The notes beneath the pieces are model-generated. The model searched no databases. It saw only the letters and a list, made by a program, of their open reading frames with translations, and was not told the origin of the DNA. Shown here piece by piece: positions 1 through 36,422 of a DNA stretch of 36,422 nt. The DNA lies in contig JARLFY010000060.1 in the NCBI GenBank assembly GCA_031296325.1, positions 1 through 36,422 of the forward strand. The letters are read 5' to 3'. The translations under genes and the position numbers were made by a program. Each line of letters begins with the position of its first letter. Position 1 is the stretch's first letter. Source of the DNA: Acidobacteriaceae bacterium. Lineage in GTDB: Bacteria; Acidobacteriota; Terriglobia; Terriglobales; Acidobacteriaceae.

Positions 1-160
1 AGCGGAGGAATCTGCTTTTGCCGTTGCGGTTGTCTTTGCCGTTGTCTTTATAGTATTTCCCCCCAAGGGGATAGATTTTCGTGGTGCGAGCGAAAAGCAG
101 ATTCCTCCGCTGCGCTGCGGAATGACAAACAAAAGGCTGAGGAATGACAAACAGCAAGCA
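1..160. repeat. Dispersed intergenic repeat, copy 1, with inverted arms
   Basis: Bases 1-19 and 93-111 are perfect reverse complements (AGCGGAGGAATCTGCTTTT and its complement) around a 73-bp centre. The right arm runs into GCTGCGGAATGACAAACAAA and then a second, shorter GGAATGACAAACA unit. The same arm plus GGAATGACAAACAAA units occurs at 23855-24027 and 29805-29943, always outside genes. No transposase is nearby. It could be a non-autonomous mobile or REP-like element. The left boundary is cut by the window edge. Confidence 0.7.
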
Positions 161-242
161 CAACTGCAAGCACAAAAGAGCTATATGTCGATACGGCCTA
201 GTACTTTGTCTAGTTCTTTTGAGATGCCACCCCTGATACGTT

Positions 243-256
243 TCTGACTAGTCAGA
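243..256. promoter_or_regulatory. 14-bp perfect palindrome upstream of the response regulator
   Basis: TCTGACTAGTCAGA is a perfect inverted repeat that ends 28 bp before the ATG of the response-regulator gene. Its size and place fit an operator for a dimeric regulator, perhaps the LuxR-type protein encoded next to it. That role is inference. No clear -35/-10 pair was recognised around it. Confidence 0.35.
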
Positions 257-284
257 GACCGATGCTCCTTGAATCTTTACCGAT

Positions 285-929
285 ATGCGACAGCTTATGA
301 AACGGACTCGAGTCTTGTTGGCCGACGATCATCCGATGATGCTCGAAGGAATTCGTTCGTTTATTGAACCGCATCTGCAAAGCGTCGACACCGTAACCGA
401 TGGCAGGGCACTGGTTGAAGCGGCGCTTCGCCTGAAGCCGAATCTGATTATTCTGGACATCACGATGCCGCTGTTGAACGGCATCGATGCCGCGATCCAG
501 ATCAGGAAAAGTCTTCCCGCAGTGAAGATGTTATTTGTCACGATGCACGTCAGCCCAGCCTATCTGGAGGCCGTACTCAACGCGGGAGCGAGCGGCTATG
601 TCGTCAAATCCGCTGCGCGCGAAGAGCTTCTGGATGCAATCCGAAGCGTCCTCAAAGGGCAGATCTATGTATCTGCCAGCCTTTCCAGCGAACATCTGGA
701 TCGGTTCAAGGATCCCTCCCGCGCCGCAGCTACGCTTCACCTCAGCATGCGCGAGCGGGAGATTCTGCAACTGATTGCAGAGGGGCGGGCCGCCAAGGAA
801 GTTGCGGATGTTCTGTCGATCTCCATCAAGACGGTGGCCTTTCATCGGGGAAACATCAAGCGAAAGCTCGGGCTGGGAACAACCGCCGAGTTGACCCGAT
901 ACGCCATCGAGCAGGGATTGATTCAGTAA
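285..929 (+). CDS. NarL/FixJ-family two-component response regulator
   Basis: This is a 214-residue DNA-binding response regulator with an N-terminal receiver and a C-terminal LuxR-type helix-turn-helix. The receiver shows the acidic pair D14-D15, the phospho-acceptor D58 in LIILDITMP, T86 and K108. The output domain runs from about residue 149 (LSMREREILQLIAEG) to the end and contains the SIKTVAFHRGNIKRKLG recognition helix. When phosphorylated by a sensor kinase such proteins dimerise and bind promoter palindromes. No kinase gene is adjacent, so it is an orphan here. Neither ATG (285 or 297) has a convincing Shine-Dalgarno sequence, so the exact start is uncertain. A 14-bp palindrome at 243-256 may be an autoregulatory site. 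The target genes cannot be read from this sequence. Confidence 0.9.
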   Translation: MRQLMKRTRVLLADDHPMMLEGIRSFIEPHLQSVDTVTDGRALVEAALRLKPNLIILDITMPLLNGIDAAIQIRKSLPAVKMLFVTMHVSPAYLEAVLNAGASGYVVKSAAREELLDAIRSVLKGQIYVSASLSSEHLDRFKDPSRAAATLHLSMREREILQLIAEGRAAKEVADVLSISIKTVAFHRGNIKRKLGLGTTAELTRYAIEQGLIQ

Positions 930-1146
930 TTTGAGCCTATCTTGCGACGGACGCCGCCCCGCAAAACCGCAACATTATCTTGGGCATACCTAGAACTACA
1001 TCCAGTATTCAACGCTACAGCTTTGAAATAGCCTTCCACTTACGAAGCCATTCGCCGAGTCCTGCAACTCAGGGCAGCGAATAGCTGTCTGCAAGAAAAA
1101 TCAGCCAGCTATTGCAATTTTAATTTGGACACACAAAGGGAGAGCG

Positions 1147-2202
1147 ATGAATCCAATGATGCAATACAGCGGACTGAACGTAGGCGAACCTCACTCGGAA
1201 GATAGGCATCTGCACTTCACGAGGGGTCAGTCGCAGGCAAGGCCAAAGATGCCCGCCGTGCCCCGCATCGGAGGCTCGGGCAGCCGTGCGAATCGCTGGG
1301 GTGTGGTTCTGGCTGGCGGCGACGGCGTGCGTCTGCGGCCCCTGACAAAACTGATCAGCGGCGATGATCGCCCGAAGCAGTTCTGCCCTTTGTTCGGAGG
1401 AAAAACGCTGTTGGGCCAGACACTCCAGCGATCGGAGCGAACCATCTATCGGGAGCAACTCCTGGTCTCGCTCTCCGGGCATCACCGCAAATGGTATTCG
1501 CAGGAAGACAGTCTGCGCCCGTCGCAGAGAGTGGTGCAGCCGGAGAACAAAGGAACGGCTCCTCCCATTCTGCACAGTCTGCTCAGTATCGCTCAGTTGG
1601 ATCTGCACGCTCTCGTCGCGATCCTGCCCTGCGATCACCACTATGCTGACGAGCCATTGTTTGTCTCTGCGCTGGAGAACGCGTTTGAGGCTGCGGCAGA
1701 ACGCACGGACTCCGTCATTCTGCTGGGCGCGCAGCCGCATTGCCCGGAGGTCGAGTATGGATGGATCGAACTGGGTTCGCCTCTCGGGCGCGCAGGTAGC
1801 GATCTGTTTCAGGTGAGAGGCTTCTGCGAGAAGCCCACTCTCGACATCGCCCAAAGACTGTTCGATCAAGGCTCCGTTTGGAACACGTTCGTCATGGTGG
1901 GGCATGTGCAGGCCTTCCTGCACATGATTCATGCCGCTCTTCCCGGCATGCTCGAACAACTTGCCCCGGCGAACCTGTGGACAGGGCAGGAGACGCACAT
2001 CGAGAAGTCCTTCTACCAGCGCATTCCCAGCATCAACTTCTCCCAGCAAGTGTTGTCTGTAACGCCCGAACGCCTGATTGCGCTCCGCCTGAGCGATGTC
2101 GGATGGTGCGATCTGGGGGATCCGGGACGCGCCTTAACCGTGGCGCGAAAGAGTAGTTGCGGATCGGTCTGGGTGCAGGAATGGGTACAGGCGCATGCGT
2201 AG
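1147..2202 (+). CDS. Mannose-1-phosphate guanylyltransferase-like nucleotidyltransferase
   Basis: This 351-residue protein belongs to the sugar-phosphate nucleotidyltransferase family, most like mannose-1-phosphate guanylyltransferases, which make GDP-mannose from GTP and mannose-1-phosphate in the cytoplasm. After an extra ~50-residue N-terminal segment of unknown role come VVLAGGDGVRLRPLTK (53-68), RPKQF (75-79), PENKGTAP (132-139), PCDHH (161-165, usually PSDHH or PADHH), EYGWIE (203-208), FCEKP (226-230) and WNTFVMVG (245-252). The ATG is preceded by GGGAG at good distance. It lacks the C-terminal isomerase domain of bifunctional ManC. Its likely product is the substrate of the GDP-mannose dehydratase-like enzyme at 17743, though the genes lie 15 kb apart. 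The nucleotide and sugar are inferred from motifs, and another NDP-hexose is possible. Its stop codon abuts that of the convergent Memo-AMMECR1 gene. Confidence 0.75.
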   Translation: MNPMMQYSGLNVGEPHSEDRHLHFTRGQSQARPKMPAVPRIGGSGSRANRWGVVLAGGDGVRLRPLTKLISGDDRPKQFCPLFGGKTLLGQTLQRSERTIYREQLLVSLSGHHRKWYSQEDSLRPSQRVVQPENKGTAPPILHSLLSIAQLDLHALVAILPCDHHYADEPLFVSALENAFEAAAERTDSVILLGAQPHCPEVEYGWIELGSPLGRAGSDLFQVRGFCEKPTLDIAQRLFDQGSVWNTFVMVGHVQAFLHMIHAALPGMLEQLAPANLWTGQETHIEKSFYQRIPSINFSQQVLSVTPERLIALRLSDVGWCDLGDPGRALTVARKSSCGSVWVQEWVQAHA

Positions 2203-3723
2203 CTACGGTTTGTGTTCCCCAAAGACCACCGCCGTAAACAGGAAGATGTCGGTATCTTCCTCCTGCCAGCAGGAGGAGCGCATGCCGGCCTTGCGGCAGG
2301 TCTCTTCCAGAAACGTCTTGCGATCCCATCCCTCCTCCACTGGAACCTGCGGCAGCAGAAGACCCTCGTAGCTTCCGTTCTTCATCAGTAAACCGTGCTG
2401 TCCAACCTTGATCTGTTGAACATTCGTAACGCGCCGGAGAGGCGACAGTACGGAGATCTCATAATCGAGCTGCGGCAACTCCGAGGCCGAGACCGCGCGA
2501 AATCTTGGATCTTGCAGAGCGGCGAAGGTGGCCGTGTCCCGCACGGTCAGGTAGAGGGGTTTCGTCGCAGAGGTGTAGCCGATGCACCCCCGCAGCGCGC
2601 CTGATTTGTGCAGGGTCACAAACGCGCCGCGATCCTGATTCAGCGCCTCGCTGACGCTTGCCTCTGGCTGATACATCTCTCTGTGTTGCACCGCATACTC
2701 GACCGACTTGCGAGCCAGAGCCAGCAACTCTTTCTTGTCGTGGTCGTTCAGGGAAAAGGGCTGCTCCGCCGCCTCGCCATCCTGTGCTTTCACAAAGACG
2801 TCTGCGCTGTATCCGACCACGCGCGTGCGATCTCCTGATGTATCTCCTGAGTTGGCGTACTTGAGTACCTTTGCCTGATTGGCTCCCATGCGCTCGGCGG
2901 CGATCATTGCGGCAACGATAGGCGCTCCGCCACATGCCTCCCAGACGCGCGATTGAAAGTTCCGCGACATGCTCAGGTAGTCCCACTCTGCCAGAGCGTT
3001 CAGCGTCTTATGATCCATCTTCGCCGCTTCGTTATACGGGTAATAGTGCGACAGATCGGAGCTTGCCACGATCAGCGTATCCCCGCCCTGGATCAGCTTC
3101 GCCAGAGCCACGCCCAGAGCGCGGCTGCTCTCATAGCTCTGGTCTCCCATCACGATGGGTACAAGTTCAAATTCACCCAACACCCGCTGTAGCCACGGCA
3201 ACTGCACCTCAATGGCATGTTCGGCTCCCTCTGGCGTGTGGTCGTGCCCACGGCCGGAGAGCCGCAGGGTGGAATTCATCTTAGTCAGCTTTCCGGAAAA
3301 CGCTTTATCCACTGGAATGCTTCCCAGTGGAGTGACATAAGCGTCCCCGTCATAGACAGAGGTAAAGTTGAAGGCTTCGTAATGCGACGGAGCAATCACA
3401 ACCACACGCGAGAATTTGCGTCCCTTCAACTCCGCATAGGTATAGGCAGCCACCGGGCCGGAGTACGGATATCCAGCATGCGGCGCAACCACGGCGAGGA
3501 TAGAGCCTTTGATCGGCGGAGCGGTTGCATGGGCCAGCATGTCGTCGATCATCGCCGAAAGCGCCTTGGGGTTGGACGGATAAAAGCTGCCAGCAACCCC
3601 GGCCTCTCTTATCTTCGGGGAACCTTCTCCCCAGGCTTGCGGCCAAGGAGCCATTGCCAGTAGAGCGACGAGTGGAACTTTGAGCCAATCCATCTTGCAC
3701 CGCCTCTTGCGTTTTTGTTTCAC
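2203..3723 (-). CDS. AmmeMemoRadiSam system proteins B and A, fused and carrying a signal peptide
   Basis: This is one 506-residue protein holding two partners usually seen as AmmeMemoRadiSam proteins B and A. Residues ~35-315 are a Memo-like domain (relative of class III extradiol dioxygenases) with the putative metal or active-site residues H82 (APHAGYPYSG), H114 (SHYEAFNF), D223 and H226 (SSDLSHYYPY) and C264 (EACGGAPI). Residues ~328-503 are an AMMECR1 domain with its LRGCIG signature at 377-382. The biochemical function of either domain in bacteria is not settled. The N-terminus (MDWLKVPLVALLAMAPWPQAWG) looks like a cleavable signal peptide, which would put the protein in the periplasm. 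The longest frame starts with GTG at 3723. The ATG at 3693, with AGAGG upstream, is at least as likely and removes 10 residues. It lies 13 bp after the radical SAM gene, hence in one operon. Confidence 0.9.
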   Translation of the reverse strand: MKQKRKRRCKMDWLKVPLVALLAMAPWPQAWGEGSPKIREAGVAGSFYPSNPKALSAMIDDMLAHATAPPIKGSILAVVAPHAGYPYSGPVAAYTYAELKGRKFSRVVVIAPSHYEAFNFTSVYDGDAYVTPLGSIPVDKAFSGKLTKMNSTLRLSGRGHDHTPEGAEHAIEVQLPWLQRVLGEFELVPIVMGDQSYESSRALGVALAKLIQGGDTLIVASSDLSHYYPYNEAAKMDHKTLNALAEWDYLSMSRNFQSRVWEACGGAPIVAAMIAAERMGANQAKVLKYANSGDTSGDRTRVVGYSADVFVKAQDGEAAEQPFSLNDHDKKELLALARKSVEYAVQHREMYQPEASVSEALNQDRGAFVTLHKSGALRGCIGYTSATKPLYLTVRDTATFAALQDPRFRAVSASELPQLDYEISVLSPLRRVTNVQQIKVGQHGLLMKNGSYEGLLLPQVPVEEGWDRKTFLEETCRKAGMRSSCWQEEDTDIFLFTAVVFGEHKP

Positions 3724-3736
3724 CTCTTCGGCTCGC

Positions 3737-4822
3737 TCAAACGTGCCAGATTCCGGGAATCGGGGTCTGGCAAAATGGACAACAATCGTTGCGAATCAGC
3801 ATCTCGCTGGCTGTAAATCCTACGCGCTCCACCAGCATTCGACGGCACTTCGGACAGTAGGTGTTCTGCGCAGGATGTCCCGGAACGTTCCCGATATACA
3901 CATAATGGAGACCCTCGGCATCGGCAATCGCCTTCGCCCGATCCAGAGTCTGCACCGGGGTGATGGACAGATCCTTCATCTGATATGACGGATGAAACTG
4001 GGTGAAGTGCAGCGGAACATCCGGGCCAAGATTCGCCATGATCCAGCGCGCCAAGCCAAGGAATTCGGAGTCGCTATCGTTGAGCGACGGAACCACCAGA
4101 TAGACGATCTCGGTCCACTTATCCATCTTCCGCAGAGTGACCAGCGAATTCAGCACGACCTTCAACTGTCCGCCAACTATTTTTCTGTAGTACGGCTCGG
4201 AGAAGGACTTCAGATCGATCTTGACCGCGTCCATCTTTCCGTACGCCGTTCGTAGCGCCTCTTCCTGTATGTAGCCATTCGACACGACCACGCTGCGAAG
4301 CCCTGCTGCATGTCCGGCATCTGCAACATCCATTAGAAACTCACTGAAGATCACCGGTTCGTTGTAGGTGTAGGCAATCGTCGGACAATGATTCAGCTTC
4401 GCCAACTCGACAATTCGCTGCGGGGGCATGTATTCGGCGGGAGCCAGTTCTGGACGAGCCTGCGAGATGTCCCAGTTCTGGCAGAACTTGCAACTCACAT
4501 TGCAGCCAGCCGTCGCCAGAGAGAAGGCGAGCGACCCCGGCAGGTAGTGAAAGATGGGCTTCTTCTCGACCGGATCAACGTGCGCCGCGCAGACCCGCGA
4601 GTGAACCAGCAGATAATAGACTCCCCCGCGATTCTCCCGCACGCCACAGTAGCCGCGTTGTCCCTCTCCCACAATGCATTCGCGTGGACAAAGATAGCAT
4701 TTGATCTTCTTGTTGGGAAGTTTCTTGTAGAATTTGGCTTCGACCGTGAAGCGCGAATCGTCCTGCGCTGACCCGCCCATCGCAGCCTCTGCGCAGCCTT
4801 GCAGATCAGACTTATGCAGCAT
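3737..4822 (-). CDS. amrS: AmmeMemoRadiSam system radical SAM enzyme
   Basis: This 361-residue radical S-adenosylmethionine protein is the enzyme member of the AmmeMemoRadiSam set; its reaction is unknown. The cluster-binding motif CNVSCKFC has cysteines 107, 111 and 114. An N-terminal Cys motif (C42, C45, C49, C59) and a C-terminal CPKC plus CPFC pair suggest further metal sites. The family's usual length is matched by starting at the ATG at 4822, which has GGAGG six bases upstream. A TTG at 4942 is also preceded by a strong GGGGAGGAG and would add 40 residues (401 in total) without any hydrophobic stretch. No signal peptide is seen with either start, so the enzyme should be cytoplasmic while its operon partner appears exported. 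It is the first gene of the two-gene operon. Confidence 0.92.
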   Translation of the reverse strand: MLHKSDLQGCAEAAMGGSAQDDSRFTVEAKFYKKLPNKKIKCYLCPRECIVGEGQRGYCGVRENRGGVYYLLVHSRVCAAHVDPVEKKPIFHYLPGSLAFSLATAGCNVSCKFCQNWDISQARPELAPAEYMPPQRIVELAKLNHCPTIAYTYNEPVIFSEFLMDVADAGHAAGLRSVVVSNGYIQEEALRTAYGKMDAVKIDLKSFSEPYYRKIVGGQLKVVLNSLVTLRKMDKWTEIVYLVVPSLNDSDSEFLGLARWIMANLGPDVPLHFTQFHPSYQMKDLSITPVQTLDRAKAIADAEGLHYVYIGNVPGHPAQNTYCPKCRRMLVERVGFTASEMLIRNDCCPFCQTPIPGIWHV

Positions 4823-4942
4823 GACGAACCTCCAGCCACGCGTCCGCCTACCAAAGTCCATTAGATTGCTCTTCTCCTCGCAGGGTTGTCCGAGGTTCGG
4901 CGTTGGCAGCAGTCGCAACACAGCGTGGCGCTCTTTCTGCAA

Positions 4943-5285
4943 CGTTCTCCTCCCCGTGAATCACGGAAACCCGCCCCAGAAATGACAGGCAAAGTCAGTT
5001 GCCTCCCGCTTATCTGCGGAAAAGTAAATGCGGAAGAGTGAATTGGGCTATAGCAATTTAAAAATGCTCCAGCCGGTGGTGAGGCGTACCGCTGGGAGCG
5101 GGAGAGAACATTCGACTAATAAGAGGACAATGAGGTATTCTCGTATAGTGCTGTAGGCCAACCAAGTCGCAGTAGATGCGATGGGTGTCTTCTACGAAAA
5201 CAGGTCTGGGATCAGGAATGGGCCTCAGAGCTGACACCGGCACAGCGGCGGGATTTCAGCATCACGCCAAGTCGTAGAAAAATGC
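4943..5285. other. Intergenic region, AmmeMemoRadiSam operon to tRNA-Ser
   Basis: No credible gene is seen. The left end (4947-4955) carries the GGGGAGGAG that could serve the TTG start at 4942. An AT-rich patch near 5045-5065 could hold the minus-strand operon promoter, but I cannot assign a good -35/-10 pair. Confidence 0.5.
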
Positions 5286-5377
5286 GGAGAGGTGGCAGAG
5301 CCTGGTTGAATGCACCTGACTCGAAATCAGACGTACTCGCAAGGGTACCGGGAGTTCGAATCTCCCCCTCTCCGCCA
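5286..5377 (+). tRNA. tRNA-Ser (anticodon CGA)
   Basis: This is a 92-nt class II tRNA. The acceptor arms GGAGAGG (5286-5292) and CCTCTCC (5367-5373) pair fully, followed by discriminator G and an encoded CCA (5375-5377). The anticodon loop CTCGAAA at 5320-5326 contains CGA at 5322-5324, reading UCG codons. The long variable arm between 5331 and 5349 and the GGTTCGAA-type T loop (GAGTTCGAATC) are typical of tRNA-Ser. No separate promoter was recognised. Confidence 0.96.
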
Positions 5378-5451
5378 TTCCCTTATATATCAACAATATA
5401 CGCATTAGTCTGCTAATATCGCAAAGGCCTTCAACTTCTACAATCAACGTC

Positions 5452-6052
5452 CTAGTTGGCTGGCGGAGGCATATCGTCAACTGGATGAGGCGATGTTTGC
5501 GGCGTATGGCTAGTCGGCGCCGCTGAGTGATGCGTAGATTTCCGAACGCCTGCTCGCTTTGAACTGCCAGCGCGCCGCTTCGCCGGTTTAGTTGCCACAG
5601 GCACAAGCGGAGCACTCACCGCCGCTGGTGCGGGCGCTGGTGTGACCGTGGGAGAACTGGACATCATCGCTCCGACGATGGAAAACACCACACCGCCTGC
5701 AACGAAGGCCAGAAAAATCTTGAGGCCGCTGCCCTTTCCCGATGGTGTAGACGCACTGGAAGGATCGACAGAACTCGGAGCGGCGGACGGCTTGCTGGTG
5801 CTGGAAGAATATTGGCGATTGTAGAGGCCGGTTCCGGGGATGGAGGCCGCTGTGTACGATCTTCCCTTGGCGTCTTGAATAAAGAACACTTGCCCCGCTT
5901 GTACTGGTGATGGAGGCCGCTGTGTACGATCTTCCCTTGGCGTCTGTACCTACGCGGAAGCCGCGCACCCCGATGGAAGTTCCTACGCCGGACTTGGAGA
6001 AGTTCAAGCGGAGCGGGCCGAGTTTGAGACTGCGACGGAATCGCCAAGCCAT
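5452..6052 (-). pseudogene. DUF4236-domain membrane protein gene, frame-shifted by a 70-bp duplication
   Basis: Reading from the ATG at 6052, the first ~48 residues (MAWRFRRSLKLGPLRLNFSK, then VGTSIGVRGFRVGTDAKGRS) match the start of DUF4236 proteins. Reading then enters a 33-bp spacer and a second copy of a 37-bp segment (5909-5945 and 5839-5875) in the wrong frame. The frame ending at 5452 carries the expected continuation (PGTGLYNRQY), a Ser/Pro-rich linker, a membrane helix (GLKIFLAFVAGGVVFSIVGA) and an Ala/Pro/Lys-rich tail. The two frames differ by one base, and removing 70 bp (one repeat plus spacer) would give a single ORF of about 177 residues. The gene is therefore either broken or switchable. 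The function of DUF4236 is not known to me. Confidence 0.7.
5839..5945. repeat. Two 37-bp perfect direct repeats 70 bp apart
   Basis: Bases 5839-5875 and 5909-5945 are identical. They are separated by 33 bp that resemble neither flank. They lie inside the DUF4236 gene and are the cause of its frame shift, since 70 is not a multiple of three. Confidence 0.93.
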
Positions 6053-6291
6053 AGCCTGCCAAGTCTACCGCAAAGGCAGCACTCTCCTGCAAAGCTTCTG
6101 ATTCTCTGCTGCGGATCTTTTGGAGCGCAATGCCTCTCCCTTCACTCTTGCGGTTTTGAATCAGACCATATTTGTCGTATATTGAATAGAGACCGAATGA
6201 GTCTTATTTGCGTGTCTTCTTCGAGGAACTCGATGGGGTTCTGTTTGGGTGTGTTGGCAGCGATGATCTTGCGCTGAGATAGGGGAGTAAT

Positions 6292-9200
6292 TTGAAGTCA
6301 TTTGTGCGGAGCGTTCTCTGTGTTGTTTGGATTGCTGGATTCTGCCAGCCATTTTTGCTGGGGCAGGGTTTTAGCCTCTCTGGGGTGGTGCAGGATGAAA
6401 GTGGAGCGCGCATCGCACAGGCGCAGATTACCGTTCGTAGCGGGGCGGCGGGCGAGGTGTTAGAGGCTAAAACAGGCGAACAGGGCGAGTTTCACGTGGA
6501 GGTTCCGGCGGCGGGCAGCTACCGAGTCGTGGCTGCGGCGGAGGGATTCAAACCAACCATTCTGCCGATCCTCCTCACTGCGCAGTCGCCAGTCGCAAAG
6601 TTGGCGCTGACGCTGGAACCAGCCGAGCGCAGCGAGACGGTGCAGGTTTCGGCAGACGCTTTGGCTGCCGAGACCACCAGCACCCAGTTAGGAGAGACGC
6701 TGGAGAGCGGGAAGATGGAGGGAGTGCCGCTGAACGGTCGCAACTTTACCGACCTGATGGCAGTGCAGCCAGGGATCGTTCCGTCGAACACCTCACAACC
6801 CGGAGCCGTGATTATGACTGGTGTGGCTGCAACGCCGCCGTCGGGCAACGCCAACCCCGGAAACCTCTCGATCAGCGGGCAGCGCGAGAGTTCCAACGGA
6901 TTTCGTGTGAACGGGAGCGATGCCGAGGAGGACGTGAATATGGGCACGTCGATCGTGCCGAATCTCGATTCGATCGAGAGTTTTCGTGTGCTGACCAGCA
7001 ACTTCGACGCGGAGTACGGCAACTCCAGCGGCGGACAGGTTCTGGTAACGACGAAGTCGGGGGGAGCGAAGTGGCACGGCTCGGCCTTTGAGTTTCTGCG
7101 CAACACAGCGTTGGACGCGCGCAACTACTTCTCGCAGGATCGCGCAGTCTATCGTCAGAACCAGTTTGGCGGAACGCTGGGAGGAACGCCGATTGGCAAG
7201 AGCAAGAACCTGTTTCTGTTTGGGGACTATCAGGGAACGCGACTGACGGAGGGCATCGACACGGGCAATATCGCGGTGCCGTCGAATGCCGAGCGCGGTG
7301 GAGACTTCAGCCAAACTCCGCTAACCGGTAGCGTGAATGGCGCAGCCTGGGCGACGCAACTTTCCACCCTGCTGGGACGCAAAGTTACCGCAGGCGAGGC
7401 TTATTCCTCGGTCTTTCCCGACGGAAAGATTCCGCAGTCGTCCTGGTCGGCTCCTGCTCAGTATTTATTGACGTCGATTCCACAGCCCAATGCCGGAGTC
7501 GGTCTCTTTGAGACCGCAGTCGGAACCGAGACTCTGCGCGACGACAAGGGAGCGTTGCGCATGGACTGGACGCACGGTCGGGGAACGCTGACGGCGTACT
7601 ACTTTCTCGATCAGTATTCGCTGGACAATCCCTATCCCACCGGCACGGGAGGAGCAAGCGTTCCGGGTTTCGATGCGACATCGAGCGGGCTGGCGCAGCT
7701 TGTCAGCGTGGCAGATGTTGTGCCGATCGGCGAGGCTTCGCTCAATCAGATTCACCTGAGCTACATGCGCAACGCCAACGCCGTGGGCCAGCCGAAGGGC
7801 GGCGTTGGTCCATCGCTGGCCGCGCAGGGATTCACCTCTGGCAGTAACGGCGGCAATGGGATTGTTGCGTTGAAACCCTCCACGGAAGGAATCGAGAACA
7901 TCGTATTCAATGATTTCACGCTGGGAGTGGATACCACGGCTCTGGTGCAGGCTGAAAATATCTATGAGGCGAGCGAAGCTTTTTCGCACATCGTCGGCAA
8001 TCATGGACTCAAGTTTGGCGGCGAGATTCACGCGAATCAGATCAATACGCACCCCGACGTGATCTTCAATGGCAGCTTCGCCTTCAGCGGCTCGGAGACG
8101 GGAGTGGACTTCGCCGACTTTCTGCTCGGCGTTCCATCCAGCTACACGCAGGGACAGGCGAGCAGCTTTTACAATCGCAATCTCTATGTCGCTGCATTTG
8201 CGCAGGATAGCTGGCGGACGAATGAGCAGCTCACGGTAAACTACGGGGTGCGCTGGGATCGCATCCGTCCGTGGGAGGAGAAGTTCAATCAGCTACAGAC
8301 GCTGGTGCAGGGCGAACAGTCGCAGGTCTACCCCGGAGCACCACTGGGGTTGGTCTTCCCCGGAGATCCCGGCGTGCCGCGCTCGCTCGCTCCTGCGCAG
8401 AACAATCTATCTCCGCGCATCGGCATTGCGTACTCTCCCGCCGTCGCTGAATCTTCCTGGCTGAATAGACTGATTGGCTCCGCAGGCCAGACCAGCCTTC
8501 GCGCCGGTTACGGCATCTTCTACACCGCGTACGAAGGACTTTCGGCTGGAATCATGAGTGCCAATCCGCCGTATGGCTACACCTATACATCGGCAGCTCC
8601 GCCGCTGTTCGCCTCGCCGTTCACCGTAGCAGCGACAGGAGCCAGCGCGGGACAGCGTTTCCCCTTGCAAGACGTGCCCTACGGAGCCAGTCGTTCGCAT
8701 CCCAACAGCTCTGTTAACTGGAGCAAGTTCGAGCCTCTGGTCGGCATTCCTGCCGTCGATCCGCGCGACGTAACGCCCTATGCCGAACACTGGATGGTCA
8801 GCGTCGAGCGGCGATTCGACACGACGACCCTGCTTTCACTCAGCTACATCGGAGCGGCGGCGCATCATTTGCTCGCTCTGGAAGAGGTGAACCCGGCCGA
8901 TCCAGAACTTTGCCTGCGCCTTGGCTCAACGCTCTGCGGCCCATTCAATGAGCAGGCTGCGCGCACGCAGTTCGGCCCAGCCTTCGGTTCGGTCGAGTTG
9001 CAACGCACCATCGCCAACTCCAGCTACAACGCTCTGGAGGCCTCGATCAACCACCGCAGTCACGGGGTGGAGATGCTGGCCAGCTACACCTTCAGCAAAT
9101 CCATCGACGAGTCCGCCGGACTATCCGAGCCAGTGAACCCGATCGATCCCTCCCTCAGTCGAGCGCTCTCTTCCTTCGACCTGCGCCACAACTTCGTCAC

Positions 9201-9735
9201 CAGCTTCCACTATGACCTGCCCAGACTGAGGGACGGCAATCGGCTCAACCGACTCGCCAATGGCTGGAGTCTAGCCGGAATCGCGCGCTTCACCTCGGGC
9301 TTGCCCGTCACTCTGCTCAACAACAACGACACCTCGCTGCTGGGCACAATTCCCAACGGCATCAACAACAACGGGGTGGACACGCCAAACTGGAGTGGAC
9401 GCTCGCTGCAACTCAACCGCAATCCCCGCAAGGGCCAGCCCGTCTTCGACGCCAGTCAACTCACCCTACCCGCGCTGGGCAGTATGGGCAATGCACGGCG
9501 CCGTTTCTTCTCCGGCCCCGGCATGGAGAACCTCGACGCAACACTCTCGCGCAAGTTCGTCGTCGAAGGCAGTCAGATGCTCGAACTCCGCGTCGAGGCA
9601 TTCAATCTGCTCAATCACGCACAGTTCTTCGGAGCCGCATCGGTCCAAGGCAATCTCTCCAGCGGCGATTTTGGTCAGACGGTCAGCGCCGCTTCTCCGC
9701 GCCTGCTGCAACTAGCCCTGCGCTACCAGTTCTGA
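6292..9735 (+). CDS. Oar-like TonB-dependent outer-membrane receptor
   Basis: This 1147-residue outer-membrane protein belongs to the large Oar/CarboxypepD_reg type of TonB-dependent receptor that is common in Acidobacteria. A signal peptide covers residues 1 to ~25. A carboxypeptidase-regulatory-like beta domain covers about 28-110 (FSLSGVVQDESGARIAQAQI). The plug follows (~115-260, with VPLNGRNFTDLMAVQPG and EYGNSSGGQVLVTTKSG), then a long barrel ending in LQLALRYQF, whose terminal Phe fits the BAM recognition signal. The start is TTG at 6292, chosen because AGGGGAG lies 5 bases upstream and the signal peptide begins there. Such receptors import large or scarce ligands, often oligosaccharides, using the proton-motive force. 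The ligand cannot be deduced, and no hydrolase or transporter gene is adjacent. It stands alone as a single transcription unit. Confidence 0.92.
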   Translation: MKSFVRSVLCVVWIAGFCQPFLLGQGFSLSGVVQDESGARIAQAQITVRSGAAGEVLEAKTGEQGEFHVEVPAAGSYRVVAAAEGFKPTILPILLTAQSPVAKLALTLEPAERSETVQVSADALAAETTSTQLGETLESGKMEGVPLNGRNFTDLMAVQPGIVPSNTSQPGAVIMTGVAATPPSGNANPGNLSISGQRESSNGFRVNGSDAEEDVNMGTSIVPNLDSIESFRVLTSNFDAEYGNSSGGQVLVTTKSGGAKWHGSAFEFLRNTALDARNYFSQDRAVYRQNQFGGTLGGTPIGKSKNLFLFGDYQGTRLTEGIDTGNIAVPSNAERGGDFSQTPLTGSVNGAAWATQLSTLLGRKVTAGEAYSSVFPDGKIPQSSWSAPAQYLLTSIPQPNAGVGLFETAVGTETLRDDKGALRMDWTHGRGTLTAYYFLDQYSLDNPYPTGTGGASVPGFDATSSGLAQLVSVADVVPIGEASLNQIHLSYMRNANAVGQPKGGVGPSLAAQGFTSGSNGGNGIVALKPSTEGIENIVFNDFTLGVDTTALVQAENIYEASEAFSHIVGNHGLKFGGEIHANQINTHPDVIFNGSFAFSGSETGVDFADFLLGVPSSYTQGQASSFYNRNLYVAAFAQDSWRTNEQLTVNYGVRWDRIRPWEEKFNQLQTLVQGEQSQVYPGAPLGLVFPGDPGVPRSLAPAQNNLSPRIGIAYSPAVAESSWLNRLIGSAGQTSLRAGYGIFYTAYEGLSAGIMSANPPYGYTYTSAAPPLFASPFTVAATGASAGQRFPLQDVPYGASRSHPNSSVNWSKFEPLVGIPAVDPRDVTPYAEHWMVSVERRFDTTTLLSLSYIGAAAHHLLALEEVNPADPELCLRLGSTLCGPFNEQAARTQFGPAFGSVELQRTIANSSYNALEASINHRSHGVEMLASYTFSKSIDESAGLSEPVNPIDPSLSRALSSFDLRHNFVTSFHYDLPRLRDGNRLNRLANGWSLAGIARFTSGLPVTLLNNNDTSLLGTIPNGINNNGVDTPNWSGRSLQLNRNPRKGQPVFDASQLTLPALGSMGNARRRFFSGPGMENLDATLSRKFVVEGSQMLELRVEAFNLLNHAQFFGAASVQGNLSSGDFGQTVSAASPRLLQLALRYQF

Positions 9736-9781
9736 TTGCGGACGCGCACAACGGCTCTGTAGTCTGGCTTTTCCTCTTGCG

Positions 9782-10354
9782 TTATTCTTCCGCAGGCTCA
9801 GGCGCGCTGACTCTTTGCACCACGATCCAAGCGTACTGCGCGGCGGAGATCGGGGCCAGCGCGGCGATAGAGCGCAACAGAACCTGACGCAGCAGAATTC
9901 CGTCCACCGAGGGCCAGACCTGTTGCACCAGAACCACGGTCAGGCCGAAGATCTGTACCAGCGTATTGAACTTGCCCAACAGGCTGGGGCGAAAGTCGCG
10001 CAGGGTTCCGGTGGCAAACAACAACATGGCGATCAGCAGAATTCCCACGTCGCGGCTGAAAACCAGCACGGTAACGTAGAGCGGCACCAGATTCATGTGC
10101 GTCAGAACGACGAAGAGCGTGCTCAGCAACAGCTTGTCGGCGATGGGGTCGAGATATTGGCCAAGCGTAGTGCGCTGCGAGAGCCAGCGCGCCAGTAGGC
10201 CGTCGAAACCGTCGCTGAAACCAGCCAGAATGAACAGCGCAAAGGCCATGCGGTATCGTCCGGCCAGGATCTCAATGATCAGGAACGGGATGATAAACAG
10301 CCGCATCAGCGTGAGCAGGTTGGGGGCGGCGCGAAACTGACGCAGAAGACTCAT
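9782..10354 (-). CDS. pgsA: CDP-diacylglycerol--glycerol-3-phosphate 3-phosphatidyltransferase
   Basis: This 190-residue inner-membrane enzyme is likely to transfer the phosphatidyl group from CDP-diacylglycerol to glycerol-3-phosphate, the committed step to phosphatidylglycerol and cardiolipin. It shows the complete CDP-alcohol phosphotransferase motif D51-G52-x2-A55-R56-x8-G65-x3-D69-x3-D73, and the N-terminal PNLLTLMRL typical of PgsA. About five to six hydrophobic segments are visible. Length matches the family. The ATG at 10354 has no clear Shine-Dalgarno sequence. It is convergent with the receptor gene, leaving 46 bp between their ends. Another CDP-alcohol transferase, for example a cardiolipin synthase of the same fold, is the only serious alternative. 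Confidence 0.87.
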   Translation of the reverse strand: MSLLRQFRAAPNLLTLMRLFIIPFLIIEILAGRYRMAFALFILAGFSDGFDGLLARWLSQRTTLGQYLDPIADKLLLSTLFVVLTHMNLVPLYVTVLVFSRDVGILLIAMLLFATGTLRDFRPSLLGKFNTLVQIFGLTVVLVQQVWPSVDGILLRQVLLRSIAALAPISAAQYAWIVVQRVSAPEPAEE

Positions 10355-10457
10355 CGTAAGGACTTAGTAATCGTAGCCTATTCAGGGCCTGTGCTGCGCG
10401 CGCGAACAGAAAAAGCGTCTGGAGGGCACCAAAAATGCAAATATAGGTGAATTGAAT

Positions 10458-10486
10458 TTGCCCAATGCAAGGGCTTCCATTACACT
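10458..10486 (+). promoter_or_regulatory. Probable sigma70-type promoter of tRNA-Val
   Basis: TTGCCC (10458-10463) and TACACT (10481-10486) are separated by 17 bp. They lie 15 bp before the 5' end of tRNA-Val, the expected spacing for a short tRNA leader. This is read by eye. Confidence 0.5.
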
Positions 10487-10501
10487 TGAATTACGCATTA
10501 C

Positions 10502-10578
10502 AGGCGCGTAGCTCAGTTGGTTAGAGCGCTACCTTGACACGGTAGAGGTCAGGAGTTCGAGTCTCCTCGTGCCTACCA
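10502..10578 (+). tRNA. tRNA-Val (anticodon GAC)
   Basis: This is a 77-nt tRNA with acceptor arms AGGCGCG (10502-10508) and CGTGCCT (10568-10574), one G-T pair, discriminator A and encoded CCA (10576-10578). The anticodon stem CTACC/GGTAG encloses the loop TTGACAC with GAC at 10536-10538, reading GUC and GUU. The D loop (AGCTCAGTTGGTTAGAGC) and T arm (AGGAGTTCGAGTCTCCT) are canonical. It borders the polysaccharide cluster, and tRNA 3' ends are common integration points, but no direct repeat of the 3' end was found in the window. Confidence 0.97.
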
Positions 10579-11004
10579 TATATTCCAAAGACTTATGGGA
10601 TGTTTGGCAAAGAGAAACAAGAGTGCCGAATGGGAATACAAGGAAGTTTGTCCCTTTCGCCTACTTTGCTAATAGGCAATGGAAGACCCCGTCGCAAGCA
10701 GCGGGGGATCTTGTCAAACTGCAATGAGCCTACATCGCAAGTGGTGGGCAATCTGGCCCGAAGAGATTGATCGATCGAGTTTTATCCCAGTCAACAGCGA
10801 TTTTACGAACACCTTGTTGGCCAAGGAATTCTGACATCAGTCGTTTTATCATGCCGATTGGCCCCGCTGCGGCCCGCGTCGGCGACGATATTAGCGTCCC
10901 GCAGCACGGGGGACCACAGAAACAAGCGGTGCGTCTTTACTGCAACGTATCCGATAAAGCCGCGATTTCACTGAAATATCGTATCGCCTATTTACAGATA
11001 TTTT
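10579..11004. other. Non-coding region between tRNA-Val and the polysaccharide cluster
   Basis: About 426 bp without a convincing gene. An imperfect hairpin (10683-10712, AAGACCCC pairing with GGGGATCTT with small bulges) has no T-tract and is only a possible terminator for the tRNA. The rest shows no recognisable integrase, transposase remnant or RNA. Confidence 0.4.
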
Positions 11005-12336
11005 CTAAAGAGGAGAGGTATAGATATGCAGGCGAATAGCCTCGCGCAGAGGTTCGTCCTCAGGTGCATAATTCCCACTCTCTCGCTGACGCAGAATAAC
11101 CGGATCTTCGTTCGCAGGCCCCGGAGATGCCGTGATCGACTGCTGGTCATGCTCCCAGCGATACAATCCCTCCTTGGTCAGAGCGGTTCGTGCGCGGAGC
11201 AGTTTGAATCCGGCATAATTACTGCCAAGGTTGAACCCAATCGTAAGAAATACAATAGCGGCAGCCGCCGTTCGCCGTGTCCATGGAGTACGCAGTTGAC
11301 CCTGAATCTTCCCGACACCGTAAAGATAAACAAATATAAGCAGAAGATTTGAATAGATCCGATATCTCGATACCAGACTCTGTGTGATCCCGAGATCAGA
11401 TCTCAGTCCTGAAACCGCCAACGCGGTAATCATAATAAAACAGATCGAATAGAAAATAGCAGGACTCGTTGCGTAGAGCTTATCCTTAATTGCATAGATA
11501 AACACTGCGAACAGAAAACCTCCGAGAATCGCAGATGGCATGTACGCGCCATATCTCGCTATCGACGCACCTAGAAAAGAAAGAGCATAAACCGGAGAAA
11601 TATGGTGCAGCGAGGATACGACGGAGTGATCCGAACGCGCCTGAGACGACAGGAAGTTATATCGATATAGATATAACGCCAGCATCGCGACGGACGTAGC
11701 CAACCAGGACAAAAGCCGCGCCAGTCGTCGAAATTGGAGAAGCATCACGCATCCGATTGGGACAACGAAGAATCCGTTGCCCGATGAGGCAATAGCGAGC
11801 AAAAGCGACACAAGCGATAAATAATAGGCTCTTTGCTCCTCTCTACTTAAAAGATAGATCGATAGCAAAGAAAAAATAACAACCGCTATATGCTGTAAAG
11901 AAGACATGGGCCAATTCAGCAAGGAATAGTATTGCAACTGAAAGAGTACCCAGGAAACAGGGACAAAAAACAACAGCCGATCCGAGATCGCTCGACCATC
12001 CTCAGTCCACATACGGTATATTACGAGGAACAAAGGCAGCAGTAGCAAATTGCCTATTGTAGATAAAACTGCAAAGTTGATATGTCCGAACAATAGATAC
12101 TGGAGGGCATACAGCGCGTTGGCGAATATGAGTTTGTATTCATTATGCTGTGCTGTGAAGATCAGTATCACCCTCTCGTGAGCCGTGCCGAGTCGGGACC
12201 AGCCGCTCAGGAATCCGAGTACGCCGCTATAATCGTCCAGAAAGGGTATGTTGACCGTCTCGCGTGCCAACATCCAGTAGAATGCTAATATTGGGGTCAG
12301 GATGATCCCTGACAAAAGACCTTTTCGCTTCGTCAC
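11005..12336 (-). CDS. Polytopic membrane protein, possible GT-C type glycosyltransferase
   Basis: This 443-residue protein has about ten hydrophobic segments. The first is followed by an acidic loop, NIPFLDDYSG, and then by QHNEYKLIFANALYALQYLLFG. A Asp-Asp pair in the first outer loop is typical of GT-C glycosyltransferases that use polyprenyl-linked donors, so a role in adding a sugar to a surface glycan outside the inner membrane is plausible but unproven. The GTG at 12336 was chosen because GGGGAG lies 7 bases upstream and it removes overlap with the divergent polymerase gene; an upstream ATG at 12408 would add 24 polar residues. Base composition is AT-richer than most of the window. It is divergently oriented to the rest of the cluster. 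Confidence 0.6.
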   Translation of the reverse strand: MTKRKGLLSGIILTPILAFYWMLARETVNIPFLDDYSGVLGFLSGWSRLGTAHERVILIFTAQHNEYKLIFANALYALQYLLFGHINFAVLSTIGNLLLLPLFLVIYRMWTEDGRAISDRLLFFVPVSWVLFQLQYYSLLNWPMSSLQHIAVVIFSLLSIYLLSREEQRAYYLSLVSLLLAIASSGNGFFVVPIGCVMLLQFRRLARLLSWLATSVAMLALYLYRYNFLSSQARSDHSVVSSLHHISPVYALSFLGASIARYGAYMPSAILGGFLFAVFIYAIKDKLYATSPAIFYSICFIMITALAVSGLRSDLGITQSLVSRYRIYSNLLLIFVYLYGVGKIQGQLRTPWTRRTAAAAIVFLTIGFNLGSNYAGFKLLRARTALTKEGLYRWEHDQQSITASPGPANEDPVILRQRESGNYAPEDEPLREAIRLHIYTSPL

Positions 12337-12440
12337 CTTGGTTCTCCCCACGTTAGCATGAAGATGGACGCCATGCAGTTCATTTGCGGATGCACTGTAG
12401 ACTATCACAATCGCGTCACCCGGAGCTTCGGAAAATAGCC

Positions 12441-13658
12441 ATGAGATCCAAAGTCTTTCAAATCAGGCGGCGCTCATCTCTTCCGTTTTATTGTAATCCG
12501 GTGCTTCTCTTCATCTTCGTATGGCTTGTGATGCTGACGAGCCTTTGGTTTAAAATTACTGTTGTTTCCTATCCCAATTTCTCGCTTCCGGTTCTGATCT
12601 TTGTAGCTTCGCTGCTGAGTTTTCTGCTCGGATATTATCTGATTCGCGGTCTCTATCGGAAGCATGTTAATTCATGCGCTTCTGCCTGCTACCAAATCGA
12701 GGTCACGCGGCTTCGACGCTTTAATCTGATCTTGGCTTGCGCGGCTTTGCCGATCATTATTTACAATTACGTGGTTTCGGGACTTCCGCCCTTTTTTGGA
12801 TTTTTTGGTCTTGATGCAAAGTCGGTCAATAGTTATGGAAGGCTGGAGCAGTTGCTGGCCCCGATTCTGATGTCGCTTTTCGTGAACGCATTTCTCGACG
12901 TATCCGCCAAACGAAAAGCATTCTATGCGATATATGCCTTTTCGTGGATGTTGTTCTATGGAGCGCGCGGCGGCATAATCTTTATGCTTTTTCAGGCTTT
13001 GGTCGCCCTCTCCATCCGCACTTCAATGTCAAAGAAAAAGATCTATCTTATAGCTCTCGCCAGCGTAGTATGCGGAGGCGTGTTCTTTGGCGTTTTTGGT
13101 AATTATCGTACGACCAATGCCATATTATTTGCCGGCATGCGCATCAAGCCAGAGTTTCAGGAGTGGCCAACAATTTATGTCTGGATTATCTCTTATATCT
13201 CGACGGCACTCTCCAATCTCTGTTGGTATGTTGACCTAGCTCGTTTCGACCATGCTACGTGGACATTTTCATATACGCTGCTGCCCTCTTTCTGGGTTCC
13301 TGAAAATCCTCATGTTGCGATGTTGACTTCCAGCAATATTGTTGATGGCACCAGCACCTATCTCGCAAGCTACTTTCTGGATTTTTCATATTTTGGGATA
13401 TTTTTGGCGAATCTATTGCTCGGAATCGCATCTGGAATCGCCAGCGTGGCCAATCGCATTGGCAGAAATTTTCTCTTCTGGTCTGTGTTCCTCTCTTGTA
13501 TGGGATTCATATTCTTTTGGGATTTTTTTGCGACTCTTAGCGTGATAATTTTATTTAGCATCCAAGCTACGGCTCAACGATATTTCATCCAGAGACTCCC
13601 TCCCCGTCGATCTTTCAGGAAACTGGAAGAGAATGCGCCAGAATTGTCTACCCTTTGA
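12441..13658 (+). CDS. Wzy-like oligosaccharide repeat-unit polymerase
   Basis: This is a 405-residue inner-membrane protein with about ten to eleven transmembrane segments and a large periplasmic loop in the second half (around NYRTTNAILFAG to WYVDLARFDHATWTFSYTLLPSFW). Such architecture, with TYLASYFLDFSYFGIF near the end, resembles O-antigen/capsule polymerases that join lipid-linked repeat units in the periplasm. Sequence conservation in this family is poor, so the call rests on topology and on its place beside glycosyltransferases and a flippase. The ATG at 12441 (MRSKVFQIRRRS) is preferred over the ATG at 12384, which would overlap the divergent gene. The Shine-Dalgarno sequence is weak. 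It is the most AT-rich gene of the cluster, suggesting recent transfer. The next gene follows after 45 bp. Confidence 0.65.
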   Translation: MRSKVFQIRRRSSLPFYCNPVLLFIFVWLVMLTSLWFKITVVSYPNFSLPVLIFVASLLSFLLGYYLIRGLYRKHVNSCASACYQIEVTRLRRFNLILACAALPIIIYNYVVSGLPPFFGFFGLDAKSVNSYGRLEQLLAPILMSLFVNAFLDVSAKRKAFYAIYAFSWMLFYGARGGIIFMLFQALVALSIRTSMSKKKIYLIALASVVCGGVFFGVFGNYRTTNAILFAGMRIKPEFQEWPTIYVWIISYISTALSNLCWYVDLARFDHATWTFSYTLLPSFWVPENPHVAMLTSSNIVDGTSTYLASYFLDFSYFGIFLANLLLGIASGIASVANRIGRNFLFWSVFLSCMGFIFFWDFFATLSVIILFSIQATAQRYFIQRLPPRRSFRKLEENAPELSTL

Positions 13659-13703
13659 TGCCACGCAGCTTCGAGGTCGTTTTCAAGGCAGGGACGTCGT
13701 AGA

Positions 13704-15368
13704 TTGAGCGACAAAATGAAACCTTCCATACTTGCGGTAATTGTTCTTTACAAGACGTCGCCACACGACAGCGTAAGCGTGACCAGTCTGGCGCGCGCCT
13801 TGGCTGCAACCGATCCTGATGCGCTACGGCTTCGAGTCATGCTGGTTGACAACAGTCCCGAGGCGAGCGCGGCCCTAGGCCTCTTTGCAGAGGAAGTGTA
13901 TCGTTCAGCGCCGGAAAATCGCGGCCTCGCTCACGCCTATAATGCAGCTCTTCGCATGGCGCAGGAGCTGGGGTTTGACTGGCTTCTGACGTTAGATCAA
14001 GACACCGCGCTCCCGGAAAACTTTTTGTCGGAACTAGGAAATGCAGTCGCTCTGATTGATGCCGACCCACAGTTCGCAGCGGTCGTGCCACAAATTCAGG
14101 GTGCGGGGCGGACGCTGTCGCCTTACACCTTTCGCTGGGGCGCATTGCCAATCTGGTTTCCGCCGGACTACATCGGTATTCCGAACGAGGCCGTGTATGC
14201 TCTCAACTCCGCATCCCTGCTGCGCGTAAGCGCTCTGCGCCAGGTGGGCGGGTATGATCCGCGATTCTGGCTTGACGCGAGCGACCACGCCATCTTCCAC
14301 GCGCTTGCAGCCTACGGGAAACGAGTCTATGTCGCGGGCAATATTCAGGTGCAGCATCAACTCTCCGTGCTCGGCGAGAAGAACTCGATGCCTGCGGCAC
14401 GATACGAAAATCTGCTTGCGGCTGAATCCGCGTTCTGGGATCTCCACATGAACCGGATGGCGAGTTGGGAGAGAAATGCGAAGCTCGCAGGTCGACTTAT
14501 CCGCCAGATGCGGCGCGGAGAGACCGAACTTCGCAGGATTTCGATGAAGCATCTGCAATTGCGGCTACTGCACACGCGCAAGTTTCGCCTTCGGATCTGG
14601 GAGCGTGAGGTCGCTGGTCGCCTGAATGACTCGGTTGCGGATGCACAGCGCCTGTTGATGGTCTCCGTGTGTATGGCATCGTACAACGGAGAGCGCTATA
14701 TCGAAGAACAGATCGGCTCAATTCTGCCTCAACTGCGTGAAAGGGACGAACTGATCGTGGTGGATGACGCCTCTTCGGATCGGACCAGAGAACTGATTCT
14801 TGGGTTTGAGGATCCGAGGATCAAACTCATCGTGCAGGTCAAGAACCGAGGCGTCGTTGAAACATTTGAGCATGCCGTACGAAGCGCGACCGGCGACATT
14901 CTGTTTCTGTGCGACGGGGATGATATCTGGACTCCCGATAAGGTGGAAAAGACGCTTCAGGCCTTTGCGGAGAACCCCAAAGCCCGAGTCGTTTGCTCAG
15001 GTTTGAAGTTGATCGATGAGAACGGCCACCCATTCAATAACGATGACTATATGAAGAACAGGGAATTTACCGCGTCCCTGCTGCCTAATCTCATGCGGAA
15101 CCGATTTCAGGGGTCTTCCATGGCTCTTCGCTCATCCCTGTTGTCGCTGGTGCTGCCTTTTCCCAGACCGCGCATGTTTCTGCATGATGCGTGGATCGGC
15201 ATGTGCAACACCATGACCGGCGGCGGTACCGTCTATATCGCTGAGCCATTGCTCTACTATCGGCGTCATGCGAGCAATGTCAGCCAGACAATGGGGCTGA
15301 AGGAGCAGATTGTGAAGCGAGTGCAACTGACCGTTGCCCTAGCGGTGCACTGGTTTCTATCCTGCTAA
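13704..15368 (+). CDS. Two-domain GT2 glycosyltransferase (rhamnosyltransferase-like + GT2)
   Basis: This 554-residue protein carries two family-2 glycosyltransferase domains in tandem. Residues ~7-260 resemble RfbF/WbbL-type rhamnosyltransferases (AVIVLYKTS, LVDNSP, then WLLTLDQDTALP with the DQD motif at 98-100). Residues ~318-545 are a second GT2 domain (VSVCMASYNGERYIEEQI, VVDDASSDRT, FLCDGDDIWTPDK with the metal-binding DGDD at 403-406 or thereabouts). It may add two successive sugars to a lipid-linked repeat unit at the cytoplasmic face. The start is TTG at 13704, with AGGGA 9 bases upstream; an ATG at 13716 is possible but has a poorer site. Donor sugars are not readable from sequence. 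The fusion has no internal stop, and M319 could be a former start of the second enzyme. Confidence 0.83.
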   Translation: MSDKMKPSILAVIVLYKTSPHDSVSVTSLARALAATDPDALRLRVMLVDNSPEASAALGLFAEEVYRSAPENRGLAHAYNAALRMAQELGFDWLLTLDQDTALPENFLSELGNAVALIDADPQFAAVVPQIQGAGRTLSPYTFRWGALPIWFPPDYIGIPNEAVYALNSASLLRVSALRQVGGYDPRFWLDASDHAIFHALAAYGKRVYVAGNIQVQHQLSVLGEKNSMPAARYENLLAAESAFWDLHMNRMASWERNAKLAGRLIRQMRRGETELRRISMKHLQLRLLHTRKFRLRIWEREVAGRLNDSVADAQRLLMVSVCMASYNGERYIEEQIGSILPQLRERDELIVVDDASSDRTRELILGFEDPRIKLIVQVKNRGVVETFEHAVRSATGDILFLCDGDDIWTPDKVEKTLQAFAENPKARVVCSGLKLIDENGHPFNNDDYMKNREFTASLLPNLMRNRFQGSSMALRSSLLSLVLPFPRPRMFLHDAWIGMCNTMTGGGTVYIAEPLLYYRRHASNVSQTMGLKEQIVKRVQLTVALAVHWFLSC

Positions 15369-15459
15369 GAAAGGCGTGGAAAGGTCGCGGCGGGAGATGG
15401 CGGCCCGCGTTCAACATTTGTCCAGCGCTGACTCGAATCAAAGTGGTTGGCGATGGAGT

Positions 15460-16245
15460 TCAGTGTCTTGCGACGAGTCTTCGGCGGAGCATGGAACGCA
15501 GCTTCAGCAATGTAAAGCGGGCAAATGCCGGCACCATATACAGAGAACCGAAGTTGCTGCGAATGCTTCGATAAACTTCATTCCGCGTCTCTCTATTTCG
15601 GGATACCCCGTCGGTTCGATGGGTCGCAACAGTTATATCCAGCGACTCTACGGTGCAGCCCGCTTTGCGCAGTCGCTGATTGTGATCGAAGTCTCCGAAC
15701 ACCCGATAGGCTGTGTTGTAGCGCAGATGATTTGATCGACGATAGAAGGTGCCTTGATGGTGCCATGTGTTATCGAACCATAGCAACCAGTCGTTGCGGG
15801 GAATGTAGAGGTGCGTGTCATCCTCAAGGACTCGGCAGCACACGACATCGACGTGACGATTCGCCATCGTCTTCAACTGTGCGAGCGGAAGTTCAAGCAG
15901 CCTGTCGCCAGCGTTGAGATGGAAGATATACTCTCCGCGAGCCGCCGCGATGCCCTTGTTCATAGCGTCGTAGATGCCGCTATCCGGTTCGCTCACCCAG
16001 TAGTCCACTGCCTCATTGCGGGCTTGCAGCAATTCGAGCGTTCCATCCTGAGAATTCCCATCAATAATTACGAGTTCAACGTCTGGTCCTCGGAAAGGCG
16101 CGACGGTCTCAATCAATGCGGCGACCTCTTCCCGATCCCGGAAAGCAACAGCAATGATCGTGAGCAGGGGATGGGGTGCAGGGTTCTGTGGCAGAACTCT
16201 CTTCATTCGCACCCCGCCAGACTTCGTTTTGTGGTCGAATTGCAT
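15460..16245 (-). CDS. GT2 family glycosyltransferase
   Basis: This is a 261-residue single-domain family-2 glycosyltransferase. It shows PLLTIIAVAFRDREEV at the start of the Rossmann-like fold, VIIDGNSQDGT for nucleotide binding, the signature YWVSEPDSGIYDAMNKGI, and FHLNAGDRL in place of a classic DxD. Relatives build exopolysaccharide or O-antigen repeats in the cytoplasm. The ATG at 16245 was chosen because AGGAG lies 5 bases upstream; an upstream start at 16281 adds only 12 residues. It runs against the direction of its neighbours, ending 91 bp from the end of the two-domain transferase, so it is probably transcribed separately. The sugar specificity is unknown. Confidence 0.85.
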   Translation of the reverse strand: MQFDHKTKSGGVRMKRVLPQNPAPHPLLTIIAVAFRDREEVAALIETVAPFRGPDVELVIIDGNSQDGTLELLQARNEAVDYWVSEPDSGIYDAMNKGIAAARGEYIFHLNAGDRLLELPLAQLKTMANRHVDVVCCRVLEDDTHLYIPRNDWLLWFDNTWHHQGTFYRRSNHLRYNTAYRVFGDFDHNQRLRKAGCTVESLDITVATHRTDGVSRNRETRNEVYRSIRSNFGSLYMVPAFARFTLLKLRSMLRRRLVARH

Positions 16246-16488
16246 TGCAACTCCTGATGCACACTCCGATTGCCGGAGCATCGTCCGCCCGTTATCTGTA
16301 GGAGGTTTAAAGCTCTGATCGCCTCTTCATCATATCTCAGCAGATCTTCGCAAACGTTTGGGGAAGCGCGTTCTGTCCGCTTCCTGCATGGTGGCATCCT
16401 GATGCGCGTCGCACCCTTTGAATGCAGTCTCTATGGTGCCGGCTAGAGATTGGGAATCGTGTAAACTTGGCGTAGGAAACAGCCTGGA

Positions 16489-17730
16489 ATGCACATGAAT
16501 CGGAAACTCCGTATCGCAGTCGATTGCCGGATTGAAAACTCTCAGCAGGGCGTTGGTACGGCGGTGATCACGCTGGCTAAAGCACTTTCTGACTCGAAGG
16601 CGACCGATCAGGAATACACATTCCTCGTCCGACAGGACATGCTGGACTGGCTTGCACCCTATGTTTATGGCCCATGTAGACTGGTGGGCATTCCAGTGTC
16701 AAAGTCCTCTCGTATGAAAGCGGCTCTTCGTTGGATCGCTCCGCTTCGATTCCTTTGGCGCAAGCTGCGTGGCAGAAGGGAACAAATTCCGGTCTCCGAT
16801 GGTTATGTGGAGGCGCAACATTTCGATGTGGTTTACTTTCCAACACAGATGGCTTACCTGACGAATCTGCCGTCGATTTACCAGCCTTGGGACTTGCAGC
16901 ATCTCCACTATCCAGAGTTCTTTTCCAAGAGCGAGTTTAGCCTGCGTGAAAGTCTTTACCGTACTTTCTGTAATCGCGCCTCGTTCGTCAGCGTTCAGGC
17001 GGAGTGGACCAAGCAGGATGTCATCAAGCACTACGGACTGTCGGCAGACAAGGTCGTTGTGATTCCGTGGGGTTCGGTATTCGACGCCTACAAAACAGTT
17101 TCGGAGGATGCGATCCGAGCTACGGTGGAAAAGTATAGCCTTCCAGCACAATTTTTCTTCTATCCCGCCGCTACGTGGCCCCACAAGAACCATGAAGCTA
17201 TTCTCCACGCGCTTCATATCCTGAAGAGTGAATACGACGCCACTCCTCACGTTTACTTCACGGGCTCGTCGTGGGGACAACGACCAGCGCTGGATAAACT
17301 TGCGAAAGATCTCGGCGTATTTGAGCAAGTGCATTTCCTTGGATTTCTGACTCATGAGGAGTTGCAGGCCGTCTTCGGTACGGCTACCGCTATGGTGTTT
17401 CCGAGCAAGTTCGAGGGCTTTGGCCTTCCAATTCTGGAGGCGTTTCACGCAGGGCTGCCGGTACTCTCTTCAAACGCCACTACGCTGCCTGAAGTCGCGG
17501 GAGATGCCGCTCTTTACTTCGCCCCCGATGCGTATGCGGAGTTGGCCTCTTTGATGAAAAAGATGCTGGACAAGCCGGAATTGCGAGAGGAGTTGATTCG
17601 GAAAGGGACTCTGATACTATCGCAATATTCGATTGCTGACACAGTCGCCAATTTTCAGGCGCTTTATGAGAGAACAGCAGCATTGTCCTCGCAGAATCAC
17701 CGTGTGCCTCCGGTGCCGACCGCGATCTGA
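16489..17730 (+). CDS. GT4 family glycosyltransferase
   Basis: This 413-residue GT-B-fold retaining glycosyltransferase starts with LRIAVDCRIENSQQGVGTAV (mannosyltransferase-like N-terminus). The C-terminal domain contains PAATWPHKNH (226-235), VHFLGFLTHEEL and the family motif FEGFGLPILE, with the E309 and E317 pair of the EX7E signature. It is expected to transfer a hexose, possibly mannose from GDP-mannose given the neighbouring Gmd-like enzyme, to a growing lipid-linked glycan at the cytoplasmic membrane. Two ATGs, 16489 and 16495, are equally possible. It precedes the dehydratase gene by 12 bp, so both are likely to be co-transcribed. The upstream 243 bp to the divergent GT2 gene should hold its promoter, though none was clearly recognised. 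Confidence 0.88.
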   Translation: MHMNRKLRIAVDCRIENSQQGVGTAVITLAKALSDSKATDQEYTFLVRQDMLDWLAPYVYGPCRLVGIPVSKSSRMKAALRWIAPLRFLWRKLRGRREQIPVSDGYVEAQHFDVVYFPTQMAYLTNLPSIYQPWDLQHLHYPEFFSKSEFSLRESLYRTFCNRASFVSVQAEWTKQDVIKHYGLSADKVVVIPWGSVFDAYKTVSEDAIRATVEKYSLPAQFFFYPAATWPHKNHEAILHALHILKSEYDATPHVYFTGSSWGQRPALDKLAKDLGVFEQVHFLGFLTHEELQAVFGTATAMVFPSKFEGFGLPILEAFHAGLPVLSSNATTLPEVAGDAALYFAPDAYAELASLMKKMLDKPELREELIRKGTLILSQYSIADTVANFQALYERTAALSSQNHRVPPVPTAI

Positions 17731-17742
17731 CAGGGGATAAAT

Positions 17743-18726
17743 ATGATGGCGAAACGGGCACTGATTTGCGGTATCTCTGGACAGGACGGCACCTATCTTG
17801 CCAAGCTGTTGCTGGATCGCGGCTATGAAGTCTGGGGCAGTTCGCGGGATGCCGAACTGGCCACCTTTGGCAATCTGCATCGGTTAGGGATTTATGAGTC
17901 GGTTCATCTCGTATCGCTCAATCTTCGAGACGTTGGTAGCGTTCTCGGACTGCTGCGGCGGATACGCCCGGATGAGATATTCAGTCTCGCGGGCCAAAGC
18001 TCGGTCGGTCTCTCCTTCGAGCAGCCGGTCGAGACTATTGAAAGCATCGCACTTGGCGCACTCAGCCTTCTGGAGGCGATCCGCCTTTCCGATCTCGATA
18101 TTCGCCTCTACAACGCAGGTTCCACGGAGTGCTTTGGAGACACAGGCGATGGCGTGGCAGATGAAAAATCGCCTCTTCACCCTTGCAGCCCCTATGCCGT
18201 AGCCAAGGCCTCGGCATTCTGGACCGTGGCCAACTATCGTCAAGCCTATGGGATGTTCGCCTGCACCGGAATCCTCTCCAATCATGATTCTCCTTTGCGT
18301 CCGAGGAGGTTCGTTACGCGAAAGATCGTGCACGCAGTGGCGTCGTTGGCGCTGGGTCGCGATGTGCGCCTGTCGCTTGGCAACCTGCATATTGAACGAG
18401 ACTGGGGCTGGGCGCCAGAATATGTCGAAGCAATTGCGGCAATGTTGGAGCAGCCTGCCCCAACCGACTACATTATTGCCACAGGAAGCAGCCATACGCT
18501 GCATGAGTTTATGGAAACAGCCTTTGAACTGGCGGGCAAGGATTGGCGCGACTATGTCTCAATTGATAAAAATCTGATGCGACCGACCGACATCCTGCGA
18601 AACAAAGTAGACCCGTCAAAAGCCGCCATCGGCTTAGGGTGGAAGGCCAGAAACGGCATGAAACAAGTCGTCAGCATGATGCTGGAAGCCGAGATGTCCA
18701 CGCTTCGGCAAGAAAAACTGGAATAG
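17743..18726 (+). CDS. gmd: GDP-mannose 4,6-dehydratase
   Basis: This is a 327-residue extended short-chain dehydrogenase. The NAD(P)-binding GxxGxxG is G10-I-S-G13-Q-D-G16, and the catalytic set is T128-E129 (GSTECFG) with Y151-x3-K155 (YAVAK). The GISGQDGTYLAKLLL start and SNHDSPLRPRRFVTRKI segment are characteristic of Gmd, which converts GDP-mannose to GDP-4-keto-6-deoxymannose. The protein is slightly shorter than the ~345-370 residues of typical Gmd. ATGATG at 17743 is preceded by AGGGG. No GDP-fucose synthase or GDP-rhamnose reductase gene is in the window, so the final deoxysugar is unknown. A related NDP-sugar dehydratase/epimerase is the main alternative. It is followed 78 bp later by the flippase gene. 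Confidence 0.82.
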   Translation: MMAKRALICGISGQDGTYLAKLLLDRGYEVWGSSRDAELATFGNLHRLGIYESVHLVSLNLRDVGSVLGLLRRIRPDEIFSLAGQSSVGLSFEQPVETIESIALGALSLLEAIRLSDLDIRLYNAGSTECFGDTGDGVADEKSPLHPCSPYAVAKASAFWTVANYRQAYGMFACTGILSNHDSPLRPRRFVTRKIVHAVASLALGRDVRLSLGNLHIERDWGWAPEYVEAIAAMLEQPAPTDYIIATGSSHTLHEFMETAFELAGKDWRDYVSIDKNLMRPTDILRNKVDPSKAAIGLGWKARNGMKQVVSMMLEAEMSTLRQEKLE

Positions 18727-18792
18727 CGTCCTGAACTTCCGAAACGGGTCAACGGATCATAGATATGCAATCGCTGCCGGAGCGCTATTTAG

Positions 18793-18798
18793 TATACT
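18793..18798 (+). promoter_or_regulatory. Possible -10 element giving a leaderless flippase mRNA
   Basis: TATACT ends 6 bases before the ATG at 18805, and no Shine-Dalgarno sequence lies between. Transcription starting the usual 6-7 bases after a -10 box would begin at the start codon. No good -35 element was seen about 17 bp upstream, so this is tentative. Confidence 0.3.
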
Positions 18799-18804
18799 GC
18801 TCTT

Positions 18805-20184
18805 ATGTCTAGCAGTTTTTCCCGAGAAGCGTCTGGCTCGCCGGAGATGGGAGCAAAGCCGCTGGCAGCAGCCCGGACGCGTCGGCTTTTGCAAGGCACC
18901 TTTTCCGCAGTTCTGAGCAAGGCTATTATGCTCGGGTGCAGTGCCGTATCGATCCCGATTGCGATTCGTTATCTGGGCACCGAGGACTTTGGCGTATGGA
19001 TCACAATTTCGACTACGCTCTGCATGCTGCTGGTCTTTGATCTGGGCGTTGCCAATTCTCTCACCAATTTCATCTCCGAGGCCTACGCCCGGGACGACCG
19101 TGAGCACGCGAGTACATTCGGCACCACAGCTCTGGGAGTTATGTCCGCCGTGGCGCTGCTGTTGGCGGGCATCGCTTGGTTGATCTGGCCCGCTCTGCAC
19201 TGGGATCAGTTGTTCCATCTTGCGTCGCCGTCAGAGGCCCCCACGGTTGGCCGCGCAGTGGCTGCCGCACTTGCTATCTTTCTGGTGGGACTGCCTGTTG
19301 GTCTGGGGCCCAAGATTTTGGGAGGCTATCAGGAACTGCGCGTGGCCAATCTTTTCGTCGCCGCAGGAAGCCTCTGTAATCTGATCTCCATTATTGTTTT
19401 GGTGCGGTTGCACGCTGGACTGGTGGCCATGGTCATCGCTTCCTCCGCGTCGATCGTGGGAGCCAATCTGGTCTGTCTCTTGTGGCTCTGGTGCTTTCAC
19501 AAGCCCTGGATGTCTCCGCGTCTACGTCATTTTAATCGCGATGCGGCGCGGAGGATGATGCAGACGGGCAGTGAGTTTTTCGTGCTGCAGATTGCCGGAC
19601 TGGTGGTCTTCAATAGCGATAATCTGGTCGTGACGCATTATCTTGGACCAACTCAGGTGGCCTCGTACAGCGTCGCGTGGCGTCTGGTGGGCTATGCCTC
19701 CGTGGTGCAAATGATGATTATGCCTTCGCTCTGGCCAGCCTTCAGCGAAGCCTTCGACCGCGGGGATATGACATGGGTGCGACGCACGTTTCACCGCACC
19801 ATGTTGATCACGATGGCTACGACTCTCGGCCTGTCAACGCTGTTCGCCCTGGCCGGACGCTGGATCGTCCGCGTATGGGCGGGCAAGGCCGCTGTCCCAG
19901 GGGAAGAACTTATTCTCCTGATGTGCGTCTGGGTGTTGATCAGCACCTTCATGAACAACACGTCAACCATATTGGTAGCCAAAGGAGAGACTCGGTTGCA
20001 GGCCTGGTGTTCGCTTGTGGCGGCGGTCGTAAATCTGGCGCTTTCAATCTATTGGGTACAGCGGATTGGAGCCGTCGGAGTCATTCTGGGCACCATCGTG
20101 TCCTACCTGATTATCCTGGTCATTCCACAAACATGGCAGACGCTGCGAGTGATCCGCCAACCCGCTTCATCGCAGTCCATGTAA
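18805..20184 (+). CDS. Wzx-type polysaccharide flippase (MOP/PST family)
   Basis: This is a 459-residue inner-membrane protein with about twelve to fourteen hydrophobic segments. It begins with LLQGTFSAVLSKAIMLGCSAVSIPIAIRYLGTEDFGVW, the pattern of polysaccharide transporters of the MOP superfamily, and contains NSDNLVVTHYLGPTQVASYSVAWRL in the middle, also typical. It should flip undecaprenyl-linked oligosaccharide units from the cytoplasmic to the periplasmic face, where the Wzy-like protein at 12441 could polymerise them. The first ~30 residues are polar and Ser/Ala rich. No Shine-Dalgarno sequence precedes the ATG, and a TATACT box sits just upstream, so translation may be leaderless. It is the last gene of the cluster and is followed by a strong hairpin. 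Confidence 0.85.
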   Translation: MSSSFSREASGSPEMGAKPLAAARTRRLLQGTFSAVLSKAIMLGCSAVSIPIAIRYLGTEDFGVWITISTTLCMLLVFDLGVANSLTNFISEAYARDDREHASTFGTTALGVMSAVALLLAGIAWLIWPALHWDQLFHLASPSEAPTVGRAVAAALAIFLVGLPVGLGPKILGGYQELRVANLFVAAGSLCNLISIIVLVRLHAGLVAMVIASSASIVGANLVCLLWLWCFHKPWMSPRLRHFNRDAARRMMQTGSEFFVLQIAGLVVFNSDNLVVTHYLGPTQVASYSVAWRLVGYASVVQMMIMPSLWPAFSEAFDRGDMTWVRRTFHRTMLITMATTLGLSTLFALAGRWIVRVWAGKAAVPGEELILLMCVWVLISTFMNNTSTILVAKGETRLQAWCSLVAAVVNLALSIYWVQRIGAVGVILGTIVSYLIILVIPQTWQTLRVIRQPASSQSM

Positions 20185-20206
20185 CTTGCTGGCTCTAAAA
20201 AAGCAG

Positions 20207-20260
20207 AACCAAAGCGATGTTCCACACTCAACTCTTTGAAGTGGAATATCGCTTGGTTTT
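20207..20260 (+). terminator. Rho-independent terminator after the flippase gene
   Basis: The left arm (20207-20225, starting AACCAAAGCGAT) pairs with the right arm (20241-20258, GTGGAATATCGCTTGGTT) with one bulge and one mismatch around a 15-base loop, followed by a short T run (20257-20260). It lies 23 bp after the flippase stop and marks the end of the polysaccharide cluster. Confidence 0.72.
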
Positions 20261-20366
20261 GTAATGCTCTGCGCTGCAAATTGCGGTTCCGACGTTGTCA
20301 AGCTTCGGCGCTTCTCACCCCTGGGCCGCGTGGAAATACTCGGTACGCCAGAGTCGAGTTCCCGCA

Positions 20367-21080
20367 CTAGAAGCGTGCGAAGAAGCCGAAGGTGGGCTCC
20401 GAGGTGCGCGTGCGACGGGTGATGGTCAGGTAGTTCTCGCCGAAGTCGGGGGCAAGATAGATGAGTTGGCGGAATCCTGCGCGAACGCCGAAGTGGCTGC
20501 TGGGAAAGTTCTGCTCCACGCCGAAGCTGTAGTAGTAGACGGCGCGGTACTGGAAGGGCAAGCCTTCGCCGCCGCCCGAGGTCGGAGTAAAGTGGATGGT
20601 TCCGCCTCCTACGCCGAGATAGGGCTGCACCCCGAAGATCTTGCGTGGATGGGCGACGTAGCCAAGAGTGATCTCGTGGACTCCAGCCTGTGCGCTGGTG
20701 AGTTGGTTGGAGGGGAGCTTGGGCGTGTAGGTGTAGTTCTGGGCGTTGCGAAAGTTGCCGAAGTTGTACTCGAAGCCGACGTAGGGCTTGGCCGTATAGC
20801 GCAGAGTAATCAGTTCGCCGACCGTGCTGCTGGGGGAGATGGCAAGATTGTTATGGGTGGACGTTGCATCGCGCTGCTCGATGCCGTTGACGTCCGAGTT
20901 GATGACGCCAGTAACGCTAACGGCCAGATCCATGCGATCCAACTGCTTCTGGAAGGGGAAAGGCGCTGGGGTGTCCTGCGCGAAGGCCTCGGATGCGGTG
21001 AAGCTGAAGAGGCACAACAGTAGAGCCGGGACAAGCAGGCTGGTTCCAGCAGAGACAGAACGACGAAGCGGATTCGGCAT
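20367..21080 (-). CDS. Outer-membrane beta-barrel family protein, function unknown
   Basis: This 237-residue protein has a signal peptide (LLVPALLLCLFSFTASEAFAQ, cleavage probably after AFA) and then alternating amphipathic beta strands (YVGFEYNFGNF, VHEITLGYVAH, VQPYLGVGGGTIHF, YYYSFGVEQNF, FGVRAGFRQLIYL) ending in FFARF. The terminal Phe and strand pattern fit a small OmpA/OmpX-like eight-stranded barrel. No enzymatic motif is seen. The ATG at 21080 is preferred, with GGGAG 10 bases upstream; an in-frame TTG at 21104 would add 8 residues before the signal peptide. It is a single gene, convergent with the polysaccharide cluster. A structural or adhesion role is possible but not shown. Confidence 0.7.
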   Translation of the reverse strand: MPNPLRRSVSAGTSLLVPALLLCLFSFTASEAFAQDTPAPFPFQKQLDRMDLAVSVTGVINSDVNGIEQRDATSTHNNLAISPSSTVGELITLRYTAKPYVGFEYNFGNFRNAQNYTYTPKLPSNQLTSAQAGVHEITLGYVAHPRKIFGVQPYLGVGGGTIHFTPTSGGGEGLPFQYRAVYYYSFGVEQNFPSSHFGVRAGFRQLIYLAPDFGENYLTITRRTRTSEPTFGFFARF

Positions 21081-21180
21081 GTAGAACAGACTCCCTTGCG
21101 GCAAAAAATTACCCTGCTGTAAGTCTACTCTGTGCAGCGATTGACTGACCGCCTCCGCATCAACTTCCGAGAAAAAGACT

Positions 21181-21214
21181 TAACACCGATTTACACCGAT
21201 GCCACCGATCGGAA
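21181..21214. repeat. Short CACCGAT-rich intergenic repeat
   Basis: CACCGAT occurs three times (21184, 21194 and 21203) within 26 bp. A degenerate relative, CCGATTTACTCCGATTGCACGGAT, lies at 25150-25173 before hisS. Both are intergenic. I see no gene or structure in them. Confidence 0.4.
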
Positions 21215-21290
21215 CGGATAAGACAAACGGCGGAGGTTATTTTGCAATTGGACAGATCGCTGTGACCCTCTATGGGCCAGAGCGATCTCC

Positions 21291-23339
21291 CTATTTATGC
21301 GTGATGCGGAAGATGTGGGCGGTGGTTGCGGGGTGGAGGGCGACGTAGTTGCTGCGGTCGTGCCACTTGTAGTGGGTGCCGGTGAGCAGGTCTTCCACGT
21401 CAAAGCTCTCGTTGTGGTGGATGCCGAGTTGCTTCAGGTCGAGGTCGATCCAGCCAGCCTGCTCGTTGTGCGGATCCAGATTGACGGCGACCAGAATCGT
21501 GTTGGCGGGCGCGGCGGGGCTGTCGCCGTCGGCTGGAATCGCCGGCGCAGACTTCGAATAGGCGATCAGCTTCGGGTTGTCGACGGTGTGGAAGTGCAGC
21601 GACAGGTCGCTCTGCAACGCTGGATTGGTGCGGCGAATCTGGTTGAGCAGCGTGACCAGCGGCGCGAGAGAGTCCGGGGCGCGGCGATTCCACTGGCGAA
21701 TCTGATACTTCTCGCTGTGCAGGTACTCCTCGCTGCCGGGCTTGATGGGCGTGTGCTCGCAGAGTTCGTAGGCTGGGCCGTAGATGCCGTAGCTGGCAGC
21801 CAGCGTCGTCGCCAGAATGAGGCGCTGCTGGAAGGCGGCGCGACCTCCCGTCTGCAAGCTGGCGTGCAGAATGTCCGGCGTGTTGGGCCAGACGTTGGGA
21901 GTGAAGAAGTCGCTGACCGGCGGCTTGCTGATCTCCTCGAAGTACGCCTGCAACTCGGCCTTCTCCGTGCGCCAGGTGAAGTAGGTGTACGACTGAGTGA
22001 AGCCGCCTTTGGCCAGCGAGTACATGACGTGCGGGCGGGTGAAGGCCTCGGCCAGAAAGAGCGCGTCGGGCGTTTCGCGATGCAGGTCGGCGATGCACCA
22101 CTCCCAGAAGGGCAGAGCCTTGGTGTGCGGATTATCGACGCGGAAGACGCGAACGCCGCGGTCGATCCAGTACTGAAAGACGGAGCGCAACTCGTCCCAC
22201 AGGCCGCGCCAGTCGGTGGACTCGAAGTTCAGCGGGTAGATGTCCTGATACTTCTTCGGCGGATTCTCGGCGTACTGAATGCTGCAGTCGGGCCGATGGA
22301 TAAACCATTCTGGATGCTCGGCGACCCAGGGGTGGTCGGGCGAGCACTGGAAGGCGATGTCCAGTGCCAACTCCATGCCGTTGGCGCGCGTGGAGGCGAC
22401 CATATGGTCGAAATCGCTGAGGGTTCCCAGCTTGGCATGGATCGACTTGTGCCCCCCCTCGGGCGACCCGATGGCCCATGGACTGCCCTCGTCCTCCGGC
22501 CCCGCCGTGACGGTGTTGTTGGGGCCTTTGCGATAGGCGCGTCCGATGGGGTGGATCGGAGGCATGTAGAGAATATCGAAGCCCATGGCGGCGATCTCGG
22601 GCAGCAACCGCTCGACGTCGGCGAAGGTTCCGTGGCTCGGCGGCGCGGGCTTTCCTGCGGTCGGGGCCGGAGCCGTCGAGCGCGGGAAGAGCTCGTACCA
22701 ACTGGAGAAGCGTGCTCGTTCGCGATCGACCCAGAGGTGCAACTCGCGCTCGGCTGTCGCGGCGAAGCTCAGGTCGGGGTAGCGGTCGACCAGCGCCTTG
22801 TCCTCGGCGGTAAGAGGGTACTCGTAGAGCGCAAGATTCTGCGCGGCGAGGCGGCGGAGCGAGGCGGCCAGCTTCTTCAACTGCTGCGCGTCGTCGCCCG
22901 TGGCGCGGGCTACGACGCCATCAAGCAGAAGCGCGCCAATGGTCAGCGCGAGAGGAATATCCTGCGGCGGAAGATCGCGGCGAGCCGGATCGGTGGGATC
23001 GGGCTGCGCGGCCAGACGCTTCGTCAGGTCGGCGCACCAGGTGTCGAAGTGATCCACCCAGGCCTGAATGGTGAAGCTCCACGGGCCAATCTTGTCGACC
23101 TCGAAGGACGCCGACCAGAGGTCGTTGGGCTGCGCGATCATTGGCGTGGACTGCCAGTTGGCGTCGCTCGCGCGTTTATAGAGCAGGCGGGCGGCAACGT
23201 GGTCGTGTCCATCGGAGAAGATGGCGGCGGAGACGGCGACGCGGTCTCCCAGAAAGCGGCGCGCGGGAGTTCGTCCGCAATCGACCATGGGCTGAATCTC
23301 TTCGATGATGACGCGCTTACGACCTTCGGCAGGCTTCAT
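21291..23339 (-). CDS. glgE: Alpha-1,4-glucan:maltose-1-phosphate maltosyltransferase
   Basis: This 682-residue GH13_3 enzyme extends linear alpha-1,4-glucan with maltosyl units from maltose-1-phosphate in the cytoplasm. The N-terminal beta-sandwich (from ~10) and a helical insertion (~110-210) precede the TIM-barrel domain. Catalytic residues by family comparison are the nucleophile D402 (GVRVFRVDNPHTK), the acid/base E431 (LFLAEAFTRP) and D489 (NTPDIL). Spacing and total length agree with Streptomyces GlgE. The start ATG at 23339 has AGGGGAT 10 bases upstream. GlgE usually works with trehalose synthase and maltokinase (TreS/Pep2) and with GlgB; none of these is in the window. A possible 29-codon leader ORF precedes it at 23490-23401. 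Confidence 0.96.
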   Translation of the reverse strand: MKPAEGRKRVIIEEIQPMVDCGRTPARRFLGDRVAVSAAIFSDGHDHVAARLLYKRASDANWQSTPMIAQPNDLWSASFEVDKIGPWSFTIQAWVDHFDTWCADLTKRLAAQPDPTDPARRDLPPQDIPLALTIGALLLDGVVARATGDDAQQLKKLAASLRRLAAQNLALYEYPLTAEDKALVDRYPDLSFAATAERELHLWVDRERARFSSWYELFPRSTAPAPTAGKPAPPSHGTFADVERLLPEIAAMGFDILYMPPIHPIGRAYRKGPNNTVTAGPEDEGSPWAIGSPEGGHKSIHAKLGTLSDFDHMVASTRANGMELALDIAFQCSPDHPWVAEHPEWFIHRPDCSIQYAENPPKKYQDIYPLNFESTDWRGLWDELRSVFQYWIDRGVRVFRVDNPHTKALPFWEWCIADLHRETPDALFLAEAFTRPHVMYSLAKGGFTQSYTYFTWRTEKAELQAYFEEISKPPVSDFFTPNVWPNTPDILHASLQTGGRAAFQQRLILATTLAASYGIYGPAYELCEHTPIKPGSEEYLHSEKYQIRQWNRRAPDSLAPLVTLLNQIRRTNPALQSDLSLHFHTVDNPKLIAYSKSAPAIPADGDSPAAPANTILVAVNLDPHNEQAGWIDLDLKQLGIHHNESFDVEDLLTGTHYKWHDRSNYVALHPATTAHIFRITHK

Positions 23340-23400
23340 TGGTTCGGATCCCCTGTGTGCTCTGCGTCTTCTTCGGTCGAGAGATGGATTCTATCGTCGA

Positions 23401-23490
23401 TTAAGCCGCTGGCAGCATCTTACCGAAAGAGCTGTCCTCTTTGCTCGTTGCTGCGTCTGTGGATTTTGGGGCGAACCCTGTCATGTGCAT
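23401..23490 (-). CDS. Possible 29-residue leader ORF upstream of glgE
   Basis: On the minus strand an ATG at 23490 (second ATG at 23484) sits just after an exceptionally strong purine tract, GGGGGAGGGGG (23502-23492). It opens a frame of 29 codons (start MHMTGFAPKSTDAATS, end GKMLPAA) that stops with TAA at 23403-23401, 61 bp before glgE. The tract is the strongest ribosome-binding-site-like sequence near glgE. An AT-rich patch (23525-23580) just upstream could be the promoter. The peptide matches nothing I know. It could be a leader peptide, a small protein or chance. Confidence 0.33.
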   Translation of the reverse strand: MHMTGFAPKSTDAATSKEDSSFGKMLPAA

Positions 23491-23854
23491 GCCCCCTCCC
23501 CCTGTATATACTCATGTTGCTGATTACGTTATAGTTATATCTTAATATATACTTATTGGTATATATTTAACTTCTTCGGTGCTCCTGTTTTCCTTCTGTT
23601 TAAAGCCCCATAGAGAAAGGCTCGGCGGGACTCGTCGGGCCTGATCTACTGACTTAATTATAGGATCTGGGGATAGCTGGAATGCCAACTCATTTGTGTG
23701 GGTAAGTTGTTGACGGGGAGACCGTTAGTTTGAAAATATGGCGCGATTGGGGTTGACATCGGATTTGCTGCTGTTTTCCCATGATTTTGGGAAAGAATTT
23801 TGTCGAAGTGAAGTATATGGCAAGGAGATTTAGGCTGTCGCAGCGCGAACGAAA

Positions 23855-24027
23855 TACGGGGATTCTTCCCCTTTACTTCGTTCGGGGGGCAGAATGACAA
23901 ATCTGGGACAGGCAAACAAAAAGCAGATTCCTTCGCTTCGCTGCGGAATGACAAACAAATTGGGCTATGGAATGACAAACAAATTGGGCTATGGAATGAC
24001 AAGCTAGTTGTTCTATGGAATGACCCG
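23855..24027. repeat. Dispersed intergenic repeat, copy 2, with 24-bp tandem core
   Basis: An arm AAGCAGATTCCTTCGCTTCG leads into four tandem units of exactly 24 bp starting at 23945, 23969, 23993 and 24017, each beginning GGAATGAC. The first two are perfect apart from flanks and the last two decay. A partial version (CAGAATGACAAA) precedes the arm at about 23890. It is the same family as 1-160 and 29805-29943. The unit length is a multiple of three, so it creates repetitive reading frames that should not be taken as genes. Confidence 0.85.
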
Positions 24028-24113
24028 CGAATGGGGGTATATCAATCGCTGAAGTGATATAGCCGTGCCATCTTTGAGGTGGGAATTAGGCGGAAGTTTG
24101 TTAACGCAGAAAT

Positions 24114-24131
24114 GCCCCGACGGATCGGGGC
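24114..24131 (-). terminator. Probable terminator of rplU-rpmA
   Basis: GCCCCGA and TCGGGGC form a seven-pair stem with a four-base loop, 29 bp after the rpmA stop. On the minus strand it is followed by ATTTCT, a weak U tract. Confidence 0.5.
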
Positions 24132-24159
24132 TGTTCTGGCGCGAAAAACTGCGCGTAGC

Positions 24160-24435
24160 TTACGCGGGGACGCTGGTGACTTCGGCTGGATCGACCAGGA
24201 CGAAGCGACCGCGCTGGCCGCGATCCTGAAAGCGCACCACGCCAGAGATCTTGGCGAAGAGAGTGTCGTCCTTGCCACGACCGACGTTGGCTCCGGCCTT
24301 CAGCGGTGTTCCGCGCTGACGCACGATGATTCCTCCGCCGAGGATGACCTGACCGCCAAATACCTTGACGCCGAGTCGCTGCGCGTTTGAGTCGCGCCCG
24401 TTTTTGGATGATCCTAATCCCTTTTTATGTGCCAT
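24160..24435 (-). CDS. rpmA: 50S ribosomal protein L27
   Basis: The 91-residue product is ribosomal protein L27 of the large subunit, whose N-terminal tail reaches the peptidyl-transferase centre. The diagnostic start [22 protein letters not shown] and the [17 protein letters not shown] and [11 protein letters not shown] segments are all present. No cleavable N-terminal extension of the Firmicutes kind is seen. The ATG at 24435 has AGAGG 7 bases upstream. It follows rplU by 46 bp in the usual rplU-rpmA order, but the often-following obgE is absent; a hairpin and a repeat element come next. Confidence 0.98.
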
Positions 24436-24481
24436 TCGATTGCCTCTTTCGCGCGGCCCTCAGGTCGCTGCGGATTGAAAT

Positions 24482-24820
24482 TTACTTTGCGGCCTCTTCA
24501 GCCTTGAAGGACTTGCCGTTGACCAGAATCTCGTTGATGGAGACCTCAACGAAGCCCTGACGGTGCCCCTGCATCTTCTTGTACTGCTTCTTGCGCTTGA
24601 GCTTGAAGACCAGGATCTTGTCGTAGCGTCCCTCGCCGAGCACGGTTCCGGTGACCTTGGCTCCGGTCAGGTCGGACTCGAACTTGCCCTCTTCGCTGCT
24701 GACGGCGATGACGTCGGAGAATTCGATGACGCCGTTCTCGTGCGCCGTGCGCTCGATCTTCAACTTCTCACCCGGAGAGACCAGGTACTGCTTGCCGCCG
24801 GTACGAATCACTGCATACAT
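24482..24820 (-). CDS. rplU: 50S ribosomal protein L21
   Basis: The 112-residue product is ribosomal protein L21, which binds 23S rRNA in the large subunit. It begins MYAVIRTGGKQYLVSPGEKLKIE, the standard L21 start, and contains the conserved FKLKRKKQYKKMQGHRQ near the C-terminus. The ATG at 24820 was chosen from family alignment; an in-frame upstream ATG at 24865 would add 15 residues unlike L21. An AAGG lies about 9 bases upstream. It is first in the rplU-rpmA operon. The promoter is probably in 24850-24900, where TAATAAAAT occurs on the minus strand, but the -35 is unclear. Confidence 0.98.
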   Translation of the reverse strand: MYAVIRTGGKQYLVSPGEKLKIERTAHENGVIEFSDVIAVSSEEGKFESDLTGAKVTGTVLGEGRYDKILVFKLKRKKQYKKMQGHRQGFVEVSINEILVNGKSFKAEEAAK

Positions 24821-25285
24821 AAAAGAAACCCTTGCGCGCGACGCCGAGGCGTACGCACCCTTCATTGATTTTATTACATGAGGACTTCAGCTGGATTCCC
24901 TGGAGATGAACCGAGGAACTTGCGCCATGCAACCTGTCCTGAAACTTTGTTCGACCGCCTCGAAACGCTCACAGCGCTTGCGGATCCGTTCTTCCGCTTG
25001 CAACCCTCTGCCGCGATCGAGACTTGCCAACTTTGCAACCAGAGGACTGGGTGCATTCGTCAGGCCTGCCAAACTTAACAAGTGTACCTTGGACAGCCGG
25101 ATGGGTCAATGGGGATCTCTGACGGGGCAAGCGCGGGGGCGGCTTGCCGCCGATTTACTCCGATTGCACGGATCAAATACGGGGGAGAAACAGGCTAAAG
25201 TGCCGTCGTTGAACTTCGGCTGCGTCGTGCGCTCGGCTGAGGGGGGATCCCACGGGGTGGCGACGATTCGATACACTGGTAGTCC
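24821..25285. other. Divergent intergenic region rplU / hisS
   Basis: This 465-bp region separates two housekeeping genes read outward. No gene is supported in it. It should contain both promoters. A TACACT box at 25272-25277 sits 8 bases before the hisS ATG, and a CCGATTTACTCCGAT motif at 25150 resembles the short repeat at 21184. No known leader RNA was recognised. Confidence 0.5.
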
Positions 25286-26590
25286 ATGCCTACACCGACT
25301 AATTCCCTGAAAGCTGTGCGCGGAACGCGCGACCTGTTGCCACCGGAGACTGCGCTCTGGAACCACGTTGAAACGATTGCCCGCTCGGTCTTCTCTCGCT
25401 ATGGATTCGGAGAGATTCGTACGCCGATCTTTGAAGACACGCAGCTCTTCGCTCGTGGAGTGGGCGAGGAGACCGATATTGTCTCGAAGGAGATGTACAC
25501 CTGGGAGGATCGCGCGAGGGCGCAGTCGGAGAAGGCGCAGTCGCTGACCTTGCGCCCGGAGAATACCGCTGGCGTGGTTCGGGCTTACATCGAGCATAAG
25601 CTGGGCGATACGGGGCAGTTGCAGAAGCTGTTCTACATTGGGCCGCAGTTCCGCCGCGAACGCCCGCAGCGGGGACGCTATCGGCAGTTCTGGCAGATGG
25701 GTGTGGAGGTGCTGGGGCCAACGTCGAGCGGGGCGGAGAGTCCGCTGCGCGACGCCGAGGTGCTGGAGATGCTGGCGACCCTGTTGGACGAGCTGGGAGT
25801 GAAGGGTTGGCGGTTGGAGGTCAACTCGGTTGGCTCGACCGACGACCGCAAGCGGTATAACGCCGCTCTGCGCGAGGCTTTGCAGCCGGTGAAGAGTCGG
25901 ATGTGCGAGGACAATCAGAGGCGGGCGGAGACCAATCCGCTGCGCGTGCTGGACTCGAAGGAGCCTGCCGATCAGGAGATTATCAACGGGCTGCCCAAGA
26001 TTGCGGACTTTCTGGACGAGTCCTCGCAGAGCCACTTTGCGCAGGTGTTGGCGGCGCTGGATGCCTGCGGCGTGGCGTACACCGTCAACCCGCGACTGGT
26101 GCGCGGGCTGGACTACTACACGCGGACGACCTTCGAGTTTACCGTTCCCGACGGCAGCGGGCTGGGGACGCAGAACGCGTTGCTGGGCGGAGGGCGGTAC
26201 GACGGGTTGAGCGAGATGTTGGGCGGGCCAAAGGCTCCGGGGATTGGCTTCGCCATCGGCGAGGATCGGCTGATCCTGACCTTGCAGGCGCAGGCCGAGG
26301 CGGAGGTTGCGGCGAAGATGGACGCGTACATCGCTCCGATGGGCGTGGAGCGCAATGCTGCGGCGCTGGCCTTGGCGCGCGAGCTGCGCCGGGCGGGGCT
26401 GTCGGTCGAGGTGGGCGATGGAGGATTCCGCCTGAAGAAGTCCTTCGAGGCGGCGGATCGAGTGGCGCGGAGGATCGTCATTCTGGGCGAGGATGAGCTG
26501 GCCAGCGGCGTGTTGACGGTGAAGACCTTCGCCACGGGGGAGCAGACCAAGGTTACGCGAGCGGAGATTGCGGCGGCTCTGCGCGCTTGA
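25286..26590 (+). CDS. hisS: Histidine--tRNA ligase
   Basis: This 434-residue class II aminoacyl-tRNA synthetase charges tRNA-His in the cytoplasm. N-terminal KAVRGTRDLLPPE, LTLRPENTAGVVRAY (88-101), motif 2 (FYIGPQFRRERPQRGRYRQF, 117-136), the histidine-specific LVRGLDYYTRTTFEF (~270-285) and motif 3 (GIGFAIGEDRLIL) are all present. An anticodon-binding domain covers ~335-434. Length agrees with bacterial HisRS. The ATG at 25286 has no Shine-Dalgarno sequence, and a TACACT box lies 8 bases upstream, so a very short leader is possible. It is followed by a palindromic hairpin shared with the convergent GH43 gene. Confidence 0.98.
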   Translation: MPTPTNSLKAVRGTRDLLPPETALWNHVETIARSVFSRYGFGEIRTPIFEDTQLFARGVGEETDIVSKEMYTWEDRARAQSEKAQSLTLRPENTAGVVRAYIEHKLGDTGQLQKLFYIGPQFRRERPQRGRYRQFWQMGVEVLGPTSSGAESPLRDAEVLEMLATLLDELGVKGWRLEVNSVGSTDDRKRYNAALREALQPVKSRMCEDNQRRAETNPLRVLDSKEPADQEIINGLPKIADFLDESSQSHFAQVLAALDACGVAYTVNPRLVRGLDYYTRTTFEFTVPDGSGLGTQNALLGGGRYDGLSEMLGGPKAPGIGFAIGEDRLILTLQAQAEAEVAAKMDAYIAPMGVERNAAALALARELRRAGLSVEVGDGGFRLKKSFEAADRVARRIVILGEDELASGVLTVKTFATGEQTKVTRAEIAAALRA

Positions 26591-26608
26591 TCTGGGGGGT
26601 AAATAATC

Positions 26609-26635
26609 TGGGCCCTGCGATATTCGCAGGGCCCA
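26609..26635. terminator. Bidirectional terminator between hisS and the GH43 gene
   Basis: TGGGCCCTGCGA and TCGCAGGGCCCA form a perfect 12-pair stem with a three-base loop TAT, midway between two convergent genes. The following T runs are short in both directions (ATCATTTCC and GATTATTT), but the stem is strong. Confidence 0.75.
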
Positions 26636-26660
26636 AATCATTTCCTCGGATGAGGCTGGA

Positions 26661-29570
26661 TCATTGCAGGTAGGGCCAGCCATCGCTGGTAAAGGCGATG
26701 CGATTGATGCCCAGGGTTGGCGTTCCGTAGTTGTTGCCGTCGTAGTAGTGATAGACGTAGGTTGGCAATGACGAGGTTCCTGTGGATCCCGTGTCGGTAA
26801 AGACGCTGCCGCCTCCGGGGCCGTATACGTTGCCGTGCGAGCTGACGAGGATGGTTCCACCGCCGCTGGCCAGGCTAACTCCGCCGCGATCATAGTAGGG
26901 GCCCGTCACAGTCGCCGAGCGCCCATAGATCGTTCGGTAGGTGCTGCTGGTTCCGCTACAGCAGACGTTGATTGGAGCGAAATAATAGAAGTACCCGTTG
27001 TAGTAGTAAATGAACGGGCCTTCTTCGCCAGCCAGAGGCCGATAGCCGATTGTGGTCCAGGTGCTGGTGCTGGTGTTGACCGGGAAGCCAACGGGAGAGC
27101 TTGTTGTTGCCGTGGCCGGAGTTTGAACCTGTAGAAGGTGTGTTCCGTTCTCCCACGATCCGAAGATCACCCACCAGTTGCCGGTGCTGGGATCGATGAA
27201 TGGAGCGGGATCGATGGAGTTGTATCCGCCGGAGACCTTGACGAAGCCCCAGGGATTGGTGGTCGGCACGCTGGCCGTGGTATCCGTCCAGCCTACGATC
27301 GGATAGCCCTTGTCGGTCCACGGCCCATACGGCGTTGTGCTGGTGGCCAAACCGATTACCGCTTCGGCGCCGGTCGAGGGAAGATACGGCGCGGAGTAGT
27401 ACTGGTAGTATGTTCCGTTGTTGTAGAGCAGGCTGGGAGCCCACAGGTCGATGTTATTTCCGTTATTGTCTGCCGCTGGGGTCTGTAGTCCCGTCCACGA
27501 GGAGAAGTCTGGCCCGATGATGGGGCAGTGGTTGTCGAGCGTGAGCCAGTAGGTGCCTACCGTAGTCGAGCAGGCTCCGTAGGGAGTGCTTGCAGTGGTG
27601 TAGGTAAAGGTCGACAGGTCGGTCGAGTAGGCGATCGTCTGGTGCGTTCCATAGAGCCAGTAGATGTGCGTCGTCGGATCCTGCATCATGAACGGATCGT
27701 GGACGTAGATTCCTGTTCCCGTAACCGTGCGCGGAGCCGGATAGGCCGTCGTGCCGGTGGAAGCGATGGTCCACTCCTGACAATTGCAGCCAGCTACGGA
27801 GGCGGATCGCGCACCCTGATTGATGGTGGCCGACGAGGTTAGTCCGGAGTTGGCATCCTGTAGGTAGTACCCGCTGTTTACGTTCCGGATCAGGTAGTTG
27901 CCATCGTTGAGCAGGAAGAACTGCCAGAAGTGATCGTTGGTGCCGTTATCGGCGTACTGCACCACCTGCGCGCTTACCGCGGTCGATGCGTTGTAGATTC
28001 CCATAACCTGATGGGTTAGCAGGTTCTCCACGTTATAGGAGTTGTTGTACGCCACGCTGCTGATGGTGAGGTTGCCCATGGGCATGACGTGCCAGAAGGT
28101 GTCGGTGGTTCCGCTGGCCTCCTGCACCATGTCGGCGACCGCAGCCTGACTCTGCGATGCAACGCCCAACAGCAGGCTGCTGGCGGCGTTGGTGAACGTC
28201 AGTTGATAGGTATCGTCGATGGTGGTCAACGTCCCCATATCGGTTGTGATGGTGTAGGCCACGGATTCCACCGCAGAGCTGGTGTAGCCCGTCTCCGCCG
28301 CGATGGCTTGAACGGTCTCCGAGACGGAGACGGTGAGCGCGCTGGTGTACTTCGTGGAGGAGGTGGTTGGCGTAGTGCCATCGGTGGTGTAGTAGATCGA
28401 CGCGCCGCTGGTTGCGTCGGTCATCGTCAGCGATTGCGGTCCGGCGTGGCTGCCCGCCGTCAGACTGAAGACCGGCGTTGCCGCAACCGGCGGCGTGATG
28501 GTGTAGGCCGCCGATGCCACTGCGGAGTTGGTGTCTCCGGTTGCCACTGCAAATGCCTCGACGGTCTCCGAGGCAGCGACGGTAATCGCACCGGTGTATT
28601 GCGTGGATGAGGTGGTCGGCGTGGTTCCGTTGGTGGTGTAGTAGATCGTCGATGCGCTGGTTGCGTCCGTGATCGTCAGCGATTGCGAGCCGGAGTAGCT
28701 GCCCGCCGTCAGACCGAGGACTGGAGTCGCCACTGTCGGTATTGTAATGGTGTAGGCCGCCGACGCCACAGCGGAACTGGTGTAGCCCGGAGCCACAGCG
28801 ATTGCCTCAACGGTCTCCGAAGACGTGACGGTGATTGCGCCGGTGTATTGCGCGGATGAGGTGGTCGGCGTTGTTCCGTTGGTGGTGTAGTAGATCGTCG
28901 ATCCGCTAATTGCGTCCGTGATCGTGAGCGGCTGCGCGCTGGCGTAGTTGCCCGCCGTCAGACTGAAGACCGGGGTTGCCACGACTGGAGGAATAATGGT
29001 GTAGACCGCTGAGACGATCGGAGAGTTGTTGTTGCCTGCCTCGATTGCAATTGCCTGGACTGTCTCCGAGGAGGCGACGGTGATCGCTCCGGTGTATTGC
29101 GTGGATGAGGTGGTCGGCGTAGTTCCGTTGGTGGTGTAGTAGATCGATGCCCCGCTGGTTGCTTCGCTGATGGTCAGCGTCTGCGCGCCAGTGTAGCTGC
29201 CCGTTGCCAGACTGAGGACCGGAGTCGCCACATTCGGCGTAATCGCATAGGACTCAACAGCAGGTACAGAGTTGGCGAAGCCCGCGGCGACTGCGATGGC
29301 CTCGACGGTCTCCGTGGAGGAGACGGTGATCGGGGCAGTGTACTGGGTGGAGGAGGTGGTCGGCGTAGTTCCGTTGGTGGTGTAGTAGATCGTCGAGCCA
29401 GCGGTTCCATCGGTCATGGTCAGCGATTGCGAGCCAGCGTAGCTGCCCGCCGCCAGACTGAAGGATGGGGTTGCCGCAATGGTGGACTGGACGATACTGG
29501 TGCTACTACCGCAACCGGATAGCAAACTCACTGCTAGCAGGGCCGAAATCAGGCCTGAATGAAATTTCAT
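26661..29570 (-). CDS. GH43 arabinanase-like lipoprotein with five CHB_HEX repeats and a ricin-like domain
   Basis: This is a 969-residue exported lipoprotein, likely an endo-1,5-alpha-arabinanase. A lipobox (SLLSGC, Cys20) ends the signal peptide. Residues 33-443 are five repeats of 82-83 residues, each with SIYYTTNGTTPTTSSTQYT or a close form; they match the chitobiase/hexosaminidase C-terminal type (CHB_HEX_C) and probably act as spacer or binding modules. Residues ~455-603 look like a ricin-type beta-trefoil (NGTNDHFWQFF, NSGYYLQDANSG, CQEWTI). The GH43 domain, ~615-969, has the catalytic acids D625 (VHDPFM), D787 (SIDPAP) and E850 (EGPFIYYYNGYFYYF), plus H912 in SSHGNVYGPGG. The ATG at 29570 follows AAGGGAG. 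It heads the pectin locus but is divergent from the GH2 gene. Confidence 0.88.
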   Translation of the reverse strand: MKFHSGLISALLAVSLLSGCGSSTSIVQSTIAATPSFSLAAGSYAGSQSLTMTDGTAGSTIYYTTNGTTPTTSSTQYTAPITVSSTETVEAIAVAAGFANSVPAVESYAITPNVATPVLSLATGSYTGAQTLTISEATSGASIYYTTNGTTPTTSSTQYTGAITVASSETVQAIAIEAGNNNSPIVSAVYTIIPPVVATPVFSLTAGNYASAQPLTITDAISGSTIYYTTNGTTPTTSSAQYTGAITVTSSETVEAIAVAPGYTSSAVASAAYTITIPTVATPVLGLTAGSYSGSQSLTITDATSASTIYYTTNGTTPTTSSTQYTGAITVAASETVEAFAVATGDTNSAVASAAYTITPPVAATPVFSLTAGSHAGPQSLTMTDATSGASIYYTTDGTTPTTSSTKYTSALTVSVSETVQAIAAETGYTSSAVESVAYTITTDMGTLTTIDDTYQLTFTNAASSLLLGVASQSQAAVADMVQEASGTTDTFWHVMPMGNLTISSVAYNNSYNVENLLTHQVMGIYNASTAVSAQVVQYADNGTNDHFWQFFLLNDGNYLIRNVNSGYYLQDANSGLTSSATINQGARSASVAGCNCQEWTIASTGTTAYPAPRTVTGTGIYVHDPFMMQDPTTHIYWLYGTHQTIAYSTDLSTFTYTTASTPYGACSTTVGTYWLTLDNHCPIIGPDFSSWTGLQTPAADNNGNNIDLWAPSLLYNNGTYYQYYSAPYLPSTGAEAVIGLATSTTPYGPWTDKGYPIVGWTDTTASVPTTNPWGFVKVSGGYNSIDPAPFIDPSTGNWWVIFGSWENGTHLLQVQTPATATTSSPVGFPVNTSTSTWTTIGYRPLAGEEGPFIYYYNGYFYYFAPINVCCSGTSSTYRTIYGRSATVTGPYYDRGGVSLASGGGTILVSSHGNVYGPGGGSVFTDTGSTGTSSLPTYVYHYYDGNNYGTPTLGINRIAFTSDGWPYLQ
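28242..29474 (-). repeat. Five in-frame 249-bp tandem repeats (CHB_HEX modules)
   Basis: The five copies of the IYYTT motif are spaced 82, 83, 83 and 83 residues apart. The DNA is also strongly conserved around GTAGTAGATCGACG-like and GGTGGTCGGCGTAGTTCC segments, so copies are recent or kept alike by gene conversion. Unequal exchange could change the copy number without breaking the frame. Confidence 0.85.
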
Positions 29571-30131
29571 GAAACTCCCTTTCTATACGTTGCACGCGAA
29601 TATGAGATAGCGGAAGTATCGCTACTTGTGGGGGGAACTCTAAAAAATTCAAGACAGAATGGCACACGTTTTATTGAGTGACCGAATTATATAGTGAAGG
29701 GGACTCCGAGCAAGCCATAAATACTCCATCAGGAGACGAAGCCGGTATGTATGTGGCATGTGGGCTGACTCTATAGCCGTTTTCGTCATGATGCATGCCG
29801 TCGTCAAAGGAAGAAAAGCAGATTCCTCCGCTTCACTACGGAATGACAAACAAATAGAGCTACGGAATGACAAACAAACAGCGCTGCGGAATGGCAAACA
29901 AATAGAGCTGCGGAATGGCAAACAAAGTGGTCTACGGAAATTCAGGAACTGCTTCTAAAAAGTGCAGACCGGTCAGCGCCGGAATGTGTGCAGGGTTTTG
30001 TTGATGCTGCGGACGAGGTGGAAAGCCATCTCTGTATTCCTGTAGCCTCTGCGCGCTATAGTGGATGACGCGCGCCTGGCGGTGGATCGACGTTGCCTGA
30101 ACGCGACAGAGCTTCGAGGGAGACAGCAGAC
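29571..30131. other. Divergent intergenic region GH43 / GH2
   Basis: About 560 bp with no supported gene. It holds the third dispersed repeat (29805-29943) and, presumably, promoters for both flanking hydrolase genes. I could not assign them. Confidence 0.5.
29805..29943. repeat. Dispersed intergenic repeat, copy 3, with four 24-bp units
   Basis: The arm GAAAAGCAGATTCCTCCGCT at 29813-29832 is followed by four consecutive 24-bp units starting at 29840, 29864, 29888 and 29912, each GGAATGACAAACAAA or GGAATGGCAAACAAA plus a variable nine bases. A broken fifth begins at 29936. It is the cleanest copy of the family. There is no transposase and no clear target-site duplication. Confidence 0.9.
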
Positions 30132-32786
30132 ATGGGCAAGTGGACGCGACGCGACTTGGTGAAGGTTGGGCTGGCTGCATCGGCTGGAGTGATGGCGGGC
30201 GGCGATTTGCTGGCGGAGTCGCGTGAGCCGCTAGAGGCGCGCCCTGCACTGGCCGTGGCCGATGCGTTTGCAACTTCGCTGGCGGGGAATGAACCCAACC
30301 CGCTGCGCGAGAGGCTGTCTCTGGACTTTGGCTGGCGCTTTGCCCTGGGCCATGCGAGCGATCCGCAGAAGGACTTTGGCTTCGGCGTGCTGCATGAAAT
30401 GGGAACCTTTGCCAAGGCTGGAGAGGTTGGCGGGCCGGCGAAGCCGAGGTTTGACGACTCCGCATGGAGCAAGGTGAATCTGCCGCACGATTGGGCGATC
30501 GATCTTCCCTTCGTCAACGATGCGACGCTGGTAGACCATGGCGCAAAGCCTCTGGGGCGCGAACATCCCGAGACCAGCGTGGGTTGGTATCGGCGCGAAT
30601 TTGTGCTGCCGGCGAGCGATGTGGGGCGACGCATCTCGGTGGAGTTCGACGGAATCTTTCGCAACGCAACGGCCTTCTTCAATGGCCACTTCATCGCTGA
30701 AAACATGAGCGGCTATGCGCCGTTGAATCTCGATCTGACGGACTTTGCCAACTTCGCGGACAAGGCCGCAATCGACAAATTTGCGACGGACGAGGCGAAG
30801 CTGGCCAAGGCGAGCGGCAAGGAAGCAGAGAAGATTCGCGCGGGAATGCAGAGGCCGGGAGTCAACGTGCTGGTGGTGCGCGTGGATGCATCGTTCGATG
30901 AGGGCTGGTTCTACGAGGGCGCGGGGATCTATCGCCATGTGTGGCTCAGCAAGACCGCGCCGGTTCATGTTGCGCGCTGGGGAAACTATGTGCGCACGGA
31001 GTTTGCCAAGGCGGGTGTGATCTCCAGCGCCGATCCGGCGACTGTGTTTCTCAGCAGCGAAGTGTTGAACGAGAGCGACGCGGCGGTTACAGGGCGGATT
31101 CATGCTGCGCTGGTGGATGCGTCGGGGCAGACGGTGGCGACGGCGGTCTCGGATGCGGCGTTGCTTGCCGCAGGCGAGGCGCATACGTTTGCCATGCAGA
31201 CGCGGGTTGCGTCGCCGCAACTCTGGTCGCTGGAGACGCCGAGCAATCTCTATCGCGCGGTGACCACGCTGGAGGTAGACGGCAAGGTTGCGGATCGCGA
31301 CGTGGCGATCTTTGGGATTCGCACGCTGAAGTTCGACGTTGACAGGGGATTTCTGCTCAACGGCAGGCCGGTGAAGATCAAGGGAACGTGCAACCATCAG
31401 GATCACGCGGGCGTGGGCGAGGCGATTCCCGACCGCATTCAGGCCTATCGCATCGAGCGGCTACAGTGGATGGGATCGAACGGCTGTAGAACGTCGCACA
31501 ATCCACCGACGCCGGAGTTTCTGGACGCATGCGACCGCATGGGAATGCTGGTGATGGACGAGACGCGCATGATGTCGTCCAACCCCGAGGGACTGAGCGA
31601 ACTGGAGCGGCTCATCAAGCGCGACCGCAATCATCCCAGCGTGGTGATCTGGTCGTTGGGCAACGAGGAGCCGGAGCAGGGCAGTACGCGTGGCGCGCGG
31701 ATTGTGGCGTCGATGAAGCGCCTGCAACGCAAGCTCGATCCATCGCGCGTGGCGACGGTGGCGATGAATGGCGGCTACGGGGGAGACGGCGTTTCTACCG
31801 TGGTGGACGTGCAGGGCTTCAACTATCACGATGGCTCGATTGACGCGTATCACAAGCAGCATCCGCAGCAGCCGATCATCGGCACCGAGACGGCCAGCAC
31901 ACTGGCCACGCGCGGCATTTTTGCCGACGATAAGGCGCGCGGCTACATGAGCGCCTACGACGTGGACAAGCCAAGCTGGGGCAATACTGCCGAGGAGTGG
32001 TGGAGCTTCTACGACGAGCGCGAGTGGCTGGCCGGCGGCTTCGCGTGGACCGGCTTCGACTATCGCGGCGAGACGACGCCCTACAAATGGCCATGCATCA
32101 GCTCGCACTTCGGCATTCTGGACACCTGCGGCTTTGCCAAGGACACCGCCTGGTACTACAAGACCTGGTGGAGTTCCGAGCCGGTGCTGCACCTTCTGCC
32201 TCACTGGAACTGGAGCGGCAAGGAGAACGAGGAGATCGAGGTCTGGGCCTACTGCAATCAGGAGAGCGTCGAGCTGTTCCTGAACGGCAAAAGCCAAGGC
32301 TCGCAGGGGGTGAAGAAGAACGGGCATCTGGTGTGGAAGGTGAAGTACGCGCCGGGCGTCCTCGAAGCGCGCGCCAGCAAGGGCGGCAAGGTCGTGCTGA
32401 CCGACAAGCGCGAGACGGCGGGCGTGGCGGCGAAGATTGTCGCCGTGGCGGATCGCACGAAGATCGCCGCAGACGGACAGGATCTGGCCGTCATCAACGT
32501 GAGCCTCGTCGATGCGCAGGGACGGCTTGTGCCATTGGCGGGCAACAAGGTGACGTGGTCGGTGAGCGGGCCGGGAAGCGTGATCGGCGTAGGCAACGGC
32601 GATCCCAGTTGCCACGAACCGGATCGGGCGAGCGAACGCAGCGCCTTCAACGGACTGTGCATGGCGATGGTGCAGAGCAGACGCGGCGAGGCCGGAGCGT
32701 TGACCGTGACCGTAACCTCGCCGGGACTGGCGTCGGCGAGCGTCGCGGTGACGGTTGTGGCTGCGACGTTGGTTCCTGTCGCTTAG
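30132..32786 (+). CDS. GH2 beta-galactosidase-like hydrolase with Tat signal
   Basis: This 884-residue glycoside hydrolase family 2 protein is probably an exported beta-galactosidase acting on galactan side chains. The N-terminus has a twin-arginine signal (WTRRDLVKVGLAASAGVMAGG), suggesting export in folded form. A sugar-binding jelly roll, Ig-like domains and TIM barrel follow. Counting from the ATG, the acid/base is E512 (IWSLGNEEPE) and the nucleophile E586 (IIGTETAS). A DUF4982-like domain (NQESVELFLNGKSQG) and an Ig-like domain end the protein. A charged insertion of about 35 residues (~207-243) interrupts the jelly roll. The ATG at 30132 was preferred to a start at 30093 because GGGAG precedes it and the Tat motif lies near the start. 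Beta-glucuronidase or another GH2 specificity is possible. Confidence 0.87.
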   Translation: MGKWTRRDLVKVGLAASAGVMAGGDLLAESREPLEARPALAVADAFATSLAGNEPNPLRERLSLDFGWRFALGHASDPQKDFGFGVLHEMGTFAKAGEVGGPAKPRFDDSAWSKVNLPHDWAIDLPFVNDATLVDHGAKPLGREHPETSVGWYRREFVLPASDVGRRISVEFDGIFRNATAFFNGHFIAENMSGYAPLNLDLTDFANFADKAAIDKFATDEAKLAKASGKEAEKIRAGMQRPGVNVLVVRVDASFDEGWFYEGAGIYRHVWLSKTAPVHVARWGNYVRTEFAKAGVISSADPATVFLSSEVLNESDAAVTGRIHAALVDASGQTVATAVSDAALLAAGEAHTFAMQTRVASPQLWSLETPSNLYRAVTTLEVDGKVADRDVAIFGIRTLKFDVDRGFLLNGRPVKIKGTCNHQDHAGVGEAIPDRIQAYRIERLQWMGSNGCRTSHNPPTPEFLDACDRMGMLVMDETRMMSSNPEGLSELERLIKRDRNHPSVVIWSLGNEEPEQGSTRGARIVASMKRLQRKLDPSRVATVAMNGGYGGDGVSTVVDVQGFNYHDGSIDAYHKQHPQQPIIGTETASTLATRGIFADDKARGYMSAYDVDKPSWGNTAEEWWSFYDEREWLAGGFAWTGFDYRGETTPYKWPCISSHFGILDTCGFAKDTAWYYKTWWSSEPVLHLLPHWNWSGKENEEIEVWAYCNQESVELFLNGKSQGSQGVKKNGHLVWKVKYAPGVLEARASKGGKVVLTDKRETAGVAAKIVAVADRTKIAADGQDLAVINVSLVDAQGRLVPLAGNKVTWSVSGPGSVIGVGNGDPSCHEPDRASERSAFNGLCMAMVQSRRGEAGALTVTVTSPGLASASVAVTVVAATLVPVA

Positions 32787-32810
32787 AGGCTTTTCACCAT
32801 TACCAGGGAA

Positions 32811-32930
32811 ATATAGACAAGATGAAATCCTTGTTGCGTTGCGTGTTGGTGCTGGCAGTCTTCGGAATGGGCGTATCGCGGATGGCCCGCGCATTAGAGG
32901 GAAAGGCCCCGCAACAGGCGCAAGACAGCA
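32811..32930 (+). repeat. Duplicated gene-start segment, copy 1 (PL4 gene)
   Basis: About 110-120 bp covering the last bases before the ATG, the signal peptide and the first mature codons of the PL4 gene match 34879-34999 with roughly a dozen mismatches by hand count. Both start MKSLLRCVLVLAVFGMG and continue RMARALE, then QQA. The two copies flank the PL4 gene as direct repeats. Confidence 0.88.
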
Positions 32931-34780
32931 TGTACTCCCCGGTGAGCGTGACCGATTCCGATAACGCTGTGACGCTGACAAATGGCCTCATTTTGCTGAA
33001 GATCAATAAGACGAACGCCAATGTAATCGCACTGCGATACAACGGTTTGGACGTAGTGGATTCCGGCTATTGGAACGTGATTGGCAATTCGCCTGGCGAG
33101 TTGGATACAGAGAAAAAATCGCAAGCGATGCCAGCGATTATCACTCAGGACCCCACCACGAATGGCGGGAAGATGGGCGAGGTCGAGATCAACATGCCAT
33201 ATACTGGCCAGCCCGGAACTGAGCCGCTGGATATTGCCATTCGCTACGCTCTGCGCCGTGGCGACTCAGGCATCTACTGCTGGACCTCGGTGACTCACAA
33301 GCCTGGCTATCCGGCGTTCAATGTGGAGATCTCAACGGTCACGCTGAAGCTGAAGTCCGATCTCTTCGATCATTTGACCATCGACAGCCGAAGAAACACG
33401 GACATGATCAGCCCAGACGACTGGTTCCAGGGTACAAAGCTGAACCTTGCCGAAGCCCGCCGAATGACCACCGGCATTCATGCAGGACAGGTAGAACATA
33501 AATACGACTACTCGGCTGTACTCTCCGAGACCCCGGCCTGGGGATGGACGAGTACCAAGAAACACATCGGCGTCTGGTATGTGATTCCGAGTTTGGAATA
33601 CATTAATGCTCCCCCGACCAAGGTTGAGTTGACCGGGCACATTGATCTAAAGAATTCGTTGCCTGCTGATCCGACGTTGTTGTTTGTCTGGCATGGATCG
33701 CACTACGGCGGCGTCCCGATCAATATCGGACAGGACGAGTATTGGAACAAGGTCGTCGGACCTTTTGTGATGTACTGCAACAGTGGTCCAACTTCGGACG
33801 CGATGTGGAAGGACGCGCTGGCTCGCGCTGCGGTTGAGAAAGAGGCATGGCCTTATGCGTGGGTGAAGGATCCCGGCTACGCCACTCCCGCGGCGCGCGG
33901 CGCGGTACGCGGGCAACTGACCGTGAAGGATCCGCAGCAGCCGACAGCAAATGCGTCGAATGCGTGGGTCGGGCTGGCTGCGCCTCCATACATTGGAGTG
34001 GATGGCGCCCGCAAGCCGCTCCCCATCTCGTGGGAGCTTGACGGAAAGCACTATGAGTATTGGGTACATGCGGATCAATCCGGCGCGTTTACCATCCCAA
34101 ATGTTCGGACGGGAAAGTATGTTCTCTACGCTTTCAACAACGGGATTCTAGGCGAGTACAGCAGGGCCGACGTTTCAGTGGAGTCGGGCAAGGTTCTCGA
34201 TCTGGGCGAACTGACGTGGATCCCACTGCGATATGGCCGTCAGATGTGGGAGATCGGCACCCCAGATCGAAGTGCCACAGAGTTTCTCCATGGCGATCAT
34301 TACTGGCAGTGGGGACTTTATAACCTCTACCCGAAAGAGTTTCCGAACGATGTGAATTTCGTCATCGGGAAGAGCGACTGGACGCTGGATTGGAACTATG
34401 TGCAGCCGCCGCATAAGACGGAGGACGGTAAATATACGGGAACCACGTGGCGGGTCACGTTCGATATGCCGAAAGCGACGCAAGGAAAAGCTGTCTTGCG
34501 AGTTGCCATATGCGGATCGCGTGGAAATTCGATGGAAGTTTCTGTGAATGGAACTTCGGTGGGGAAAGCGGATCTGCCCAACTCCGGCGTCATGCATCGC
34601 GACGGAATTCGCTCGACTGAGACGGAGCGCGATTTTTCGTTCGACGCATCCCTGTTGAGGCAGGGAGAGAACCACATCGAACTGATTAATCATGCGAAAA
34701 ATTGGACACAGGGCATCCTCTATGACTATGTGCGTCTGGAAGTAGCCGATAGCAACGACAGCGCGCTCACGGCGAAATGA
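32822..34780 (+). CDS. PL4 rhamnogalacturonan endolyase
   Basis: This is a 652-residue secreted lyase that should cleave the rhamnogalacturonan I backbone by beta-elimination. A signal peptide covers residues 1 to ~25. The catalytic beta-sandwich covers ~40-370 (NGLILLKINKTNANVIALRYNG at its start). A fibronectin-III-like domain covers ~375-460 (RGAVRGQLTVKDPQQP, GAFTIPNVRTGKYVLYAF). A C-terminal jelly-roll carbohydrate-binding-like domain covers ~465-645 (WEIGTPDRSATEFLHGDHYWQWG, PNDVNFVIGKSDWTLDWNY). This three-domain order matches family PL4. The ATG at 32822 is fixed by the signal peptide; longer upstream reading overlaps the GH2 gene and is not real. It begins 35 bp after GH2, so both are likely co-transcribed. 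Its leader is nearly the same as that of the gene downstream. Confidence 0.88.
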   Translation: MKSLLRCVLVLAVFGMGVSRMARALEGKAPQQAQDSMYSPVSVTDSDNAVTLTNGLILLKINKTNANVIALRYNGLDVVDSGYWNVIGNSPGELDTEKKSQAMPAIITQDPTTNGGKMGEVEINMPYTGQPGTEPLDIAIRYALRRGDSGIYCWTSVTHKPGYPAFNVEISTVTLKLKSDLFDHLTIDSRRNTDMISPDDWFQGTKLNLAEARRMTTGIHAGQVEHKYDYSAVLSETPAWGWTSTKKHIGVWYVIPSLEYINAPPTKVELTGHIDLKNSLPADPTLLFVWHGSHYGGVPINIGQDEYWNKVVGPFVMYCNSGPTSDAMWKDALARAAVEKEAWPYAWVKDPGYATPAARGAVRGQLTVKDPQQPTANASNAWVGLAAPPYIGVDGARKPLPISWELDGKHYEYWVHADQSGAFTIPNVRTGKYVLYAFNNGILGEYSRADVSVESGKVLDLGELTWIPLRYGRQMWEIGTPDRSATEFLHGDHYWQWGLYNLYPKEFPNDVNFVIGKSDWTLDWNYVQPPHKTEDGKYTGTTWRVTFDMPKATQGKAVLRVAICGSRGNSMEVSVNGTSVGKADLPNSGVMHRDGIRSTETERDFSFDASLLRQGENHIELINHAKNWTQGILYDYVRLEVADSNDSALTAK

Positions 34781-34877
34781 ATCATTCCTCCAGAATCTTC
34801 ACTCGACGGCGCGTTGGCAGATTTAAAAAGCTCTCCATCCTGTGACGGCAGAGACAGCAAGGGGCGAGTCAGCGGCG

Positions 34878-34893
34878 TTATCTTTATAGATAA
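34878..34893. promoter_or_regulatory. Inverted repeat right before a start codon
   Basis: TTATCT and AGATAA flank a TTAT loop, ending one base before the ATG at 34895. It also contains a TATAGA box. It might act on translation or transcription of the small secreted protein; no direct evidence. Confidence 0.3.
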
Positions 34894-34999
34894 GATGAAA
34901 TCCTTGTTGCGTTGTGTGTTGGTGCTGGCAGTCTTTGGGATGGGTGGAGCGCGGATGGCCCGCGCGTTAGAGGTAAAGGTCTCGCAGCAGGCGCTGGAG
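34879..34999 (+). repeat. Duplicated gene-start segment, copy 2
   Basis: This is the second copy of the segment described at 32811. Here the codons after the signal peptide (LEVKVSQQALERTLRMQLF) read naturally into the mature protein, so this copy is more likely the original and the PL4 copy the derivative. Confidence 0.85.
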
Positions 35000-35494
35000 C
35001 GGACGCTGCGGATGCAGCTCTTCAACGGCCCCGAGGGGCGCTACTACCTGAAGGGAGACGCGACCCAGCCCTGCGCGGTCAGCGTCGAAGACCCGCACGT
35101 CAGCTTCAAGGACGACCGCATTGTGGTGCATGTCTTCACTCGGGCGAAGCTGGGCAAGGCCTTTGGCAGCAAGTGCGTGGGGGTTGGTCTGGCGACCGAT
35201 GTGGTGGTCTCGCTGGTGCCGGAGGCCGAGGGAGAGATTGTGGGCTTCCGCGATGCGAAGATCGAGAAGTTCAGCGACAACGCGGCGCTGAACTTTATGT
35301 TGACGCCGTTTTTGAGCCGCGAACTGCCGTCCAAGATGAAGATCAACGCGGCGGATCTGATGCGCAAGCTGCTGAGCCAGTCGGTGGCGACAACCGGCTA
35401 TTCGTTGACGCTCGACTCGCTGATGCTGCACTCGATGCTGGTGAGTCGTGATGCGCTGACCATCGACGTAGACGCGACGATGGGCATCGACTAG
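34895..35494 (+). CDS. Small secreted protein of unknown function
   Basis: This 199-residue protein has a signal peptide (MKSLLRCVLVLAVFGMGG, cleavage near ARA-LE). The mature part is a mixed alpha/beta protein with ALERTLRMQLFNGPEGRYYLKG, VSFKDDRIVVHVFTRAKLG and a C-terminal amphipathic segment (KINAADLMRKLLSQS). The pattern, with a helix followed by long strands, faintly recalls lipid-binding DUF2993/LmeA-like proteins, but I see no firm signature. No catalytic motif is evident. The ATG at 34895 is set by the signal peptide; an upstream ATG at 34814 in frame would place 27 polar residues before it. It follows PL4 by 114 bp and could be read in the same transcript. It probably stays in the periplasm. 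Confidence 0.6.
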   Translation: MKSLLRCVLVLAVFGMGGARMARALEVKVSQQALERTLRMQLFNGPEGRYYLKGDATQPCAVSVEDPHVSFKDDRIVVHVFTRAKLGKAFGSKCVGVGLATDVVVSLVPEAEGEIVGFRDAKIEKFSDNAALNFMLTPFLSRELPSKMKINAADLMRKLLSQSVATTGYSLTLDSLMLHSMLVSRDALTIDVDATMGID

Positions 35495-35650
35495 GCTCGA
35501 CGATCTCGTGTCAACCGAATTTCATACAGACTGAAGGAGTCGGCGGTCAGAATAGCCGTGCGCGGAAGTGTGCGCAAAGGCGATTAATCATTGATTCTAT
35601 AGGCGGTTTATATAGGTGGTTCCTGCTTGCAAAGAAAATTTAACAAACAA

Positions 35651-35680
35651 TTGACATTCCTGACCATGAGCGGCCATAAT
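35651..35680 (+). promoter_or_regulatory. Sigma70-type promoter of the second receptor gene
   Basis: A consensus -35 TTGACA (35651-35656) and a -10 CATAAT (35675-35680) are separated by 18 bp. They lie 77 bp before the ATG at 35758. It is one of the best promoter matches in the window. Confidence 0.7.
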
Positions 35681-35757
35681 CCTCGCACTCTCAAATTAGT
35701 AATTATCGGGCTCCCGGTGAACTGGGCCTATTTCTAACCTATTTCTTTCGAGGCATT

Positions 35758-36422
35758 ATGAATCTCAAGACCGTCTCATCCAACTATTCTCTCCTGAAGG
35801 TCGTAAGCGGAGTTGTCTTTAGTCTTCTCCTGCTGGTTGCTCTGGTTGCCGCGCCAAGCGCGTTGTTTGCGCAGACGGGCGGTCAGGGAGCGATCTCCGG
35901 TACCGTGACCGACAGTACGGGCGCGCTTGTCGGCAAGGCTGCGGTGGTAGCGCAGAACGTTGCGACCGGAGTCGAGACCAAGCGTACTGCCTCGGCAGAC
36001 GGACTATACAACCTCTCTCCGTTGATCCCGGGAACCTATATCGTTACGGTAACCGCCAATGGATTCAGCACATACCGCCAGGAGAACCTGACGGTTGACG
36101 CCATGAGCACCCTCGGCCTCAATGTGGAACTGAAGCTGGGATCCGAGAGCCAGACGATCACCGTGACCGAGGCTCCTCCCGCGCTCGATACCACCAGCCC
36201 GACCCTCGGCGGAGTTATCGAGGGCAAAGAGTACGCCGATCTGCCTGTCATGATTACCGGTTTGCAGCAGCGCGACATCACGCAGTTCTCCAATTTGTTG
36301 CCCGGCGCGCAGGTTCCTGCCGGCGGACGTTCCTCGATCATCGGTGGAACGGCGCAGCGGTTGGGTGAACTCTATGTCGACGGTCTTCCGCTGACCACGG
36401 CCAGCCAGCAGGGCGATAATCG
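35758..36422 (+). CDS. Oar-like TonB-dependent receptor, 5' part only
   Basis: An open frame starts with ATG at 35758 and runs to the window edge without a stop (221 codons). It has a long signal peptide (VVSGVVFSLLLLVALVAAPSALFAQ), a carboxypeptidase-regulatory-like domain at ~45-125 (GAISGTVTDSTGALVGKAAV, GLYNLSPLIPGTYIVTVTANGF) and the start of a plug domain (VIEGKEYADLPVM, RLGELYVDGLPLT). It is therefore the N-terminal part of another Oar-like outer-membrane receptor of ~1000-1200 residues. A good promoter lies upstream. Its place after GH43, GH2 and PL4 genes suggests import of pectin-derived oligosaccharides, by context only. The ribosome-binding site is weak (GAGG at 35750-35753). Confidence 0.9.
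   Translation, partial: MNLKTVSSNYSLLKVVSGVVFSLLLLVALVAAPSALFAQTGGQGAISGTVTDSTGALVGKAAVVAQNVATGVETKRTASADGLYNLSPLIPGTYIVTVTANGFSTYRQENLTVDAMSTLGLNVELKLGSESQTITVTEAPPALDTTSPTLGGVIEGKEYADLPVMITGLQQRDITQFSNLLPGAQVPAGGRSSIIGGTAQRLGELYVDGLPLTTASQQGDN

Follow-up and report, generated by a model that had tools for sequence, protein, structure and literature searches.

Our analysis of this 36,422-nucleotide stretch of DNA (hereafter the window) suggests, with a probability of about 0.75, that its AmmeMemoRadiSam locus (radical SAM enzyme, Memo and AMMECR1) is a rearranged member of a branch of this system that operates outside the cytoplasm. The window enzyme belongs to this exported branch by its position in the tree, and the Memo-AMMECR1 fusion encoded beside it carries a predicted signal; the Tat signal on the enzyme is absent. 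Most simply, both the enzyme and the fusion would have been exported in the ancestral design, with the window as the exception. These odds are based on the export signals, the tree and the break in homology, and the claim of an extracytoplasmic radical SAM enzyme rests on the relatives, not on the window enzyme itself. The features on which the argument draws are as follows.

2203..3693, minus strand: Memo-AMMECR1 fusion (AmmeMemoRadiSam proteins B and A in a single chain), 496 aa from ATG 3693, with GTG 3723 as the alternative start
2221..2721, minus strand: AMMECR1 domain, with the conserved LRGCIG motif
2803..3603, minus strand: Memo domain, in which H82/H114/C264 (numbering of the 506-aa form) align with the MEMO1 iron ligands H49/H81/C244
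3628..3693, minus strand: predicted Sec-type signal peptide MDWLKVPLVALLAMAPWPQAWG, with cleavage between AWG and EG placed by eye and similar N-termini in relatives
3703..3706, minus strand: GAGG, a weak ribosome-binding-site-like element nine bases upstream of ATG 3693
3737..4822, minus strand: AmmeMemoRadiSam radical SAM enzyme, 361 aa from ATG 4822, here without an export signal
4481..4504, minus strand: intact CX3CX2C cluster motif in the radical SAM enzyme, reading CNVSCKFC (C79/C83/C86 of A1)
4763..4779, no strand: point at which DNA homology to nine of the ten close relatives L113-L122 stops (4750 for L120)
4829..4833, minus strand: GGAGG, a ribosome-binding-site-like element six bases upstream of ATG 4822

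All three parts score above their NCBIfam cut-offs, with the radical SAM gene matching AmmeMemoSam_rS (TIGR04337; 381.2 bits vs. a cut-off of 220), the Memo part AmmeMemoSam_B (TIGR04336; 264.5 bits vs. 26) and the AMMECR1 part AmmeMemoSam_A (TIGR04335; 184.5 bits vs. 99); as the genes also adjoin, the complete set claimed in the preliminary description is borne out. The 13-bp gap given there between the stop of one gene and the start of the next holds for GTG 3723 only, from which the fusion ORF spans 2203..3723 (minus strand; the 506-aa form); we prefer ATG 3693, with GAGG ahead of it, and the gap is then 43 bp. In the source genome (2.6 Mb in 94 contigs, 88.8% complete), the radical SAM family, Memo and AMMECR1 each find a single match. 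The radical SAM family search gave no match in any of the ten genus mates listed, nor in 43 further genomes.

Profile searches place Memo (PF01875, E 1.2e-63) at residues 41-307 and AMMECR1 (PF01871, E 3.3e-55) at residues 335-501 of the fusion. From ATG 3693 its N-terminus reads MDWLKVPLVALLAMAPWPQAWG followed by EGSPK, having by eye the n/h/c layout of a signal peptide without a lipobox Cys, and the Memo domain comes next. A hydrophobic-segment test based on simple hydropathy was positive. The earlier reading of one polypeptide with a signal-type N-terminus is thus upheld, and the fusion does point, as had been argued, to a 1:1 partnership of A and B. It had also been proposed that homologues whose alignment starts past the hydrophobic segment would speak against export; MEMO1 does align from residue 29 on, which is what one expects of a cytosolic homologue of an exported protein, and hence a poor criterion. 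Among relatives, the same test was positive for fused proteins in 51/56 Acidobacteriota loci, 17/18 family loci and 19/24 loci of the named set (the best 80 of at least 551 relatives), vs. 0/12 and 0/8 unfused Memo proteins in two sets. Both domains share a single frame in 57 of 60 candidate loci (58 counting the window). According to PMC11081632, MEMO1 holds Fe or Cu via H49, H81 and C244; the corresponding positions are conserved in distinct fused proteins (H 100/100, H 100/100, C 98/100) and at 19/19 for each of the three in unfused Memo proteins, as is the Cys of the AMMECR1 LRGCIG motif (98/98 and 18/18). PMC7159879 names "recently-described Memo-Ammecr1 systems".

The radical SAM enzyme of the window shows neither a Sec nor a Tat signal, whether read from ATG 4822 or from TTG 4942, up to which the frame remains open upstream of the ATG; it scores 0/1 in a mechanical Tat test, and the haem-c-like CxxCH motif found in some relatives is not present in it. 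On this point the preliminary description read the window correctly. Its structure model (pLDDT 92.3) has the pyruvate formate-lyase (PFL)-activating enzyme with AdoMet as the closest fold, and its DxK motif aligns with VMLDLK of PFL-activase, a motif which we take to have a role towards SAM. Cut-offs for activases of glycyl-radical enzymes (PFLA, YjjW and others; NCBIfam) were not reached (57.6 bits vs. 231.75; 60.9 vs. 250.2). We compared residue conservation between rows labelled exported plus the window and the other rows, using the tree labels, so that a few rows stand on the wrong side: conservation is complete (97/97 and 75/75) for the Cys triad, four N-terminal Cys, T113/Y114 and K166, and D164 is found in 96/97 and 75/75; the C-terminal Cys are kept in 95-97 of 97 in the first group.

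For the survey of export signals we used three sets of loci, namely Acidobacteriota (L002-L111), the family (L113-L131) and the named set (L152-L231, the best 80 of at least 551 relatives), with Tat signals counted by the mechanical test and identical domains counted once. The ten closest relatives of the window enzyme (74-80% identity) all bear a Tat signal (10/10). In the Acidobacteriota loci, 29/33 enzymes beside a fused Memo-AMMECR1 were positive (mean 1.0, maximum 3 in 200 residue shuffles), the four misses having SRR motifs by eye, vs. 0/12 with an unfused partner and 11/37 with no partner in view; the family loci gave 18/18 for fused-linked enzymes, plus 1/1. Within the best 80 of at least 551 relatives, the test was positive in 15/24 enzymes beside a fusion (L226 among them judged false), with 5 more Sec-like; in 2/9 beside an unfused partner (L204 judged false, L195 real); and in 13/45 with no partner in view, with 7 more Sec-like. 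The calls for L204 and L226 were judged false because in both the motif is located ahead of the probable start. Another twenty radical SAM loci, mostly from genomes having the fusion with no radical SAM gene in view, yielded 12 passing the mechanical test and 17 with the motif by eye, with L095, L107 and L111 lacking it. Nine enzymes had an RR motif by eye and a negative mechanical test; four of them (L062, L064, L068, L079) were relabelled Tat for both the tree and the neighbour counts, and the other five (L093, L101, L102, L103, L108) were kept as cytosolic in the tree and relabelled for the neighbour counts.

An enzyme of the window's class (at least 58% identity) occurs in 30/200 genomes of the family search, its own included, and the named set (best 80 of at least 551) has 40 exported enzymes, which span 20 named phyla or candidate phyla. 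Fusion and export are separable properties; we dropped the simple equation of the two, as neither of the fused proteins L208 and L226 has a recognisable signal and L195 combines an unfused partner with a Tat-bearing enzyme.

A FastTree phylogeny with local supports of 172 radical SAM domains, with L123-L151 left out, gathers 94 of all 96 enzymes labelled exported into one branch of 107 rows (support 98). Its labels comprise 82 Tat, 12 Sec-like and 13 cytosolic, the last including the window, five rows in which an RR motif is seen by eye and two in which KR is; L183, L206, L215, L224 and L230 have no recognisable signal despite lying in the exported branch, and several members, mostly Omnitrophota, have Sec- or anchor-like N-termini rather than Tat. 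The remaining 65 rows are cytosolic apart from the two Tat calls judged false. The window enzyme falls into an 11-row branch (support 100), in which the other 10/10 rows are Tat. Its end branch (0.18) equals that of L120, most others of the 11 being 0.03-0.09; somewhat relaxed constraint is possible, and the catalytic residues are all intact.

One sub-branch within the exported branch (support 86; 14 of its rows at 100) carries CxxCH between the signal and the catalytic domain in 15/15 rows, from Acidobacteriota, Latescibacterota, Chloroflexota and one unassigned source, each with another His downstream by eye. The alignment was picked for the motif, and the tree is the independent statement. 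Two other hits were judged false, one of them upstream of the start and one within the N-terminal Cys motif (L203, L220). Since covalent haem attachment occurs outside the cytoplasm, the motif supports export; other metals can be bound by CxxCH as well.

DNA similarity between the window and L113-L122 spans both genes and ends where the Tat region of the relatives begins. Past this point all ten relatives carry the Tat signal and nine of them the DUF362 gene as well; a search of the window for leftovers of the DUF362 and spermidine-synthase-like genes gave no significant match (best E 0.032). Another contig of the same genome (C68) holds a block in the order polyferredoxin, DUF6599, DUF362, DUF362, the first DUF362 being up to 54% identical to the gene of the relatives; TatC is present in the genome, and PF01564 (the spermidine-synthase family) has no match in its 88.8%-complete sequence. 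As homology ends at the expected Tat start and DUF362 and polyferredoxin lie on another contig, we read the window as a rearranged copy in which the enzyme has lost its signal, or else as a mis-assembly. In the first reading, the enzyme and fusion pair has been split from its operon, and the enzyme now most probably starts at ATG 4822 without a signal. The window copy resembles a naturally occurring loss of the signal. A frameshift in the Tat region of the window was considered and rejected, as three frames gave no recognisable Tat signal and the DNA there cannot be aligned with relatives. The flanking nucleotidyltransferase finds best matches of only 25-31% identity per genome among genus mates, too low for an empty-site test by synteny, and the composition of the window indicates no clear island. 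The preliminary description had suggested that the partners work in different compartments; as a general rule this is not supported, given that the ten branch-mates are all Tat and that DNA homology to them breaks off at the lost signal or shortly ahead of it. It is possible that the window enzyme is still exported by Tat as a hitch-hiker on a signal-bearing partner, given that, according to the abstract of PMC10924467, some Tat substrates leave as heterodimers of which one partner bears the signal.

To characterize the gene surroundings, we clustered the neighbours in extended loci around the 16 closest members of the family. DUF362 with a Tat motif stands immediately ahead of the radical SAM enzyme in 10/16 (L136-L145), a spermidine-synthase-like gene is present in 15/16, and a NapH-NapG-like polyferredoxin in 6/16 (five by clustering, L144 by profile). 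The full order, polyferredoxin, DUF6599, DUF362, radical SAM and fusion, with the spermidine-synthase-like gene in the opposite direction, occurs in L145 and also in L152 (Solibacteraceae, another family). In the wider sets, counted with export labels corrected by eye, 20/40 exported vs. 2/39 cytosolic enzymes of the named set (best 80 of at least 551) have the spermidine-synthase-like gene in view, as do 32/49 vs. 0/33 in Acidobacteriota; the two cytosolic-labelled exceptions, L183 and L215, both lie inside the exported tree branch. DUF362 is in view for 8/40 vs. 0/39 (named, best 80 of at least 551) and 30/49 vs. 0/33 (Acidobacteriota). The association of polyferredoxin with export was not significant (1/40 vs. 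0/39 in the named set, best 80 of at least 551; 2/49 vs. 0/33 in Acidobacteriota), and, as it is also found in few loci, it cannot be the general electron donor. By simple hydropathy the spermidine-synthase-like protein has about 12-13 transmembrane segments. At the position of the aminopropyltransferase catalytic Asp, as marked by what we take to be its motif, Asn is found in 31/67 and Asp in 12/67, and therefore this membrane protein may bind a SAM-like nucleoside and yet not be an ordinary aminopropyltransferase.

Several other explanations deserve consideration. It is unlikely, in our judgement, that the fusion works outside and the radical SAM enzyme inside, the two acting apart or being coupled by a small molecule. 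This fits the window as read, with a signal on the fusion, none on the enzyme and GGAGG before ATG 4822, and likewise G007, a genome of the window's family, in which the exported-looking fusion L057 is accompanied by a single radical SAM match, the signal-less L107 of another class; however, Tat signals in all 10 branch-mates of the window enzyme and the coincidence of signal loss with the homology break argue against it. That the contig was mis-assembled at 4763-4779, with the true gene having a normal Tat signal, we regard as quite improbable. The draft state of the genome and the abrupt end of homology are in line with such an error, against which stand the frame open to 4942 with GGAGG before ATG 4822 and the presence of the polyferredoxin/DUF6599/DUF362 block elsewhere in the genome, neither of these being decisive.

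A different view would accept export of the enzyme but not SAM radical chemistry, the protein serving in the periplasm as an Fe-S/haem electron carrier or as a metal-handling partner to the iron/copper site of Memo. This appears rather doubtful. SAM is not known to be available outside the cytoplasm, which favors such a role, and CxxCH, the NapHG-like gene of some loci and the Memo metal site would suit redox or metal work; nevertheless, the catalytic set is equally conserved in exported and cytosolic enzymes, the DxK motif aligns with that of PFL-activase, and the best fold match of the model is PFL-activase with AdoMet. Finally, the Tat-like N-termini might be cytosolic features or start-codon artefacts instead of export signals, which we consider very unlikely: start codons are predicted and two mechanical calls (L204, L226) in the cytosolic part of the tree were judged false, but the shuffle controls, the signal-bearing partners, the neighbours with Tat motifs and a haem-c-like motif filling a whole sub-branch inside the exported branch speak against it.

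Returning to an exported ancestral pair, what the sequences show is the domain make-up, N-termini resembling signals, the place in the tree, the order of genes, the break in homology and intact catalytic residues; actual export, haem attachment, the electron route and the substrate are inferred. The ancestral, PFL-activase-like enzyme would fold and receive its Fe-S clusters in the cytoplasm prior to Tat export, and the fusion would leave by Sec. Electrons would arrive on the outer side of the membrane, perhaps from a NapH-NapG-like polyferredoxin in the window's family, from a covalent haem c on the enzyme itself in one sub-lineage and from another donor elsewhere. Enzyme and fusion might together act on a cell-envelope substrate, or the enzyme might activate the fusion; by analogy with PFL-activase and its partner, modification or activation of the AMMECR1/Memo chain is possible. 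In the window, the pair would have been cut off from its operon and the Tat signal lost, leaving an enzyme that may stay cytoplasmic, leave as a signal-less passenger or belong to a system losing its function. Going further, we tentatively postulate, as a conceivable rather than a probable scenario, a widespread radical SAM branch performing extracytoplasmic SAM radical chemistry, taking its electrons from carriers in the membrane or periplasm (NapHG-like polyferredoxin in some, their own haem c in others), acting with the exported Memo-AMMECR1 and receiving SAM, or a related nucleoside, via the 12-TM spermidine-synthase-like protein; we know of no route for SAM into the periplasm.

To our knowledge, the cytoplasm, which is reducing and contains SAM, is the only place where radical SAM enzymes are expected, and for this reason one located outside the inner membrane would be very unusual. 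AmmeMemoRadiSam is a known kind of system, and its exported branch appears to be undescribed in the literature searched (titles and abstract openings, with preprints and most subscription papers outside its reach), where we found neither export of AmmeMemoRadiSam or a periplasmic radical SAM enzyme, nor the phrase "periplasmic radical SAM", nor DUF362 together with radical SAM. A branch that extends over 20 named phyla or candidate phyla and bears Tat signals, some members also having a haem-c-like motif, makes extracytoplasmic radical SAM chemistry directly testable, and what Memo, AMMECR1 and the radical SAM enzyme do is constrained by a putative envelope substrate, electrons from the outer side and new candidate partners.

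In comparison with AmmeMemoRadiSam as defined by TIGR04335, TIGR04336 and TIGR04337, the window has the three families above cut-off in adjoining genes with catalytic and metal residues kept; it differs in that A and B are fused behind a signal peptide, in that the radical SAM enzyme of its relatives bears Tat signals and in some cases CxxCH, and in its recurrent DUF362 and membrane spermidine-synthase-like neighbours, with a NapHG-like polyferredoxin in some loci. The PFL-activating enzyme (PDB 3C8F/3CB8) matches the radical SAM domain best, both by sequence profile and by fold, but identity is only 17-18% and additional sites are present in the window enzyme, one of four Cys at the N-terminus and CxxC..CxxC at the C-terminus. 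MEMO1 (PDB 3BCZ, 7KQ8) shares the Memo domain and its iron/copper ligands; in contrast to the window protein, which is joined to AMMECR1 and predicted to be exported, it is unfused and signal-less, the alignment beginning at about its residue 4-5. As for the NapH/NapG quinol-to-periplasm ferredoxins, whose usual context is presumably nitrate reductase, the polyferredoxin of some operons matches NapH and then NapG with an RR-type segment between them, but it is one fused chain, scores below the NapH and NapG cut-offs and lies near a radical SAM gene.

Among the relatives, the Tat-type radical SAM enzymes encoded at 15 loci harbor a CxxCH haem-c-like motif that precedes the catalytic domain (L047, L058, L062, L064, L065, L068, L069, L073, L077, L079, L088, L169, L171, L179 and L192). 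As for the neighbours of the relatives' radical SAM genes, we noticed that the membrane spermidine-synthase-like protein of one locus (L110:1027-4008) has a Fer4_5 (4Fe-4S) match at its C-terminus, which is possibly a link to electron transfer; in addition, a gene of the LarA type (2-hydroxyacid racemase family) lies close to the radical SAM gene in 4 loci, including L055:2244-3563. In some relatives, polyferredoxin, DUF6599 and DUF362 genes precede the radical SAM gene or lie in its vicinity; in the window's own genome, genes of these kinds form a row on contig C68, with RR motifs in both DUF362 genes. This row, which lies outside the window, and features of the window itself are as follows:

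L135 (contig C68), 3407-7959: NapH-NapG-like fused polyferredoxin, DUF6599 gene, two DUF362 genes
Window, 1-111: a perfect inverted repeat with 19-nt arms (1-19 and 93-111), located right where the contig begins
Window, 5831-5945: a pair of direct repeats, each 45 nt long and 93% alike, lying 70 nt apart inside small ORFs
Window, 6292-9735: encodes a large outer-membrane protein; its domains are carboxypeptidase-regulatory-like and beta-barrel (OMP_b-brl_4)

The one ORF scanned in the direct-repeat region (5452-5889) gave no Pfam match.

Within the window's family, genome G007 encodes a Memo-AMMECR1 fusion (L057) that, judging from its sequence, appears to be exported, and its sole radical SAM match (L107) is a signal-less enzyme of a different class. 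G007 is a second case that somewhat resembles the window.
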